64,000 nt of DNA from Methylacidiphilum caldifontis. GTDB lineage: Bacteria > Verrucomicrobiota > Verrucomicrobiia > Methylacidiphilales > Methylacidiphilaceae. The translations under genes were made by a program, and so were the position numbers. This document shows, one piece after another, positions 1-64,000 of this stretch (positions are counted from its first letter, which is position 1; each line of letters begins with the position of its first letter). The stretch lies in NCBI RefSeq assembly GCF_017310505.1, contig NZ_CP065957.1:744001-808000 (forward strand), read 5' to 3'. Below the pieces are notes generated by a model that had not been told where the DNA came from, searched no databases, and saw nothing but the letters and a program-made list of their open reading frames with translations.

Positions 1-945
1 TTTGCACTCCCCAAGTTTTCTCAAGACGCAAAAAACTTTGCTACCATTTGCCAAAGCCCGTTCGAGAAGATTCCAACACTCGAGGAGTTCATCACCTATA
101 AAAATATACCTCAACCAGTCATCTCGAAACCGCCCATCGCTCCTCTTGGTCCAAGGCCATATATTCCTCCCTTTCCCGTTTTAGATGCTACAAATTACGC
201 CCTCTGCCTTCAACATGTAGGCGATCGAATAGAGCTAATTGGAAAAATCGTCGAGGTTAAAACTGGATCAACTCGCCACAGAAAGCCTTATGTTTTTGTT
301 AACTTTGGACCATGGCAAGGGAAAAGCGTCAGAATCAGCATCTGGTCCGAAGGTCTATCTGCACTTGCACAAAAACCTGACGCACAGAAACCTAATCGCA
401 GTTGGATCGGAAAATGGGTGAGTGTAGTTGGCCTCATGGAACCTCCATACGAAAATCGCAAATATCAATACACTCATTTGGCTATCAGCATCACGCAAGC
501 TAATCAACTTTGTATAATCAGTGAATTGGAGGCTAAGTTCCGCTTATCGAGCACATCAATGATATCACCCAATAAAAATAGAGAAATATTGGAGGGAATA
601 CGCAAGAAAAGCGGCACGTTATCCCCAAGCAAGACATTTACACAAGCGCCATCCAGCCCTAACCAAGCGGTTCTGCAGACCATGAAAAATACTCAATCAT
701 CGAACACAAAGAACGACTGCTTCATTGCCACGGCTGTATACGGACCCGATTCCCCTAAAACCAATGCACTGCGCACTTGGCGCGATAGGGCGCTGGCACC
801 CTCAAAACTAGGGCGCACTTTTATCAGCTGCTATTACACGTTGTCGCCATGGGTTGTGCCGGTCATCGAACGAAACGAACGACTCGCCTCCATCGTGATG
901 AGAATGCTGGATTGGCTCGTTACATGGGTCGGTAAACATCCGTGA
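1..945 (+). CDS. OB-fold / CFI-box C-terminal domain protein (5' end outside window)
   Basis: The reading frame is open from base 1, so the start lies to the left of the window; 314 codons are visible. Residues about 73-165 look like an OB-fold nucleic-acid-binding-type module, with motifs KPYVFVNFG, IWSEGL and WVSVVGLMEPPY. A Ser/Pro/Asn-rich linker follows. The last 75 residues carry a typical CFI-box C-terminal domain: CFIATAVYG, an LRTWRD stretch, and YYTLSPWVVPVI. That domain is a recognised C-terminal module of unknown function, found behind many different N-termini. It is the only apparently intact gene in an island of broken ones. What the missing N-terminus carries cannot be seen. 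Cellular role unknown; the domain calls are from remembered family patterns. Confidence 0.75.
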   Translation, partial: FALPKFSQDAKNFATICQSPFEKIPTLEEFITYKNIPQPVISKPPIAPLGPRPYIPPFPVLDATNYALCLQHVGDRIELIGKIVEVKTGSTRHRKPYVFVNFGPWQGKSVRISIWSEGLSALAQKPDAQKPNRSWIGKWVSVVGLMEPPYENRKYQYTHLAISITQANQLCIISELEAKFRLSSTSMISPNKNREILEGIRKKSGTLSPSKTFTQAPSSPNQAVLQTMKNTQSSNTKNDCFIATAVYGPDSPKTNALRTWRDRALAPSKLGRTFISCYYTLSPWVVPVIERNERLASIVMRMLDWLVTWVGKHP

Positions 946-966
946 TCCCATAGTCCACAATTACCC

Positions 967-1330
967 CTATCCGAGCATGGCGGCCTTGATCCGCTGCACG
1001 ATCGCCGTGCCCAAGCCGTTTATCTTCACTGCCTTCAAGATTCTCATCCCGACAACAAGAGACGCCTGGATTGCCGCTTCCTTGTCCGCTTCTCGGTCTG
1101 TGGGCGGTCTAGCGTCTTACCGTTCGCCCTAGCACGGGCGAGGCTCATTTGCACCCGCTCCCGGATCATGGCCCACTCAAATTCGCCAAAGACCCCGAGC
1201 ATCTGAAATATGGCTTTCCAGACTGGCATCGTGGTATCGATCCCCTGCTAATTTAGATAGAGGTAGATCCCGTATCCGTGGATGTGGATGCCGAACAGGA
1301 AGGAAACCATGTATTGTAGCCTCCGACAAA
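967..1330 (-). pseudogene. Decayed serine recombinase (resolvase/invertase), C-terminal half
   Basis: A 61-residue open stretch (1044-1229) reads VWKAIFQMLGVFGEFEWAM then IRERVQMSLARARANGKT, the classic tail of the resolvase catalytic domain and its long helix. Going upstream the frame continues through a TAG stop into GIDTT-like sequence (YLYLN, stop, QGIDTTMP), the usual peptide just before this block. Downstream, near 1040, the frame shifts and the helix-turn-helix tail resumes as GLGTAIVQRIKAAMLG, ending in TAG at 967-969. At least one stop and one frameshift therefore break it, and the catalytic serine region is not recognisable. It is a dead recombinase and a mark of past mobility in this island. 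Confidence 0.8.
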
Positions 1331-1401
1331 GCGCATCGAGTGCACTCGTACTTGGCAACGTCGGTGGCAATGGCAAAGATAACTTGAAGGTATCATGTAA
1401 C

Positions 1402-1482
1402 GGCTAACGTCCACCATAACCGGTATGTAAAAGCGCCGCTTTATTATGCTTTTGCACGTCCGAGTTGATGGTGTGGTTAGGT
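1402..1482 (-). repeat. Integron-type attC recombination site
   Basis: Read on the minus strand, the 81-bp element starts with ACCTAAC (fits RYYYAAC) and ends with GTTAGCC (one mismatch to GTTRRRY). Between them the arms CACACCAT...ACTCGG and CCGGTTATGGTG pair, leaving single unpaired bases on one arm, as the extrahelical bases of attC sites do. An inner stem AAAAGC/GCTTTT (plus-strand 1429-1434 and 1448-1453) closes the loop. It begins 19 bp after the restored stop of the DUF6804 gene and has the same orientation, which is where a cassette attC sits. No integrase gene or second attC was found. The call rests on structure and position, not on a model search. Confidence 0.7.
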
Positions 1483-1500
1483 GTCTTCATTTTCAGCCTG

Positions 1501-1781
1501 CTATACATGACTTTTGGTTAGCAGCAAGAACAACCCAGCACAAATGTCGATAAATGCCCAAAACTCTTTTGGCAGTGAATTTTGACGATTGGGTTAAAAA
1601 GACTCGCGAGTAGCCCAAAGACCCACGGAAGAGATTGGTCTTTACGATTGTAACTTACGAGTGCAGCCCACGCAAACACCCCTGTTATCACAAAGCGCAG
1701 GAGCATGTGGTAGCCATATGGCAAAGGCGCAGCCCCAATGAATAATATTGCAACTGCGATATAAATTACGGCTACAGGCAT
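1501..1781 (-). pseudogene. DUF6804-family small membrane protein, frameshifted near its 3' end
   Basis: The first about 67 residues match a small inner-membrane family (DUF6804 as I recall it): three hydrophobic segments with LPYGYHMLLR and LFNPIVKIH. After KIH the frame goes wrong and stops at 1518. Restoring one missing C, near 1580, gives the expected family ending LPKEFWAFIDICAGLFLLL and a TAG at 1501-1503. The gene is therefore one base from being intact; a sequencing error or a very recent mutation would explain it. Function unknown. The attC-like site begins 19 bp downstream, so this is a plausible gene cassette. The 97-residue membrane gene ends just upstream. Confidence 0.75.
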
Positions 1782-1784
1782 TGG

Positions 1785-2027
1785 CTATGACCTGCTTAAG
1801 AATTTTTTCTGGACTCCCGCGCCCATTGTATGTATGACTCCGATAATCACAAGTGGACCAAAGAAAAGACTGCCCACCTGTAGCCATGACAAGTGCCAAG
1901 CTGTCACAACACCGAACATCCCGACTATGGTACCTACAAGTGCCATGTATTCAGTAAACAACCCTCGATTGAAGTCGAATGCTTTATTCTCGATGGAAAT
2001 TGTGGCTATCCACTGAACATCAGGCAT
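1785..2027 (-). CDS. Small hypothetical membrane protein
   Basis: The frame is open from 2078, but the methionine at 2027 (MPDVQWIATI) looks the better start, because the 17 residues before it are polar and unlike the rest. That gives 80 residues with two hydrophobic stretches (MALVGTIVGMFGVVTAW and VGSLFFGPLVIIGVIHTMG) and a basic tail KKFLSRS. I do not recognise a family. It ends a few bases before the DUF6804 gene on the same strand, so the two could be co-transcribed and could have arrived together as one cassette. It may also be a remnant, since the upstream sequence is disordered. Confidence 0.4.
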   Translation of the reverse strand: MPDVQWIATISIENKAFDFNRGLFTEYMALVGTIVGMFGVVTAWHLSWLQVGSLFFGPLVIIGVIHTMGAGVQKKFLSRS

Positions 2028-2255
2028 GTTTACGGTCGCCCTTGAGGAGACGTCTCCGCAATCCGCTGATACCTGCACCTCGGCGGAAACTCATTCTTTT
2101 GCTCCCGCCTTGCAGCAACCAGGGATGCGAATTGTACCGATGGATTGGTAACTTGGCTACCCAGCAACTTGAACGCAAATGCCAGTATTGTACACCAGAT
2201 TTTTCGGCACAATTCCTCCCCAGAATAAAGTCAGGGGTTTCCTTGCGGAGGGTCT

Positions 2256-2593
2256 ATGAAACATCATCAACCCATCGAGCGAGCGCGCTACCCATCGTGG
2301 CCAGCACTCTGGGCCGGAAATTCGGCGTCCAGGTCGCCATCGGTGGCGATCAGGCGGCGACTGACGGAAAGGCCATCGTCCTTACCGCGTCCGCCATGGA
2401 CGAGGTAAAGACCGTCCTTTGGGGCTACCTGGCCCAAGAAGCAGGTCATGTTCGCCCAACTGACTTTGAGATCTTCAAGGATGTGGCCGACTGGCCGCTG
2501 CGGAAGGCAACCCTTAACGTTTTGAAGGACATCCAGATCGAATTGGCGTGCGGTTTTAAAATGGACATTCTGCCGCTGCTGGTTCGGGAGTGA
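2256..2593 (+). pseudogene. Fragment of a CobT-like/VWA-type mobile-element protein
   Basis: From about 2275 the frame reads ALPIVASTLGRKFGVQVAIG, then TDGKAIVLTA, WGYLAQEAGHVRPTDF and LNVLKDIQIE. This resembles the N-terminal region of CobT-like VWA proteins carried on plasmids and integrative elements, where the motif is usually an HEAGH metallopeptidase-like signature. Here the first His is Gln (QEAGH). An ATG at 2256 starts MKHHQPIER in another frame, suggesting a one-base shift before ALPIV. After KDIQIE the sequence soon stops, so hundreds of residues are missing. A non-functional fragment. Confidence 0.5.
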
Positions 2594-2604
2594 ATGTAAT
2601 CAAC

Positions 2605-2970
2605 TTTGTTGCTGTTTGAGCAGGAATGAGTAAGTCTGATGGAACGGCTCGCGCATACGCACCCATCCAAGCAGAGAGATGCGGATGCGGCAGCCGTTAC
2701 CGAAAAAGTGCTCGTTGGTAAGGATAAAGTGGTCGTCGCGGCCTTTTTCCTAAGATTTGGGATTTTCGCCCACCCTACCCAAAAGTTTCTTGAATGCTTC
2801 GCCTAGCTATATGATCTCCATCTGCAAGGAGCATTTGCTGATGTTCTGCATCCAAGAGAAACGCTCACGCTTTATGGCACCCAAGCTGTCGGCGCAGTGC
2901 CAACGGTACGGACAAAGTAGGTTGCCTGCGTGTTGTTGGGGTCAAGGGCAATTTTGTAAGTCATCAGCAT
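2605..2970 (-). pseudogene. tnpB: IS607-family tnpB remnant (5' part)
   Basis: The ATG at 2970 overlaps the end of the recombinase frame (GCATGCTGATG), as in IS607 elements. It begins MLMTYKIALDPNNTQATYFV, a typical TnpB N-terminus. After a frame change the family pattern continues as IKRERFSWM, LGEAFKKLLGRVGENPKS, KGRDDHFILTNEHF and GCRIRISLLGWVRMREP, broken by at least two in-frame stops. The similarity fades near 2605 beside the CobT-like fragment, so the RuvC-like and zinc-finger parts are missing. No RNA-guided nuclease activity can remain. Frames and stops were read by eye from the reverse strand. Confidence 0.75.
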
Positions 2971-3592
2971 GCCTGTGCCTCCTCAACCACTTTCTTCACG
3001 CCATCAAACAGCTTCCAGTTCTTGCATGAACGTTGCCGCAGAGCCGAGCACTGAACACCGTGATGATCTCCAGTACGTCCTTGGCCAAGTCTTCCTCGAA
3101 GGTCGTCTCCTCGCCCTAGTTGAAAATGGCCATTTTAACATTCTTTGCCTCGCAAATGGCAAAGACCAGTTCCGCGCCGAAGCGTAGTAGCCGATCTTTA
3201 TGCGTGATGACGAGTCGTCCAACTTGGCCTATAGGGATTGCATTAGCAGACGCTTCAACCTCTTCTTGGGGTAGTTCATGGCCCAATCCAGATCGGCAAT
3301 GACCTCAAACGTCCATCCTTGACGGTCACAATAAAGTTCCAGCACTTGTTTTTGCCGCTTCAGGTCATCTTCCTAACCGTGGCTGGACAGGCATGAATAG
3401 CCCTCGGTCCGGCGCTACGCGTCCGCCTCGGCACTGAACAGTTCAGGCTTGATCTTGGCCAGGTCATAGCGGCGATGGCCGCCTCGCCGTGTGTTCGGCG
3501 GCCAGTCTGCCCGTCGCCTCACAGAAGCGCAGCGTCACAATCGATACGCCCAACACCCAGGCGGCGTCACCAATGCTTACCAATATTTCCAT
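2964..3592 (-). pseudogene. tnpA: IS607-family serine recombinase remnant (tnpA)
   Basis: It starts with a MerR-like DNA-binding module: MEILVSIGDAAWVLGVSIVT, a frameshift, then RRYDLAKIKPELFSAEADA. The catalytic domain follows in pieces: LKRQKQVLELYCDRQGWTFE, GQVGRLVITHKDRLLR, FGAELVFAICEAKNVKMAIF, GEETTFEEDLAKDVLEIITV and KNWKLFDGVKKVVEEAQAC. Several in-frame stops and three or more frameshifts break it. Module order and the overlap with tnpB identify IS607. It lies directly left of the first normal chromosomal gene and may mark the island boundary. Inactive. Confidence 0.85.
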
Positions 3593-3643
3593 ATTGGAGA
3601 GTATCGAATTTGGAATTCAACCTAACTGTTTATCCCCTTCCCT

Positions 3644-3937
3644 TCAACTCCTATTGATCAAAGATAAAGCAATGGTTTTCCACTCCGAGTCGAAATCTTC
3701 CCCTGGCTGTTTTCCCGCCCTTGAATACCAATACTGGCTGTTTGGAATATCTCCTTCTTTGCGATGCAAAAAAGCATGAACCCAGTAGCAATCTTTATCC
3801 TCATGACTCTGCACAATGCGATGGGCTTTTTGCCAATTGCCCTTTTTTTCAAAAAACAGGGCTTGAAGGGCAGCAGAAAGAAATTCGGGTGGACTATCGT
3901 TTTTTTCTATGATATCGAAAAATTCCTGTAAGCTCAT
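3644..3937 (-). CDS. Conserved small hypothetical protein
   Basis: Ninety-seven residues, starting MSLQEFFDIIEKND. The pattern LQALFFEKKGNWQKAHRIVQ, WVHAFLHRKEGD and YWYSRAGKQ matches a widespread family of roughly 100-residue cytosolic proteins of unknown function. The KGNWQKAH and WVHAFLHRKEGD stretches look like a short helical-repeat fold. It has no signal peptide. It is the first intact, ordinary-composition gene to the right of the island, and converges with nothing nearby. The DsbA-like gene starts 90 bp away on the other strand, so the two promoters must lie in 3938-4026. No function can be assigned. Confidence 0.8.
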   Translation of the reverse strand: MSLQEFFDIIEKNDSPPEFLSAALQALFFEKKGNWQKAHRIVQSHEDKDCYWVHAFLHRKEGDIPNSQYWYSRAGKQPGEDFDSEWKTIALSLINRS

Positions 3938-4026
3938 AGAAAATCTAAATTTACATGATTCAGCGGCTAAACTGGATTCTTTTTTATAAGAAGAAAGGGA
4001 TTTTGACTATAATTTTTTGTTAAGAT

Positions 4027-4731
4027 ATGACCACATTCATTATAAGTAGGCTTTTGCCCCTTATCCTTTATTTTTTGCTTTTTCCCCTGATTTCAGGAGC
4101 TAAACCAAACGCCGAACCGATTCCCCCTTCCCCTCTTCCTCCGCTGTCCGCCGAGGCGAGAGCAAAAATCTTGAGGCCTTTATCTATAGATTGGATACAG
4201 GGAGAACCAAACGCTGCTGTGATCATTATCGAATATCTGGATCTGGAATGCCCAGTTTGTGCCGCCTACTACCCTCTGCTGCAGGAGCTGAAAAAGAAAT
4301 ACGGTGATAAAATATCCTGGATCATGCGTCATAATCCCTCTATTTCCCATCCTGAAGCATTCCCCGCTTCCATGGCTGCTGAAGCAGCTGGCCGGCAAGG
4401 AAAATTCTGGGATATGGTTAGCTTGCTTTTAAAAAACCAGAAAGAATGGTCTTTCAAGTCTAGCTGCACAGAGTGGTTTATTCACTATGCACAAGAACTC
4501 GGATTAAATGTAGAGCAGTTTAAAAAAGATCTCCAGGGTGTAGAAGGCATTCCTCTTCGGAAAAGGATTCTTGCTGACTGTCTTTCTGCCATTAGAGTCG
4601 GTGTAGATGGAAATCCTAGTTTTTTTATCAATGGAGAAAAAATTACCAATCCATCTAACCTCCAGGAGTTTTCGACGTTGATAGAAGCTGAATTAATAAA
4701 AAAGAAATCAACCCTCTCCCAAAAAAATTAA
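4027..4731 (+). CDS. DsbA-like thioredoxin-fold protein, exported
   Basis: An N-terminal signal segment (residues about 5-25: LLPLILYFLLFPLISGA) is followed by a thioredoxin fold with a CPVC active-site motif in LDLECPVCAAYYPLLQEL. The helical insert and the cis-Pro region GNPSFFINGEKI near the C-terminus fit the DsbA/BdbD-like thioredoxin_4 group. It should act in the periplasm as a thiol oxidoreductase; substrate and partner are unknown and no DsbB gene is near. It stands alone, with a convergent glycosyltransferase 64 bp downstream. Length (234 residues) is normal for the family. Confidence 0.85.
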   Translation: MTTFIISRLLPLILYFLLFPLISGAKPNAEPIPPSPLPPLSAEARAKILRPLSIDWIQGEPNAAVIIIEYLDLECPVCAAYYPLLQELKKKYGDKISWIMRHNPSISHPEAFPASMAAEAAGRQGKFWDMVSLLLKNQKEWSFKSSCTEWFIHYAQELGLNVEQFKKDLQGVEGIPLRKRILADCLSAIRVGVDGNPSFFINGEKITNPSNLQEFSTLIEAELIKKKSTLSQKN

Positions 4732-4795
4732 AGCAATACGCTTTTTGCCAATCAATTATCATCATGCAGTGCGATAGGAAGGGGACAAAAAAAGA

Positions 4796-5830
4796 TTATT
4801 TTCTTTTTTCGGCAATAACCTTCTGATAGAGGGAAATGTAGGATTCTGCCATCTTTTGTGCTGAGAATCGCTTTTCGAACCTCTCACGACATTGTTTTCT
4901 GTTAAAGGTATGGATCTGGCTTAAAACATTAACCGCTTCTTGAACATTTTGAACGATAAACCCCGTGATTCCATGATCAACAACCTCGGGAATTGATCCT
5001 TGTGGGTAAGCGATGACGGGAGTGCCGCAAGCCATGGCTTCAATCATGGAAAGCCCAAAAGGTTCTGGCCAACAGACAGGAAAGAGCAGGGCCAAAGCTC
5101 CTCCCAAAAGTTCGTTTTTCTCCTTATCGGTGATTTCTCCCAAATACTCGATGTTTTTCTTTTTGAACTCAGGCAGAAGTTTTTCAAAATAGGCATCGTC
5201 TCCCAGTCCTACACGGGCTGCAATTTTTAACTTTAATCCTGCCATTCTCGCTATCGCTAAAGCATCATCCACTCCTTTTTCGGGAGATATTCTGCCCAAG
5301 AAAACGATATAATCAGAAGGATTTTCACTCAGCTGATAAAGAGACAAAGGAAGTCCATGATGAACCGTCCCTACCCAGCGTGCCAAAGCCAATCCCTGCC
5401 TTTGTACATGGGATATGGACGAAAGGGGAATATCTTGAAACTCTCGAAAAAACGGGATGTATTCGGGAAAATCCATGCGTCCATGGGGAGTAGTTAGATG
5501 GGGAACATCAAGCCTTCGTACAATAGGGAAATGGAAAAAATCGGTATGAAAATGGATAATATCAAACTGATCTTTATGTTTAAGCACTTCCTCCAGCAAA
5601 AGAACGTGGTAAACCTGGGGATTAACACAACGCTGAGTATCTTCCCAGAGAGCTTTGGGTATAATCGGATAGAGTCGAGAAGAAGTTTTTGAATCACCGC
5701 TGGCAAAAAGACAAACTTCGTGTCCCGCTTTTACAAGCTCTTCGGTTAAATAAGAAATTATCCGTTCTGTCCCTCCGTAACGGGGAGGAGGAACCGGTTC
5801 GTAAAGTGATGCAACCTGCGCTATTCTCAA
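4796..5830 (-). CDS. GT4-family glycosyltransferase
   Basis: It has the two-domain layout of retaining GT-B enzymes. The N-terminal domain contains PPRYGGTERIISYLTEELVK (glycine loop) and FHTDFFHFP. The C-terminal nucleotide-sugar domain contains YIVFLGRISPEKGVDDALAI and the E-x7-E region FPVCWPEPFGLSMIEAMACG. At 344 residues it is slightly shorter than the usual 370-400. The start MRIAQVASLYEPVPPP gives the canonical first strand. Sugar donor and acceptor cannot be read from the sequence. It is a single-gene unit, convergent with the DsbA-like gene. Confidence 0.9.
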   Translation of the reverse strand: MRIAQVASLYEPVPPPRYGGTERIISYLTEELVKAGHEVCLFASGDSKTSSRLYPIIPKALWEDTQRCVNPQVYHVLLLEEVLKHKDQFDIIHFHTDFFHFPIVRRLDVPHLTTPHGRMDFPEYIPFFREFQDIPLSSISHVQRQGLALARWVGTVHHGLPLSLYQLSENPSDYIVFLGRISPEKGVDDALAIARMAGLKLKIAARVGLGDDAYFEKLLPEFKKKNIEYLGEITDKEKNELLGGALALLFPVCWPEPFGLSMIEAMACGTPVIAYPQGSIPEVVDHGITGFIVQNVQEAVNVLSQIHTFNRKQCRERFEKRFSAQKMAESYISLYQKVIAEKRK

Positions 5831-6042
5831 AGAAAAGACTCCTTTTAATCCAATGGTTGTAAAGTATTAGCTAAAAAAACCAAAATAACTTGCAAGTAAA
5901 TTTATTGGTTTTGAGCCATTCAAAAAATATTTTTATCAATTTATCATCTTTTTCTATCCAACGATCCAACTATCATGTTCCATCTTGCCCTGTCCTCTCT
6001 TCGCTGGAAAATGTAATTGAGCTAGCCTATGTTAATAAAAAA

Positions 6043-6050
6043 AAGGAGAT
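6043..6050 (+). promoter_or_regulatory. Strong Shine-Dalgarno that fixes the DUF302 start
   Basis: AAGGAGAT lies 4 bases before the ATG at 6055. The frame is open from 5890, but the upstream 55 codons have no family resemblance and no ribosome site, so this signal decides the start. Such a strong site is rare in this window. Confidence 0.7.
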
Positions 6051-6054
6051 ATTT

Positions 6055-6435
6055 ATGCTTATTACCTTCGAAAGCAAAAAGGAGATCGAAGAACTAAGGA
6101 AGTCCCTGGAAATAAATGCCGCAGAAAAAAATTTTGGGGTCATGGGGGTCCATGACATTTCAAAGACGCTAGAAAACAAAGGTTTTCGGTTAGATTACAG
6201 ATGTCTTATACTAGAAATTTGTTCTCCACGGTTCGCCAAGCAAGTCCTGGAACAGAACCCTGAAGTTTCAACCGCTCTTCCATGCAGAATTGCTGTATAC
6301 GAACATCAATCTCACAGAGTAGTTGCTACCCTTTCCCCACGGGCAATTGTTGAGTTATTCAAGGCTCCGGGATTATATAAAGTTGCTGAAGAAGTGGAAA
6401 ACATTCTCAAGGAGATCATGCAAAAATCTATTTAA
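6055..6435 (+). CDS. DUF302 domain protein
   Basis: The 126-residue protein MLITFESKKEIEELRKSLE... matches the DUF302 fold: GVMGVHDISKTLENKGF, then a hydrophobic strand with YRCLILEICSPRFAKQVLE, ALPCRIAVYE and a C-terminal helix. Members are cytosolic and of unknown function; some occur with redox or sulfur proteins. There is no signal peptide. Its TAA overlaps the ATG of nrdD (TAATG), so the two are translationally coupled. That ties this protein to anaerobic ribonucleotide reduction in this organism, which is an inference from position only. Confidence 0.8.
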   Translation: MLITFESKKEIEELRKSLEINAAEKNFGVMGVHDISKTLENKGFRLDYRCLILEICSPRFAKQVLEQNPEVSTALPCRIAVYEHQSHRVVATLSPRAIVELFKAPGLYKVAEEVENILKEIMQKSI

Positions 6436-8288
6436 TGAGCTTGCCCTCCCCTATGAACGAATCCTCAACGAAAGAAAACTCAACTGTCACAGAGCTTGTG
6501 GATAGCTATCTTTCCAGGTCAAACTGGGAAGTGAAAGAAAACAGCAACATGTCCTATTCTCTTCAAGGACTTAATTTTTATCTTTCATCGAAAATTTCAA
6601 GAACCTATTGGTTAGAGAAAATTTATCCGCCCGAAGTCAAAGAAGCCTTCGAAAGAGGTGATTTTCATATCCACAATCTCCAAGTATTGGGAGTCTATTG
6701 CATGGGATGGGATCTAGCCGATTTGCTTGAAAAAGGATTCAGGGGTGTAGAAGGCAGGATGGAAAGTGGGCCTCCTCAACATTTCAGCTCCGCTCTAAAC
6801 CAAATTGTAAACTTCTTTTATACTCTACAGGGAGAGGCAGCCGGCGCACAAGCTTTCTCAAATTTTGACACGCTACTTGCTCCTTTTATCCGTTACGACA
6901 ACCTGAAGGAACAGGAAATTAGACAACTGCTCCAGCAATTTTTGTTTAATTTAAATGTTCCCACCCGCGTCGGCTTCCAAGCCCCATTCACCAACTTGAC
7001 CCTAGATTTAAACCCTCCCCATTTTCTACAAAACGAAGCTGTTTTAATCGGGGCTAAAACCAAGAAAGAAACCTATGGAGAGTTCCAAGAAGAAATAGAT
7101 GTTTTGAACCGGTTATTTTGCGAGACTTTTTTAGAAGGGGATTTTCGGGGTAGGGTTTTCACATTCCCGATTCCGACCTATAACATAACCCCTCAATTTC
7201 CCTGGAAGAGTGATTCGACTACAGCGCTTTGGAAAATGACCGCAAAATATGGAATCCCCTACTTTGCCAACTTTATCAATTCGGATTTAAAAGTTGATGA
7301 TGTCCGAAGCATGTGCTGTCGGCTAAGGCTTGATTTGACGCAGCTTTTACGACGCGGTGGGAGTCTTTTTGGCTCAAACCCCTTGACCGGTTCAATCGGG
7401 GTAGTCACTCTCAATCTTCCTCGAATAGGATTTCTTTCAAAAAGCGAATCGGAGTTTTTTGAAAGGCTTCTGGAACTGACGGAACTAGCCAAAATAGCCC
7501 TTGAAACCAAAAGGAAAGCTATTGAAAGTTGGATGGAAAAAGGCCTTTATCCCTACAGCAAGTTCTATTTAAAGAATGTTTACCAAAGATTTGGAGCCTA
7601 CTGGGCAAACCACTTTTCAACCATTGGGGTTATAGGCATGAACGAAGCCTGTTTAAATTTTATCGGTAAAAGCATAGCTGAGCCCGAAGGAAAGGCCTTG
7701 GCGATTAAAGTCCTCGATGTGCTCAGAAAGACTTTGCTTAGCTTTCAAAAGGATACTCAAAACTATTATAACCTTGAAGCTACTCCTGCCGAAGCTACAA
7801 GCTACCGGCTAGCTCGAATCGACAAGAAAATGTTTCCCAATATTCGTGTTGCCAACGAGGAAGCGGTAAAAAAAGGAGCTGAGCCTTTCTATACGAACTC
7901 GACTCAACTGCCAGTTAATTTTACTACTGATCCTTTTGTAGCCTTAGATCATCAGGAAGAACTCCAATGTCGCTATACGGGAGGAACCGTACTTCATTTT
8001 TTCCTTGGACAAAAAATAGACGAACCGCTGGCAATCGCTCCTTTTATCCAAACCGTTTGTACAAACTACAAAATTCCCTATTTTACCCTAACCCCCACTT
8101 TTTCCATCTGTCCAGAACATGGTTATCTTTCTGGAGAACAGGCTCAGTGTCCACGGTGCGGCAGGCCATGCGAAATATACTCTAGAGTAGTTGGCTATCT
8201 GCGGCCTGTTAATCAATGGAACCCAGGAAAACAAGAAGAGTTTAAACTCAGGAAGACTTTTATCCTCAATGAAAATAGGGGGCATTGA
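6435..8288 (+). CDS. nrdD: Anaerobic (class III) ribonucleoside-triphosphate reductase
   Basis: It reduces ribonucleotides to deoxyribonucleotides with a glycyl radical, under anoxia. Visible features are FHIHNLQVLGVYCMGWDLAD (first active-site Cys), VRSMCCRLRLD (thiyl Cys), a zinc site CPEHGYLSGEQAQCPRCG, and the glycyl radical motif RVVGYLRPVNQWN near the C-terminus. At 617 residues it is shorter than the E. coli enzyme (about 712), and no ATP-cone is evident at the N-terminus, as in several thermophile NrdDs. It overlaps DUF302 upstream and nrdG downstream, so all three form one coupled operon. Probably induced at low oxygen, but no regulator site was seen. Confidence 0.95.
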   Translation: MSLPSPMNESSTKENSTVTELVDSYLSRSNWEVKENSNMSYSLQGLNFYLSSKISRTYWLEKIYPPEVKEAFERGDFHIHNLQVLGVYCMGWDLADLLEKGFRGVEGRMESGPPQHFSSALNQIVNFFYTLQGEAAGAQAFSNFDTLLAPFIRYDNLKEQEIRQLLQQFLFNLNVPTRVGFQAPFTNLTLDLNPPHFLQNEAVLIGAKTKKETYGEFQEEIDVLNRLFCETFLEGDFRGRVFTFPIPTYNITPQFPWKSDSTTALWKMTAKYGIPYFANFINSDLKVDDVRSMCCRLRLDLTQLLRRGGSLFGSNPLTGSIGVVTLNLPRIGFLSKSESEFFERLLELTELAKIALETKRKAIESWMEKGLYPYSKFYLKNVYQRFGAYWANHFSTIGVIGMNEACLNFIGKSIAEPEGKALAIKVLDVLRKTLLSFQKDTQNYYNLEATPAEATSYRLARIDKKMFPNIRVANEEAVKKGAEPFYTNSTQLPVNFTTDPFVALDHQEELQCRYTGGTVLHFFLGQKIDEPLAIAPFIQTVCTNYKIPYFTLTPTFSICPEHGYLSGEQAQCPRCGRPCEIYSRVVGYLRPVNQWNPGKQEEFKLRKTFILNENRGH

Positions 8289-8967
8289 ACCTTTCAGTCT
8301 TATCGATTTTCCTGGAATACCTGCTGCAGTTATTTTCACACAGGGCTGCGATTTTCGTTGCCCTTACTGTTATGTTCCTCAGCTCGTTGTCCCCGAAAGC
8401 TATGGTTCTCTATTGGCTGAGGACCAGGTTTTGAATTTTTTAGAATCCCGGAAAGGAAAGATCGAAGGGGTGGTTATAACGGGTGGAGAACCTACCTTAC
8501 AGCAAGATCTTCTGCCCTTTATTATGCTTATTAAAAAGATGGGGTTTTTAGTTAAACTCGACACCAATGGAAGTCATCCTGAAATAACCGAAAGCTTAAT
8601 ACGAGAACAACTGATCGATTATGTAGCCATGGACTTCAAAGCCCCCCTAGAAAAGTATAGAGAAATGACAAGGTCTTTAATCGATAAGGAGATCATTGCC
8701 CGAAGTATCGCTTTGCTTATCCACTCTAACATAGAGTACGAGTTTCGAACAACCGTAGTAAAAGAAGATATCACATTTGAAGATTTTAAAAGGATGGTTG
8801 ATCAGATCAAAGGAGCTAAAAAATATGTCCTTCAGAAATTTATTCCCAAAGCTCCCCTTGTCGATCCTTCTTATGAAAAGAAACATCCCTTGGATCTTGA
8901 AGAAATTGAGAAGTGGAAAAATTATGCCCTAAGCAGGATCAAAAAAGTCATCGTAAGGAATTATTAA
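8269..8967 (+). CDS. nrdG: Anaerobic RNR activating protein (radical SAM)
   Basis: It generates the glycyl radical on NrdD from S-adenosylmethionine. The start at 8269 (MKIGGIEPFSLIDFPGIPAA) is chosen because it opens the family N-terminus; the open frame extends further left but would lie deep inside nrdD. The [4Fe-4S] motif is CDFRCPYC, followed by GGEPTLQ and a partial TIM barrel. It is 232 residues, longer than E. coli NrdG (154) and like the archaeal and thermophile type. It overlaps the end of nrdD by 20 bases. Its electron donor is not encoded nearby. Confidence 0.93.
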   Translation: MKIGGIEPFSLIDFPGIPAAVIFTQGCDFRCPYCYVPQLVVPESYGSLLAEDQVLNFLESRKGKIEGVVITGGEPTLQQDLLPFIMLIKKMGFLVKLDTNGSHPEITESLIREQLIDYVAMDFKAPLEKYREMTRSLIDKEIIARSIALLIHSNIEYEFRTTVVKEDITFEDFKRMVDQIKGAKKYVLQKFIPKAPLVDPSYEKKHPLDLEEIEKWKNYALSRIKKVIVRNY

Positions 8968-8989
8968 GCCTGAACCATAGAAATATTAT

Positions 8990-9424
8990 ATGTATGAGAT
9001 TTACACATCTATCGAAATCGAAGCTAAAAAGGAAGACCTCTGGAATTGTCTTGTAGATTTTCATTCCTATTCAGCCTGGAATCCTTTTTTAAGAAAAATT
9101 GGAATAAAAAACCTACGTCCCCATGAATCATTTTGGCTTTTGGTTCAAGCTCCTGCTTCACTACCTGTAATCATGAAAGGGATGATTCTTAGCATCGAGC
9201 CACAATCGTTACTTGTCTGGCGTTGTCATTTAATTCATCCTCTTTTGTTAACAGGCATACACAAGCTCGAACTCACTGAAACCGTTCCTTGTCATACCCT
9301 TTTTGTCCACACAGAACAATTCCAGGGAATACTACCCCCTTTACTTTGGACAATGATAAAGCCAAGGGTATACAAAGGATTTGAAAGCATGAATAAAGCC
9401 CTTAAACAAAAGATCGAGAAATGA
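8990..9424 (+). CDS. SRPBCC-family (START-like) protein
   Basis: The 144-residue protein has the helix-grip pattern: IYTSIEIEAKKEDLWNCLVD, FHSYSAWNPFLRKIGI, then alternating strands ending in HTEQFQGILPPLLW and a C-terminal helix (MIKPRVYKGFESMNKALKQ). Such folds bind hydrophobic ligands; no ligand is predictable. It follows nrdG by 22 bases on the same strand and may be the last gene of that operon, though a link to ribonucleotide reduction is doubtful. No signal peptide. Confidence 0.8.
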   Translation: MYEIYTSIEIEAKKEDLWNCLVDFHSYSAWNPFLRKIGIKNLRPHESFWLLVQAPASLPVIMKGMILSIEPQSLLVWRCHLIHPLLLTGIHKLELTETVPCHTLFVHTEQFQGILPPLLWTMIKPRVYKGFESMNKALKQKIEK

Positions 9425-9448
9425 AGTTGATCTCCACCTAAATCCCTA

Positions 9449-9477
9449 TTGACCTTTTTTTTCCCTGTTCATATTCA
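9449..9477 (+). promoter_or_regulatory. Possible sigma-70-like promoter for the DMT permease
   Basis: TTGACC (9449-9454) is followed after 17 bases by TATTCA (9472-9477), about 75-100 bases before the permease start. The -35 is good and the -10 is weak. A pattern match only. Confidence 0.25.
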
Positions 9478-9575
9478 GCCAGCCCGGTTCCAACCCATTG
9501 GCTTGGCCAGAAAATTACCAAATATGAGATTAATAGGCACCGATAAAATTTTTGATAAATGATCATTTCCTGCCC

Positions 9576-10442
9576 ATGACAGCATTACTTCTCCCTCTTA
9601 TTGCAAGCATCATTCAACCTTTAGGTTTTCTCCTTATCAAAAAGGGTACAGACAAACCCTTGCAAGCTCTGTATGCAGCATTGATAACCAATATCTTCTT
9701 TGGCTTATTCTCTTTTCCTTTCCTTGTGATTACTCCAAAATCGGGGTGGTTCCTCCCTTCCCTTGCAGCCTTATTAAGCGACCTAGGTCAACTTCTTCTC
9801 TTTCTTTCTGTGATAGGTAGTGACGTTTCGGTCATCACCCCGGTCATGGGGACAAAAGTGCTTTTCATAGCCCTCTTAGATTGGTTTTTTGCTAGCCACA
9901 AGTTTGATCCTAAACTCGCTCTATCTATTTTCTTCTCCATTCTTGGTTTTTTCCTTTTAAACAAGCCTACATCCAAAAAAATCCTTTTAAATTCCGTAGA
10001 AAACAACAAAGGACTATTTTTTGCCGTTGGTTGTTCCTTGCTTTTTGCTTGTTCTGATCTCATCATTCAGAAAGCTTCACATGAACCTTTCTTACCTTTT
10101 CTTCTGCGCCTGTATGTCCTTTGTGCTGTTTTTTCTCTCCCTTTTCTCTCTTTTTTTTCTCTCTTTTGGAAACAACCTTCTTTTTTCCCTATCCCCCTCA
10201 TTTCAGGAAGTCTGATCCAGGGCTTTCAAGGCCTGATTGTCGCTCTGGGTATCCTTTTCAGCGCAAATGCAGCCCAAACCAATATCCTCTATAACCTAAG
10301 GGGAATATGGTCTGTATTGATTGTTTGGACTTTAGGTTTTCTGTTTAAAACCGAAGATTCGGTGCAACAAAAGGGAGTTTTTTTCAACAGGGTTGTTGCG
10401 GCTTTATCTTTTTTAATTTCAGCGGTCTTCGCTCTTTTATGA
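9576..10442 (+). CDS. EamA/DMT-type membrane permease
   Basis: About 288 residues, with roughly ten hydrophobic helices in two halves, the arrangement of the drug/metabolite transporter superfamily. Recognisable pieces are IIQPLGFLLIKKG (first helix), ITPVMGTKVLFIALLDWFFA in the first half, and CSDLIIQKASHEP starting the second half. An in-frame TTG at 9552 would add eight residues; the ATG at 9576 is preferred because it opens directly on the first helix. Substrate unknown. Neither neighbour is clearly linked, so the gene is probably a single unit. Confidence 0.8.
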   Translation: MTALLLPLIASIIQPLGFLLIKKGTDKPLQALYAALITNIFFGLFSFPFLVITPKSGWFLPSLAALLSDLGQLLLFLSVIGSDVSVITPVMGTKVLFIALLDWFFASHKFDPKLALSIFFSILGFFLLNKPTSKKILLNSVENNKGLFFAVGCSLLFACSDLIIQKASHEPFLPFLLRLYVLCAVFSLPFLSFFSLFWKQPSFFPIPLISGSLIQGFQGLIVALGILFSANAAQTNILYNLRGIWSVLIVWTLGFLFKTEDSVQQKGVFFNRVVAALSFLISAVFALL

Positions 10443-10581
10443 TTTTTTACTTTGCTATCCCCTGCTTCTTTCTTCTATTGCCAAAAATCCATTTCGAGGA
10501 ATTGTAGTTTTAAGGCCACCGGCTGTTTCTTTGCACTTTATTCTTTTCGAGATAAATGTTTAAATTGTTTAAAATAATCCC

Positions 10582-12009
10582 TTGAAAGAACTTTGGAAAA
10601 AAAGTGCAACCGAACTTAGCCATTTAATCAGAAACAGGGAAATTTCCCCTGTTGAACTGGTTAATCTTTATGCCGAAAGGATAGAAAAGATCGATCCTTA
10701 CCTGCATGCTTTTACTTATCTCTCTGTCGAGTCGGCTAAAGAAAAGGCTAAAGCACTCGAAAAAGAAATACTCGAGGGTTCTGTTCTTTCTCCCTTATGC
10801 GGTGTTCCTATAGCCATTAAAGAGCATTATGACATCGTTTCTTTGCCCTCAACCCATGGATCCCTGCTTTTCAAGGATTATATTGCCAAAGAAGACCATC
10901 TGCTTATCAAAAGGCTTAAGGAAGCCAAGGCTCTTATCCTAGGAAAAACAAACATGCCTGAGTTCGGTTTTAGTGCAGTAAGCCACAACCCCCTGTTTCC
11001 AGCAACAAAAAACCCTTGGAACCTCTCGTTAACCGCTGGAGGATCAAGCTCTGGTTCAGCGGCAGCTGTTGCTGCTGGCCTTTGTCCCCTTTCCCTGGGA
11101 AGTGATGGAGGGGGCTCAATCCGGATCCCCGCTTCTTTTTGTGGAATTTTTGGCTACAAACCCTCACGGGGAAGGATTCCTTGGCCTATAGGTCGTGGAA
11201 GAGATTTTGAAAACTGGGAACTTTTTTCTCATGCTGGTCCACTTTGCCGAACCGTCGAAGATGCAGTTATTTTTTTATCTGTTCTTGCTGGTCCCGATCC
11301 TTCTGACCCTTATTCACTTCCACCAGCTGAATTTGGATGGGAAAACTGCTTGAAAGAAGATATAAAAGGCCTAAAGATCGCCTATAGTTTAGATCTTGGG
11401 TATGCAAGAGTCGATCCAGAACTCAAGCAGATCATCTCCAAAGCGATAGAACTATTTGAATCGGACTTGGGATGCAAAATTGAGGAAGTTGATCCGGGAT
11501 GGCCTGATCCCTCTGAAGCCTTTTTGACTTTGGTTTATTTTGGAGCAGACTTAATTGCCTTTCGCAAAGCGATGTCAGAAAACCGGAAGAAAGTTAGCCC
11601 TCATATCAGCGATTTTGTAGAACGAAATTTGAAACCAGAAGATTTTTCTTTAGCTTTAAAACGCAGAAGGGAAATCATATACAAAATGAGCAAACTCATG
11701 GAAAAGTACGACCTTTTTTTGAGTCCTGTTACTGCTATTGCTCCCTTTGAGCTCTATTTCCAGGGACCCGATTTCATAGCGGGTCATCCTGTCAATCCTC
11801 ACGTTGGATGGATTCCTTTTACTTACATCATGAACATGACCGGGCAACCCGCCGCTGCTGTTCCTGCAGGATGGACCTCTAAGGGACTGCCCGTAGGCCT
11901 GCAGATTGCAGGTAAACATCTTGATGATCTTACTACTCTCAAAGCCTCCTATGCTTTCGAAAAGGTCTGTCCATGGAATGAGAAATGGCCTTCTATTGCC
12001 TTTATTTAA
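10582..12009 (+). CDS. Amidase-signature family hydrolase
   Basis: The Ser-cisSer-Lys amidase fold is clear. The catalytic Lys lies in VPIAIKEHYDI, the glycine/serine loop is GGSSSGSAAAVAAGLCPLSL, and the nucleophile block is GSDGGGSIRIPASFCGIFGY. The start is TTG at 10582 (MKELWKKSATELSHLIRNRE), needed to keep the first helix. At 475 residues it is family-typical. It is not GatA by context, because gatB and gatC are absent nearby, and the signature does not reveal the substrate. It may feed ammonia to the cell, as other C-N hydrolases in this window may. Confidence 0.85.
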   Translation: MKELWKKSATELSHLIRNREISPVELVNLYAERIEKIDPYLHAFTYLSVESAKEKAKALEKEILEGSVLSPLCGVPIAIKEHYDIVSLPSTHGSLLFKDYIAKEDHLLIKRLKEAKALILGKTNMPEFGFSAVSHNPLFPATKNPWNLSLTAGGSSSGSAAAVAAGLCPLSLGSDGGGSIRIPASFCGIFGYKPSRGRIPWPIGRGRDFENWELFSHAGPLCRTVEDAVIFLSVLAGPDPSDPYSLPPAEFGWENCLKEDIKGLKIAYSLDLGYARVDPELKQIISKAIELFESDLGCKIEEVDPGWPDPSEAFLTLVYFGADLIAFRKAMSENRKKVSPHISDFVERNLKPEDFSLALKRRREIIYKMSKLMEKYDLFLSPVTAIAPFELYFQGPDFIAGHPVNPHVGWIPFTYIMNMTGQPAAAVPAGWTSKGLPVGLQIAGKHLDDLTTLKASYAFEKVCPWNEKWPSIAFI

Positions 12010-12297
12010 TTTTAAAAAGTTCAATCCATTATTCTCGACCGCTCCCCGACCTTAGAATATTATCATCGATGCAAGGCTAAAGAGTTTTGCTAACAATTTG
12101 CGGTAAGGATTTCGGCGAAGCCAAGCTAACACTTATGCAGGTGGTTGTTTAAAACAGAGATAAACCGATCGGTCTTGGAGCTGTTCGCCAGAATATCTCT
12201 CTCTGCCCATAAGCTGAGTTCATAAAAGTGATGAGGGATTGACTCACTCTTTCAAGCTTCAAAAATTAGAACAGTAATCAACCCTTTTTAATGTTTT

Positions 12298-12741
12298 CTA
12301 TCCTTTCCTATAGGGAAGAAATTTTCCGTCCATGACGATTCTTACCCGTGGTCCTGAAGCTGTATCTACCCTTTCCAGACTAATGACCATGTCCACGGCA
12401 CTCATGATTCCATCTCCAAACTTTTCCCAGATAAGTTCACGAACGGCTTCTCCATAAACTCCAAATGCTTCGTAAAATCGGTAAAGAACTGGATCATTGG
12501 GAACTTGTTTATCCCAGCTTCTATCCACGCATTTTTGCAATTGAACGGAAATCTCCGGTCCCAACCCAAGAAGAGCACAGATCCGATCTGCCTGTTCTTT
12601 TTCCGCTGTAGCCTTTCCCATACAAACAGCGACCAGAAATACAGCAGATATGCCAGTTTGACGGGCGATCTCTTCCCAGGAAAGTTTTTTGCTTTCCTTG
12701 GCTTCCTCTATCTTTTCCCAAATTAAATGCCTTTGCATCAA
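12298..12741 (-). CDS. cynS: Cyanate hydratase (cyanase)
   Basis: It converts cyanate and bicarbonate to ammonia and CO2, via carbamate. The N-terminal helical domain (LSWEEIARQTGISAVFLVAV) and the C-terminal catalytic domain are complete. The family residues are visible as Arg88 and Glu91 in LYRFYEAFG and Ser114 in GIMSAVDM, corresponding to Arg96, Glu99 and Ser122 of E. coli CynS. At 147 residues it is normal length. No cyanate transporter or CynR is adjacent. It could detoxify cyanate or supply nitrogen. Confidence 0.95.
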   Translation of the reverse strand: MMQRHLIWEKIEEAKESKKLSWEEIARQTGISAVFLVAVCMGKATAEKEQADRICALLGLGPEISVQLQKCVDRSWDKQVPNDPVLYRFYEAFGVYGEAVRELIWEKFGDGIMSAVDMVISLERVDTASGPRVRIVMDGKFLPYRKG

Positions 12742-12772
12742 GCGGGCTCCTTTTTTAAACTATTCTAATTCT

Positions 12773-13801
12773 TTATTCTTCTCCATTAAAATGGGGATTA
12801 AAGGAAAGAGCTTTTCCATTTTTTGCCGGAGTTAAGATGCAGTACTCTTTAATCCATGATAAGATAGAAGCCTTGAGATCTTCTCCAGATTTTGTCATCG
12901 TATCAAATTTTGTTGCTTCTTCGGTTAATTTTTCAGCTAGTTTTCTTGCATCCCCTTTACCCTTGTACTTTACTTCCTGGCATTCCACAAAGATGTTATT
13001 CCATACGGCACGTACGGCTTCCCAAAAAGGACCTGTTTTTTGCATGTATCGAACGGCTGGGCTGAAATCCAGCTTATTCTCTTTCTGGTAAATAATAACC
13101 CCTAACTCTCTGGCCAAAGCATGCTCTTTTGAATGATCATAGACCCATTTTTCATTATCCTCCTGCAGTATCCATCCTTGCTGCAAAACGATTTGGTGCA
13201 TGACCGACTCCATGACGTTATAATCGGAACGCCTTGTTGTTTCCCTTCGAGGAAGAGGTCTCCAAAGCTTATGGGAAATCCATTCTGAATACCCTCCCTC
13301 ATGAGTCCATTTCCCATAACTGGCATACCGAGGGGCATCATCCACATTCCAGACCGTCTGAACCCAACAGCCTTTTACTTCAGCCGGTTCAAGAACAACC
13401 GATCTCCAGCAGTTATCAGCTGTATAACTCCAAAATGTAGCCCTTTCGTAATCCCAATCTTCTCTCCAATGTTTTATCACTATTCCCCGAGAATCAACCA
13501 AGAGGTGTTGAAGGCTGATGTGTCGGTCTTTGTCTTCTAGAACAATGACTTTTTCGTATCCTTTAACTGTGTAGGATGGATAAAGGGAATAGGCAGGATA
13601 TAAAGAGAATATTTCGTTAAACCGGTAAACAACTTTCCAGTTACCTGCCATGGAAAGGATAGCTTTGCGATCTTCAGCAAGAATATCGTTTTTGATGTTC
13701 TCTGAATGTAAAGTAATAGGCTCGATTGTGCTTAAAAGGGTAATTAAAGAGAAAAAAACATGAAGCATAAGGAAAGATAATCTCAGCCATAAAAGATTCA
13801 T
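12773..13801 (-). CDS. Exported DUF6607-like protein
   Basis: A signal peptide (LRLSFLMLHVFFSLITLLS) precedes a roughly 310-residue domain. It has motifs AILSMAGNWKVVYRFNE, IVIKHWREDWDYE, the Trp-rich GCWVQTVWNVDDAPRYASYG and HEGGYSEWISHKLWRPLPRR. These fit the DUF6607 family as I remember it: periplasmic, function unknown. The high Trp/Tyr content suggests a beta-rich fold. It runs in the same direction as cynS, 31 bases upstream of it, so the two might share a transcript, though a functional link is not obvious. Confidence 0.65.
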   Translation of the reverse strand: MNLLWLRLSFLMLHVFFSLITLLSTIEPITLHSENIKNDILAEDRKAILSMAGNWKVVYRFNEIFSLYPAYSLYPSYTVKGYEKVIVLEDKDRHISLQHLLVDSRGIVIKHWREDWDYERATFWSYTADNCWRSVVLEPAEVKGCWVQTVWNVDDAPRYASYGKWTHEGGYSEWISHKLWRPLPRRETTRRSDYNVMESVMHQIVLQQGWILQEDNEKWVYDHSKEHALARELGVIIYQKENKLDFSPAVRYMQKTGPFWEAVRAVWNNIFVECQEVKYKGKGDARKLAEKLTEEATKFDTMTKSGEDLKASILSWIKEYCILTPAKNGKALSFNPHFNGEE

Positions 13802-13918
13802 AGGAAAGAAAAAGTTTTGCCTTTGGACCGATCAGGGAAAAATAATAATTTAGCCTCGTTCTTGGCCTCAATTTAGGTTATGTTCCATTCTTTGTATAAA
13901 AAAGAGTGTTGATTGAGC

Positions 13919-15682
13919 ATGTTTCCAAGAAACGTTATTTTGCAATCCTTTCTCTCTAGTTCTATTGGTTTATTATCTTTCTTTTTTTTCTTTTATCCGC
14001 CACTGCCTCTTTTTCTAAGAGCATCTGAAGTTTATTTAACTTCGGCCACAAGATCTACAGCATCAGCCGCAAGCGACCCTATATCGATTGAAGAAGATGA
14101 TCAGCCCCTTTTTCTCGAAGAAATAGGACAAAGTAGTCATGGTAAAAAACATTGGTATGATTATCTGATTGAAGCCGATCCAGGTTCGTGCATAGTTCAA
14201 ACTGCTGATGATTACGAACAAAATGTTCCCCAAAAAATTGCCGTTTTACCTTTTTCACTTAAGGGAAGCGCAAAGTTCTCGATTAATGGGTTAAAAATTG
14301 ACCCTCGAAAAGAAGATCTTCTTGAAAGCTGGAAATGGACTATTGCCCAAAGGGCTAGAAGAGTCTTTCATGGCTTTCTTTCTGCAAGAGAATTTGATGT
14401 CATTCCTTTATCCACTATTGATAGTATTCTTTTAAGAAAAAAAATTGGGACCGACTCCGCCCTTAAAGCTTTGAAGCCTGAAATCCTTGGTCAATGGTTG
14501 GGGGCGGACTGCCTTGTCTATGGAGAGATCTATCCCTACCAGAGGTTTTATCTTGTTATGGGCAGCGGGATTCGTATTAAAATGTCCATAAAAATCGTTT
14601 CTTCAAAAACAGGAAAAGTGCTCTTGAGTGGCAGTGTCAACCGAAATTATTTGGATATTAACCCACGGTTTGATCCCGTTGATATTGCTGTATCCTCGGT
14701 TTTGACCCTCTCAACTTTAAGAGATATTAATTTAAGAAGGGCTGAAGATGAAGCTTGCAGGGAACTGGCTTTAAGGATTCCCCTATCACCCAGAAAAGCC
14801 TATCCTGTACTTCCTGAAAAAGAAAACTCTTTTCCCAAACCGTTAGCCTTAAGAGAAAATGAATCCTTGGTTAAAACCGATGAGCAGGCTCAAGACAACC
14901 CCCCCGAGAGTTGCTATACTGAACCTCCAAAGGCTTGGGCGGTTACCGAAAAAAAATCTGAGCTTCAAAGATTCTTTCTCCCTGAACAACATTTCATTGA
15001 ACATAGCAAGAAAAAAAAAGTGGATTATCTTCTAGATGTCGATCCTTCACATTTTAAATGCAGCACATCGGCTTTCTTGATGATTGAACAACCTATGAAG
15101 TTCGCTATTCTTCCTTTTATTGATGATGCAACCAAAGGGAAATTTGTTATTAATGGAATTCCCCTTTCATTGAGATCAAAAGAAAGAAGAGCACAAATGC
15201 GTTGGACCATTGCCAACAGGTTACGTCGAGGTATAGCCTGTTACCTTGCTCAAAGGGATTGGGAAATTCAAAGCCTGGACCTTACGGATAACATTCTAAA
15301 AGCTCATGGATGGAAGAAGGCTTCGGACATGCTAAAAACGGATCCCACCACTCTAGGAGATTGGCTGGGTGTCGATTGCGTGGTGTATGGCCGGGTTTCG
15401 TCGATGATGTCGATATATGCTTTAATGTATTCAGCCTGTAGAGTAGGTATCGAGGTCAAACTGGTTTCAACTAAATCTTCAAAAAGTCTTGTTGAAGTTT
15501 CAGGCAGTCGCACAGAGTCCTCTTTTGCTCCCGCCTTAGATCCTCTAGATATTGCGGTTTCCTCTGTTACTACCGCCCTTCTAATCAGGGATGTAACCTT
15601 TAAAAGGGCAGAAGACGAAGTATGCCGAGAAATTGTTGCTCGCATTCCCTCAACATATAAAGAAAACAACAGAACCAACTGA
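13919..15682 (+). CDS. Exported protein with two tandem GNA1162/DUF799-like domains
   Basis: The ATG at 13919 is preferred to a TTG at 13913. A signal segment (FLSSSIGLLSFFFFF) leads into two copies of one domain of about 200 residues (81-290 and 369-579). Shared landmarks are YLIEADP/YLLDVDP, KIAVLPF/KFAILPF, KWTIAQRARR/RWTIANRLRR, LGQWLGADCLVYGEI/LGDWLGVDCVVYGRV, DPVDIAVSSV/DPLDIAVSSV and RRAEDEACREL/KRAEDEVCREI. The domain resembles the GNA1162 family of putative outer-membrane lipoproteins, usually present once per protein. No lipobox Cys is evident. The TPR gene follows after 29 bases. Role unknown; possibly envelope assembly. Confidence 0.7.
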   Translation: MFPRNVILQSFLSSSIGLLSFFFFFYPPLPLFLRASEVYLTSATRSTASAASDPISIEEDDQPLFLEEIGQSSHGKKHWYDYLIEADPGSCIVQTADDYEQNVPQKIAVLPFSLKGSAKFSINGLKIDPRKEDLLESWKWTIAQRARRVFHGFLSAREFDVIPLSTIDSILLRKKIGTDSALKALKPEILGQWLGADCLVYGEIYPYQRFYLVMGSGIRIKMSIKIVSSKTGKVLLSGSVNRNYLDINPRFDPVDIAVSSVLTLSTLRDINLRRAEDEACRELALRIPLSPRKAYPVLPEKENSFPKPLALRENESLVKTDEQAQDNPPESCYTEPPKAWAVTEKKSELQRFFLPEQHFIEHSKKKKVDYLLDVDPSHFKCSTSAFLMIEQPMKFAILPFIDDATKGKFVINGIPLSLRSKERRAQMRWTIANRLRRGIACYLAQRDWEIQSLDLTDNILKAHGWKKASDMLKTDPTTLGDWLGVDCVVYGRVSSMMSIYALMYSACRVGIEVKLVSTKSSKSLVEVSGSRTESSFAPALDPLDIAVSSVTTALLIRDVTFKRAEDEVCREIVARIPSTYKENNRTN

Positions 15683-15711
15683 TCAGATTTCTTTTTTCAT
15701 TAAATACTCTT

Positions 15712-16560
15712 ATGAAAAGCCCTTTTAACCCCTTTATTTTTTTCACCCGTTTTGTTTTGTTTTTCTCTCTTTTTACAAGAGCTTTTGCGCTCTCTAAGGA
15801 AGGTGAAGTGGAGAAGTCGGCTCTTAATCAACCAGCAGGCAAAGAAGAATTTTCTTTATCTCCTTCAATCAGACCAAGTCAGCTTAAAAAAACTGATCCT
15901 TTTTACAAGAAACTTTCGATTACAGAACAAAAAAAAGCGTTTTTCGAAAAAGCCCTGATTTTGGAAAAGGACCAACATTGGGAGGAGTTAAACAGGCTTT
16001 CAAAAAAATGGATCCAAAGCTTTCCTCAAGAAGCAGCTGCACATTTTTTTCTAGGCCTCTCTTATGAAAACCTTGGCCATTATCGCAAGGCCATTAAAGA
16101 ATACAAGGAAGCGGTAAGACTTAAAGAAGATTTTCCCAAGGCTTGGTGTAATCTTGGTAGCGCTTATGCCTATCTAAAAGACTATTCCAAAGCCACTGAA
16201 GCTTTAGAGAAAGCTTTGAAAGAATATCCAGATTTTGCTAGAGCATGGTCAAACCTCGGTGCATGCTACATTATGCGTGGATACTACGCAGAGGCTATCG
16301 AAGCCTTGAAGAAAGCTACAAGGCTAAAACCTGATCTAGCTGATTCCTGGTGCAACCTGGGAACCGCATACGGAGAGATAAAAGCCTATGATAAAGCGAT
16401 AGAGTCCATGCAGAGGGCGACACAACTCAAAGCCGATTATCTTGAAGCGTGGTATAACCTAGCGAAGCTTTACGGCATCATGAATAACATTCAAAAAAAA
16501 GCTGAAGCTGAACAAAAGATTCAGGCAATCATTGCAAGAAGAACTCATCCCTCGCCATAA
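15712..16560 (+). CDS. Exported TPR-repeat protein
   Basis: An N-terminal signal segment (FIFFTRFVLFFSLFTRAFA) is followed by a charged linker and, from about residue 85, at least five tetratricopeptide repeats. They have the pattern AAHFFLGLSYENLGHYRKAI, AWCNLGSAYAYLKDYSKATE, AWSNLGACYIMRGYYAEAIE, SWCNLGTAYGEIKAYDKAIE and AWYNLAKLYGI. It is probably a periplasmic scaffold. It follows the double GNA1162-like gene closely and is likely co-transcribed, which suggests the two proteins interact. That pairing recalls proteobacterial clusters with a GNA1162-like lipoprotein and small helical-repeat partners. Confidence 0.85.
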   Translation: MKSPFNPFIFFTRFVLFFSLFTRAFALSKEGEVEKSALNQPAGKEEFSLSPSIRPSQLKKTDPFYKKLSITEQKKAFFEKALILEKDQHWEELNRLSKKWIQSFPQEAAAHFFLGLSYENLGHYRKAIKEYKEAVRLKEDFPKAWCNLGSAYAYLKDYSKATEALEKALKEYPDFARAWSNLGACYIMRGYYAEAIEALKKATRLKPDLADSWCNLGTAYGEIKAYDKAIESMQRATQLKADYLEAWYNLAKLYGIMNNIQKKAEAEQKIQAIIARRTHPSP

Positions 16561-16569
16561 GAGGCAAAT

Positions 16570-16833
16570 TTACTTTTTGGATTGTGCAGAATGCCTTTTT
16601 GATTTCAAGGATTTCTTTTCCTTTTTAGGCGGACCATACACCACCTCTTTGAGTTCTCCCACAGTTACTTTGCCTCTAGGCACTGGTTGTGTTTCGATCA
16701 ATTCCTGTCCTCCCTGAACGGGAAGTATCGTTAGCCTATATCCTTTAGGAGTCTTGACTAAAGCAGCAAAAGAAACACCAAGCAGCGAAAAAAAGAAAAG
16801 ACAACTCACAACAAATATTGGCTTACAGTCCAT
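16570..16833 (-). CDS. Small exported hypothetical protein
   Basis: The start at 16833 (MDCKPIFVVSCLFFFSLLGV) gives a clean signal peptide ending near VSFAA; an ATG ten codons upstream only adds unrelated residues. The mature part of about 65 residues contains PKGYRLTILPVQGGQELIET and ends in a basic tail (KKEKKSLKSKRHSAQSKK). I do not recognise a family. It converges with the TPR gene with nine bases between the stops. The basic tail could bind envelope polymers or nucleic acid, but nothing shows this. Confidence 0.6.
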   Translation of the reverse strand: MDCKPIFVVSCLFFFSLLGVSFAALVKTPKGYRLTILPVQGGQELIETQPVPRGKVTVGELKEVVYGPPKKEKKSLKSKRHSAQSKK

Positions 16834-16928
16834 TATTGTAAAAACTACTTTTGTTTTTATCAAAATCCAACAAATAAGTCATGAAAAGAGGAGGGCAATC
16901 TAAAAAAAATTTAGCGAAGAAGACCAAC

Positions 16929-17462
16929 TTATGATCTTTTTGCTTCCTCTCGCTTGGGATAGATAATGACTCCATCTACAAGCTTACACCAAGGAGTAAG
17001 CTCATGTTTTTTTTCTTTTCCCATTGGGAAGATGTGGAAAACACTAATGGCTTGCACAGTGAGGGCATCGGAGATTAAAAAGCGGTGGCATCGCCAGGGC
17101 AGAGTTTCAGCGCACATGATGGCTACATTTTTTTCCTTTGCTTTCTCAATGATACATTTGATAGCCCTTGCAAAACTTTCCGTGGCCATATAATCGGCAA
17201 ATCCCCTGAAACTGTCATTTTGCCATCCTTCATTAACCGAATCTTTCTTAGGATGCCTAAATCCCCCAGCCTCAGCTAAATGACTATAACCGATGGCCTC
17301 TTTTTCAAGAGCAACTTTCAAATTTTCCTTATTAAATTGGGGATTATGCAATGACCGCGGAACGGACCGGACGTCATACAAAAAATTAATTCCTGCAGTT
17401 TTCAACTCACCAATAAATTCTTCTATGGATTTTGTACCATGCCCGATCGTTTTGATTATCAT
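16929..17462 (-). CDS. DUF488 family protein
   Basis: The 177-residue protein contains the family signatures TIGHGTKSIEEFIGELK, LYDVRSVPRS, the GY-H-L/GGFR block (YSHLAEAGGFRHP), FRGFADYM and the Cys-rich AIMCAETLPWRCHR. DUF488 proteins are cytosolic, of unknown biochemical activity, and widely distributed. It is divergent from the nucleoside hydrolase gene, 48 bases apart, so the promoters overlap. No neighbour suggests its job. Confidence 0.9.
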   Translation of the reverse strand: MIIKTIGHGTKSIEEFIGELKTAGINFLYDVRSVPRSLHNPQFNKENLKVALEKEAIGYSHLAEAGGFRHPKKDSVNEGWQNDSFRGFADYMATESFARAIKCIIEKAKEKNVAIMCAETLPWRCHRFLISDALTVQAISVFHIFPMGKEKKHELTPWCKLVDGVIIYPKREEAKRS

Positions 17463-17510
17463 TTCAGTACAATGTAACTCTTAGTTTTTCTAAAAACTAC
17501 TCATAAGCTT

Positions 17511-18638
17511 ATGCAGAAACAAATTTCTAGCTCCTCCTTTCAGAAGCGGATAAAACCTTTTCTTTGTACTTTATTAATCCTGATTTTTTTATCTCAATTT
17601 ATGGAAGGCAAAGAACTTGTGATCATTGATCAAGATGGAGCTGGCCCTGGTGGGACAGATATGCAATCGTTGTTATTAGCCTTAGAAATCCCTCAAATCG
17701 AAATTCTAGGTATAATTATCACAAGCGGGGATTGCTGGAGAGATGAGGGTCTTTTACATACCCTAAGGCTTCTGGAGATTGCAGCCAAACCCTCCGTTCC
17801 AGTTATCCCCGGAGCTGTTTACCCTCTTGTTAATTCAAAGAAAGAAACATTATTAAGAGAAAAACTCTTCGGAAAACTTTTCTATAAGGGCGCATGGAAC
17901 AGCCAATATAATGGTCGGAATAGCCATCCGCCACTTTTCTATTATGAAGACCCATTTCAACCTCCGGCTCCCATAGAAGGCATGCCATCGGTCAAAAAAA
18001 CTCAAGCCAACGCCGTCGATTTTCTCATCCAGTCAGCAAAGAATCACCCATCTGAAATAACCCTTGTTGCTCTAGGGCCGATGACCGACATCGCTTTGGC
18101 TTGTAGACTTTATCCCGAATTTCCAAAACTCATAAAAAAACTCGTTTTTATGGGAGGAAGTTTTAACCCTGTAACGAGCGATCCTGAATGGGCCGAAAAT
18201 CCCCGTTTCGAATTCAATTTCTTTTGGGATCCCGAAGCTGCTCACATCGTTTTAACAAGTCCTTGGAATGAGATCGAAGGCTATCCGGTGGATATTGGCC
18301 TTGACACCGTGATGAACGAAGAACTGATCGAGGCATTCGATAAACAAAAATCTAATATCAGCCAATATATAAAAAAATATGCCTGGAAGAATCAACCCAT
18401 GTGGGATGAAATCGCTGTAGCTTGCTGGACAAATCCCTCTTTAATAGTTAAAAAAACAGCACTGTTTGTGGATGTGGATATATCCCATAGTGCAAGCTAT
18501 GGTAACACGATCAGCTGGCAGCCTGGGTTAGAACCAGATTGGAAAGAAAAAAAGCTACAAATCATCAAAAAGATTGATAGATTAAGGTTTTATCGTTATT
18601 TTATCGACACATTGCAATCCCAAGACAGTCAAAAATAA
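17511..18638 (+). CDS. Exported nucleoside hydrolase-like protein
   Basis: It should cleave nucleosides to base and ribose. A signal segment (PFLCTLLILIFLSQFMEG) precedes the IU-nucleoside hydrolase fold. The calcium-binding N-terminal motif is an expanded form, IIDQDGAGPGGTDMQS, instead of DxDxGxDD. The rest is typical: IIITSGDCWRDE, PVIPGA, VALGPMTDIALACRL, LVFMGGSFN and EFNFFWDPEAAHIVL. Export is unusual for this family, which is mostly cytosolic. It heads a same-strand run ending in complete pyrimidine base catabolism, so extracellular or periplasmic nucleosides are the likely substrate. Specificity for pyrimidines is an inference from context. Confidence 0.8.
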   Translation: MQKQISSSSFQKRIKPFLCTLLILIFLSQFMEGKELVIIDQDGAGPGGTDMQSLLLALEIPQIEILGIIITSGDCWRDEGLLHTLRLLEIAAKPSVPVIPGAVYPLVNSKKETLLREKLFGKLFYKGAWNSQYNGRNSHPPLFYYEDPFQPPAPIEGMPSVKKTQANAVDFLIQSAKNHPSEITLVALGPMTDIALACRLYPEFPKLIKKLVFMGGSFNPVTSDPEWAENPRFEFNFFWDPEAAHIVLTSPWNEIEGYPVDIGLDTVMNEELIEAFDKQKSNISQYIKKYAWKNQPMWDEIAVACWTNPSLIVKKTALFVDVDISHSASYGNTISWQPGLEPDWKEKKLQIIKKIDRLRFYRYFIDTLQSQDSQK

Positions 18639-18710
18639 ACGGGTTTTTCTTTCCTGAGCGGTCAACGAGTTAACCGATGCAAAAATTTTTACAAAAACTC
18701 TAAAACAAAA

Positions 18711-20009
18711 ATGGAAATAATCCAAGAATCTGTTTCCTGTCTTTCCCTTGCCCAAGCAATATCTGAAGCCAGTCGCTGTCTTTACTGTTGGCATCCACCT
18801 TGCGTTTTAAGCTGCCCTACGGGTATTGAAATCCCCAAGTTTATCAAGAGGATTGAAACAGAAGATATGAGAGGGGCAGCTGCGGTGATTTTGAAAGACA
18901 ATATTCTTGGCGGAACTTGCGGAAGGGTCTGCCCTGTAGAAGAACTTTGCGAGAAGGCCTGTGTTCTTAATCAGTTGGAACAAAGACCTGTTTCAATTGG
19001 AAAGCTCCAACGCTTTGCCATCGATTCGTTCTTGACCCATCATCATTTCAAACCCAGGGTCAAGCTGCCTTCGAAGCAAAAGGTGGCCATCATCGGTTCA
19101 GGCCCTGCAGGACTTAGCTGTGCTGCCACTTTAGCCAAGGCAGGGATTGAAGCCTGCATTTTTGAAAAAAAAGAGTTGCCTGGTGGTCTTTCCACTTATT
19201 GTATTCCGTCCTTCCGTGAACCACTCGAAGTAGCCTTAAGAGAAGTCGAAGAAATTCAAAACCTGGGCGTAGAGATTCAAACCAAAAAAGAGCTGGGCAG
19301 GGATATCGAACTAGAAGGGCTACTCAAAGAGTTCGAAGCCGTATTTTTAGCCACCGGGTTAAGTGGGAGTCCAAGATTAGGAATGGCCCATGAAGAATAT
19401 TTCTTAGATGCACTCCAGTTCCTTTCCCTGGCTAAACTCAATCCTCTCTCCCTTTCTTTTTGTAAGCATATAGTGATTATAGGGCTAGGGAACAGCGCTA
19501 TTGATTGTGCCCTTGTTGCCAAAAAAATAATCAAGGCTAATGTCTCTATTATTTATAGAAAAAGGCTTGAAGAATCCCCTGCTTATCCAGCAGAGATAGA
19601 AAAGTTGATGAAAGAAACCATTAATATTCAAACTCAATCGACTGTTACTGCTGCAGTCATTGAAGAAAACCGGCTGATTGGGGTTTACTGCAGTCAATTA
19701 GATGATCCTGGTTGCTTTGACAAAAGAAGGAGATTAAAAGAAAAAAAGGAGTTTTTTCTCCCCGTCGATCTCGTTGTTCGTGCTACAGGCCAGCAAAAAC
19801 CCTTTTGGTTACAGAAAATGCATATCGAACTGGATGAAAAGGGATTCATCAAGGTCAACGAAAAGTACGAAACTTCTGTGCCTAGGGTATATGCCGGTGG
19901 AGATTGTATCCGCACCCATGGCCTATTCTCCACTGTCCATGCAGTAGAAGATGGGAAAAGGGCTGCATTTTATATTGCACAATCTTTTCAAAAAAAGGTT
20001 TTTGTCTAG
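18711..20009 (+). CDS. preT: Dihydropyrimidine dehydrogenase, NAD(P)H-binding subunit
   Basis: It carries electrons from NAD(P)H to PreA. The N-terminal alpha-helical domain has two [4Fe-4S] cysteine clusters (CLYCWHPPCVLSCPTGIEIP and GGTCGRVCPVEELCEKACV). An FAD site (AIIGSGPAGLSCAATLAKAG) and a nucleotide site (IIGLGNSAIDCALVAKK) follow, with the C-terminal GGDC motif typical of this flavoprotein class. At 432 residues it matches E. coli PreT (about 412). GltD-type glutamate synthase subunits look alike, but the adjacent preA, two bases downstream, decides the call. Confidence 0.9.
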   Translation: MEIIQESVSCLSLAQAISEASRCLYCWHPPCVLSCPTGIEIPKFIKRIETEDMRGAAAVILKDNILGGTCGRVCPVEELCEKACVLNQLEQRPVSIGKLQRFAIDSFLTHHHFKPRVKLPSKQKVAIIGSGPAGLSCAATLAKAGIEACIFEKKELPGGLSTYCIPSFREPLEVALREVEEIQNLGVEIQTKKELGRDIELEGLLKEFEAVFLATGLSGSPRLGMAHEEYFLDALQFLSLAKLNPLSLSFCKHIVIIGLGNSAIDCALVAKKIIKANVSIIYRKRLEESPAYPAEIEKLMKETINIQTQSTVTAAVIEENRLIGVYCSQLDDPGCFDKRRRLKEKKEFFLPVDLVVRATGQQKPFWLQKMHIELDEKGFIKVNEKYETSVPRVYAGGDCIRTHGLFSTVHAVEDGKRAAFYIAQSFQKKVFV

Positions 20010-20011
20010 TT

Positions 20012-21319
20012 ATGATCGACCTCTCGATTAATTTTGCAGGAATCCATAGTCCCAATCCTTTTTGGCTAGCCTCTGGACCGCCAACCAATAGCGCTAAGCA
20101 AATCCACGAAGCTTTTGAAGCAGGATTCGGTGGAGCGGTATGGAAAACGATTGGGGCAAAAGTAATTAACGTTTCCAATCGGTATGCTCTCTATAAGAGA
20201 GGCAACAAAATCCTGGGCATGCATAATCTTGAACTGATTTCAGATCGGCCCCTTTCAATCAATCTTAAAGAAATTCAAGAAATCAAAAAACTATGGCCAA
20301 GACGGGCTCTAATCGTATCTATCATGGAAGAATATGATCGCAAAAAATGGGAAGAGCTCGCCCTGAAAGTGGAAGATACTGGAGCCGATGGTATTGAACT
20401 TAACTTCGGCTGTCCCCATGGAATGCCTGAAAGAGGAACAGGCAGCAAAATTGGTCAAGATCCAGCTCTTTGTGCAGAAGTTACTTCCTGGGTAAGAAGG
20501 GTAAGCTCTTTACCCCTTATTGTCAAACTCACCCCCAACGTCACGGATATCAGGCGTACAGCACAGGCTGCGCTCTTGGGTGGAGCATCAGCCTTAAGTT
20601 TGATTAACACCGTTGAATCCCTAATGGGAGTAGACATCGATACCTTTGAAGTTTTGCCTAATATTGGAGCTAAGAGTAGTCAGGGAGGTTACTCGGGAGA
20701 AGCAATTAAGCCTATTGCCCTTAATTTGACTGCAAAAGTTGCTTCTATGGAACAGGTGCAAAGCAACCGCATACCTATTTCTGCAATGGGGGGCATATCA
20801 AATTGGAGGGATAGTGTCGAATTTTTACTTCTTGGGGCAACTTCTTTACAAATCTGCACAGCGGTCATGCTAAAGGGGTTTAGAATTATAGAGGAGCTGC
20901 TTTCTGGACTTAAAAATTGGATGAGATCCAAAGATTTTAGTACTCTTTCTGAATTCAGGGGAAAATCTCTTTGTAAAGTTGTCCCTTTTTCAGAACTTGA
21001 CACTACTTTTAGAACAGTTGCCCGAATCAATACGCAGAAATGCATCGGTTGCAATCTCTGTTATGTCGTTTGCGATAATAGTGCTCATCAATGCATCGAG
21101 TTGGATGAAAATGACGCTCTTGCTTCTGGGCAAGCCCATTTGAAAGAGAAAAATAGGCATTTTCCTCAAGTCAAGGAACAGGATTGTGTTGGTTGTGCCT
21201 TATGTTACCACGTTTGCCCTGCTGATTCCTGTATAGAGTTGATCATGGCCAATCCGATCGAAAAAAAGACCGCAGGCAATGAAACCAGTCCAACAGCTTT
21301 AGCTGCAAGTCTTTTCTAA
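20012..21319 (+). CDS. preA: Dihydropyrimidine dehydrogenase, catalytic subunit
   Basis: It reduces uracil and thymine to their dihydro forms. The ATG at 20012 starts the family sequence (MIDLSINFAGIHSPNPFWLA); the frame is open further left but overlaps preT. The FMN barrel shows GIELNFGCPHGMPERGTG, VKLTPNVTDI, SLINTVESLMGVDID, GGYSGEAIKPIALNL and ISAMGGISNW. The C-terminus has two [4Fe-4S] motifs (CIGCNLCYVVC and CVGCALCYHVCP). The 435-residue size is that of bacterial PreA. A stop-start gap of two bases from preT means the subunits are co-translated. Confidence 0.93.
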   Translation: MIDLSINFAGIHSPNPFWLASGPPTNSAKQIHEAFEAGFGGAVWKTIGAKVINVSNRYALYKRGNKILGMHNLELISDRPLSINLKEIQEIKKLWPRRALIVSIMEEYDRKKWEELALKVEDTGADGIELNFGCPHGMPERGTGSKIGQDPALCAEVTSWVRRVSSLPLIVKLTPNVTDIRRTAQAALLGGASALSLINTVESLMGVDIDTFEVLPNIGAKSSQGGYSGEAIKPIALNLTAKVASMEQVQSNRIPISAMGGISNWRDSVEFLLLGATSLQICTAVMLKGFRIIEELLSGLKNWMRSKDFSTLSEFRGKSLCKVVPFSELDTTFRTVARINTQKCIGCNLCYVVCDNSAHQCIELDENDALASGQAHLKEKNRHFPQVKEQDCVGCALCYHVCPADSCIELIMANPIEKKTAGNETSPTALAASLF

Positions 21320-21344
21320 GATAAAACAAAGAGGGATCATTCTT

Positions 21345-22754
21345 ATGGAAACTGTCATCAAGAATGCCAGGGTTGTTACTGGAGATGGCATTCTAGAAGG
21401 AATAGAGGTGGGAATAGAAAATGGCAAAATTGCAGCGTTAGATAAAAACCTTTCCGGCCAAAAAATAATCGATGCCCAAGGAAAATATCTTATTCCAGGA
21501 GGAATCGATGTTCATACCCATCTGGATACTTTTTTTGGAGGGATGCAAACCGCTGACGATTTTACTTCAGGTCATCTTGGAGCCATTGCAGGGGGAACAA
21601 CGACTCACCTTAATTTCTGTTTTCCCGAAAGAGGGCAAAGCCTAATCGAGGCTTTGTCCTACTGGATCAATAAGGCTCATGGTGATGCTTTAATCGACTA
21701 TGGGTTTCATGCGGTAATCCAAGATGAGAGTCATCTGCAAGAACTCCCGCAGCTTATTGAAATGGGCATAAGCAGCATAAAATGCTTTTTGGCCTATAAG
21801 GACAAACTGCAAATTAATGACGAACTTTTTTATAAAACCGTTGAAAAGGCAAAGGAACTAGGAATTGTAACAATGGTTCATGCCGAAAATGGAACCCTCA
21901 TTGATTACCTGGTTAGAAAAGCAATGGCTCATCAATGGATCTCGCCACTCTTTCATGCTAAAACTAGGCCCCCGGAATTTGAAGCTCAGTCTATCCATTT
22001 CGCTGCAACCGTTGCCTCTGTCCTCAGAGCTCCCCTTTATATTGTTCATCTCAGTTCTAAGCAGGGGCTAGAAGAAGTTATCCGGGCAAAGCGCTCAGGC
22101 ACTTTTCTCTGGACAGAGACCTGTCCTCAATACCTTTTTTTCACCGAAAAAGATCTTCAAAGAAAGGGAAAATCTGCCGGGCTCGAAGATTTTGAAGGGG
22201 CTAAATGGATCTGTTCTCCTCCTTTAAGAAAAGAAGAAGATCGGAATGCACTCTGGGACGGCCTTTTTTCGGGAACAATTGATGTGGTGTCCTCTGACCA
22301 TTGTTCATTTCATTTCATAGGTCAAAAAACACGAGGGTTAAAAGATTTTTCTAAAATTCCAAGTGGTGTCCCAGGGATAGAAGAACGGATGATCCTCCTT
22401 TTTTATTATGGCTGCATGAAAAGAAAGTTGCCCCTCGAGCGGTTTGTACTCTTAAACTCTGAACTTCCAGCAAGGATTTTTGGCTTGGATGGTATAAAAG
22501 GAAAAATCGCTGTTGGTTACGACGCCGATGTTGTCATATGGGATCCCCAAATCAAGAAAACTTTGTCAGTCCATTCCCACCATATTCGCTTAGACTACAA
22601 TCTCTACGAAGGTTTTTACATCGAAGGCGGACCAGAAATGGTGATGCTCCGCGGTCAAATTATTTATAACAACGGCCAATTTTATGTTAAAAAAGCTAAC
22701 GGCCAGTTCCTTTTTCGATCTCCCCCTTCGATACTCAACTGCCCTACACCATGA
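21345..22754 (+). CDS. hydA: Dihydropyrimidinase (D-hydantoinase)
   Basis: It opens the dihydrouracil ring to N-carbamoyl-beta-alanine. The binuclear zinc amidohydrolase residues are visible: DVHTHLD (two His), the carboxylated Lys in SSIKCFLAYKDK, MVHAEN, YIVHLSS and the catalytic Asp in SSDHCSF. At 469 residues it is the family length, and the C-terminal DADVVIWDP strand is typical. Allantoinase or hydantoinase is the alternative, but preTA directly upstream and the M20 enzyme downstream argue for the pyrimidine pathway. Its stop overlaps the next start (ATGA). Confidence 0.9.
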   Translation: METVIKNARVVTGDGILEGIEVGIENGKIAALDKNLSGQKIIDAQGKYLIPGGIDVHTHLDTFFGGMQTADDFTSGHLGAIAGGTTTHLNFCFPERGQSLIEALSYWINKAHGDALIDYGFHAVIQDESHLQELPQLIEMGISSIKCFLAYKDKLQINDELFYKTVEKAKELGIVTMVHAENGTLIDYLVRKAMAHQWISPLFHAKTRPPEFEAQSIHFAATVASVLRAPLYIVHLSSKQGLEEVIRAKRSGTFLWTETCPQYLFFTEKDLQRKGKSAGLEDFEGAKWICSPPLRKEEDRNALWDGLFSGTIDVVSSDHCSFHFIGQKTRGLKDFSKIPSGVPGIEERMILLFYYGCMKRKLPLERFVLLNSELPARIFGLDGIKGKIAVGYDADVVIWDPQIKKTLSVHSHHIRLDYNLYEGFYIEGGPEMVMLRGQIIYNNGQFYVKKANGQFLFRSPPSILNCPTP

Positions 22755-23989
22755 TGCAACTCGATCCTAAAAGAACAATATCCGCACTCCGGGAACTCAG
22801 AGCCTTAACCGAAAACAACAAAGGAGCCCAGAGAGTCGCTTTTAGCCCAACTTGGCAAAAAGCAAGAGATTGGTTTCTCAACCAACTTCGGGATCTTCCC
22901 TGTCATATTCGAATGGATGAGGCGGGTAATCTATGGGTTAAAATCAAGGGTAAAAGCCCAAAAGAACTTTGGATCGGAGGGCATCTTGATTCGGTTCCAG
23001 CAGGAGGATGGCTTGATGGAACCTTTGATCTGCTTGCAGGCTTAGAAGTGCTAAGAACCTTCGGGAAGAGCATTCCTCCTCTAACCCTCTGCTTGGTGGA
23101 TTGGGCTGATGAGGAAGGAAGCCGATTTGGAAGAAGTCTTCTAGGATCCAGTGCTGTGTCGGGAAGTCTGAAAAAAGAAGAGATATTTTCTTTAAAAGAT
23201 AGCTCTGGGATTTTTCTTTGCGATGTCCTAAGTGATTATGGGCTCGATCCAGAAAAAGTTACTGAAGCCTCAAAGCAAAAGATTAACGCAGCAGCCTATC
23301 TGGAAGTGCACATCGAACAGGGGCCTGTGCTCGAAAATTTATCCTTACCTCTTGGAGCTGTCATAGGCACCGCGGGGGTTATAAGGCAGCGGTTGATTTT
23401 TAATGGAATTTCAAATCACTGTGGTTCTACTCCGATGGATCTTAGGAAAGATGCCTTGGTAGGTGCTTCTCGACTGATCCTGTTCCTGCGCAGTGTAGCC
23501 TATAGATACAAAGGAGTAGCCACGGCAGGATGTTGCGAGATCGAACCGGGAGTGGTAACCGCGATTCCCGGTATCTGTCGGTTGACTATCGATCTGCGTA
23601 ATTTAAACAAAACGAACCTTGAAAAGATGTGGAACGAAACATTTGCCGAGGCGCAAAGGATCGTTCAAGAAGAAGGATTATCGTTGGACTGTGAGAACCT
23701 TATGCAGATTGATCCTGTTTTGTTTCATCCACAACTGGTAGAACTCTGTAAGCAGTCCATACTCGAAGTAGTGCCTCAAGTCCATACAATGGGATCTGGA
23801 CCACTCCATGATGGGACTGAAATGGCCAAAGCGGGTATACCTTCAGCTATGATGTTTGTCCAGAGTAAAGGGGGAATATCCCATAATCCAAAAGAAGACT
23901 CCGATCTTGAACACCTTGAGTTGGCTGTTATCGCCCTAGAGAAATGGGTAAAAAAGACAATCGATTGGATAGTTCAGTCATACCCTTAA
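22751..23989 (+). CDS. M20-family N-carbamoyl-beta-alanine amidohydrolase (beta-ureidopropionase type)
   Basis: It should hydrolyse N-carbamoyl-beta-alanine to beta-alanine, CO2 and ammonia. Metal-site motifs of the AllC/HyuC group are present: GGHLDSVPAGGWLDGTFD, DEEGSRFGRSLLGSSAVSG and YLEVHIEQGPVLE, with the dimerisation domain and a final GSGPLHDGTEMA. The 412-residue length fits. The family also includes allantoate amidohydrolase and N-carbamoyl-L-amino-acid hydrolase, and sequence alone does not separate them. Operon position favours the pyrimidine role. The beta-alanine could feed pantothenate synthesis. Confidence 0.85.
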   Translation: MMQLDPKRTISALRELRALTENNKGAQRVAFSPTWQKARDWFLNQLRDLPCHIRMDEAGNLWVKIKGKSPKELWIGGHLDSVPAGGWLDGTFDLLAGLEVLRTFGKSIPPLTLCLVDWADEEGSRFGRSLLGSSAVSGSLKKEEIFSLKDSSGIFLCDVLSDYGLDPEKVTEASKQKINAAAYLEVHIEQGPVLENLSLPLGAVIGTAGVIRQRLIFNGISNHCGSTPMDLRKDALVGASRLILFLRSVAYRYKGVATAGCCEIEPGVVTAIPGICRLTIDLRNLNKTNLEKMWNETFAEAQRIVQEEGLSLDCENLMQIDPVLFHPQLVELCKQSILEVVPQVHTMGSGPLHDGTEMAKAGIPSAMMFVQSKGGISHNPKEDSDLEHLELAVIALEKWVKKTIDWIVQSYP

Positions 23990-24029
23990 AAATAGTCTTT
24001 TAAGAATATCCCTTCGTTAAATTCCCTTT

Positions 24030-24692
24030 TTATTGCTGACCTTGGACCGAAAGAGAAAGCTGTTTTTTTGGGTAATGTTTGATGTGGAACTGAACAGGAA
24101 TGATCACTTGCGAGGCTATCGGGGTGTTCCCTTTCCTTGCGGGATGGAGCTTCCACCTTCTTACAGCATTTAAAGCCATGGAGTCAAGCCCTTGATCCCC
24201 GGAGGATTTATAAAGACGTACAGATTTGACATGGCCTGTATGGGACACATCAGCTAAAATGTAAGATACCCATGTTTTTTTGGGTACAGCATGATGGTCA
24301 GAAGAGGATCTTGGATTCATTGAAGAAGCGAACCGAACGCAAATGATCTTCTTTCTTATCGATTGATCACCGGCTTTCTTGGAAGAAAATTTCCACTGTT
24401 TTGCCGAAAACAAGGCGGTTTCATCAAGATCTGGATATCCCGAAGATTTGTAAATCTTGGCTGATTTTATCCCTCCATCTGGATAAATTTCAACTTGGAT
24501 ATACACTTTGCGATTTTCTCTTCTCCTATGTCTTGTCCATTGATAATCGCTGGAATCATTGGAATTTTCGAATCGAGATCTGCTACTTTGGGAGTTATCA
24601 GCCCTAAGGGGGATAAATGATAACCCAAAGAGAATAAGGGAAAAAAGCAAAATTACTTTAAAGTCGTATTTCTTTTCCAATGGGTTTAACAA
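24030..24692 (-). CDS. Exported protein with two tandem TonB C-terminal-like domains
   Basis: A membrane or signal segment (FKVILLFSLILFGLSFIPL) is followed by a polar linker. Two copies of the TonB C-terminal fold come next: YIQVEIYPDGGIKSAKIYKS with YPDLDETALFSAKQWKF, and YILADVSHTGHVKSVRLYKS with QGLDSMALNAVRRWKLHPA. The usual Pro/Glu/Lys-rich spacer is short. A single copy is normal for energy transducers, and no ExbB/ExbD lies nearby. The protein may therefore be a periplasmic adaptor, not a true TonB. It converges with the pyrimidine operon. Confidence 0.8.
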   Translation of the reverse strand: MLNPLEKKYDFKVILLFSLILFGLSFIPLRADNSQSSRSRFENSNDSSDYQWTRHRRRENRKVYIQVEIYPDGGIKSAKIYKSSGYPDLDETALFSAKQWKFSSKKAGDQSIRKKIICVRFASSMNPRSSSDHHAVPKKTWVSYILADVSHTGHVKSVRLYKSSGDQGLDSMALNAVRRWKLHPARKGNTPIASQVIIPVQFHIKHYPKKQLSLSVQGQQ

Positions 24693-25069
24693 GATGAGAT
24701 ATTCTAAAGCACTAAATATAAATATTAATTGAAAATAAAATATGAATTTTTGTTTTTCTAGGCAAGCTGAATAAAGTTTTAATCTTTTTTATGAAAGAAA
24801 TATTTTTGCTTTGAAACGTTTCTTCGTTTCTTTCTGATAACGACTGGAAGGAAAAAACTAAAGAACTCAAAGAGTGAGTTTGATGCCAAAACCCATATCT
24901 TGATGCCTAAAGGGCTTAGGGCAAGTTCCACCGGGAGTAAATCCTATAGTGAAGAAGACACTGTGGCCGTCGTCACAAGATGGCGGATAAACCGGCCAAG
25001 TTGAAGCAGAGCTTGAGCTTTCAACCTGTTTGGAAAGGTTCGAACAGGCCTGATGGAAGGGATCAATCT

Positions 25070-26047
25070 TTACACTTTTATCAAGCAATAGTCCTTTTCC
25101 TTTTCCCAATGAACCTCCGTTCCCAAAACGCTACATAAAGAAATCATTCTTTCAATGATTTGCTTAGCTTCCCTACCTTTAGCCCTTTGCGCTCTAAAAT
25201 TATCTATCCGTACGGGGTAAAGCCAAAGTGATAATACCTTTTTTCTTTCTATTCTTATCAGAAATACAAAACTCCAGTCATTTCGGAAGTAGGGATCTAC
25301 TGCATAATCATCGATAAAATCACCACATGAATAGAGAATCATCCCTCCATGAAAAACTTCAACAGCTCGAAAAACATGTGGAGAATGACCAAATACCAAG
25401 TCTGCCCCGCTATCTATCAATCGGTGAGCAAAATCTATATGCTCTAAAGGGACTTCAAATCCCCAGTTCGAACCCCAATGAGCCGAAACAATGAGAAAAT
25501 CTACCTTCGATTTCGTTTTTTTGACCAGTTTAAAAAGCCTCTGTGCCCTGGGATCATCCAACACGACTGGTACATAATGGATACCTCCTGCTCTTTCAGT
25601 AGCTTCCCAGGAAGGTTCATTATCGGTAAAGGCCAGGAAACCAATCCTAAATCCATGAACATCATCTATGGCCGGTCGGCTGCATTCAGCTAAATTCATT
25701 CCAGCCCCGCTATGGAGTATTCCTGCCGCATCAAGGCTGTCCAGCATTTCAGCCAAAGCTTCTGTTCCATAATCAAGGACATGGTTATTCGCTAAAGATA
25801 CCATTCTTATGCCAGCCTCTTTTAGCACTTCAATGTTCTTTAGTTGCGACCTGAACCGGAAAGTTTTTGGAGGAAGACCTTGGGGTTCGGGCAGATCGGT
25901 AAAAACACATTCCAAATTGCATCCTTTCCAATCTGAACACCGCAATAGTGGTAGAAGATCTCCCCACGGATAAGAAAAAGCTTCTTTTTCCAACACTTCG
26001 TTGAGAAGTCGTCCCAGCATCACATCGCCCACAAGAATAATCCTCAT
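25070..26047 (-). CDS. CapA-family metallophosphatase-fold protein
   Basis: It starts MRIILVGDVMLGRLLNEVLE (an ATG two codons earlier is possible) and has the CapA/PgsA domain pattern: NLECVFTD, SLANNHVLDYG, AGILHSGAGMN, VSAHWGSNW, GADLVFGHSPHVF and ILYSCGDFIDDY. CapA-like proteins take part in poly-gamma-glutamate export or act as metallophosphoesterases. The classical lipid or TM anchor is absent here and no capBC lies nearby, so a cytosolic phosphatase-like role is possible. Length of about 325 residues is typical. Confidence 0.85.
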   Translation of the reverse strand: MRIILVGDVMLGRLLNEVLEKEAFSYPWGDLLPLLRCSDWKGCNLECVFTDLPEPQGLPPKTFRFRSQLKNIEVLKEAGIRMVSLANNHVLDYGTEALAEMLDSLDAAGILHSGAGMNLAECSRPAIDDVHGFRIGFLAFTDNEPSWEATERAGGIHYVPVVLDDPRAQRLFKLVKKTKSKVDFLIVSAHWGSNWGFEVPLEHIDFAHRLIDSGADLVFGHSPHVFRAVEVFHGGMILYSCGDFIDDYAVDPYFRNDWSFVFLIRIERKKVLSLWLYPVRIDNFRAQRAKGREAKQIIERMISLCSVLGTEVHWEKEKDYCLIKV

Positions 26048-26053
26048 CACCAT

Positions 26054-26387
26054 TTCACAACCTAAAAAAAGATCGATTCTTATAAAAGCTTACCCGACAC
26101 AGCCTTTTTTTCGATATATTTTCTCTATCTAATGAACCCATAAAAATAAATTTTTTGAATTTAAAATTTAAATATGCTGAACGTCTTAAGCCTTACACAA
26201 GGAGTTAGGGAATTTTAATAAATAAAAGCTCTTTTTTTACTTTTTAATTCAGTTTGAACAGAACTTTCTCTTTTCGATCTAACCTAAAAATTGCTGTTAT
26301 ATAGGGGTTTAATCACTAAACCTTATAAAAATAATTGCTATGGAGGGGGAAAATAATAATCAATATTCACTATAGAATTAATAGAGA
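26054..26387. other. 334-bp AT-rich intergenic region
   Basis: It lies between the divergent capA-like and TauE/SafE genes and must hold both promoters. It has long A/T runs and no recognisable gene, tRNA or strong hairpin. Confidence 0.6.
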
Positions 26388-27134
26388 ATGAAATTTTACA
26401 TCGTTGGGTTTTTCGTTGCTTTTCTTATAGGGTTAACAGGCGTGGGAGGAGGGACGCTGACCGTTCCCGTGCTCATTATGCTTGGCATTGAACCTTCGAT
26501 AGCCGTTGGCATTTCCCTTGGGTTTTCTGCCCTGATTAAAATTCCTAGTTCCATAGTCTATTTTTTTAAAGGACATATCGAAAAAAAAACGTTATTTTAT
26601 CTTTCAGCGGGGGGGATTCCCGGGGTTATTTTAGGTTCGCTACTTTTGGGTAATATTTACAAGCACGATAAGCTTCGCTCCCTAATCCTTCTTATGATCG
26701 GGCTAACTCTGGTCATCTCCTCCCTAGTCAACCTATGGCACACCCTCAAAGATTACAGACCCACAACCAATAAGTATGCCATTCTATTGCCTCTGTTTGC
26801 TTTTTTAATCGGTTTTGAAGTAGGGACATCTTCTTCTGGGGCGGGAGCCTTAGGTACGCTTTTACTGTTGAGTCTAACGACTTTGAGTCCAAGTGACGTG
26901 GTGGGTACTGATATCACTTTTGGACTTATTCTATCCCTTATCGGGGGTGGGATTCATCTTTTTCAAGGATTAAGCGATACCAATATCATAGTTAAAATGG
27001 TTACAGGTGGAATTTTTGGAGCCATAGGAGGAGCGTTTGCCTGTATAATCTTTCCTAAGAAACCAGCACGAATTTTTCTTTTGCTCTGGTTGATTTTCGT
27101 CGGTTCCATGCTTTTTATAAGATCGCTTCGATAA
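26388..27134 (+). CDS. TauE/SafE-family membrane permease
   Basis: The 248-residue protein has about eight hydrophobic helices in two related halves. The first opens FFVAFLIGLTGVGGGTLTVP and PVLIMLGIEPSIAVGISLGF. The second opens PLFAFLIGFEVGTSSSGAGA and contains DVVGTDITFGLILSLIGGG. This is the internal duplication of the TauE/SafE family of sulfite, sulfoacetate or organic-anion exporters. The substrate is not decided by sequence, and no sulfur gene touches it. Sulfur-compound export would fit the methanethiol-oxidase-type gene 4 kb downstream, but that is speculative. Confidence 0.88.
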   Translation: MKFYIVGFFVAFLIGLTGVGGGTLTVPVLIMLGIEPSIAVGISLGFSALIKIPSSIVYFFKGHIEKKTLFYLSAGGIPGVILGSLLLGNIYKHDKLRSLILLMIGLTLVISSLVNLWHTLKDYRPTTNKYAILLPLFAFLIGFEVGTSSSGAGALGTLLLLSLTTLSPSDVVGTDITFGLILSLIGGGIHLFQGLSDTNIIVKMVTGGIFGAIGGAFACIIFPKKPARIFLLLWLIFVGSMLFIRSLR

Positions 27135-27643
27135 AGGATATAGATCGATTGTTTATCTTCTGTATTCACTTTAATGTTGATCTCTCATTCCTCAAGACAA
27201 TGAAGGCTATCCTCCAAGAGAACATTTATTTTACAAAACAACCTTAGAACTAGGCCTGAAAGTGGGGACACATTAATCTAAGTACGGCTAACAGGGTAAG
27301 AAGAAAAATTTTCCTTCAGTCCAATCCATTTAACAGGATCTAACAGCTCATCGTCGATTCTTTTAGCTCTACAAACCTCGCTCAACTACCCCTATTCCTA
27401 TCTCTCGTAAGCATAAAATACCCTAGCTTAATCAATCTTTATTTTCTATTCATCAACAATATCAAGGATTATACCGCAAAAAGTAGCGTTCTTATCCTGC
27501 TATGTTTATTGAAAAAATCACCAACCCTTTTTCTCTTGACTCATCAAGATTAAAATAAGCCACCGGCCTTCATAAACTTGTTTCCATCTCCCTGTTTATG
27601 TGATATTCTTTAAAAGAGCCAATACCTTAACCTTGAGGTAGTT
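27135..27643. other. 509-bp region without a recognised gene
   Basis: It lies between the permease and the small Lys-rich protein. I see no open frame with protein-like composition, no tRNA, and no strong terminator. It contains scattered pyrimidine-rich stretches, and the promoter of the downstream gene must be near its right end. Confidence 0.55.
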
Positions 27644-27982
27644 ATGAAAAAATTAAAAAAAGTCTTTCCTATAACAGCAACTCTGCTTTGTTGGGCTTTT
27701 GCCATGACTGGGAAAGCACAAACCACCCCTTCGAGTTCACAATCCACACAAAATCAAATCCAAGGGGCAACAAGTTCCTCTGATCAAACCAAAAAAGAAG
27801 CGACAAAGACTGCCAAAACAAAACTCGACAGGTCAGGAACAACGGTCAGTAGAAAAACAAAAAAGTCGAAGCGAATGGCAAAGAAAGAGAAAAAAGGCTT
27901 TGGGCATGAAGTGGAAAAGTCCTTCAAAGATGTTGGCGGAGAAATGGAAAAGGGCTTTACGGGAAAAAGAACGATAAAGTAA
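27644..27982 (+). CDS. Small exported Lys-rich hypothetical protein
   Basis: The 112 residues begin with a signal peptide (KVFPITATLLCWAFAMTGKA) and then a Ser/Thr/Gln-rich section. A strongly basic section follows (KTKKSKRMAKKEKKGFGHEV), ending FKDVGGEMEKGFTGKR. It is low-complexity and not assignable to a family. The EVEKSFKDVGGEMEKGF ending resembles the amphipathic ends of small periplasmic entericidin- or DUF-like proteins, but this is weak. It sits 61 bases before phoD on the same strand. Confidence 0.6.
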   Translation: MKKLKKVFPITATLLCWAFAMTGKAQTTPSSSQSTQNQIQGATSSSDQTKKEATKTAKTKLDRSGTTVSRKTKKSKRMAKKEKKGFGHEVEKSFKDVGGEMEKGFTGKRTIK

Positions 27983-28043
27983 ACCTTTTTCACCCTTAAA
28001 TATCATTATAGAAAACCTAACCGTTTTCTTATTTTGTCCAGGC

Positions 28044-29456
28044 ATGAGTCTTTCTTTGAGAGTTGCAGCCATTGGTCTCTTTTTTTCTTTTTCCCTATAT
28101 TTGTTGGGAGAAAAGGTTGAAGGCAATTTTTTTCCCTATGGGGTTGCAAGTGGAGATCCTACGTCTAATAGCGTGATTATCTGGAGCAGGATAGAAAGCG
28201 CTTTGCCTTCGCTGAATGTCAACTACGAAATGGCCTTGGATCCCTCATTTAAACAAATGATTAAAAAGGGGACGGTTAATACTTCTCTAGAGAGGGATTA
28301 CACCCTAAAAACAGATGTTCAAGGACTTGAGCCGGCCACAATCTATTATTACCGCTGGTCATGGAATGGCCATTATAGCCCAACAGGAAGAACAAAAACT
28401 CTACCCCTACAAGCTAAAAGTATTCGGATAGCCCTGGCCAGTTGCCAGCATTACGGCGCAGGGTTCTATACCGCTTATCGGTATATAGCGCAAGATAATC
28501 CCGATTTCATTCTTCATGTGGGAGATTGGATCTACGAGTTTCCTGTTTATGCTACCACTTGTGCAAGACCCGATCCAGTGGGTATAGCTGTAGATCTTAA
28601 TTCATACCGGGCAAAACATAGGCTCTATCGGACCGATCCAGATCTCCAGGAAGCCCTAAGGAATATTCCTCTCATTGCTATCTGGGACGATCATGAAGTT
28701 CAGAACGACTACGCAGGTACTGCCCTTTACTTCTATAACCGAGAAAGGATGAGAGCGGCTTACACCGCTTACTTCGAATATCTCCCAGTAAGGGAACAGA
28801 AAGAATGGAAACTTTACCGCTCTTTTAAAATTGGAAATCTTTTGGAACTTTTTCTTACCGATGGGAGGCAATACAGGGAAGAAGATATCGGGCATCCGGC
28901 CACCCACCCTTCTTTGGAAGATCTTCTCCAAGTTTCGGCTCCTGGACGATCCATGCTTGGAGCAGAGCAAAGAAACTGGCTCTTACATTCTTTAAAATCA
29001 ACTCAAAGCTTATGGAAATTCGTCGCCAGCGGTGACATGATGATGGAGATCAAGCGGGATGGCAAACCTTTGAATCTGGATCAATGGGATGGATTCGAAT
29101 GGGAAAGAAAGCAAATTTTAAGCTCTATCCAGCAAAACAAGATCAAGAACGTAGTCGTTTTGAGTGGTGACAGCCACATTTTTAGTTTTGGTAAGCTCAT
29201 TATTGACGGAGAGCAGGTCGCTACCGAAATTGGTACCGCAGGCATATCATCTCCTGCTGGGAAAATTGCAGACAAAGAAGAGTTACTCAAACAGAATCCT
29301 CACGTTATCTTTACAGATACCGATCATAGAGGCTATGTTCTTCTTGATATATCCTCTGAAGGAATCGATGTTTGCTTTTATGGACTCGATACCGTCCTGA
29401 ACCCTGAAGCACAAAGAATACTTCTCAAGAAATTCCATATCCCTGTCTCCCCTTAA
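28044..29456 (+). CDS. phoD: PhoD-like alkaline phosphatase / phosphodiesterase
   Basis: An exported metallophosphoesterase, with a signal segment (AAIGLFFSFSLYLLG) and an N-terminal fibronectin-like domain with FFPYGVASGDPTSNSVIIWS and YYYRWSW. The catalytic domain shows ALASCQHYGAGFYTAY, FILHVGDWIYE, RAKHRLYRTDPDLQEAL, IAIWDDHEVQND and VVLSGDSHIFSFG. These are the PhoD metal-binding motifs, using Fe/Ca in characterised members. The twin-arginine motif usual for PhoD is not present, so export may be Sec-dependent. Likely role: phosphate release from phosphodiesters. Confidence 0.9.
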   Translation: MSLSLRVAAIGLFFSFSLYLLGEKVEGNFFPYGVASGDPTSNSVIIWSRIESALPSLNVNYEMALDPSFKQMIKKGTVNTSLERDYTLKTDVQGLEPATIYYYRWSWNGHYSPTGRTKTLPLQAKSIRIALASCQHYGAGFYTAYRYIAQDNPDFILHVGDWIYEFPVYATTCARPDPVGIAVDLNSYRAKHRLYRTDPDLQEALRNIPLIAIWDDHEVQNDYAGTALYFYNRERMRAAYTAYFEYLPVREQKEWKLYRSFKIGNLLELFLTDGRQYREEDIGHPATHPSLEDLLQVSAPGRSMLGAEQRNWLLHSLKSTQSLWKFVASGDMMMEIKRDGKPLNLDQWDGFEWERKQILSSIQQNKIKNVVVLSGDSHIFSFGKLIIDGEQVATEIGTAGISSPAGKIADKEELLKQNPHVIFTDTDHRGYVLLDISSEGIDVCFYGLDTVLNPEAQRILLKKFHIPVSP

Positions 29457-29499
29457 CTGGTAAAAAAAATTTTTATTGAAAATCAAAAAAACCAGTTAA
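29453..29499. repeat. Inverted repeat across the phoD stop codon
   Basis: TTAACTGGT (29453-29461) is perfectly inverted as ACCAGTTAA (29491-29499), with a 29-base A/T-rich spacer. The left arm contains the phoD stop. It could be a weak terminator or a protein-binding site; the spacer is long for a standard terminator. Confidence 0.4.
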
Positions 29500-29549
29500 A
29501 CTTTCATACCTTTATAACTCTTTCAGAACTTTTTATTTTGCATACTCTT

Positions 29550-30167
29550 ATGAACAAGACTATCACCGAATTTATTGGCACTTTTTTTCTCGTTTTAACC
29601 ATTGGTTGCACGGTCATAGGGGGTGTGGCGATGGCTCCGCTCGCTATCGGTTCAGTCCTTATGGTAATGATTTTTGCAGGAGGACATATCTCTGGAGGAC
29701 ATTATAATCCGGCGGTTACCTTGGGGGTTTGGCTACGTGGTCGCTGTCCCACCCAGGATGTTATGCCTTACATGATCTCCCAATTTTTGGGTGCTCTTGG
29801 TGGAGCAGTGCTCGTAAAACTTTTTAGAAAGGCTCCTCTCTCTGCCTTATCTATAGACTACTTTCCGGCATTCATGGCTGAATTTCTTTTTAGTTTTGCT
29901 CTTGTGTATGTAGTCCTTAATGTGGCCACAGCCAAGGGGACAGCGGGTAACTCTTTCTATGGTCTTGCAATCGGTATGACATTAATGGCGGGAGCTTTTG
30001 CTGTTGGAGATATCTCGGGAGCGGTATTTAATCCCGCGGTCGCCCTGGCTATCTCCATACTTGGTCTCTGTTCTTACAAAAACTTGTGGCTTTATTTAAT
30101 CGCCGATTTCCTTGGTGGGGCATTAGCGGCAGGAATTTTTAAAACTATCAACCGCTCAGATCATTAG
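29550..30167 (+). CDS. Aquaporin/MIP-family channel, atypical filter
   Basis: The start MNKTITEFIGTFFLVLTIG (29550) opens the first helix; an ATG four codons earlier is possible. Six helices and two half-helices are evident. The first NPA motif is GGHYNPAVTLG and the second is GAVFNPAVALA. In ordinary aquaporins the second NPA is followed by Arg (NPAR), which lines the selectivity filter; here it is Val. The protein is 205 residues, shorter than AqpZ (231). The pore is therefore probably less polar and may pass a small solute or gas instead of water or glycerol; this is an inference. Confidence 0.9.
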   Translation: MNKTITEFIGTFFLVLTIGCTVIGGVAMAPLAIGSVLMVMIFAGGHISGGHYNPAVTLGVWLRGRCPTQDVMPYMISQFLGALGGAVLVKLFRKAPLSALSIDYFPAFMAEFLFSFALVYVVLNVATAKGTAGNSFYGLAIGMTLMAGAFAVGDISGAVFNPAVALAISILGLCSYKNLWLYLIADFLGGALAAGIFKTINRSDH

Positions 30168-30781
30168 CCTAAGGCTATACCCATTGCAGCTAAAAAAAGG
30201 GAAATCGACCAAAGGATGTCAAAATTTATCCATTTCTTATAAAAGAACTGCAAAAGATCAGCACGAAAAACAACAGTAGCGATTAAAAATATGGCTAAAA
30301 AATACCCAAGGGAATGAACAACGGAGGGATAAAGAAATAACTTGAATGAGCCTCCCTGCATAGACCAGGGGAAAAAGGGTTTTCCGCAGAAAGAAGATCC
30401 TGCAAAAACCATCAATCCTGCTCCATGAGCGGAGGCCATAAGAAAAGACCAGTATACAAGATCCATTATTCCCACGTTCATCCCTACCCAATTGGGATGT
30501 CTGGCTCTAAAAAGCCAATAAAATCCAAAACCAAAAAGAGCTATCCCAGATAATCCTTTAACCCAAAACGGGGAAAGAGCTTTTCCTAAAAGGACAAAAA
30601 TGCCGCAAGTAAACAAAACAGCCAGGAAATGTCCGACAAGGAGTGCACCTACCGCTCTAGGAATCCAAGAAAAACTGTTATGCTGGAGGGCTAAAGCCAC
30701 TGCAAAAAGCCAACCCATAGCTGGATTGAGCCCATGAAAAAGACCTAACCCCAAATAAAAACCCAGAGCTTCAATACTCAT
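30164..30781 (-). CDS. Hypothetical polytopic membrane protein coupled to SBP56
   Basis: The ATG at 30781 lies in the ATGA shared with the stop of the upstream SBP56 gene, so the two are translationally coupled; this decides the start. The 205-residue protein has about six hydrophobic helices: GFYLGLGLFHGLNPAMGWLF, ALLVGHFLAVLFTCGIFVLL, ALFGFGFYWLFRARHP, SFLMASAHGAGLMVFAG and others. The LGLFHGLNPAMGW and SAHGAGL stretches look conserved and could carry a transport or metal-handling function. I cannot name the family. The coupling suggests it serves the SBP56-type enzyme. Confidence 0.75.
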   Translation of the reverse strand: MSIEALGFYLGLGLFHGLNPAMGWLFAVALALQHNSFSWIPRAVGALLVGHFLAVLFTCGIFVLLGKALSPFWVKGLSGIALFGFGFYWLFRARHPNWVGMNVGIMDLVYWSFLMASAHGAGLMVFAGSSFCGKPFFPWSMQGGSFKLFLYPSVVHSLGYFLAIFLIATVVFRADLLQFFYKKWINFDILWSISLFLAAMGIALG

Positions 30782-32187
30782 GGAAAACAAAAAGAATCAG
30801 TCGAAGAATCTCCTCCTTGAAGCCTGACTTGATGCGGTCTCAACCCGGCAAACTCGATAAAGAAATCCTTTTCAAATTCAAAACTTTTGGGGGTTGATTG
30901 AATTTTAACCATCCAGCCCTCGATACCCGAAGGATAAAATTGTTCATCCCAAGCCCAGTAGAGGGAATTAGTGAGATAGATGCGTTTGCCATCACGGCTA
31001 ACTTCGACCATCTGAGGTCCTCCATTGAGAGCTTTCTGCGGATTTTTTGGATGAGAATACTGAAAACCAATACCCCCTATTTTAAGACAACCTACCAGCT
31101 CAGGATTATAAGGATCAGCTACCTCGTATTTTCGAAGTTCTCCTGTTCCCCAGCAGGACACATAAAGATATTTATCGTCCAACGATAAGTCGATATCCGT
31201 GATAAGAGGGGGAACTTTACCGAAGGGTTTTAACAAAGTGGGAAGCTTTTCTTGCTCAACAGATATAGCGGGAATTTCGATCACTTTTTTTATCTGCCAT
31301 CCACTGTTGTCTCTAAACCATAACCAGACTGAAGCTGAAAGATCTTTCCTGGAAATAACAACCCCTGCAAAACCATACGATTTTCTAGGGTCGTGGGCAG
31401 GCCTAAGCTCAAGTGCCATCTGGTTATCCTCCCCGAGATCGAGGACTTGCAAATGTTTTCGTTTTCTCATATCCCACAAATGAAGCCTATGCCCATATTT
31501 TCCCTCCATGAGCAGTGAACCGACCACACCCTGTTCTACCATAGGAGGTGTGCCCCATTCGCTGCTTATCAGGATGTCCTGGTTAATATGCCACCAAAAA
31601 TCATAAGCGTAATACTGTGGCCCTCTGTCTATTTCCCACATACCCAAGGGATCAAAAGAAAAATGATCCAGGATAAAAATCCCTCCAGGCCCTTCTCCTT
31701 TGTCGTTACCCAAAGCACTCACATAAATACCTTCAGGTCCACAGTGCACGGTGTGAGGCCGGGAATAGCCGGTCCGCTTCTTAAGAACCTCAGGTTCAAT
31801 AATTTTCGTGATCTCTGGAAACAGAGGATTTGGTTTAGTATCTATGACGTAAATCCGAGAAGATCTTAACCCAGGAACCACCAGGTATCTCCTTTCAAGA
31901 TGGGGATGGGGTGACTGTGGACAAAGTGAACTGCTGCAAGCATTCCATCCAAAATGATGCAGTTCATCTCCTGGATAAGGCATTTCCAACTGACTGACGA
32001 TCTGCCCATAGGTTTTTGAATCCGGGTCAAGATCAACAACCGCTAAAATATCGCCTCGGGGGTTTTCTAGGGATCCATTAGACTGTGCAGCGGGGTTCAA
32101 AGCAACCACATAAGCGAGTTTTTCTGGAGGAGATTCCATCGCTACCCTAGCTGAAGGATAAAAGGTTGGATCAATTGTCCATCTCAT
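30778..32187 (-). CDS. SBP56 / methanethiol oxidase family protein
   Basis: Members oxidise methanethiol to formaldehyde, H2S and H2O2; the human homologue SELENBP1 does the same. The 469-residue protein has the family layout: LAVVDLDPDSKTYGQIV, GDELHHFGWNACSSSLC, YLVVPGLRSSRIYVIDTKPN, YSRPHTVHCGPEGIYVSALG, DFWWHINQDILISSEWG and VSRDGKRIYLTNSLYWAWDEQ. It has no signal peptide. Two human cysteines differ: the Cys57 position is Gly (KTYGQ), and CSSC reads CSSSLC. Methanethiol oxidation is likely but not proven by sequence. A coupled membrane protein follows. Confidence 0.85.
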   Translation of the reverse strand: MRWTIDPTFYPSARVAMESPPEKLAYVVALNPAAQSNGSLENPRGDILAVVDLDPDSKTYGQIVSQLEMPYPGDELHHFGWNACSSSLCPQSPHPHLERRYLVVPGLRSSRIYVIDTKPNPLFPEITKIIEPEVLKKRTGYSRPHTVHCGPEGIYVSALGNDKGEGPGGIFILDHFSFDPLGMWEIDRGPQYYAYDFWWHINQDILISSEWGTPPMVEQGVVGSLLMEGKYGHRLHLWDMRKRKHLQVLDLGEDNQMALELRPAHDPRKSYGFAGVVISRKDLSASVWLWFRDNSGWQIKKVIEIPAISVEQEKLPTLLKPFGKVPPLITDIDLSLDDKYLYVSCWGTGELRKYEVADPYNPELVGCLKIGGIGFQYSHPKNPQKALNGGPQMVEVSRDGKRIYLTNSLYWAWDEQFYPSGIEGWMVKIQSTPKSFEFEKDFFIEFAGLRPHQVRLQGGDSSTDSFCFP

Positions 32188-32352
32188 AGACTTTTTTGGT
32201 TAATATAAGAGTAATTAGGGTAAAATATATTTTCTGCAAAAACAGTAAAGATATTTTCTTTATCCTTAGTTTCCCCTTTATGTTAGAGAGAGTTCATGGT
32301 CAAGGCTTCTGAGTAAGCATAGGGGTAAGCGGTCAATATTATTGATTAAACC

Positions 32353-33765
32353 CTAAAGGTTGGGAACAAAAAGCGAGCATAACTGCGTAACGCTTTGGGT
32401 AAGGAACTTTTCTTTTTCAGAAAAGAGCTCAAGGATCTGTTTTTTTTTGTCAGCAGAAAAAAGCTCATCCAGGGAATATTCTATTTTCTTGGGCAAAACA
32501 TTCCGGAACTCTGTCCTTCTGCGAGGATGACCCAAGGGAAAAATCACCTCTTTTTTATCGGTCGAAGAACCATCTTCGAAAAAAACCTGTATAGCGTTAG
32601 GAACCGCCATTTTTTCTGGATCATAATAAGCTGAAGTGTAGGTTTTATCTTCAATAGTAACCATTTTTCTCCTTAAGTTATCAATCCGCGGATCAGCAGC
32701 AACGTCATTTTCATAGGAGCCTTGGGTTACTTGTCCAAATAGCAAAGCGATAGCAACAATATATTCAAGACAGTGATCCCGATCAGCTGGGTTAGATAAG
32801 GGTCCCTGCTTATGAATGATCCGTATAGCGGGCAACTGGGTATGAATTTCTATCCGCTGGATCTTCTCAAGCTTAGCTAAGACCTCGTCTCGAAGGGCTA
32901 AAGCTGCTTCGATAGCACTTTGAGAGTGATACTCCGCCGGATAAGCTTTAAAGAGCACATTTTTCATGACGTAATCTGAAAGCGGCCGATCGAGTACAAC
33001 TTGCGTTCCTCTTAAAAAGGCATCGGGAAATCCCCATTGAGGTTGAGAAAGTACATTTGGATAAGCCATTTCCCCTCTTAATGCAATAAAAGCAAGCCAT
33101 ACCGCTCTGCGCACGGCATCAGCCGCTGCCCAAGATTTTCTCCAACCCGTAACCGGAGCATGTCGATAAATTCTTAGTGGAGCTCCATCCACAAAACTGT
33201 TGGACAAAGCACTCATGACCTCTTGTTCCCCTCCTCCAAGGATGGCAGAGGCCACGGCTGCTGAAGCAACTCGAACAAAAACCACATGATCTAGCCCAAA
33301 CCGGTTTAGAGAGTTTTTCAAAGAAAGCACTCCCTGAATTTCATGGGCTTTAATCATCCATTCAAGAATTCTTAACCCACTTATTTTTTCTTTCTCCCTT
33401 TTTTCCCTATACTGGGCACAGGCCAGTATGGCTCCCAAGTTATCAGATGGATGACCCCATTCTTGGGCAAGCCAGGCATCATTGTAATCAAGCCAACGAA
33501 GAGCACAGCTGATAGCAAAAGCCGCATCCAAGGGATGAGCTCGCAAGGTTGTTCCAGGAATAAGACAGCTAAACTTCTCTGACGGTTCATCAAACAAGGG
33601 AGTCAGCCTAAGCCGACATTCTTCGGATTTAACTCCAAGAAATAGGCAAGCAAGAGAATCCCAGAAACAAAGATAAGCATTATCAAGGGCATCCTGGCTC
33701 AGTTCCTTATTAGATAGAACATAGCTACAAATCTCATTTAAAACCTGCTCTCCTTCTTTTTCCAT
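32353..33765 (-). CDS. prpD: MmgE/PrpD-family dehydratase-like protein
   Basis: It belongs to the 2-methylcitrate dehydratase / cis-aconitate decarboxylase family. The N-terminal helical domain shows CFWDSLACLFLGV, ALRWLDYNDAWLAQEWGHPS and NLGAILACAQ. The C-terminal lid domain shows VLFKAYPAEYHSQSAIEAAL, HKQGPLSNPADRDHCLEYIV and RKMVTIEDKTYTSAYYDPEK. At 470 residues it matches PrpD (about 483). No prpB or prpC is in the window, so its pathway role is uncertain. A different hydratase activity in the family is possible; prpD marks similarity, not proven function. Confidence 0.85.
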   Translation of the reverse strand: MEKEGEQVLNEICSYVLSNKELSQDALDNAYLCFWDSLACLFLGVKSEECRLRLTPLFDEPSEKFSCLIPGTTLRAHPLDAAFAISCALRWLDYNDAWLAQEWGHPSDNLGAILACAQYREKREKEKISGLRILEWMIKAHEIQGVLSLKNSLNRFGLDHVVFVRVASAAVASAILGGGEQEVMSALSNSFVDGAPLRIYRHAPVTGWRKSWAAADAVRRAVWLAFIALRGEMAYPNVLSQPQWGFPDAFLRGTQVVLDRPLSDYVMKNVLFKAYPAEYHSQSAIEAALALRDEVLAKLEKIQRIEIHTQLPAIRIIHKQGPLSNPADRDHCLEYIVAIALLFGQVTQGSYENDVAADPRIDNLRRKMVTIEDKTYTSAYYDPEKMAVPNAIQVFFEDGSSTDKKEVIFPLGHPRRRTEFRNVLPKKIEYSLDELFSADKKKQILELFSEKEKFLTQSVTQLCSLFVPNL

Positions 33766-33818
33766 AATTTTAGCTCATCTTAGATATTTATCCTTTAGTC
33801 CTTTTTTTCCCTCTTTTT

Positions 33819-34508
33819 TTAGCAGAAAGCCTCCTCTATACTTTCCCTGAGCTTAAGAACATTTTCTTTAACTTTGCCTTTGAAAACAGCCGAGCCCGCT
33901 ACCAGCACATCCGCTCCTGCTCGAACAATTTCAGCGGCATTAGAAGGTTTTACCCCTCCATCGATTTCAAGCCAGGCTTTAGAATCTATCCGGTCAAGCA
34001 TCTCCCTGAGCCTAGAAACTTTCTCTGTACTTGTAGGAATATAATCCTGACCTCCAAACCCCGGGTTGACGGACATTACCAAAAAGAGATCGGCATAGGT
34101 AAGTATTTCTTCAAGACTCACAAGAGGGGTAGCAGGATTCAACGTAACGCCAGCCTTAACTCCCAGGTCATGAATCAGTTGAACCGTTCGATGCAGATGA
34201 GGACATGTTTCTACGTGAACCGTGATGATGTCAGCCCCAGCGCGCACAAAATCGGGAATGTAACGATCGGGATTTTCAATCATTAAATGGACGTCAAGGG
34301 TTGTTCCCGTAGCTTTCTTTAAAGGAACCAAAGCTTCAACGATCAAAGGTCCGATTGTTATGTTGGGGACAAAATGGCCATCCATTACGTCAATATGAAG
34401 CCAGTCAGCTCCCGCATCCAATGCCTCCTTTGCATGGACTTCGAGACGTGCAAAATCAGCAGATAAAATCGAAGGAGCTATCTTAATATCTCTACGAATG
34501 CTTTTCAT
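33819..34508 (-). CDS. rpe: Ribulose-phosphate 3-epimerase
   Basis: It interconverts ribulose-5-phosphate and xylulose-5-phosphate in the pentose phosphate and Calvin cycles. The (beta/alpha)8 barrel is complete: KIAPSILSADFARLE, WLHIDVMDGHFVPNITIGP, DVHLMIENPDRYI, ADIITVHVE, GVTLNPATPL, LVMSVNPGFGGQDYIP, LEIDGGVKPSNA and GADVLVAGSAVF. The metal-binding His and catalytic Asp residues (HIDVMDG, EIDGG) are present. The 229 residues are family length. It lies between an OYE and prpD on the same strand, apparently as a housekeeping gene. Confidence 0.95.
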   Translation of the reverse strand: MKSIRRDIKIAPSILSADFARLEVHAKEALDAGADWLHIDVMDGHFVPNITIGPLIVEALVPLKKATGTTLDVHLMIENPDRYIPDFVRAGADIITVHVETCPHLHRTVQLIHDLGVKAGVTLNPATPLVSLEEILTYADLFLVMSVNPGFGGQDYIPTSTEKVSRLREMLDRIDSKAWLEIDGGVKPSNAAEIVRAGADVLVAGSAVFKGKVKENVLKLRESIEEAFC

Positions 34509-34570
34509 GCTTACCTATTATCATTATTCTTTATATGATCTGACAACCAAATTTTCTCATTTAAGCATAC

Positions 34571-35635
34571 TTACGAAGTCCACGCCCGCAAATATTGAAG
34601 AGGCCATGGACCTTTGACCCTCAAGGTTTTCGCCGCTTTCAATACCCAGTAAGGATCCCTGAGAAGCTCTCGGGCTAAAAATACACAATCAGCCTTTTCT
34701 TGAGAAATGATCGCTTCAGCCTGCCAAGGATCAGTAATCAGTCCAACCGCTGCGGTCTTGATCCCGACTTTTCTCCGGATAGCTTCAGCAAAAGGAACTT
34801 GGTAACCTGGCCTAACGGGTAGCGCTACATTAAGAAGTCCTCCACTGGAACAATCGATAAGATCGATACCGATTTCCTTAAGCCGAAACGAAAAAGCAAT
34901 CGATTGTTCCAGGTCCCATCCTCCCTTCACCCAGTCGGTAGCCGAAATACGGACAAACAGGGGCAACTCTTCGGGCCACTGGGACCTTACAGCTTTAGCT
35001 ACAATAAGAGGAAATCTCATCCGATTTTCTAGACTTCCACCAAACTCGTCACTGCGCCTATTTGACAGGGGTGAAAGAAACTCATGGAGGAGATAACCAT
35101 GAGCCATGTGGATTTCTAAAACCTGGAAACCCGCTTTGCGTGCTCTATGAGTCGCTCGGACAAAATCTTCTTCAACTTTGTGGATCTCCTTACGACTCAT
35201 CTCTACGGGTATTGGAGAAAGAGAATCAAAAGGAATAGGACTGGGAGCCATAGGAATCCAGCCATTTTTTTCTGGAGGCAAAGGAGCTCCCCCTAGCCAT
35301 GGCTTATCAGTAGAAGCTTTTCTACCCGCATGACCTATCTGGATACCTACGACTGCTCCCTGCTTAGTTACAAAATCCACAATAGGAATAAACCGATCGA
35401 TATGAGCATCTGTCCAAATACCGGAATCATAGGGGGTAATTCTTCCTTCAGGGCTAACAGCAGTAGCCTCAACCATGACAAGGGCCACTCCTCCCACAGC
35501 ACGTGATCCCAAGTGCACCAGATGCCAATGGTTGACATATCCCTTCTCTGCCGAATACATGCACATCGGGGAGAGAAATATCCTATTTTTAAACTGCACG
35601 GACCGGACCCTAAAAGACTCAAAGAGTTTGCTCAT
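34571..35635 (-). CDS. NADH:flavin oxidoreductase, old yellow enzyme (YqjM-like)
   Basis: An FMN-dependent ene-reductase reducing activated C=C bonds. Features are FKNRIFLSPMCMYSAEKGYV (the redox-tuning Cys of the thermophilic-like subclass), HWHLVHLGSRAVGG, QIGHAGRKAS, FQVLEIHMAHGYLLHEFLSP, NRRSDEFGGSLENRMRFPL and VFLARELLRDPYW. At 354 residues it matches YqjM (338). Substrate unknown; members often act in detoxification. It is upstream of rpe on the same strand with a 60-bp gap. Confidence 0.93.
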   Translation of the reverse strand: MSKLFESFRVRSVQFKNRIFLSPMCMYSAEKGYVNHWHLVHLGSRAVGGVALVMVEATAVSPEGRITPYDSGIWTDAHIDRFIPIVDFVTKQGAVVGIQIGHAGRKASTDKPWLGGAPLPPEKNGWIPMAPSPIPFDSLSPIPVEMSRKEIHKVEEDFVRATHRARKAGFQVLEIHMAHGYLLHEFLSPLSNRRSDEFGGSLENRMRFPLIVAKAVRSQWPEELPLFVRISATDWVKGGWDLEQSIAFSFRLKEIGIDLIDCSSGGLLNVALPVRPGYQVPFAEAIRRKVGIKTAAVGLITDPWQAEAIISQEKADCVFLARELLRDPYWVLKAAKTLRVKGPWPLQYLRAWTS

Positions 35636-35679
35636 CGACTTTTCTCGGGAAACTTTAAATTTTTAAATTTGATTTCTAT

Positions 35680-36516
35680 CTATTCGTTTTTACCCATAGG
35701 CTGGGGCAATTCGAAATTTTTCATCGAAATGATTTGCCGGGCATGAACTTGTCCAAGAATATACTTTAACCGATACTCAAGATCGAAAAAAGAGGGCAAA
35801 TGCCCAAAAAGACCCTTTTCTGCGCTCGCATGATAATGGATCTCAAGCTTATCCACAACAGCAATAAACCAAGCCATCTCAACAGGCTTAGGTAATCGGC
35901 CTTCGACACAAAGCACAGAATAGTCCTCTTTACTAATCCACATTTTACCCTGGATAGCATTGATCAATTTTTCTATTTTCGATTGATAGGGCTGGTTGGG
36001 TTTGGGGTCGAAACGGATAATGTAGGAAGGAAGTCCATGCCATCTGCTCATCCCCTCATAACTGATAGCAAACCGAGGAACAAGGTTTTTTAGCGATAGA
36101 TAATCTGAAACCATGTTAGCCGCCTGTGCCTTTTGAATATCCTGGGTGCTTAACTTGCGCATCGCTAGGGTTCCCGTTTGAGGGTCAGCCGATAGAAGAA
36201 AACCTTCACCCGGTTTCACTAAAAATTGTAAGCTGTTGGTTTTCAAAGGATTGCCGGAAGAATCCAGTTTTTGGATTTCTACCTTTTCTTGATACTGCAA
36301 AGCCAACATCGCTTTGGTCATGAGCTCGTTCTGATAAATAGCTCTCTTAAGAATTTCGTCTAGGGGAAGAGAACTAAACTCCTTGTTCGACTCTGAATGA
36401 GAAGGATAAACCAAAGGCCAGAAAAAAACCCATAACCAGATTAATCCTCTTAGAAAGATAACGAAAAGTTGATTTTTTTTGCAATAAAGATATGCTGAGA
36501 GAATGTCTAAGCACAT
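35680..36516 (-). CDS. Exported hypothetical protein with outer-membrane lipoprotein-carrier-like features
   Basis: The best start is the methionine at 36516 (MCLDILSAYLYCKKNQ), giving a hydrophobic signal (LFVIFLRGLIWLWVFFWPLV) and a 278-residue protein. The mature part reads SLPLDEILKRAIYQNELMTK, QYQEKVEIQKL, QFLVKPGEGFLLSADPQTG, GKMWISKEDYSVLCVEGRLP, EMAWFIAVVDKLEIHYHA and YRLKYILGQVHARQIISM. The alternating strands with GKMWISKEDYSV recall LolA/LolB-like half-barrels of unassigned families. This start overlaps the divergent aminotransferase start by 14 bases. Function unknown. Confidence 0.65.
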   Translation of the reverse strand: MCLDILSAYLYCKKNQLFVIFLRGLIWLWVFFWPLVYPSHSESNKEFSSLPLDEILKRAIYQNELMTKAMLALQYQEKVEIQKLDSSGNPLKTNSLQFLVKPGEGFLLSADPQTGTLAMRKLSTQDIQKAQAANMVSDYLSLKNLVPRFAISYEGMSRWHGLPSYIIRFDPKPNQPYQSKIEKLINAIQGKMWISKEDYSVLCVEGRLPKPVEMAWFIAVVDKLEIHYHASAEKGLFGHLPSFFDLEYRLKYILGQVHARQIISMKNFELPQPMGKNE

Positions 36517-37591
36517 AAAACTTTTTATTCCTGGTCCTACAGAGGTATCTAAAAAAACTTTAGAGGCTTTTGCAAGCCCAATGATTGGACACAGAAGCAA
36601 AGAGTTTCAAGCTCTTTATCGTGATGTTCAGCCTTCTCTCCAACAACTTTTCTATACCCAAAGACCGGTATTCTTTAGTACCAGTTCCGCGTGGGGGGTA
36701 ATGGAAGGAGCTCTGAGAAACCTTGTTCAGAAAAAAGTGCTTTGTTGCATGAATGGTGCCTTTTCTGACAAATGGTTTGATGTGGCCATACGCTGTGGCA
36801 AAGAAGCTGAAAAACTTCAATATCCCTGGGGGATACCTGTTGATCCGACCGATTTAAAAAACCGGCTCAAGACCGGGGAGTTTGATGCAGTAACGGTCAT
36901 TCACAATGAGACTTCTACGGGGATGATGAATCCGCTATTTGAAATCGCCGGGGTAATGAGAGAATTTCCGGAAGTCTCTTTTATTGTTGATTGTGTCTCT
37001 TCTTTTAGCGTTCTTAAAATACCCTTTGATGAACTGGGGATCGATGTAATGCTTACGGGAACTCAAAAAGCACTCGCCTTGCCTCCTGGTGGAGCTCTTT
37101 TTGCCGTATCTCAAAGGGCAATGACCAAGGCTGAAAAGACTCCTGCAAGGGGCTACTACTTCGATTTTCTTGAATTTCAAAAGAATCATGAAAAGGATAT
37201 GACCCCAAGCACCCCTTCTATTAGCCTGTTTTACGCTCTCAAAAGCAAGCTTTCCGAAATATTCAATGAAGGGGTAGAAAACCGATACCATAGGCATTTA
37301 ACTATGGCTCAGATGACCAGGCGATGGGCCACCGAAAGGGGATTTGAGCTTTTCCCTCAAAAGGGGTACGAATCTGTTTCCTTAAGCTGTATTAAAAACA
37401 ACCTCGGAATAGATATACCCAGCTGGATTCAGCTTCTTAAAAACCGCTTTGCTGTAACGATTGATGGGGGATATGGAAAAATCAAAGGCCAGACTTTTAG
37501 GATTTCTCACATGGGAGATGAAACCCCTGAAACTATCGGGAAACTGTTGGAAAACCTGGATGAATGCTTACAAGAAGTAAAGAAGCATTAG
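36503..37591 (+). CDS. Class V aminotransferase (alanine/serine-glyoxylate or phosphoserine type)
   Basis: A PLP-dependent enzyme of 362 residues. The N-terminus reads HIKLFIPGPTEVSKKTLEAF, MIGHRSKEFQAL and FFSTSSAWGVMEGALRNL. The cofactor site shows TVIHNETSTGMMNP, SFIVDCVSSF and VMLTGTQKALALPPGG, with the Schiff-base Lys. The C-terminal end is FRISHMGDETPETIGKLLEN. Serine-glyoxylate aminotransferase is attractive for one-carbon metabolism, but phosphoserine aminotransferase is equally possible in this subgroup. Its start overlaps the divergent gene's. Confidence 0.85.
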   Translation: MSKHIKLFIPGPTEVSKKTLEAFASPMIGHRSKEFQALYRDVQPSLQQLFYTQRPVFFSTSSAWGVMEGALRNLVQKKVLCCMNGAFSDKWFDVAIRCGKEAEKLQYPWGIPVDPTDLKNRLKTGEFDAVTVIHNETSTGMMNPLFEIAGVMREFPEVSFIVDCVSSFSVLKIPFDELGIDVMLTGTQKALALPPGGALFAVSQRAMTKAEKTPARGYYFDFLEFQKNHEKDMTPSTPSISLFYALKSKLSEIFNEGVENRYHRHLTMAQMTRRWATERGFELFPQKGYESVSLSCIKNNLGIDIPSWIQLLKNRFAVTIDGGYGKIKGQTFRISHMGDETPETIGKLLENLDECLQEVKKH

Positions 37592-37732
37592 AGTATGGGG
37601 GTATTGAAAGTTAAAAGAGTCTAGCAGTAGGTCTTGAGCTGAGAAGATCCCTCGCAAAAAGCCTTTCCTTTTGAGTAATTGATTCTTTCCAAGAAGCCTT
37701 TTCCATTCTATTGTTGGAAAAGACAAGAGGGC

Positions 37733-38404
37733 ATGCGAATTTTAATTGTCGAAGACGAATTAAAGATCGCTCGGTTCATATCGCGGGCCCTGGAAGAAGA
37801 AGGTTTTGTTGTCGACAGTTGCAATCGTGGAGATGAAGCTTTGTTGCAACTATTAACTACTCCTTATGATGCCGCTGTCTTAGACATTATGCTTCCTGGT
37901 CCTGATGGACTTAGTATTCTGCGGTCTTTGAGAGACAGGGGGATTCATATTCCTATTCTTTTGTTAAGTGCAAGAGGAGAAACCCGAGACAAAATTGAAG
38001 GGCTAAATAGCGGTGCGGATGACTACCTTCCAAAACCCTTTTCAATGGATGAGCTGATAGCTAGACTCAGGGCGCTTATCCGAAGAACTGCAGGCATAGG
38101 CCTTTCTGTTTATAAGGTAGGCAACTTGACACTGAACCTTGTCACAAGAGAGGTTTATCGCGGTCAAAAAAAAATAGATCTCACAGTCAGGGAATTTTCA
38201 ATCCTTGAGTTACTGATGAGGACACCAGGAAGGGTTTTCACCCGGACCCAAATCTGTGAACATGTCTGGAACTATCACTTCGATCCAGGAACCAATCTTG
38301 TCGATGTGTATATCCAAAAGCTCCGTAAAAAGATCGATGAATGTGAAGAACAAAAATTGATACAAACTGTTAGAGGGGTAGGTTACAAGATTGAAGCTCC
38401 TTGA
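37733..38404 (+). CDS. OmpR/PhoB-type response regulator
   Basis: The ATG at 37733 (MRILIVEDELKIARFISRAL) is the right start, since it opens the first receiver strand; the frame runs further left. The receiver shows the acidic pair EDE, the phosphoacceptor in AAVLDIMLPGPDGL, the Ser in LLLSARGE and the Lys in YLPKPFS. The winged-helix domain shows TREVYRGQKKIDLTVREFSI, RTPGRVFTRTQICEHVWNYH and NLVDVYIQKLRKKID. It belongs to the CusR/CopR subgroup by appearance. The sensor kinase follows after 28 bases, and the pump cluster lies 2.3 kb downstream. Confidence 0.92.
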   Translation: MRILIVEDELKIARFISRALEEEGFVVDSCNRGDEALLQLLTTPYDAAVLDIMLPGPDGLSILRSLRDRGIHIPILLLSARGETRDKIEGLNSGADDYLPKPFSMDELIARLRALIRRTAGIGLSVYKVGNLTLNLVTREVYRGQKKIDLTVREFSILELLMRTPGRVFTRTQICEHVWNYHFDPGTNLVDVYIQKLRKKIDECEEQKLIQTVRGVGYKIEAP

Positions 38405-38432
38405 TAACAGGGGACTAAAAGAGTTTTTTTAA

Positions 38433-39836
38433 ATGAAAAACCTCCCTTTGCGTTGGAAAATAGCCTTTTGGACAGCATTTCTAGTTGCTGTTGCTCTGCT
38501 TTCTTCTGGAATGGTTACCGGAATTGTACTTTACAGAGAACTCGTAGAAAGCACAGATCGGGAATTAAAATCAGACTCTCTGGAATTTTTTAACCTCCTG
38601 GCAGAAAAACAAAACCGTTCTTTAAGTGCTTCAAAAAGTCTGTCCCAGGACTTTGAGAACTTTGAAGAAAGCTCGATCATGGAGTTCTCTACCGCTGAAA
38701 GCATCCCTCTTTACAAATCCCCTCTTCTTAAGGAAAAAGAGCTTTTTGCAGGCCACCCTACAGATAGTTTTTTCTACGAGAAACTTGATCGCGGTCTTTA
38801 CCGTATTTTTTATACCCAAAAAAACGGTTATCGGCTAGCCCTTGGGAAAAACATGGCTTCCCTTTATGAAATTCTTACCGAAGCTTCTCATGCTTATCTG
38901 CTTGCTTTCCCCTTCGCCCTGCTTCTTTCTACTTTGGGAGGATGGTGGATATCTCGAAAGGCTCTTTTGCCTATCCGCAATCTGACTTCAGCCCTCGAAC
39001 AGATCAGGGCTTCAGCTCTTCACCGCAGAATTTCTATTCCTGCTCAAGATCCAGATCTCAAAAGGCTTGTCAGTATTCTTAATGAAATGCTAGCTCGGCT
39101 TGAAGAGGCCTTTCAAAGAGAAATTCGATTAACTGCCGATGCTTCCCATGAACTCAAAACTCCACTGACTATTCTCAAAAACGAGCTTGAGACTGCTCTT
39201 CAGCGATCGGATACAGATCTTCAAACCGAAAAAACATTTCTCAACCTTTACGAACAGGTTCAAACCCTAAATTCCCTTACCCAGACCCTTCTTTTCCTTT
39301 CCAATCTTGATCGGGACAACGCCTTCCTCAAACCAGCACCAATAGCCATTTCGCAAGTTCTCAACGAGATTGTTGAAGATGTAGCCATTGTGGCTTCTTC
39401 CAAAGAAATAACCATTAAAAAAGAGCTGACAGAAGTGGGTTACCTGTATGCCGATGAGGATCTCCTCCGCAGGCTTTTATGGAACATTTTTGACAATGCG
39501 ATTCAACATAATATTTCTGGAGGCATTATAGAGGTAAAGCTAAAACCAAAACCCCCTGACAGCTGTCTTATCCAGGTGAGCAACAGTGGTCCTATCGTAG
39601 CTGAAGAAGAAAGGAAAAAAATTTTCGAAAGATTCTACCGTGGGAAAAACGCAACCGAAAAAGCCACTGCAGGCCATGGACTAGGTTTAAATCTCTGTAA
39701 AGAAATTGTCAGCGCTCACAAAGGAGAAATTAGCTATGATGTCGATGAAAGAGGACTCAACCAGCTTACAGTGGTATTTCCCCTTAGTGTAAATTCTTTT
39801 CTCAGCACAAAAAAAGCAAAGGACCTTCTTAGCTAA
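38433..39836 (+). CDS. Heavy-metal-type sensor histidine kinase
   Basis: It has two membrane helices (residues about 8-32 and 150-172) enclosing a periplasmic loop of about 115 residues, then HAMP, the H-box [20 protein letters not shown], the N-box [10 protein letters not shown] and G-boxes in [20 protein letters not shown]. The periplasmic part is Ser- and Lys-rich without obvious His/Met metal clusters. The overall layout fits CusS/CopS-like kinases. It pairs with the regulator just upstream. Its end overlaps gpmA, on the other strand, by eight bases. The signal is probably a metal ion, inferred from the nearby pump. Confidence 0.92.
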
Positions 39837-40575
39837 TCGCTTTACCTTGGGCGGCTACTTTGTACTGGGCTTGTTTTATTTCCTCAATGTCTCCTAGGTA
39901 ATAGGAAGAGAGCTTTTTACCCCGCTCATCAATGTCATAAACTAGGGGAAAGCCAGTGGGTATATTAAGCCCCACAATCTCTTCATCACTGATACCTTCA
40001 ATATATTTTATTAAAGCCCGGATACTGTTCCCATGGGCAGAAATCAATACCTTTTTACCAGAAAGGATCTCAGGGAAAATCTTTTCTTTCCAGTAAGGCA
40101 CGGTTCTTTGGAGGGTATCTTTTAAACTTTCAGCCGAAGGGATCTCTTCAGGAGACAAATCCCGGTAGCGTGGGTCAAAACGAGGATGAGAGGGATCGTT
40201 AATATCCAGTTTGGGGGGAGCAATATCGTAGCTTCTACGCCATAAAAGGACCTGCTTTTCTCCATACTTCTTGGCCATTTCCGACTTGTTTAATCCTTGA
40301 AGAGCCCCATAATGCCTTTCGTTAAGACGCCAACTTTTTTCCACCGGAATCCACATCAGGTCCATTTCATCTAGGACAATCCATAAGGTACGAATTGCCC
40401 GTTTCAATAAAGAACTAAAAGCGAGGTCAAATTCAAACCCCGCTTCTTTAAGAAGTTTAGCTGCATTTTCCGCCTCTTCCTTGCCACGACTCGAAAGGTC
40501 CACATCAGTCCAGCCAGTAAACCGGTTTTGCCTATTCCAAATACTTTCACCATGACGAAGGAAAACTACTCTCAT
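39829..40575 (-). CDS. gpmA: 2,3-bisphosphoglycerate-dependent phosphoglycerate mutase
   Basis: It interconverts 3- and 2-phosphoglycerate in glycolysis and gluconeogenesis. The phosphohistidine motif is [49 protein letters not shown] and the second His in [20 protein letters not shown] are all present. At 248 residues it is the typical size of dPGM. It sits between the sensor kinase and the pump genes in the opposite direction, so it separates the regulator pair from its likely targets. Confidence 0.96.
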
Positions 40576-40724
40576 GTGCTTTACTATGATTCAGAAAAGA
40601 CAAAAAAGAAAAATTAATTTTTTTTCATCTAAACTATTCTTTTTTCTTTAACTTACTGATTCATGTTTTTCATCTAAGAGAAAAATATTAAAAAGAAAAA
40701 TGGACTTCTCTTTTTTAAGCTGCG

Positions 40725-42047
40725 ATGAAAACAGCGATTATTCTTGTTCAACTTTTCTTTTGTGCATTTTTGGGTTTTAGTCTTCAAAGATTAAACGGAG
40801 CAGAAAATAAAGAAGGTTTTTTAAAGGATCTTCTCAATCGAGGTCTATCCTCCAATCCTGACGTCCGCTACTTTTTCCTGGAGATCGAAGCAGCCAAAGG
40901 TCAGCAAATTCAAGCACGACTTTTTCCCTATCCCCAGTTTATTGGCTATATCGGGCCTTGGAGCAGTGGTGGATCAGCAACTACTCCTTCTGCATTCTCT
41001 CCTTATGGCTACCAATTCTATGAACTCTATCAACCCCTTCCTTTCCCTGGAAAGCTCAAATCCCGAAAAGAGATCGCCGCCTTGGATAGGGAGATAGCGG
41101 AGTTGATTTATAGGAGATACAAACTTTTTCTAGCATTCAAAATCTACTCCCTTGCCTACAGTATCGGTCTTAACGAGGAAAGTCTCCGGATAACTCAAGA
41201 AATTATTGAAAGGATAAATTTGCTTATCGACTTTTTGTCCAAAAGACCTAAGATCGGCATACAGGCTCTTGTTGAACTCAGAATATTAGAAGGTGGACGA
41301 GTCGGTTTCCTTCAGAACAAAAGGGATCTAGAGCAAAACCTTGCTTCTTTAAAATCCCAACTCAACGCTCTTCTCAACCTCTCCCCCTCAAATCCTATCC
41401 ATGCCCACATCCTTCCCTCCGGGCCATTGCCCAAACTAAGCTTAGAATATTTAAAGCAAACCGCCCTCGAAAACAACCCTACCCTGCTTATTCATGAGCG
41501 TTTAACCAGGCGGGCAGAAAAAGAACTCGAATTAACCAGACTGAATGCTTATCCCGATTTTACTGTTGGCCCCTTTTGGGAATACAACAAGGGGATCAAC
41601 ACTGATCAGGGTGGAGGGGTAACTTTTACAGTCGGTATTCCCTTTAGTGGTTCAAACGTTCCGGGACAGGCGGGGTTTGCATGGACGACAAACAAGGGAA
41701 ATATTATGAGTGCCCAAGCAAAACTTGACCAAAGTCGATCTCTTTACAAAGCGACCGTTCAATTCATCTATGGCTTGGTTGGATCTCGATTTGCCGTGTA
41801 CGAAAAAGCCAGGGATCAGCTTCTCAACCTTCCTTCTGAAAATATGTTGGAACATCTGTCAAGGGCTGCGGCGATGGCTGAAAGACAATACCGGTTAGGT
41901 GCGATCGATATTAACAGGTTTTTGGCGGTTCAAAGGCAATTTCTTGCTGTAACTTATGCCATCCGTGGAGCTCAAATCGATGCGATATCCACTTTTTATG
42001 AACTTCAAAACATAGCGGGAATCGATTCCAGCCAAACTTCATTATAA
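40725..42047 (+). CDS. TolC-family outer-membrane efflux protein (first of two)
   Basis: A signal segment (IILVQLFFCAFLGFSLQRL) leads into an outer-membrane-channel fold of about 420 residues. The repeats carry NRGLSSNPDVRYFFLEIEAA, a proline/glycine-rich LFPYPQFIGYIGPWSSGG, the helix-rich hairpin ENLASLKSQLNALLN-type region and a second copy ending AERQYRLGAIDINRFLAVQR. This is the CusC/CzcC kind. It leads the metal-efflux cluster and is 14 bases from the second copy. The periplasmic tunnel function is inferred from the family. Confidence 0.85.
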   Translation: MKTAIILVQLFFCAFLGFSLQRLNGAENKEGFLKDLLNRGLSSNPDVRYFFLEIEAAKGQQIQARLFPYPQFIGYIGPWSSGGSATTPSAFSPYGYQFYELYQPLPFPGKLKSRKEIAALDREIAELIYRRYKLFLAFKIYSLAYSIGLNEESLRITQEIIERINLLIDFLSKRPKIGIQALVELRILEGGRVGFLQNKRDLEQNLASLKSQLNALLNLSPSNPIHAHILPSGPLPKLSLEYLKQTALENNPTLLIHERLTRRAEKELELTRLNAYPDFTVGPFWEYNKGINTDQGGGVTFTVGIPFSGSNVPGQAGFAWTTNKGNIMSAQAKLDQSRSLYKATVQFIYGLVGSRFAVYEKARDQLLNLPSENMLEHLSRAAAMAERQYRLGAIDINRFLAVQRQFLAVTYAIRGAQIDAISTFYELQNIAGIDSSQTSL

Positions 42048-42061
42048 AAGAAAAGAAAGCT

Positions 42062-43369
42062 ATGAAAAAAACATCTATTCGAAGCTTATTCATATCTTCT
42101 TGTCGAAGGATATCTATCCTTTGGATAACTTTCTTTTTCAACTCCTCTTTCTTAATAGGCCAATCTGAAAATCTTCATTTTCCTTTGGCCATTCAAAAGC
42201 TGGTAGAAGAAGCCTACCAAAGGAATCCCGAAATTCTCTATTACCAGGCGGCAATAGAAGCGGCTAAAGGCCAATCCATACAGGCAAAGATCCTCCCCTA
42301 CCCAGAAATAGTAGGTTATGCGGGTCCATGGTTCAGTAGCCCCGGACAGGAAAATGGAGCTGGGGCAACAGGTTTTTACCAGGAATATGAAATTGTTCAA
42401 CCTTTTTTCTTTCCAGGCAAAATGAACATTCTTAAGGCTATTTCAGACAAAGATGGAGAACTGGCTAGACTTTGGCTAGACCAATTCAAGTTAAGCTTAA
42501 GAGCACAGGTCGTCAGCCTTGCTTACCAGCTTAGTGCAGCGGAGCTTAACGCCAAAGCTACAATGGAAGTACTCAATCAAAGCAAAGAGCTGATTGAATT
42601 TTTGGAAAAAAGACCCAAAATCGGTATTCAAGGTCTTCTTGATTTGAGAATCATCCAGGGGAGTCTTGTTGACTTTCAAAGGATGAATAGAGAGCAAGAA
42701 CAGCTTAAAAAATCGGTTCTTTCCCAGCTCAATGCTATTCTTGGATATCCCCCTGATCATCCTCTATCTCAAAATATCCTTGCTCCTGAGCAATGGCCTG
42801 CTGTCCCTAGTCTTGAAACACTTTTGGAATCAGCTAGCAAGCATAACCTTTTCATCCAGATGAGAAGGATAGAAATTGAAAAAGCGGCAAAAGTTATCGA
42901 TGCCGCTAAATTTGTGAATATCCCCGACTTTGGACTGGGTCCTTATTTTGTCCAGGAAAAAGGAACCAACAACAACATAGGACCGGGAGTAATTTTCACA
43001 AGTGGGCTTCCTCTCTGGAACCAGAATCGTGGAAATATTATCAGTTCAGAAGCAAGAAAAGATCAAGCGGTTTCCATGTTTGCTTCCACGTGGAGATCGA
43101 TCCAGAGTTCAATCAACACCAGGCTTGAAGTTTACAGGCAAGCAACCGATCTTTTATCCAAAGTTCCCCCCTCTCTTCTTGATCGTCTCCGCTCGGCTGC
43201 ATACTTGGCTGAAAGACAATACCGATTAGGAGCTATCCCTGTTCAAACCTTTCTTGAAATGCAAAGACAATATGTTTCCAGCGCAATCACTTTAAGAACT
43301 GCTCAGATCGATGCCGCTACGGCTCTCTATGATCTTCAAACGCTGACCGGTGGAGGTTGGTCAAAATAA
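42062..43369 (+). CDS. TolC-family outer-membrane efflux protein (second of two)
   Basis: A paralogue of the preceding gene: both share the pattern ILPYPEIVGYAGPWFSSPG, EFLEKRPKIGIQGLLDLRII, LKKSVLSQLNAILGYPPDHP and LAERQYRLGAIPVQTFLEMQ. Its signal segment is ISILWITFFFNSSFLIGQ. Having two different channels in tandem is unusual for an RND operon, which needs only one. They may form a mixed trimer, or one may serve another pump. The next gene starts at or within its last bases. Confidence 0.85.
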   Translation: MKKTSIRSLFISSCRRISILWITFFFNSSFLIGQSENLHFPLAIQKLVEEAYQRNPEILYYQAAIEAAKGQSIQAKILPYPEIVGYAGPWFSSPGQENGAGATGFYQEYEIVQPFFFPGKMNILKAISDKDGELARLWLDQFKLSLRAQVVSLAYQLSAAELNAKATMEVLNQSKELIEFLEKRPKIGIQGLLDLRIIQGSLVDFQRMNREQEQLKKSVLSQLNAILGYPPDHPLSQNILAPEQWPAVPSLETLLESASKHNLFIQMRRIEIEKAAKVIDAAKFVNIPDFGLGPYFVQEKGTNNNIGPGVIFTSGLPLWNQNRGNIISSEARKDQAVSMFASTWRSIQSSINTRLEVYRQATDLLSKVPPSLLDRLRSAAYLAERQYRLGAIPVQTFLEMQRQYVSSAITLRTAQIDAATALYDLQTLTGGGWSK

Positions 43370-44244
43370 AAAGCATTAAGTTGGCTATGTTCCTTTTTTT
43401 ATTATTTTGGTTCTTTTTGATGAAATTTTATGATAATTCGGTTGTGCCGACTTTCCTCCTTTTTCTATTTGTTGGCTTTGCCTCTTTAAACCATCTTCTC
43501 CTTTATGGTCAAACTAGCGAGGTGCCCTCCCCTCAGGTGGTTTTCGAAGAGCCGCTTGCTGGACTTGATCCTTCTTCGCCTCCCCGATTCATCCCCGGCT
43601 CAGGTCTATTTCTAGGGGCTATTACTGAAAAGGAAATGGGAATCCAAACCACAGCTGCAGTTGAAAAAGAGATCGCTCCTCTCTATTTGGGCGAAAGCCA
43701 GGTTTACAGGTCATCCTGGGAAAAATCCTCCCGATATAATGGTCAGGAAGAAGGATTTGCTTATTCAACATCTTTTATTGACGGTAAAGACAGCGAAAAA
43801 CTCAATGTTGGCCAGCGAGTACATGTTAAGGTCAAAAGAGCTGGTTCTGAGACCCTCAGCTATGAAGGCAAAATTTTTTACATAGACAAAGAGCTTATTC
43901 CGATTATTGGCAAAGCCGAAATCATTCTACAGATTTCCGACCCCTCACACACTTTACAGGTTGGAGATTGGATCAATTTTGAAACATCACTGGGGTTGGT
44001 TGCCAGCTGGCTCACAATACCTGAATCGGCCATCCTCGACACGGCCAGTGGCTGTTTTTGCTATGTTTTCTTGGGAAAGGGCCATTATCAAAGAAAACCG
44101 ATTGAAGTGGCTTTCGTTAGCCAGGGATTGGGGGCCATAAGAAAAGGGCTTGAAAAAGGCGCCGAGGTAGTAACCCAGGGAGCAAAGCAACTGTGGCTTC
44201 TTGAACTTTCCCTTTCACAATCTGGCGGCCCATCGACCTATTAA
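43357..44244 (+). CDS. Truncated-looking RND periplasmic adaptor (membrane fusion protein)
   Basis: The start is uncertain: TTG at 43357, or ATGs at 43387 and 43420; only the last gives a simple signal peptide (TFLLFLFVGFASLNHLLLYG). The mature part has an IQTTAAVEKEIAPL strand and DSEKLNVGQRVHVKVKRAG, which look like CusB beta-barrel. HTLQVGDWINFETSLG follows, then a membrane-proximal part IPESAILDTASGCFCYVFLG with GLEKGAEVVTQGAK at the end. About 100 residues are missing compared with CusB (about 400), chiefly the lipoyl and alpha-hairpin parts. It sits directly before the RND pump gene, 5 bases away. Confidence 0.7.
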   Translation: MVKIKSIKLAMFLFLLFWFFLMKFYDNSVVPTFLLFLFVGFASLNHLLLYGQTSEVPSPQVVFEEPLAGLDPSSPPRFIPGSGLFLGAITEKEMGIQTTAAVEKEIAPLYLGESQVYRSSWEKSSRYNGQEEGFAYSTSFIDGKDSEKLNVGQRVHVKVKRAGSETLSYEGKIFYIDKELIPIIGKAEIILQISDPSHTLQVGDWINFETSLGLVASWLTIPESAILDTASGCFCYVFLGKGHYQRKPIEVAFVSQGLGAIRKGLEKGAEVVTQGAKQLWLLELSLSQSGGPSTY

Positions 44245-44249
44245 AAAAT

Positions 44250-47200
44250 ATGATCAATAAAATTGTTTTTTTATCGATCGAAAGAAAAGAGGTGGTTTTA
44301 GGGTTGGCGATCGTCCTTTTTATCCTAGGGCTGTTGTCTTTCTTTCATCTGCCTGTGGATGCTGTTCCCGATCTTTCTAACGTTCAAGTCCAAATCAACA
44401 CCTATGTGCCTGCCTATGCTCCCGAAGAGGTAGAAAAGCTCATCACCTTTCCTATAGAAATTGAAATGGGAGGCATACCTGGATTGGAAACGATCCGTTC
44501 TTTAAGTAAATTTGGTCTTTCCCAGGTCACCTTAATCTTCAAGGATGGAACAAATCTCTACCGAAGTAGACAGCTTGTGGGAGAAAGACTTCTTACAGCT
44601 AGCGCCAAGATTCCTCCAAACATCACTCCTACCATGGCCCCGATAACTACGGGACTCGGTGAAATTTTCCATTATATCCTCAAATATAGAGATGGAACCC
44701 AAGAAAAGCCTTCTTCTGAACTTCTTCAACTCATCGAGCTTCGTCTTTTACAAGAATACACGATAAGACCTATGCTCAGAAGAGTGCCTGGAGTAGCCGA
44801 TGTCAATACGAGTGGGGGTTATCAAAAACTGATCCTCGTAGAACCCGATCCCAATAGGCTTACCAATGTCGGTATAACCATTGGAGAGCTGGGGCATATC
44901 GTTGGTCAAAATACTGAAATTGCTGGAGGAGGAGTAATCGATAAAGCAGGTGAACAGCTTACGGTGAGATCTCTGGGCAGAGTCAATACTCTTGAAGAAA
45001 TTGCTTTAATTCCCATTAAATATGCTGGAGGGTCACAACCGGTGCTGGTTAAGGACGTCGCCAAGGTAGATGTGGGAGGAAACATTCGGGTAGGTGCTGC
45101 AACATACAACGGTTCTGAAACTGTTCTGGGTACAGTCATGATGCTTGTTGGAGAGAACAGCCGAGCTGTTTCCCAGCGCGTAGCCAAAGAGCTTGAACTC
45201 ATTCAACAAAGAATTCCATCGGCCTTCGAAATCATCCCTGTTTACAATCGAGCTGACGTGGTAAACGCCACCATTAAAACAGTTACCCATAACTTATTGG
45301 AAGGAGCCCTGCTTGTCATCGCCATCATATTTGTACTCTTGGGGAACTGGAGAAGTTCTCTACTTATCGCTTCGGTGATCCCCATGGCTTTTCTCTTTGC
45401 TATAATTATCATGTTCTGGCTAGGGCTGTCGGGAAATCTGATGAGCTTAGGAGCGATCGATTTTGGTTTAATCGTTGACGGAGCCGTTGTCGTCATAGAA
45501 AATGCCCTTCGCAGACTGTCCCTCAAAGAGGCTCTTCTTTCAAGGCCTTTAAGTCTTGAAGAAAAAAAGAAGGAGTTATACGACTCTACCTTGCAGGTTA
45601 TCAACTCGGTTTTCTTTGGTATCCTCATTATTACAGTGGTCTATATTCCAATACTGACCCTTTCGGGAATCGAAGGTAAAACCTTTAGTCCCATGGCCAT
45701 CACCGTGATGCTTGTCCTTTCGGGCTCTTTACTCCTTAGCCTTACCTATGTTCCTGCTGCTGCCGTCAATGTTCTTAAAGCACCTAGAGAATTGAAAGAA
45801 TCTTTTGTCGTTCATTGCTTAAAAAAAGTATACCTGAAGGTTCTCAAGTGGACCCTGGGTTATGGCCGATGGATAGTTTTACCCGCTGCTTTATTGTTGA
45901 TTGTGGCTTCACTTTGGGCTTTTAAACGGCTTGGATCAGAGTTTATTCCTAGGCTTGACGAAGGTTCCGTTGCTGCGATGATTTACAGAGCATGGTCAAC
46001 TGACCTACCTTCTTCTGTAGCGATGGAAGAGAAAACCGAAAAGGTTCTCTTGGAAAATTTTCCTGAAATCAACTGCATTTTCTCTCGTGTTGGCACCTCT
46101 GAAATTGCAACCGATCCGATGCCTCCCAATGAAAACGACATCTATTTGATGCTGAAACCAAAGGAAACATGGAGAAAAGATAAGGGCAAACCCATTTCAA
46201 AAGAGAAGCTGGTGGATTTGATTTCCAAAGAAATAGCTTACAGGGTACCCGGACAAAAGGTCCTTTTTTCGCAACCCATTGAAACGCGGTTTAACGAAAT
46301 GCTCGAAGGGGTACGAACAGACCTTTCAATCAAGTGGTTCGGAGAAGACTACGATATTCTCACTTCTCTGGCAAAACAAACTGAAGCCATTGTAAAAGGC
46401 ATAGCGGGCACCCTTGAAACACAAATCCAGGCCGAAGGAGATGCTCCTTCCCTTGAATTTGTCCCTGACCGCCAGAAAATGATCCAATTTAATATTGAAG
46501 CTAGCGAAGTCAATTCGGCCATTTTTTCATCCATGGCGGGTAATCCTGTAGGCCTTATGATTGATGGAGAAAAGCGCTATCCCATCACCATCAGGCTTCC
46601 CGAACAATTCCGAGAAAATCCAGATGTAATCCTCAACTTGCCTATAAAATCCATCATGGGGGGCTTAATGCCTCTTTCCTCTATTTGCCAGTATCACATC
46701 TATAAGCGGCCTCGAGCTATTTTCAGAGAAAATGGTACCCGTTACCGTGCCGTCATGGTGAGCTTTAACAGGAAAGATATTGAAGGCTACGTAAACGAAA
46801 TCCGACAAAAAGTTGAAAAACAAATTCATTCACCCAAGGGGTATTACGTCGAATATACGGGTCAGTATCAGAACTTGGTTAAAGCTAGAAACCGGCTTTT
46901 ATTTATCGTTCCCAGCTGTCTTTTCTTGATTTTTCTATTGACTTATATTGCCCTGAAGAATCTAGGGCAAAGCCTATTAGTGATTAGTAGTGTTCCTTTT
47001 GCCGCCACTGGAGGGATATTGTCTCTTTTTTTGTTACGCATGCCTTTTAGCATATCTGCAGCGATCGGTTTGATAGCGCTATCGGGTATATCGGTGCTCG
47101 CCTCCCTTATTCTTGTCAGTTTTATTAATCATCTGGTGCAGGAAGGTTATAGTCTGCGGGAGGCTATCGAAAGAGGATGTGATTTGAGATTTAGGCCTAT

Positions 47201-47438
47201 ACTGACCACAGCTTCCGTTGCAAGCCTTGGTTTTATTCCCATGGCTTTGTCTCAAGGAGCAGGTGCTGAAGTTCAAAGGCCACTTGCGATTGTCGTTATC
47301 GGAGGTATTGGAACTTCAACTTTTCTGACTTTGCTTCTACTGCCACTCCTTTACTTCTACCTGGAGCAGAGAAAGGAGAAAAAAAGAAAAGAAACTTACA
47401 CGGTAATGAAAGAACGAGAATTTCTGAAAAGAAAATAA
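44250..47438 (+). CDS. Heavy-metal RND efflux pump (CusA/CzcA type)
   Basis: The pump protein is 1062 residues long with the standard two-half topology. N-terminal motifs are VDAVPDLSNVQVQINTYVPA and the porter TTGLGEIFHYIL; the proton-relay segment is LGAIDFGLIVDGAVVVIENA. The second half shows FIPRLDEGSVAAM and GTSEIATDPMPPNENDIYLM. The proton-relay acidic residues are all present. Loop Met residues are plentiful (NEMLEGVRTDL, SSMAGNPVGLM), but the Cus-type Met triad cannot be assigned without alignment. The exported metal (Cu, Ag, Zn, Co, Cd or Ni) is uncertain. It ends a four-gene operon. Confidence 0.95.
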   Translation: MINKIVFLSIERKEVVLGLAIVLFILGLLSFFHLPVDAVPDLSNVQVQINTYVPAYAPEEVEKLITFPIEIEMGGIPGLETIRSLSKFGLSQVTLIFKDGTNLYRSRQLVGERLLTASAKIPPNITPTMAPITTGLGEIFHYILKYRDGTQEKPSSELLQLIELRLLQEYTIRPMLRRVPGVADVNTSGGYQKLILVEPDPNRLTNVGITIGELGHIVGQNTEIAGGGVIDKAGEQLTVRSLGRVNTLEEIALIPIKYAGGSQPVLVKDVAKVDVGGNIRVGAATYNGSETVLGTVMMLVGENSRAVSQRVAKELELIQQRIPSAFEIIPVYNRADVVNATIKTVTHNLLEGALLVIAIIFVLLGNWRSSLLIASVIPMAFLFAIIIMFWLGLSGNLMSLGAIDFGLIVDGAVVVIENALRRLSLKEALLSRPLSLEEKKKELYDSTLQVINSVFFGILIITVVYIPILTLSGIEGKTFSPMAITVMLVLSGSLLLSLTYVPAAAVNVLKAPRELKESFVVHCLKKVYLKVLKWTLGYGRWIVLPAALLLIVASLWAFKRLGSEFIPRLDEGSVAAMIYRAWSTDLPSSVAMEEKTEKVLLENFPEINCIFSRVGTSEIATDPMPPNENDIYLMLKPKETWRKDKGKPISKEKLVDLISKEIAYRVPGQKVLFSQPIETRFNEMLEGVRTDLSIKWFGEDYDILTSLAKQTEAIVKGIAGTLETQIQAEGDAPSLEFVPDRQKMIQFNIEASEVNSAIFSSMAGNPVGLMIDGEKRYPITIRLPEQFRENPDVILNLPIKSIMGGLMPLSSICQYHIYKRPRAIFRENGTRYRAVMVSFNRKDIEGYVNEIRQKVEKQIHSPKGYYVEYTGQYQNLVKARNRLLFIVPSCLFLIFLLTYIALKNLGQSLLVISSVPFAATGGILSLFLLRMPFSISAAIGLIALSGISVLASLILVSFINHLVQEGYSLREAIERGCDLRFRPILTTASVASLGFIPMALSQGAGAEVQRPLAIVVIGGIGTSTFLTLLLLPLLYFYLEQRKEKKRKETYTVMKEREFLKRK

Positions 47439-47481
47439 TAAACTTTTTTAAATAACATAAATAACAAAAGAGAATATCCCT

Positions 47482-48030
47482 TTGGATCGGTTTATAAAAA
47501 AGCTTGTCTTGATTTTTTTTCTCATTTTTGCCTTTCACGAAAACCATTGGGGGATTGAGAGGATACAAAGGGCCAGCCAATGGTTTAATCATTCCAAGGA
47601 CCTCCTATCGGTCGCAGAAATCATTATTAGCTTAGCGGAACAAAAAATTTATGTCTATGGAACGAATGGGAAACTTATCGCTCTTTCAATTATTTCTTCA
47701 GGCAGGGATAAACATGCCACTCCTCCAGGTGAATACCAGGTCATCGAAAAAGAAATGATCCATTATTCCAATCTTTACGGTTATATCATCGATCGAAAAA
47801 ATAACATTATTAGGCCAGCCAGTGCTAAAGAAAAAATTCCTCACAACTACCATTTCAAAGGAGCCCCCATGCCCTATTTTCTTCGGCTCACCAAAAATGG
47901 TATCGGTTTACATGGAGGCCTGACTACAGGCAGGCCTCTTTCCCATGGCTGCATTCGTTTGCCCATGGATTTCGCAGCCAAGCTCTATTCCATAACTCCC
48001 TTGCATACTCGTATACTCATCTTTGATTAG
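47482..48030 (+). CDS. L,D-transpeptidase (YkuD domain)
   Basis: It makes 3-3 peptidoglycan crosslinks or attaches proteins to the wall. The start is a TTG at 47482, giving a signal segment (KKLVLIFFLIFAFHENHW). The YkuD fold follows: IIISLAEQKIYVYGTNGK, HATPPGEYQVIEKEM, and the catalytic motif HGGLTTGRPLSHGCIRLPMD with the nucleophilic Cys. At 182 residues it carries only this domain, without LysM repeats. It stands alone, 44 bases after the pump gene, and may be read through from it. Confidence 0.88.
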   Translation: MDRFIKKLVLIFFLIFAFHENHWGIERIQRASQWFNHSKDLLSVAEIIISLAEQKIYVYGTNGKLIALSIISSGRDKHATPPGEYQVIEKEMIHYSNLYGYIIDRKNNIIRPASAKEKIPHNYHFKGAPMPYFLRLTKNGIGLHGGLTTGRPLSHGCIRLPMDFAAKLYSITPLHTRILIFD

Positions 48031-48242
48031 CTCCTTAAATAGTTAAAAACCCAATAACGGGTAAACAAGACTACCCTAAAAAAGATGGAATTTCTTTCAG
48101 CCTTTGTATGGCCGATAGACTCGACTTAGAAAAACCTTTTGTAAACAAACCTATTATCCGCTTTGATAAAAGTTTTATATTTTTTACAAAGGATATGAAC
48201 TCTCCTTCTTATAAACGTTGTTTTTAGGAAAAGAGATATTCC

Positions 48243-49808
48243 TTAGCCTTTTTTCCCCCATCCTCCTCCTCCAGGAGTTGAAATTCTTAAAATATCGCCT
48301 TTCTGTACGGTGAACATTTTTTTTGAAGGCAATGGGATTTCTCCATCCTTTCCAATCAAAAGATTTTCTCCTTTCTTTCCCTCTTCTCCACCCCAAAGAC
48401 CGTAAGGAGCGAATTTTCTCCGGTCGGAAAGAAGGGAAACGGTCATTGGCTGCAAAAACTCGATTTCACGAACAATCCCATCTCCTCCTTTTTTTTCTCC
48501 ACCACCTCCTGAACCTTCCCGGATGGCATACCGCTTTATGCGAACAGGTAAGCTATATTCCATTGCTTCAATAGGGGTATTCAAAGAATTTGTCATATGC
48601 GTATGAACCGCACTATCTCCATCACCCAAGGGTCCTCCTCCCATTCCACCTCCAATCGTTTCATAATAGCTAAAAGGCTCTCCTGTCTCAGCATTTATGC
48701 CTCCGAAACTAAGATTGTTCATAGTCCCACTGCTTGCTGCAGGAATCGTATCGGGAAGAGCCTGATGTAAAGCTCTCAGCAAGACGTCAACCACTCTTTG
48801 AGACGTTTCAACATTGCCTCCAGCTACAGATGCTGGATAAACAGCATTAACAACAGTAGCTGTAGGAGCTATAACCTGGACTGAGGACAATAACCCAGCA
48901 TTTGCAGGGACAGCCTCAGGCAACAGCGCACGGATCACGTAAACTACTGCAGACAAGGTAATTGAAAAGACCGCGTTGACATTGCCTTCAACCTGTGGAG
49001 AAGATCCGTTAAAGTCGATCAAAAGACTCTTTTCTTTTTTTTGAATAGCTACCTGGATAGGAATAGGATCGGAAGAAATCCCATCGTCATCCAAGTAATC
49101 GATAGCTTTATAGGTCCCTTCGGGTATCTGATCGATTCTTTTTTCAACCACTCTAGCCGTATAATCGATAAGCTCTTTCATGGCTAAAGCTATTTTTTCC
49201 TTTCCATACTTGGAAATCATTTCCAGTAGCCTTTTCTCTCCAATCCGATTGGCCGCAAGCTGAGCGGTCAAATCCCCTTCTCTCTCAGAAGGGGTTCGCA
49301 CGTTAGAAAGGATAAGGTTCAAAAGATCTTCATTCCATTTTCCTTCTTCGACAAGTTTAACCGCTGGGATCCGTAATCCTTCTTGATAAATTTCTCTGGT
49401 CAAAGTCATTGACCCCGGAGCAATACCTCCAATATCGGAATGATGAGCTCGAGAAGCCACATAGAAAAAAGGAGAGTCATCTGCATTTTCAACAAATACC
49501 CCCGAGATCATCGTAATATCCGGTAAATGAGTTCCTCCTTCAAAAGGATCGTTGAGAATAACAACATCTCCTCTTTTCATGGGAACAGAACGAATTACCC
49601 GCCTTACCGCCATGGGCATTGAACCAAGATGGACAGGCATGTGATCACCCTGGGCTATAAGAAGACCGTCCTTATTGTAAAGAGCACAAGAGTAATCTCT
49701 TCTTTCCTTGATGTTTGGTGAAAATGCCGTTCGTCTTAAGGCAATTCCCATTTCTTCGGCGACATAAACAAATAAAGATTTAAATATTTCAAGCTCAATC
49801 GGGTCCAT
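48243..49808 (-). CDS. hyuB: Hydantoinase B / oxoprolinase-family subunit
   Basis: The start is taken at 49808 (MDPIELEIFKSLFVYVAEEM), the standard family opening; 22 more codons lie upstream in frame without resemblance. Motifs are AEEMGIALRRTAFSPNIKER, GDVVILNDPFEGGTHLPDIT, VASRAHHSDIGGIAPGSMTL and NTPIEAMEYSLPVRIKRYAI. With HyuA it forms an ATP-dependent enzyme hydrolysing hydantoins, 5-oxoproline or acetone-like substrates. Its upstream partner hyuA lies 770 bp away, with a mobile-element scar between them. Confidence 0.9.
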   Translation of the reverse strand: MDPIELEIFKSLFVYVAEEMGIALRRTAFSPNIKERRDYSCALYNKDGLLIAQGDHMPVHLGSMPMAVRRVIRSVPMKRGDVVILNDPFEGGTHLPDITMISGVFVENADDSPFFYVASRAHHSDIGGIAPGSMTLTREIYQEGLRIPAVKLVEEGKWNEDLLNLILSNVRTPSEREGDLTAQLAANRIGEKRLLEMISKYGKEKIALAMKELIDYTARVVEKRIDQIPEGTYKAIDYLDDDGISSDPIPIQVAIQKKEKSLLIDFNGSSPQVEGNVNAVFSITLSAVVYVIRALLPEAVPANAGLLSSVQVIAPTATVVNAVYPASVAGGNVETSQRVVDVLLRALHQALPDTIPAASSGTMNNLSFGGINAETGEPFSYYETIGGGMGGGPLGDGDSAVHTHMTNSLNTPIEAMEYSLPVRIKRYAIREGSGGGGEKKGGDGIVREIEFLQPMTVSLLSDRRKFAPYGLWGGEEGKKGENLLIGKDGEIPLPSKKMFTVQKGDILRISTPGGGGWGKKG

Positions 49809-50211
49809 TTTTTTCAAAAACATTAAAAAGATTACATTATAGAATTCAAGTCCGCTGAGATTTAAAATAGCCATTGCATGTGCAGGACATCACCTTTTAG
49901 TCCTCTTCTAATAAGGTCATATGGGCCATTATTTTTACTCAAAATTTTATGCCTGGGTATAATGTTTTTATTTTCTGGTGGTTATTGATTCCAGACTCTG
50001 CTTCTTTGATGACAAGGGCAATAAAAACTTCTGTGCAATTACAAATTCCTAAGAGTGGACATCTGATAGTTCCAATCTAGTTCCTGATCACTCTTTAAAG
50101 ACCTGCATAAATCAGCATTATCAATGAAGATTTTTGGACATGGACAACGGCCGTGTGGGTGTGGAGTTGCTTTATCAGCCAACAGACAGCTTGCCTAACT
50201 ATCCTCATCCG
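49809..50211. other. 403-bp region left of the IS607 scar
   Basis: It lies between hyuB and the recombinase remnant. It is a mix of AT-rich and scrambled sequence and I see no gene. Part of it may be the rest of the inserted element, too decayed to recognise, and hyuB must now draw expression from here or by read-through from hyuA. Confidence 0.5.
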
Positions 50212-50510
50212 TCAAACGCTATTAAAGCTAATTGGCTTTCCTTGAGCCAAGCAAAACCTTTCGAGCGCTTCCCATTGCTTCTTGAGATTCCCCTTTTGTC
50301 CCGCGCTGGACACTCTAGCGTAAGCAAAGAACTGCCTCCGAGAAGCCTTCTGGCCGATTTCGCGCACGTAATCCTCGTGGGCATAGTTCCACCAGTTAGC
50401 CGGAGTCCGCTTCGCTGGAAGAATGCCTCCAGGTCCCACGGCCGGAGCGTGTTCACACTGCGACCAATCAAGGCTCCGAACTGCTTCGGCGAATAAATCT
50501 TAACTATTGA
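50212..50510 (-). pseudogene. tnpA: IS607-family tnpA remnant between hyuA and hyuB
   Basis: Two overlapping frames carry one gene. The first reads IVKIYSPKQFGALIGRSVNT then LRPWD; after a one-base slip the second gives GILPAKRTPANWWNYAHEDY, VREIGQKASRRQFFAYARVS and KKQWEALERFCLAQGKP. This is the MerR-like DNA-binding module and the start of the serine recombinase domain (ARVSS with the catalytic Ser). It then stops, so some 90 C-terminal residues and tnpB are missing. The sequence differs from the left-hand IS607 remnant, so it is an independent insertion. No intact start codon was seen. Confidence 0.85.
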
Positions 50511-50578
50511 AACACGAATAGAAAGAGAAATCAATAACTAATAGCTGCTCCAGCAAATTACAAAAATCACAGTAGCTG

Positions 50579-52654
50579 TCAGCCTATTTTAGAGATGAAA
50601 AGGTTACCAAAACTATCAACGCTAGCCTCATAAGAAGGATTAATAACCGTTGTTGCACTGTATTCAACAATCACTGCTGGTCCTTTTAACTTGTTTCCCC
50701 CCTTCAATTTTTCCCTGAGATAAAACGGGGTAAGCCACTCTTTTTTCTGGAAAAAAACCATTCTTGTGTCAAGCTTTGCTTCAGGAGATGGGATACTTCC
50801 GCTCAGAGGCATCCTAGGAAAAGAAATTTTGTCTAAAACACCTATAGCCCTCAACCTGAAAGTCACCGTTTCTATTGTCCTTGACCAATCACAATATCCA
50901 TACCTTTCTTCATGTTTCCGATGAAATTCCCTGGTCATTTCTGAACCGTAAGGGAGGCTAATCTCAAATGATTGTCCTTTGTAACGCAAATCGATAAACC
51001 GGCTGAAAAATCGTCGAACTTGAGCAATACCCTCTTCTTCCAAATCCTTCTGGGCTTCCCTTTCGAGTTTACTAAAAATCCAATCGATTTCTGTCCCTTC
51101 AAAGGAATCTAAAGGTCGGATACAACTTAAAGAATAATCTTTAACCACGTCCGATAAAAGTACTCCAAGAGAACAGAATAGTCCAGGATCCCTAGGGACT
51201 ACAACAAGAGAAATTCCAAGGGTATCAGCAAGGTCACAGCCGTGGAGCCCACCTGCACCTCCGAAAACCATCAGCGTGAACTCCCTCGGATCCTGTCCCT
51301 TGGAGACCGTCATGAACTCAATAGCCTTGGCCATCTGGAGATTGGTTATATCGAGTATTCCTTGAGCAAGCCCGATGACCGCTTTCTGGATTCCCCCTTC
51401 CTTTTCAATAAAATCAGGAAGTTGTTCGCTACAGAATTTTTCGAAAAGCCTCCATGTTCTCTCCCGATCCAGCCTTAATTGTCCATCCATAAAAACTGTA
51501 TCCAAAAGCCTTCCCAAAATAAGATGAGCGTCAGTTACGGTTATGTTATCTCCCCTGCCATAGCAGATAGGACCCGGATCGGCACCTGCACTCTGAGGAC
51601 CTACGCGTAAAGCTCCTCCTGCATCAACACGAACAATCGAGCCTCCACCCGCAGCGATCGATTTGATTGCGACGATAGGCGTTCCAAAAGGATAGCCCCC
51701 TATCTCCGCCTCCGTCGTCTTTTCGATCTGTCCTTCAATAAAATAGCTTACGTCTGTCGAAGTTCCTCCCATATCCACAGTCACCACTTTTTCTAGACCA
51801 CAATACTTGGCCAAGGAAGCCGCTGCGCATACTCCCCCAGCAGGTCCAGAAAGAACGGTTAAAAGCGGGTTCTTCCTGATCCCCTTTGCTGAAAGAACTC
51901 CCCCATTGGATTGCATAACCCTGAAAAATGAATTCTTGTGTAGTTGATGAACAAACCGATCTCCATATTGGGCAGCTGCCCAACTATCAAGCAACTTTAT
52001 GGCCCCCTCGATGTATTTCGATACAACAGGGCCAATTTTCGCATTAAGCACAGTGGTGGTTGTCCTTTCATACTCCCTATATTCAGAGAGGATTTCGTGA
52101 GATAAGCTTACTGCGTAGCCTTTACGTCTCAAAAAGAATCCGACTTCTTTTTCGTGGACAGGGTTAGTAAAAGAAAAAAGAAAACAGACAGCGATACTTT
52201 CAATCTCATGCTCTTTGAGCTTTTCTAGTGCAGAGTTCACAACGGAAAGATCCACTCTTTGGAGTATTTTTCCTTCCTTTGTTATCCTTTCCGGAACCCC
52301 AAAACGAAGAAAACGGGGTACAAGAGAAGGGGGCTTAGATGGTCCAAGTTTGTAGAGTGAAGGTCGATTCTGCCTACCTATCTCAAGTATATCTTCAAAT
52401 CCTTTTGTGGTAAAAAGAGCGGTCTTGGCTCCCTTCCCTTCAAGAATAGCATTAGTACCTACAGTCGTCCCATGAACAATTTCAAAAGATGAGAGCTGAT
52501 CAAACATTCCCAGGGCTGTTTTTATCCCTTCTACTAACCCTTCTTCTGGCCGTTCAGTTGTTGACCGTCGCTTTAGCCGGTGGAGAGTCCTTCCATCAAA
52601 AATGACAAAATCCGTAAAAGTCCCTCCTATGTCTACGCCAATTCGTACAACCAT
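50579..52654 (-). CDS. hyuA: Hydantoinase A / oxoprolinase-family subunit
   Basis: An actin-like ATPase-fold subunit of 691 residues. Features are the phosphate loop RIGVDIGGTFTDFVIFDG, IVHGTTVGTNAILEGKGAKT, ALFTTKGFEDILEIGRQNR, VMQSNGGVLSAKGIRKNPLL, VLSGPAGGVCAAASLAKYCG, VVTVDMGGTSTDVSYFIEGQ and FTLMVFGGAGGLHGCDLAD. It acts with HyuB on hydantoins or 5-oxoproline with ATP hydrolysis. In normal operons hyuB follows directly; here a decayed IS607 sequence intervenes. Both reading frames remain intact, so activity is possible. Confidence 0.93.
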   Translation of the reverse strand: MVVRIGVDIGGTFTDFVIFDGRTLHRLKRRSTTERPEEGLVEGIKTALGMFDQLSSFEIVHGTTVGTNAILEGKGAKTALFTTKGFEDILEIGRQNRPSLYKLGPSKPPSLVPRFLRFGVPERITKEGKILQRVDLSVVNSALEKLKEHEIESIAVCFLFSFTNPVHEKEVGFFLRRKGYAVSLSHEILSEYREYERTTTTVLNAKIGPVVSKYIEGAIKLLDSWAAAQYGDRFVHQLHKNSFFRVMQSNGGVLSAKGIRKNPLLTVLSGPAGGVCAAASLAKYCGLEKVVTVDMGGTSTDVSYFIEGQIEKTTEAEIGGYPFGTPIVAIKSIAAGGGSIVRVDAGGALRVGPQSAGADPGPICYGRGDNITVTDAHLILGRLLDTVFMDGQLRLDRERTWRLFEKFCSEQLPDFIEKEGGIQKAVIGLAQGILDITNLQMAKAIEFMTVSKGQDPREFTLMVFGGAGGLHGCDLADTLGISLVVVPRDPGLFCSLGVLLSDVVKDYSLSCIRPLDSFEGTEIDWIFSKLEREAQKDLEEEGIAQVRRFFSRFIDLRYKGQSFEISLPYGSEMTREFHRKHEERYGYCDWSRTIETVTFRLRAIGVLDKISFPRMPLSGSIPSPEAKLDTRMVFFQKKEWLTPFYLREKLKGGNKLKGPAVIVEYSATTVINPSYEASVDSFGNLFISKIG

Positions 52655-52859
52655 AACAGATTTATCCTGGAAGCTAAAAATTCTGTCCCTTTATTCTCCT
52701 TATTAAGGCTTATTATGGAATGCACAAAGCCCTTTTCCATTTTTAGGTTTCATTTTCTTTTTCCTTTCATATCCTCTTCAATAACCTTCTTTGAGAAAAA
52801 ATCTTCTCAAGTAGGGATGAATCAAAAAGATATATAGCTAAAATGTAAAGAAAACACAT

Positions 52860-54491
52860 ATGAATAACGAAAAAAAAACAACAGATTACCCCACTTCACA
52901 AGAACTCCTCGCTTTTTTATCCCAAAAGCTTTCTTACCCTCACCACCCTAAGCATATTCGGTTCCTCCAAACCCATGCTTCATATGTTTTTATTGTTCCC
53001 CCTTTTGTTTACAAAATAAAAAAACCAGTCAATTTTGGTTTTCTTGACTTTTCTACTCTTGAAAAAAGAAAGTTTTATTGCCAACGGGAAATCCAGCTTA
53101 ACCGGCTCCTCTGCCCTGAAATTTATCTTGGCGTGGTTCCGATTACAAGGAATGATTCAGGCCTGCTTTCCTTTGATGGAAGGGGCAACATCGTTGAATA
53201 TGCTGTAAAGATGCGGATGCTCTCCGGACGGTTTTTCTTCAAAAAACTTCTTAAGAGAAAAAGAGTGGATTTTTTAGATATCGAACGGATTGTATCCAGA
53301 CTCTGTCAATTCTATCAACAGACGGAGAGCGGCGGTGAAATATCCTCTTGGGGTTCGATCGAAAAAATTAAAAAGAACACCGATGAAAACTTTGAGCAAA
53401 CCCGAGCCGACATCGGGTTAACCCTGGACCAGATTAGTTATGATTCAATTGCCTATTTTACTAACCGGTTTTACGAACTTTTCCCTAACCTTTTTGAGAA
53501 GCGAGTCCGTCAAGGTTGGATTAAAAATTGTCATGGGGATCTCCATCTCGAGCATATCTACATACAACCAGATAAAATCTGTATTTTCGACCGGATCGAG
53601 TTTAATGAACGGTTCCGCTACATCGATGTAGCTTCTGACATCGCCTTCTTGGCTATGGATCTTGACTATAACCAAAGACCAGATTTTTCATCCTTTTTTT
53701 GCCGTCGTATGGCTGAATCGCTCAATGACCCTGATCTCTATAAATTTCTTGACTTTTATAAGTCTTATCGAGCCTATGTCCGGGGAAAAGTCGAAGGCAT
53801 GACCGCCAAAGATCCACTCGTAAAGAATACTCAAAAAAAGGAACACATTGAAAGGGCTAAAAGATATTTTCAGCTTTCCTTACAGTATGCGGTTATAGGC
53901 TCTCAGCCGATTATGCTTGTGGTCATGGGAAAGGTAGCCACGGGGAAAAGTTTCCTAGCCGAGCATATTGCTAATCGGCTGGGATGGAAAGTTTTTTCTT
54001 CCGATAGAATTCGTAAAGAGATTGCAGGAATCGATCCTTTTAAGAGGACAGGGCCCCTAGAGCGCCAAAAAATCTATTCCAAGGAAATGAGCAAGAAAAC
54101 TTACCAGGAATTAATCACAAGAGGGATAAATGAACTGCATCAAAACCGGGGAGTTGTCCTAGATGCTACCTTTGGCCAAAAGGAACAAAGAAAAGCCCTT
54201 CTAGAAAAGTTAAAAGAAAAAGATCAAAGCTATCTTTTTATCGAGCTTGTGGCGGATACATCCACAAGAGAAGCCAGATTAGAAAAAAGGGAGTTCTCTC
54301 CATCAGTCTCTGATGCGCGTCTAGAAGATCTGCAATCTTTAGACGACCTGTACGAAGAACCTCTAGAACTCCCCCAAGAAATCCGCCTTCAGATTTCCTC
54401 CAAAGAACCTTTTGAGTCGAGCTTAAAAAACCTATTCCAGTGCCTCTGTGATCGCCACCTTGAGAAACTATCTAAAATAGAAAAACAATAG
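52860..54491 (+). CDS. Fused aminoglycoside-phosphotransferase-like / P-loop kinase protein
   Basis: The N-terminal half (residues about 30-330) has an APH kinase-like fold with FVYKIKKPVNFGFLDF, the Brenner-type catalytic motif NCHGDLHLEHIYI and the metal-binding IFDRIEFNERF. The C-terminal part (about 350-520) is a P-loop kinase: VVMGKVATGKSFLAEHI (Walker A), FSSDRIRKEIAGI and a LVADTSTREARLEKREF lid. This COG2187-like plus COG0645-like fusion is widespread, but its substrates are unknown. It is a single-gene unit, divergent from hyuA by about 200 bases. Confidence 0.85.
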   Translation: MNNEKKTTDYPTSQELLAFLSQKLSYPHHPKHIRFLQTHASYVFIVPPFVYKIKKPVNFGFLDFSTLEKRKFYCQREIQLNRLLCPEIYLGVVPITRNDSGLLSFDGRGNIVEYAVKMRMLSGRFFFKKLLKRKRVDFLDIERIVSRLCQFYQQTESGGEISSWGSIEKIKKNTDENFEQTRADIGLTLDQISYDSIAYFTNRFYELFPNLFEKRVRQGWIKNCHGDLHLEHIYIQPDKICIFDRIEFNERFRYIDVASDIAFLAMDLDYNQRPDFSSFFCRRMAESLNDPDLYKFLDFYKSYRAYVRGKVEGMTAKDPLVKNTQKKEHIERAKRYFQLSLQYAVIGSQPIMLVVMGKVATGKSFLAEHIANRLGWKVFSSDRIRKEIAGIDPFKRTGPLERQKIYSKEMSKKTYQELITRGINELHQNRGVVLDATFGQKEQRKALLEKLKEKDQSYLFIELVADTSTREARLEKREFSPSVSDARLEDLQSLDDLYEEPLELPQEIRLQISSKEPFESSLKNLFQCLCDRHLEKLSKIEKQ

Positions 54492-54679
54492 CCGGCCAGA
54501 CTTTTAGCTTTTCTGAAACAAACTCCAAATTATTATGGTTTAAAAAGACATAAGAATTAATCGTTCTAAGGAGTTTTTTCTAAGACAAATAAATTCTAAA
54601 AAGAAAAAAAGGGTACATTTTTTGCTTTTTTTCAAACCAAACAACTCCTTTTTTTATCTGCTTCAATCATGAAACTTTT

Positions 54680-55609
54680 ATGTTTTTATCTTCTTTCCCT
54701 ATTTATCTTGTAAGCTTATTGCTTATTTTTACCCCTGCTCTCATGCTCAAAGCCGACTCCATATTTTGGCCAGGAGAAGAAGTCGCAGCCCAGGATCTTA
54801 TCGAAACGATGAATGGTCAAGATCCAGGTAAAGGATGGCTAGGTAAATGGCGCAAAATGGCCCAAGAAACTCGAGACAGACAACCTAAATGGCTAACCCC
54901 CATGGTTACATCTACTGCAAGGCTTGAACAGAGAATCCGCTATGACGCTTATTATGAAACCCTGCCTAATGGGAAAAAAGCTTGGGATTTTGGAGCGGGC
55001 AAAGGAGTTTCTCTCATTGTTGGTCCAACCCTTCAATTTACTTTTTCTTTACCTGAATACCTGTTTTATCCCGGTCAAGGAGCTCAAGACGGCTTTGGTG
55101 GAGAGACTTTTTTAGTCAGGCAACGCATCATGGCATCCCCTGAAGGACAAAAAAACTACTGTTTTTCGGTCCAGCTCCAGGCTGTTTCCCCCTATTCCAC
55201 CTTTGGCAATACAGCACCGGCTGTATTCAACCACTGGACTTGGGCACCGACCATTCTTTTTGGTAAAGGCTGGGGTAATTTTACGATTCAACTCAATCTG
55301 GGGACACGGTTGACAGATGGCAATAACGAAACTTCCGCCCTTCCTTATTTCTATAATGTAGCCTTTGAATACCGGGTCGGATATGTCACACCAGCCGTGG
55401 AAATTACTTCTCAATCCGCTTTCGATCAGCTCTATTTTATCAATGCTCCTGGACTTTACGTCATTCCCGAAGTGTTAATTGGCCGTTTCGCTTTCAAAGA
55501 TGATTGGAAAGTCTACTATGGATTTGGCTATCAGATCGGGCTCAATAGCCCAACAATAGAAAAAAAATATTCTAATGCTCTGATTATGAAGTTTCACCTC
55601 TTGTTTTAA
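54680..55609 (+). CDS. Putative outer-membrane beta-barrel protein
   Basis: A signal segment (IYLVSLLLIFTPALMLKA) is followed by alternating amphipathic strands: SLIVGPTLQFTFSLPEYLFY, FSVQLQAVSPYSTFGN, GNFTIQLNLGTRLT, YNVAFEYRVGYVTPAVEITS and DWKVYYGFGYQIGL. The chain ends in an aromatic residue (KFHLLF), as outer-membrane barrels do. I do not recognise a specific family; the layout resembles small transporter-like barrels. Length 309 residues. No neighbour suggests its cargo. Confidence 0.65.
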   Translation: MFLSSFPIYLVSLLLIFTPALMLKADSIFWPGEEVAAQDLIETMNGQDPGKGWLGKWRKMAQETRDRQPKWLTPMVTSTARLEQRIRYDAYYETLPNGKKAWDFGAGKGVSLIVGPTLQFTFSLPEYLFYPGQGAQDGFGGETFLVRQRIMASPEGQKNYCFSVQLQAVSPYSTFGNTAPAVFNHWTWAPTILFGKGWGNFTIQLNLGTRLTDGNNETSALPYFYNVAFEYRVGYVTPAVEITSQSAFDQLYFINAPGLYVIPEVLIGRFAFKDDWKVYYGFGYQIGLNSPTIEKKYSNALIMKFHLLF

Positions 55610-55851
55610 TAACTACAGGGACAGGCATTTCGCTACGCTTTGGCAAGTTGTTCTTACGAATCGACGGTTATGTGTACTCCAGGGATAAAAAAAACAGGGG
55701 AAAAAAAACACCTCCCTCCAGACCAAGACATGGATTCTAGGAAATCTACATCGATAATAGAATGAAATCGTTCTTTTAGACTTAAAAGATTAATATGAGC
55801 CACTAAAGACTTTACGAAATCCTATCAAATCCATTTGACAAGCTAAGTATC

Positions 55852-56367
55852 CTAGGGAAGGATGCCCAGTTGTTCGTAAATTTCTTTTTGAAGTGGATAG
55901 ATCTTATTTTTAAGGGACAAAGCTTCAACTTTGAGTTGTTCTTCACCCTTTTCTTCAAGCTCCTTTTTTGCCCAAAATGTAGCTACGCAACGAAGCTCCT
56001 CGGTATTTAATCCAATCCTGGGAAGGTCACGATAGACATAACAAAAAGAACAATAATGCCTGAATTGAACCTTTCCCTCTTTTTTCTCAAAAAGAAGAAC
56101 TCCTTTCCTTTCATTTCCATCCTCGGAAATAAAATAAAACTCTTCTCCATTGGCACTCACTGCGCCTAAATAATCATGAGTACAATCAAAAGCCAAATAG
56201 CTACGCATATAAAGTTGTTCTCCATCGGGAAAAGTAGAAAGAAATCTTAATAGCCTAGGGGTAGCCAGTGGGGTTTTAGCCGCCCTTAAAGCGAAAAGGT
56301 GGTGGCCAGTGCATATCAGACACGTTGTAAAAAGAAATAAAGCGATGAGCCATTTTCTAGGATTCAT
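55852..56367 (-). CDS. Exported hypothetical protein
   Basis: The methionine at 56367 (MNPRKWLIALFLFTTCLICT) gives a clean signal peptide; six codons upstream could add a few residues. The mature part contains GEQLYMRSYLAFDCTHDYLG, GEEFYFISEDGNERKGVLLF, VQFRHYCSFCYVYRDLPRIG and a charged C-terminal helix. The four Cys residues (DCTHDY, YCSFCY, LRCVA) could form disulfides. No family recognised. It is a single-gene unit. Confidence 0.65.
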   Translation of the reverse strand: MNPRKWLIALFLFTTCLICTGHHLFALRAAKTPLATPRLLRFLSTFPDGEQLYMRSYLAFDCTHDYLGAVSANGEEFYFISEDGNERKGVLLFEKKEGKVQFRHYCSFCYVYRDLPRIGLNTEELRCVATFWAKKELEEKGEEQLKVEALSLKNKIYPLQKEIYEQLGILP

Positions 56368-56629
56368 TTTTATAGAAATGAACAAAAAATTTAAAATGTG
56401 GTTCTTTCTTATTCAAAGCATTGAGTTAAAAAAAACAGTCTTTTCTCTTAGCTCATAAAGATAAAGAAAATAAAGCTTTTTATAAATTTTTGACCTCTCT
56501 ATTAACATTAAAATTAAGAAAAGAAACAAAAAGAAACCCCACTTTCTTTGATATTGTTGATTTTCTTTTTAGCTTTTTAAACTTCCTTTTAAGTTTCTGG
56601 CCAGCCCCTGTTAGGTCAAGCTTATTCTT

Positions 56630-57352
56630 ATGAATAGGCTTGTAGAAAGAAAAGATGAACAAGGAGTAAAAGAACTCTACTACGACAAAATACCATTTGT
56701 TTTCTGTCTTGGACTCGCTTTTTTTGTTCATCTAGGAGGAATTTTTTTTCTGTCCAAGGGGTTTAAAATCGAAAGGTTAGAAGAAAGACTTTCTTTAGGA
56801 AAGCCCACTGATTTCTATGTGACCCTGAGCCCTGATGACGCTTCAATGCATTCTTCACTACCCATCCCGGAAAAACAGCTTCCTTTTTGTCCAAAACAAC
56901 TTCCAGAGGAGCAGAAAATCTCTAAAGCTTGTCCTTCTCTCTTGAAATCTCCCCCTGTTATTCCTCACACAAACGCCAATCCACAGAAAAAAATGGCTAT
57001 TACTCAAACAGCCCCTTTTCCTTCAGCCCAAAAGAAAACGAATTCAAAAAAAGAGTTTCAAAACCAAAACACCGAAACCCTCTCACAGGCTTCCATGCCT
57101 CCTCCTCCCTATCCCTACGAGGCTAGGCTTCTTAGGATGGAAGGATCGGTCGTTATTCGGCTTCACGTGCAGAAGGGTAAAATAGTTAGCACTGAGATTA
57201 TCCGCTCTTCGGGCTATAGGTTACTCGACATGCTTTCAAAGCGTTGGGTAGAAACGCATTGGCATTTTCCTCCTTTCGTAAACCGGGTGATTCTTGAGAA
57301 AATAACCTTTGAACTTGAAGAAGATAGCCCAAGTCAATTTGCACTCAATTAA
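56630..57352 (+). CDS. tonB: TonB-family energy transducer
   Basis: The N-terminal membrane helix (FVFCLGLAFFVHLGGIFFLS) is followed by a proline/lysine-rich periplasmic spacer of about 110 residues. A single TonB C-terminal domain ends the protein: MPPPPYPYEARLLRMEGSVV, IRLHVQKGKIVSTEIIRSSG, and YRLLDMLSKRWVETHWHFPP. It would couple inner-membrane proton force to outer-membrane receptors. No exbB, exbD or TonB-dependent receptor is in the window. Length 240 is typical for TonB. Confidence 0.85.
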   Translation: MNRLVERKDEQGVKELYYDKIPFVFCLGLAFFVHLGGIFFLSKGFKIERLEERLSLGKPTDFYVTLSPDDASMHSSLPIPEKQLPFCPKQLPEEQKISKACPSLLKSPPVIPHTNANPQKKMAITQTAPFPSAQKKTNSKKEFQNQNTETLSQASMPPPPYPYEARLLRMEGSVVIRLHVQKGKIVSTEIIRSSGYRLLDMLSKRWVETHWHFPPFVNRVILEKITFELEEDSPSQFALN

Positions 57353-57759
57353 AAAAAGTTTTATACTTATTGCAGTTATCTCTTAAAAAGACACGCTCAT
57401 TCAAGATTCTCTTCCCCCCTGCTCCCCATTATATCATTAAACTTTTTTTATTATCTTCTCTTTTTACACTTTTGCTTTTTGTAGGGAGAAAGCTAAAACC
57501 TATAAAACTTTTCCCATTATCTTCTTGACACGAATAAGCAAAAACAACTTTAAAAATATTTTCTTAATTTTTCAAAATGGATTTACAATCTGGTATTTTT
57601 ATAATATGAAAAAAATCAAAAATTTTTTCAGTTTTTGAAAATTATTTTATAATGTATGGAGTAAACAATTTGGTTTAAGAAAGCCTCTTATTAAGACCCA
57701 AAAAAAATTAGTAATTCTATTGTTCTATCTTATTCTTTTTCAATGAGTTATAATTTATT
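57353..57759. promoter_or_regulatory. 407-bp very AT-rich region upstream of the response regulator
   Basis: This is the most AT-rich stretch of the window, with long A and T runs and no gene. A possible promoter is TTGACA (57525-57530) and, 18 bases on, TTTAAA. It could be a bent-DNA or regulator-binding region for the downstream regulator gene. The assignment is tentative. Confidence 0.35.
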
Positions 57760-58452
57760 ATGATCTTTATCCTTGCAACAACCAACGATTATTTTATTAA
57801 AACGGCTCAAGAATCCTCAATGATTCTTAAAAGCCAGTTAGTCACAGTGAATCATTTAAGTGAGTTTTTCACCCAAATTTGCTTTAAGAATTATGATCTT
57901 GGAATTGTAGATCCTGAAACTCCCAGTAGTTTTCCTTATCTAGATATTATTGAAAAGCTAAGAAAGGAGGCTATCTCTGTCCCTCTTTTCCTCATTGATC
58001 ATGACTTGAATGCCCAGCAAAGAATCCTTGCTTTGCGTAAAGGAATCGATCTTTTTATCCCTAAAAACTTCATTGCTGAAGAATTAGCCGAACAAATTCT
58101 CTCTTTGCTTAAGAAAAAAAGTCCTGTTGATAAACATATTTTAAAAATTGGTAATCTGACCATTGACCTCAAAAATTCCAGGGTTTGGAAAGGCACTAAA
58201 GAAATCAAGCTGACTCCAAAAGAATTTTCCTTACTCGTACTTCTGGCAAATCAAAAAAACAATATTATTTCTGCTGAAGACATATTTAACCAGCTCTGGG
58301 GTGATTACTCAAAGGCTAGCTCTATCAACAATGTTATCCAAGTCCATATGAGTGGATTAAGAAAAAAACTCGAAGAATGTGGGCTTTCAAGTCTCATTAC
58401 TACGGTCAGAGGCAAGGGTTGGATGATACAGGATCAAAAGCAAGCCTGTTAA
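57760..58452 (+). CDS. OmpR-type response regulator with degenerate receiver
   Basis: The C-terminal winged-helix domain is good: LKNSRVWKGTKEIKLTPKEF, VLLANQKNNIISAEDIFNQL and NVIQVHMSGLRKKLEECGLS. The receiver (residues 1-120) keeps the phosphoacceptor Asp (YDLGIVDPE) and the conserved Lys (LFIPKNF). It lacks the acidic pair at the first strand (FILATTND) and the Thr/Ser switch position (PLFLIDHD). It may be phosphorylation-independent. No histidine kinase is adjacent, so it looks like an orphan regulator. Targets unknown. Confidence 0.85.
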   Translation: MIFILATTNDYFIKTAQESSMILKSQLVTVNHLSEFFTQICFKNYDLGIVDPETPSSFPYLDIIEKLRKEAISVPLFLIDHDLNAQQRILALRKGIDLFIPKNFIAEELAEQILSLLKKKSPVDKHILKIGNLTIDLKNSRVWKGTKEIKLTPKEFSLLVLLANQKNNIISAEDIFNQLWGDYSKASSINNVIQVHMSGLRKKLEECGLSSLITTVRGKGWMIQDQKQAC

Positions 58453-58664
58453 GAAAAAGAGATTATCTTTTTGTTATTTTCCCCTTCACAGTCTTTTATC
58501 TTCTCTTCCAATTGGTGTATCCTCTGGCAAAGCCGATCAATGAGAATAGCCATTTCGCTGAGGGCTGTCCATATTCTCTCTTTTTCATCCACAAAGCTTG
58601 TTTCATTAAACCATCCCTGAAAGTCTTTATGCCTTAATTTTAAATCATCAATAATTTGCTGCAT
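58449..58664 (-). CDS. Possible small coiled-coil protein
   Basis: Seventy-one residues: MQQIIDDLKLRHKDFQGWFN, then a heptad-rich segment MAILIDRLCQRIHQLEEKIK and a basic end. Heptads suggest a coiled coil, and the composition is protein-like, but there is no ribosome site and no family. It converges with the response regulator with a 4-base overlap, which argues for a real end point. Uncertain. Confidence 0.4.
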   Translation of the reverse strand: MQQIIDDLKLRHKDFQGWFNETSFVDEKERIWTALSEMAILIDRLCQRIHQLEEKIKDCEGENNKKIISFS

Positions 58665-58791
58665 GATGATTAAGAAAAAATAAAATCATTTTTACTTAAA
58701 CTAGCTATTTGGATAGAAAAATATACTTAAAATATATTACTATTTTTGCATAATAGATTACAATTCCTAATTAGTTGATGAGAGAAATCAA

Positions 58792-59565
58792 TTGAAAGAT
58801 TTATCCTCTTTAAGCAAAATAGATCTGCTCAATCTTTTAGAAATTTATAACAGCTGTTTACGCATTGGACATCAAAAGGAGTTGCATGAAATTCTAAAAA
58901 AGATCCAAAATTTAATTCCTTCTTCTTTAATCGCTTGTGGCCTTGTCAAGATTCATTCTTTCAATGAAGTGAAGAAAACTCTAAAAATCATAAATCATAG
59001 CTTTCCCAATGACCTGATCGCCTTTTATTTGAAGTTGAAATACCAACATGTTGATCCTGTTGTAAAAACTGCCTTAAGGCTGAAGGGAACAATCGTCCGT
59101 AGAACTGAAATTTTTAAATATTTCCAAGATAAGTTGCGGCATCAGTATCTCAAAGATGCCTCCGATATCGGCCTTCTCACAGGCCTCAGTTTTGGAGTTA
59201 TCAAACCGACCGTTAACCTTGCTACTCTTTTTTCTTTTTGTGACAAGGAAATAGAAAAAGATCCTAGGCATGAAACTATTCTTAAGGCCTTAATGTATCC
59301 ACTTCATCTGGCATTACTTCACCTTGCACAGCCTCAAATACTGGATAGATCCAACAAGCAAGAACAACACACTTTGACCGATCGCGAGCTAGAAATACTA
59401 AAATGGGTAAAAGAAGGAAAATCTAATTGGGAAATTTCTTGCATTCTTAACATAAGCGAAGCGACTGTCAAGTTTCATCTTAAAAATATTTTTTTAAAAT
59501 TAGAAGTCCAAAACCGTTGTCAAGCGGTTGCAACTGCCATCTATAAAAACCTCTTAACTCTTTAA
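58792..59565 (+). CDS. LuxR-family regulator with autoinducer-binding-like domain (solo)
   Basis: The start is a TTG at 58792, since no other start keeps the N-terminal domain. Residues about 20-175 resemble the autoinducer-binding domain (SFPNDLIAFYLKLKYQHVDP and GLLTGLSFGVIKP). Aligned to LuxR/TraR numbering, Tyr61, Asp70 and Pro71 are kept, but Trp57 is Leu and Trp85 is not Trp. The C-terminal HTH is canonical: TLTDRELEILKWVKEGKSNW, ISCILNISEATVKFHLKNIF. No luxI-type synthase is in the window. It may sense a non-AHL ligand. Confidence 0.82.
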   Translation: MKDLSSLSKIDLLNLLEIYNSCLRIGHQKELHEILKKIQNLIPSSLIACGLVKIHSFNEVKKTLKIINHSFPNDLIAFYLKLKYQHVDPVVKTALRLKGTIVRRTEIFKYFQDKLRHQYLKDASDIGLLTGLSFGVIKPTVNLATLFSFCDKEIEKDPRHETILKALMYPLHLALLHLAQPQILDRSNKQEQHTLTDRELEILKWVKEGKSNWEISCILNISEATVKFHLKNIFLKLEVQNRCQAVATAIYKNLLTL

Positions 59566-59697
59566 ATCCAAATCATCTTGTTTGCAACTTCTCCGACCAC
59601 GCAAAAGAAATGAACCTCATTTATATTCTTATGAACGTAATTCTTGTATTATTTACTTTTTTATTTTAATAGAGTGTTGACTGAGAAGAAAACTTCT

Positions 59698-60162
59698 ATG
59701 CTCTATTTCGCTTATGGCTCAGACATGGATTGGAACCTGATGAGGAAAAAATGTCCCTCGACCCGATTTTTTTCTCGGGCACTCTTAGATCAGTTCAAAC
59801 TGGTTGTGGCTAGGGAATCAAGTCAATGGAAATGCGGAATTTTTGGAATAATTCCAGAAGATAAAAGTCAACTTTGGGGAGTGATCTATGAAATATCTCT
59901 TTTTGACCTAGGAAAACTTGACGTTTCAGAAGGCTATAATCCTTTAAAAAAAGATTGTGGTTGTTTACGCAAAGAATGCATCGTCTATAAAGAAGGGGAT
60001 AATAATTTTCCTTTAACCGTTTTTTCCTATTTTCCAGAAATCATGCCCAATCCCCCTCCTCTAAGTCTCGAATACCTTAATAAAGTTATAGGTGGAGCTC
60101 ACTACTGGCATCTTCCTAAAGGTTACATCGCCAACCTAAATAGACTCCTTCCCAAAAGCTAG
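59698..60162 (+). CDS. Gamma-glutamylcyclotransferase-like protein
   Basis: The start at 59698 opens the family motif MLYFAYGSDMDWNLMRKKCP, which is YGSNM in most members and YGSDM here; the frame is open further left without resemblance. ARESSQWKCGIFGIIPE, LWGVIYEISL and the catalytic Glu in LDVSEGYNPLKKD follow. The 154-residue length fits the AIG2/GGCT fold. It could release 5-oxoproline from gamma-glutamyl peptides. Related amine cyclotransferases are an alternative. Confidence 0.85.
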   Translation: MLYFAYGSDMDWNLMRKKCPSTRFFSRALLDQFKLVVARESSQWKCGIFGIIPEDKSQLWGVIYEISLFDLGKLDVSEGYNPLKKDCGCLRKECIVYKEGDNNFPLTVFSYFPEIMPNPPPLSLEYLNKVIGGAHYWHLPKGYIANLNRLLPKS

Positions 60163-60206
60163 ATTGGAATCTAAATAATACCAATGCCCCTCCTTGAGCT
60201 TCTATC

Positions 60207-60608
60207 TTACTCTACACTATCTTCAAGGACAAAAATGTTTTCATCAACTCCGAGAAACTTCGAAGCTTTTCTTGCATATTCATCCCGGGAATGAATATCA
60301 GTAAATAGTTTTAAAGCTTTATGAGCAGCTAAAAAAGCATAATCTTTAGCAACAGCTTTCAATGAAAACTTATTGCCTTGCAGACTAAACAAATAAAAGG
60401 TGTTGTCTTTATCTTTGATTAACAGGTAGTGCTCATCCTCTTTTTTACCAGATTTAGGTAGACCTAGCGTAATATCAAGGCTCTCATAATGTGTAGCCAG
60501 AAATTGACAAACCTCTTGCCCAACCGATTGACTATGGCCATTAAACAGCAGGAGGAGAAAAAAATAACAGAACGCAAAAGAGAAAACCAGTAACCTTTTT
60601 TGCATCAC
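60207..60608 (-). CDS. Small exported hypothetical protein
   Basis: A signal peptide (LLVFSFAFCYFFLLLLFNGH) precedes a mature chain of about 105 residues: CQFLATHYESLDITLGLPKS, HYLLIKDKDNTFYLFSLQGN and a C-terminal ARKASKFLGVDENIFVLED. Single Cys; no recognised family. It converges with the cyclotransferase gene. Function unknown. Confidence 0.6.
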   Translation of the reverse strand: MMQKRLLVFSFAFCYFFLLLLFNGHSQSVGQEVCQFLATHYESLDITLGLPKSGKKEDEHYLLIKDKDNTFYLFSLQGNKFSLKAVAKDYAFLAAHKALKLFTDIHSRDEYARKASKFLGVDENIFVLEDSVE

Positions 60609-60979
60609 CCACCTATTTTTAAATAACGGCGAAAAACGCCAAAGAGTTGCATGGGTTTTTACTTTTATTTCTCATTTTTAATTCATAAAGCGAGGATTAT
60701 TGAGAAAATTGCAGTCTTTCGATAATAAAACGACCAATAGAGTAAAAGCTAAGCGATCAATATCAATTTGGAAAACCTGCGAGGGAAAAATGGAATACTA
60801 TGGAAATTTTTTTTTATTACCCCGACTTTTTCCTCCAAATGGAATAGAAACAACAGAAAAAAGTTAGAGATATTTAATCCACAAATACTACCTAATACTT
60901 TCCTGGTTTTAGCTTCCAGTACTCCATAAATTAATTATCACTACAAACTCCCTATCCTTTCATTAACCGCTCTACCGAA
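60609..60979. other. 371-bp AT-rich region without a gene
   Basis: It lies between the small exported protein and the hairpin island. No gene, tRNA or clear promoter was seen apart from AT-rich sequence that could carry the promoter of the gene at 60608. Confidence 0.55.
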
Positions 60980-60983
60980 CTTA

Positions 60984-61146
60984 CGCCGCAGTGCTCCACC
61001 CATAATCGCGCGGAGATTTAGGTGGTGGTGAAGCGGCGATATCGTCTGCCAGAGCGATTTTGTTGACATTGAATGGAAGTTTAGTATATGCACAAAACAG
61101 ATTGTTGGCCGGGAACCGGCCAAGCGTGGAGAGAGTTAATACTCTC
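60984..61146. repeat. GC-rich hairpin island (possible structured RNA or mobile-element end)
   Basis: Within 163 bp there are three nested or adjacent stems. CGCCGC (60984-60989) pairs with GCGGCG (61033-61038), with CCACC/GGTGG inside. TTGGCCGG (61105-61112) pairs with CCGGCCAA (61116-61123) across a GAA loop. GAGAGT (61131-61136) pairs with ACTCTC (61141-61146) across TAAT. The segment is far richer in G+C than its flanks and no convincing protein frame fits it. An ncRNA, or a short transposable element end, is possible. Unassigned. Confidence 0.5.
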
Positions 61147-61161
61147 GTAGAAGCGCGAAAC

Positions 61162-61866
61162 TCACTCCATACCATCAGGTTGGCAGGAGTAGTTCATTGA
61201 GTTTAACCCTGGAATTTCGCCATAACCGACAAATTTCGTCGAGCCGTTTGAATTATATCTAGGAAATTTCATAAAAAGATCAAACACACTCACTCCCCAT
61301 CTTCTTTTCCCATGATAAGTCCTTCCATCGCTGGAGCCAACCATCACTCGCTCCCCTGTTTGTTTTTCATGGCCAAGATAAATCATCACATGACTGATTG
61401 GAGGATCATTTTGTGTCGAATAGGTCCCTATCCAAAAAAGAAGATCCCCTGGCTTGAGATCATTGAGTTCAAAACTATTGGGATTATTACTGAGCACCGC
61501 TTTAAATTTCCCTTCTTTCCTAACCCAACAATAGAGACCGGAAGAACTTCTAGGTACATCTTTTAAACCCATCTGAGTGAGAAGATAATAAACAAAACCA
61601 GAACAATCCATTGCCCCTTCTTTGGGATCAGCCAAGCCATAACGGTAGGTAAGATTTTCCTTAGTCAAAGCCAAGGCCTTAATAAGGAGCAGTTGGATAA
61701 CCTTGGGAAGAGATGGAAATTCAACTAAATCTTCAGGTTCAAGAGAAGCATTCGGATATATATCCGAAGGCAAAGTAGAAGAAGAGGAGTTTGACTCAAC
61801 ATGTTGTTGAGCAAAAACAAAAGAAAAAACAAAAAGGACTATCCCAAAGGGGAGAAAATATTTCAT
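61162..61866 (-). CDS. NlpC/P60-family peptidoglycan hydrolase
   Basis: An exported endopeptidase with signal segment LPFGIVLFVFSFVFA. The catalytic Cys is in GAMDCSGFVYYLLTQ, the His in ISHVMIYLGHEK and the third residue in VGSSDGRTYHG; LNDLKPGDLLFWIG is the usual intervening strand. There is no SH3 or LysM domain. At 234 residues it is compact. It starts 15 bases after glgX on the same strand, so the two form one transcript. Its last codons run into the hairpin island's flank. Confidence 0.88.
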   Translation of the reverse strand: MKYFLPFGIVLFVFSFVFAQQHVESNSSSSTLPSDIYPNASLEPEDLVEFPSLPKVIQLLLIKALALTKENLTYRYGLADPKEGAMDCSGFVYYLLTQMGLKDVPRSSSGLYCWVRKEGKFKAVLSNNPNSFELNDLKPGDLLFWIGTYSTQNDPPISHVMIYLGHEKQTGERVMVGSSDGRTYHGKRRWGVSVFDLFMKFPRYNSNGSTKFVGYGEIPGLNSMNYSCQPDGME

Positions 61867-61881
61867 GAAGAAAATTGTTTT

Positions 61882-63999
61882 TTAGCTTTTTGCTTCATTG
61901 AGCCTATAGCCACGAAAAAGCACAATTGACCTTTCTTTAAGCATATACGAAGAGCCCCCTGGGTATTCTTTCTCTTTTTGAGAAAACTCAGTATCGGCTG
62001 AATCAAAGACTATCGTCCAGGGTTTTTCTTCTCTACGCTTAGGGAGAGTAAAAGAAAGAGGACTTTCAGAGCTATTGAAAAGGATCAACATGGAGTTTCC
62101 TTGGATTGGATTTCCTTGCTCATCGATGTCTCCGATCATATCCCCAGCGAGGTAAACGCCAAATGATTTGATGTAGCCTGCATTCCAACTTTCATCGGTC
62201 AACAGTTCTCCGTTTACATCTAACCAACGAATGTCTCTGACTTCACTACCCCGAATAGCCCGACCATGGAAAAATTTTCTTCTCTGGAAAACAGGCTCTG
62301 TTTTTCTTATTTTGATCAGTTCACAAACAAACTGAAGCAACTCTTCGTCTTGTTCTGAAAGTTGCCAGTTAACCCAACTCAGTTCGTTATCCTGGCAATA
62401 ACAGTTATTGTTTCCCTTCTGGCTATGTCCCATCTCATCTCCGCAATATAACATGGGAACACCAATGGAAAGAAAAAGGGTAGATAGGAGATTTTTGCGT
62501 TGTTTAAGCCGCAGCTGCAGAACATGAGGATCATCCGTAGGACCTTCTACTCCACAATTCCAACTGTAATTTTCATTCTGCCCATCCCGATTGTCTTCAA
62601 GATTAGCTTCGTTATGTTTCTGGTTATAACTCACTAGATCAAGAAGAGTAAAACCGTCATGACAGCAAATAAAATTGATACTCGCATAGGGCTTGCGGCC
62701 GCTCTGCTCGTAGAGATCACTTGAACCAGAAATGCGACTTGCAAACTCGGCTAACATCCCCAAGTCAGCCCTCCAGAATTTTCTGACCGCATCCCTGTAT
62801 TTTCCATTCCATTCTGCCCAACCTACAGGGAAATTTCCAACTTGATAACCTCCTGCTCCAATATCCCATGGTTCGGCAATCAACTTTACTTGAGAAAGCA
62901 CTGGATCCTGACGAATCACTTCAAAAAAAGTAGACAGTTTATCGACGTCAAAAAGCTCTCTGGCCAAAGCCGAAGCCAAATCGAACCGGAAACCATCCAC
63001 ATGCATCTCACAGACCCAATAGCGTAAGCTATCCATAATAAGCTGGATTACGCGTGGATTACGCATGTTTAAACTATTACCGCAACCGCTAAAATCCATG
63101 TAGTAACGTGGGTTATCTGAAACAAGCCTGTAGTAAGAACAGTTGTCGATTCCCCGAAAAGAGAGAGTAGGACCCAAATGATTGCCTTCAGCCGTGTGAT
63201 TATAGACAACATCAAGGATTACTTCAATGCCTACACTATGAAGAGTTCTTACCATCGTTTTAAATTGAGCCAGCGGATCAAGCTTGGAATCTTTGACTAC
63301 ATACCGAAGCTCAGGAGCAAAAAAACAGAGGCTGTTATATCCCCAGTAATTGGTTAATCCCTTTTCAACCAGATGGGACTCATCAACATGTTGATGAACA
63401 GGCAAGAGTTCTATAGTGGTAATTCCAAGCTTAAGCAGGTGGTTAATAACAGGTTCAGAGGCTAAACCCAAGTAAGTTCCCCTAAGTTCTTCGGCTATAC
63501 CAGGCATCCTTTTGGTAAGGCTTTTGAGATGAGCTTCATAAATAATAGTTTTATGCCAAGGAATAGCTGGCCGACTATCCTCCCCCCAAGAAAAAGATGT
63601 GTCAATCACCACCCCTAATGGTACAAACGGGGCGCTATCTTGGTCATTAAAAGACAGGTCCTCTTGAGGATCGCCTATTTTGTAGCCAAATAATGCATTA
63701 TTCCACTCAAGAGGTTTTGAAACAAGCTTAGCATAAGGATCGATAAGTAATTTTTGAGGATTGAATCTATGGCCTTGTTGAGGCTCATAGGGACCATGAA
63801 CCCGGTAGCCATAGAGCTGGCCAGGAAGAACCCCTTCTAAATAGACATGCCAAACGAAATCCGTTTCTTCGGTTAAGACTATCCTTTGTTCATTTTGTCC
63901 TGAGCTATCAAAAAGACAAAGCTCAACTTTAGTTGCATTTTCAGAAAAAAGAGAAAAATTAACTCCTTTCCCATCCCATGTTGCTCCCAGTGGATAAGG
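61882..63999 (-). CDS. glgX: Glycogen debranching enzyme (5' end beyond the window)
   Basis: It hydrolyses alpha-1,6 branches during glycogen breakdown. The reading frame continues to the right edge as PYPLGATWDGKGVNFSLFSE, the usual N-terminal CBM48-type segment, so only the first 10-15 residues are missing; a GTG at 63612 is internal and is not the start. GH13 motifs are VILDVVYNHTAEGNH, DGFRFDLASALAREL, LIAEPWDIGAGGYQVGNF and FICCHDGFTLLDLVSYNQKH. The 706 visible codons fit GlgX. It is followed by the nlpC gene. Confidence 0.95.
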   Translation of the reverse strand, partial: PYPLGATWDGKGVNFSLFSENATKVELCLFDSSGQNEQRIVLTEETDFVWHVYLEGVLPGQLYGYRVHGPYEPQQGHRFNPQKLLIDPYAKLVSKPLEWNNALFGYKIGDPQEDLSFNDQDSAPFVPLGVVIDTSFSWGEDSRPAIPWHKTIIYEAHLKSLTKRMPGIAEELRGTYLGLASEPVINHLLKLGITTIELLPVHQHVDESHLVEKGLTNYWGYNSLCFFAPELRYVVKDSKLDPLAQFKTMVRTLHSVGIEVILDVVYNHTAEGNHLGPTLSFRGIDNCSYYRLVSDNPRYYMDFSGCGNSLNMRNPRVIQLIMDSLRYWVCEMHVDGFRFDLASALARELFDVDKLSTFFEVIRQDPVLSQVKLIAEPWDIGAGGYQVGNFPVGWAEWNGKYRDAVRKFWRADLGMLAEFASRISGSSDLYEQSGRKPYASINFICCHDGFTLLDLVSYNQKHNEANLEDNRDGQNENYSWNCGVEGPTDDPHVLQLRLKQRKNLLSTLFLSIGVPMLYCGDEMGHSQKGNNNCYCQDNELSWVNWQLSEQDEELLQFVCELIKIRKTEPVFQRRKFFHGRAIRGSEVRDIRWLDVNGELLTDESWNAGYIKSFGVYLAGDMIGDIDEQGNPIQGNSMLILFNSSESPLSFTLPKRREEKPWTIVFDSADTEFSQKEKEYPGGSSYMLKERSIVLFRGYRLNEAKS

Positions 64000-64000
64000 T

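Follow-up and report, generated by a model that had tools for sequence, protein, structure and literature searches.

Our results indicate that an adaptor predicted to consist of a membrane-proximal domain and a β-barrel only, with neither the α-helical hairpin nor the lipoyl domain that normally extend toward the outer-membrane channel, is encoded between TolC channels and a metal RND pump in the window, i.e., the whole 64,000-bp stretch analyzed here (positions 744001 to 808000 of a single 2,254,698-bp contig). Sequence comparison further indicates that the TolC-short adaptor-RND cassette is conserved across PVC bacteria. How adaptors join pump and channel has been debated for years between tip-to-tip contact and deep interpenetration, with BesA as the one structural exception. 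A conserved adaptor of this kind beside a TolC channel of normal length and a normal RND pump raises the possibility of direct TolC docking or of export without a sealed duct, and its widespread conservation in a superphylum provides a natural test of how pump and channel are connected. The reading we prefer, with a probability of roughly 0.55, is that the locus encodes a CzcA/ZneA-like RND system for the efflux of heavy metals, probably divalent cations, in which the reduced adaptor would form an activating or hand-off ring bound to the pump and TolC would meet the pump directly.

Organization of the efflux locus

Open reading frames and family profiles identified two channel genes, the short adaptor gene, and an HME-RND pump gene as consecutive genes at positions 40725 to 47438 (Table 1). 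The two channel genes are 14 bp apart, the second channel gene and the adaptor gene overlap or are separated by about 17 bp, and 5 bp lie between the adaptor and pump genes; this spacing makes a single operon likely. Scans for promoters and terminators gave signals at chance level only. A preliminary description of this region had named two TolC channels, an adaptor about 100 residues short, and a metal RND pump, all of which are borne out by the open reading frames, the profiles, and AlphaFold2 (AF2) modeling.

A response regulator and sensor kinase pair (37679 to 39836) precedes the cluster in the window and in its four congeners. The OmpR-type regulator is probably the regulator of the efflux cluster, and the kinase upstream of the cluster is conserved only in the genus of the window (g1). 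A phosphoglycerate mutase-like gene on the opposite strand (39829 to 40575) separates the two-component system from the efflux operon.

Table 1. Features of the efflux locus and of related loci (window positions, or locus:positions for relatives)
Feature	Position	Strand	Basis or remark
OmpR-type response regulator	37679..38404	+	PF00072 and PF00486; same upstream place in four congeners
Sensor histidine kinase, partner of the response regulator	38433..39836	+	HATPase_c, HisKA, HAMP
TolC1, outer-membrane channel paralogue, 440 aa	40725..42047	+	PF02321, 91.9 bits
TolC2, outer-membrane channel, 435 aa	42062..43369	+	PF02321, 101 bits
Short periplasmic adaptor, 285 aa from ATG	43387..44244	+	AF2 model, fold matches, family alignments
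Adaptor β-barrel domain, model residues 97-203	43675..43995	+	aligns to MacA, EmrA, and MexA barrels
15-residue loop replacing lipoyl domain and hairpin, model residues 109-123	43711..43755	+	DSSP; alignment with lipoyl-bearing adaptors
Adaptor membrane-proximal domain, main part, residues 206-278	44002..44220	+	AF2 model
HME-RND pump, CzcA/CusA family, 1062 aa	44250..47438	+	TIGR00914, 1121 bits; ZneA, 584 bits; CusA, 533 bits
CxxCxRAEYACxC-type protein, examples	L083:10024-10500, L088:9887-10396, L105:9753-10241		alignment A6
First pre-TolC small-protein family	L083:4233-4721, L095:4262-4771
Second pre-TolC small-protein family	L107:4017-4493, L122:4074-4580

The short adaptor and its relatives

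The annotated adaptor frame of 295 aa runs from a TTG at 43357, within the end of the TolC2 gene, to 44244. The ATG at 43387 is the likelier start, because the congener G002 has a stop codon within the extended frame. The protein matches TIGR01730 (RND_mfp) only at positions 178 to 313 of 322, confined to the part that follows the lipoyl domain and hairpin, with 53 bits against a cut-off of 94.9; it also remains below the cut-off of the CzcB family TIGR00999 (41.7 bits, cut-off 319.3), and no Pfam family reaches its cut-off with the window adaptor. Even at an E value of 0.01, any Pfam family was matched by only 2 of 42 adaptor relatives. Among solved structures, a profile built from these 42 relatives finds CusB, ZneB, MacA, AcrA, and BesA, always through the C-terminal half.

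We modeled the adaptor with AF2 on the alignment of its relatives and assigned secondary structure with DSSP. The mean pLDDT is 86.8, with values above 90 across most of residues 61 to 278. The membrane-proximal domain begins with strands at about residues 67 to 97 and is completed by residues 206 to 264 and a C-terminal helix (266 to 278); it matches the NMR structure of the membrane-proximal domain of SilB (5a4g; Z 8.8, 78 residues), and the barrel matches those of MacA, EmrA, and MexA (Z of about 10 over 89 to 94 residues). In the model, the strand at residues 99 to 108 leads into the loop and then into the strand at 124 to 132, so that no helix, and hence no α-helical hairpin, is found between the barrel strands, and model and alignment both place the loop where the lipoyl domain would be. 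This agrees with the preliminary description, which had noted the missing hairpin and lipoyl part and had named a hairpin recovered by modeling as the result that would speak against it. In an alignment with adaptors of this phylum that carry a lipoyl domain, the short adaptor lacks that domain as one block. In several relatives, a profile of complete adaptors aligns at about positions 68 to 101 and then at 258 to 392 of 416, and a dozen to a few dozen residues (fewest in L117) replace about 155 positions of the profile. The best fold matches of the whole model are CusB (Z 14.9, 196 residues), ZneB (Z 14.7, 193 residues), and BesA (Z 13.5, 181 residues). Upf1 and ATPase subunits, which also appear in the fold lists, were discarded as weak chance matches to a common small β-barrel.

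The adaptor shares the absence of a hairpin with BesA, the RND adaptor of Borrelia burgdorferi (PDB 4KKS-4KKU; PMC3807786). BesA retains its lipoyl domain, and nine residues form a loop where the hairpin would be, whereas the window adaptor has lost its lipoyl domain too; BesABC is a multidrug pump, whereas the system in the window is a predicted metal pump. Reviews, in the portions available to us, term BesA aberrant or non-typical, and those portions name no adaptor without a lipoyl domain (PMC8277102, PMC4446572, PMC13328181). A hairpin-less adaptor is thus already known, and the loss of the lipoyl domain in addition is new here. EmrA, an MFS adaptor, has likewise lost one standard domain, but according to the available part of one review (PMC13328181) this is the membrane-proximal domain, at the opposite end from the loss in the window adaptor, and EmrA has a very long hairpin. 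CusB (CusCBA) and ZneB (ZneCAB/CzcCBA) serve pumps of the same HME-RND family as that of the window; these adaptors have both the lipoyl and hairpin domains, and each system has one channel gene, whereas the short adaptor has neither domain and is encoded beside two channels.

Intermediate and more extreme forms were found. Eleven sister cassettes in Verrucomicrobiota (L169 to L179) encode adaptors of about 380 to 430 aa; the one that was searched, from L169, has BesA as its best solved match by E value, through the lipoyl halves and with no room for a hairpin. The lipoyl halves lie 24 residues apart in 8 of the 11 adaptors and were not located by motif in the other three, and the group has a conserved ESRQPGDPPP linker and a C-terminal hydrophobic extension. 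These cassettes have the same gene order as the short-adaptor relatives (TolC, adaptor, HME RND, and a His/Cys protein), although they retain the lipoyl domain without a hairpin and their pumps and channels are distant from those of the short-adaptor cassettes. At the other extreme, a 137-aa adaptor that, from its sequence, looks like a membrane-proximal domain only lies between a TolC gene and an RND gene of the short-adaptor lineage in one MAG (L180:6742-7155); a second adaptor of this type was not found in the order of L180. The BesA-like, short, and 137-aa adaptors form a reduction series, and such a graded series within one phylum offers matched material on the role of each domain.

Clear homologs of the short adaptor are found throughout the order Methylacidiphilales (60 relatives), next to genes for TolC and for an RND pump belonging to the same lineage. 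When 84,980 species genomes were scanned with a pair of short motifs, 44 named loci were recovered, all titled Verrucomicrobiota, Kiritimatiellia, Lentisphaerae, or Omnitrophota; the scan was led by motifs, so that absence elsewhere is weak evidence. TolC and RND genes flank the short adaptor in all of the 44 loci where the contig is long enough, the same architecture occurs in many further genomes, and other families of Verrucomicrobiota have even shorter versions (230 to 246 aa). Within the genus, dN is 0.07 to 0.23 with saturated dS for both channels, the adaptor, and the pump, from which all four genes appear to be under purifying selection. We considered whether the adaptor gene is undergoing decay or was misassembled, as it is short and falls below every curated family cut-off. 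We regard this as highly improbable, given that the 44 named loci and many further genomes are alike, that the adaptor has a dN/dS of about 0.1 or lower within the genus (with dS saturated), and that its model is compact and confident. A gene fragment, a frameshift, or chance is ruled out by the conservation in the named loci together with a dN far below dS. Nor does a separate small gene supply the missing parts: where genes intervene between adaptor and pump in some relatives, they encode a P-type ATPase, a lipoprotein-like protein, or nothing clear, and the conserved protein downstream of the pump has no match to adaptor families. In relatives, the TolC gene is immediately preceded by genes for small proteins of two different families (Table 1).

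Channels, pump, and putative metal-binding features

Both channels exceed the PF02321 cut-off, with two OEP stretches each, and are 39% identical to each other. In a maximum-likelihood tree, TolC1 clusters with the first of the two channels of sister genus g3 (support 92/96), which places the duplication before the split of g1 and g3, and TolC2 lies nearer to the channel of those cassettes that have only one. Sequence relationships thus point to one tandem duplication in the ancestor of g1 and g3 as the origin of the twin channels. Genus g2 and the other families of the order have one channel before the adaptor, as do most PVC relatives, which makes the one-channel cassette with a short adaptor the usual arrangement. 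The channel duplication is therefore later than, and independent of, the reduction of the adaptor, and the idea that having two channels caused this reduction was rejected on the same grounds. Comparison with verrucomicrobial relatives, which the preliminary description had proposed, confirmed the short adaptor as widespread, whereas the twin channels trace back to the base of g1 and g3, and most relatives have one channel. Seven loci of the Chthoniobacterales type (L092 to L098) have a second, shorter TolC-like gene after the RND gene (mostly 371 to 387 aa), a channel gain independent of that in the window.

The AF2 model of TolC2 (pLDDT 89) has a complete TolC fold and matches Klebsiella TolC (Z 28.6 over 385 residues) and CusC (Z 25.4). 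A longer channel that bridges the gap is rejected, as the model has ordinary TolC length; there is thus no visible compensation for the missing hairpin. The conserved channel turn motif QYRxG is retained. At the helix turns, where we take D153, Y362, and R367 to be the relevant positions of TolC, sequence alignment indicates that both the acid at D153 and the Tyr at Y362 are retained and that R367 is not. BesC, which is said to be without primary gates in the available part of one review (PMC4446572), differs in this respect from the channels described here.

The pump passes the cut-off of TIGR00914 (CusA/CzcA; 1121.5 bits, cut-off 701), and its nearest solved homolog is ZneA, followed by CusA (Table 1). 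Thirty pumps of the lineage, drawn from cassettes and from stand-alone paralogues, fall into a single clade (support 100), separate from those HME pumps of the order that have complete adaptors. In alignments, the window pump has Glu at the positions of CusA M623 and M672, which we take to be two of the three methionines of the triad, and acids at the positions of ZneA E136 and D658, whose roles we likewise assume. These residues are more consistent with divalent metals than with Cu(I)/Ag(I), and the substrate is probably a heavy metal in the form of a divalent cation. In relatives, several cassettes contain or adjoin P-type metal ATPase genes, and others have CDF exporter genes in their vicinity.

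Outside the window, at 1038057 to 1041278 (L128:5055-8279), the same genome (G000) encodes a second member of this pump lineage that shares 49% identity with the window pump and has no TolC or adaptor gene nearby. This stand-alone pump is kept in all congeners and in g2 and g3; in g3, it adjoins, by eye, genes resembling an NRAMP-type Mn transporter and a DtxR/MntR-like regulator. Two RND pump genes lie in tandem behind the twin TolC genes and one short adaptor gene in genus g3 (L063, L064, L065, L068, and L069).

Most adaptor relatives have a His-rich N terminus and a GGGHxH C-terminal end. A DHxGCDVxG motif with nearby His residues lies in the loop that replaces the lipoyl domain and hairpin in 15 of 42 relatives (A3 rows L100 to L124) and is likely a metal site. 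Directly after the RND gene, 32 of 44 loci encode a secreted protein (about 150 aa) that has a His-rich N terminus and a CxxCxRAEYACxC-type motif; the same protein follows the RND gene in the BesA-like sister cassettes. Neither Pfam nor NCBIfam contains a match to this protein, and the PDB has no credible one; it is possibly a metallochaperone. Together, the His/Cys features of the adaptors and this downstream protein point to metal capture and hand-off. The family of the window has neither the His-rich adaptor parts nor the downstream protein, apparently through loss, and the case for a metal hand-off role is weakest exactly there.

Connection between pump and channel

In the reading that we prefer, the short adaptor would bind the porter domain of the pump through its two retained domains, as CusB and ZneB do, and would serve as an activating or metal hand-off ring on the pump rather than as the wall of a duct. 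The TolC channel, with a periplasmic barrel of predicted normal length, would then meet the docking domain of the pump directly or transiently, without hairpin contacts; such contact would be feasible only if the periplasm were narrower or the docking flexible. The preliminary description had proposed that one of the two channels docks in another way. Docking without hairpins stands, as the adaptor model contains no hairpin, but the tie to twin channels does not, since single-channel cassettes are alike in this respect: with the reduced adaptor beside a single channel in most relatives, hairpin-free docking must hold for every such channel. A broader view, which we hold only tentatively, is that PVC adaptors were whittled down stepwise, losing the hairpin, the lipoyl domain, and perhaps the barrel, until the adaptor left the duct and became a pump-bound metal-sensing or hand-off subunit, with TolC docking straight on the pump. 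If so, tripartite efflux would require neither the hairpin nor the lipoyl domain.

Direct docking has to be weighed against the view that the pump releases metal into the periplasm with no trans-envelope duct, TolC exporting independently. In line with this view, we found no component that could span the distance from pump to channel, the TolC helices are of ordinary length, and the lineage also includes an HME pump that stands alone, with neither a channel nor an adaptor gene close by. However, wherever the contig extends far enough, each cassette has a TolC gene directly next to the adaptor gene, an arrangement that suggests physical association of the products, and the QYRxG turn motif of the channel has been kept; we therefore consider export without a duct unlikely.

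We also doubt that the pump borrows a complete adaptor, such as a CusB-like one, or forms a mixed ring in the manner of TriA/TriB with the short adaptor as the hairpin-less partner. Every genome checked encodes complete adaptors, so that one from another locus could join; in the genome of the window these include a 464-aa CusB-like adaptor beside a CusA-like pump. Nevertheless, the unit that is inherited, the cassette itself, does not include a complete adaptor, and in nearly all loci none lies beside it (within about 6 kb in most). The exceptions are L042 and L046, which are neighboring independent metal-pump loci, and one HlyD-like gene in L078 and L091, both from the same genome. The preliminary description had held that a complete adaptor serving this pump would count against it: there is none near the cluster, but the CusB-like one exists elsewhere, beside its own CusA-like pump. 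In the congener G004, a CusA-like pump beside a complete adaptor is split in two frames (836 and 233 aa; L049:6391-9599).

The duplicate channels probably share one adaptor and may serve different pumps, i.e., the window pump and the stand-alone pump. Pumps of this lineage are more numerous in the genome than short adaptors, and sharing of one short adaptor by several pumps is plausible. An arrangement of one channel per pump, with TolC1 for the stand-alone pump, is unsupported, as g2 has the stand-alone pump together with a single channel.
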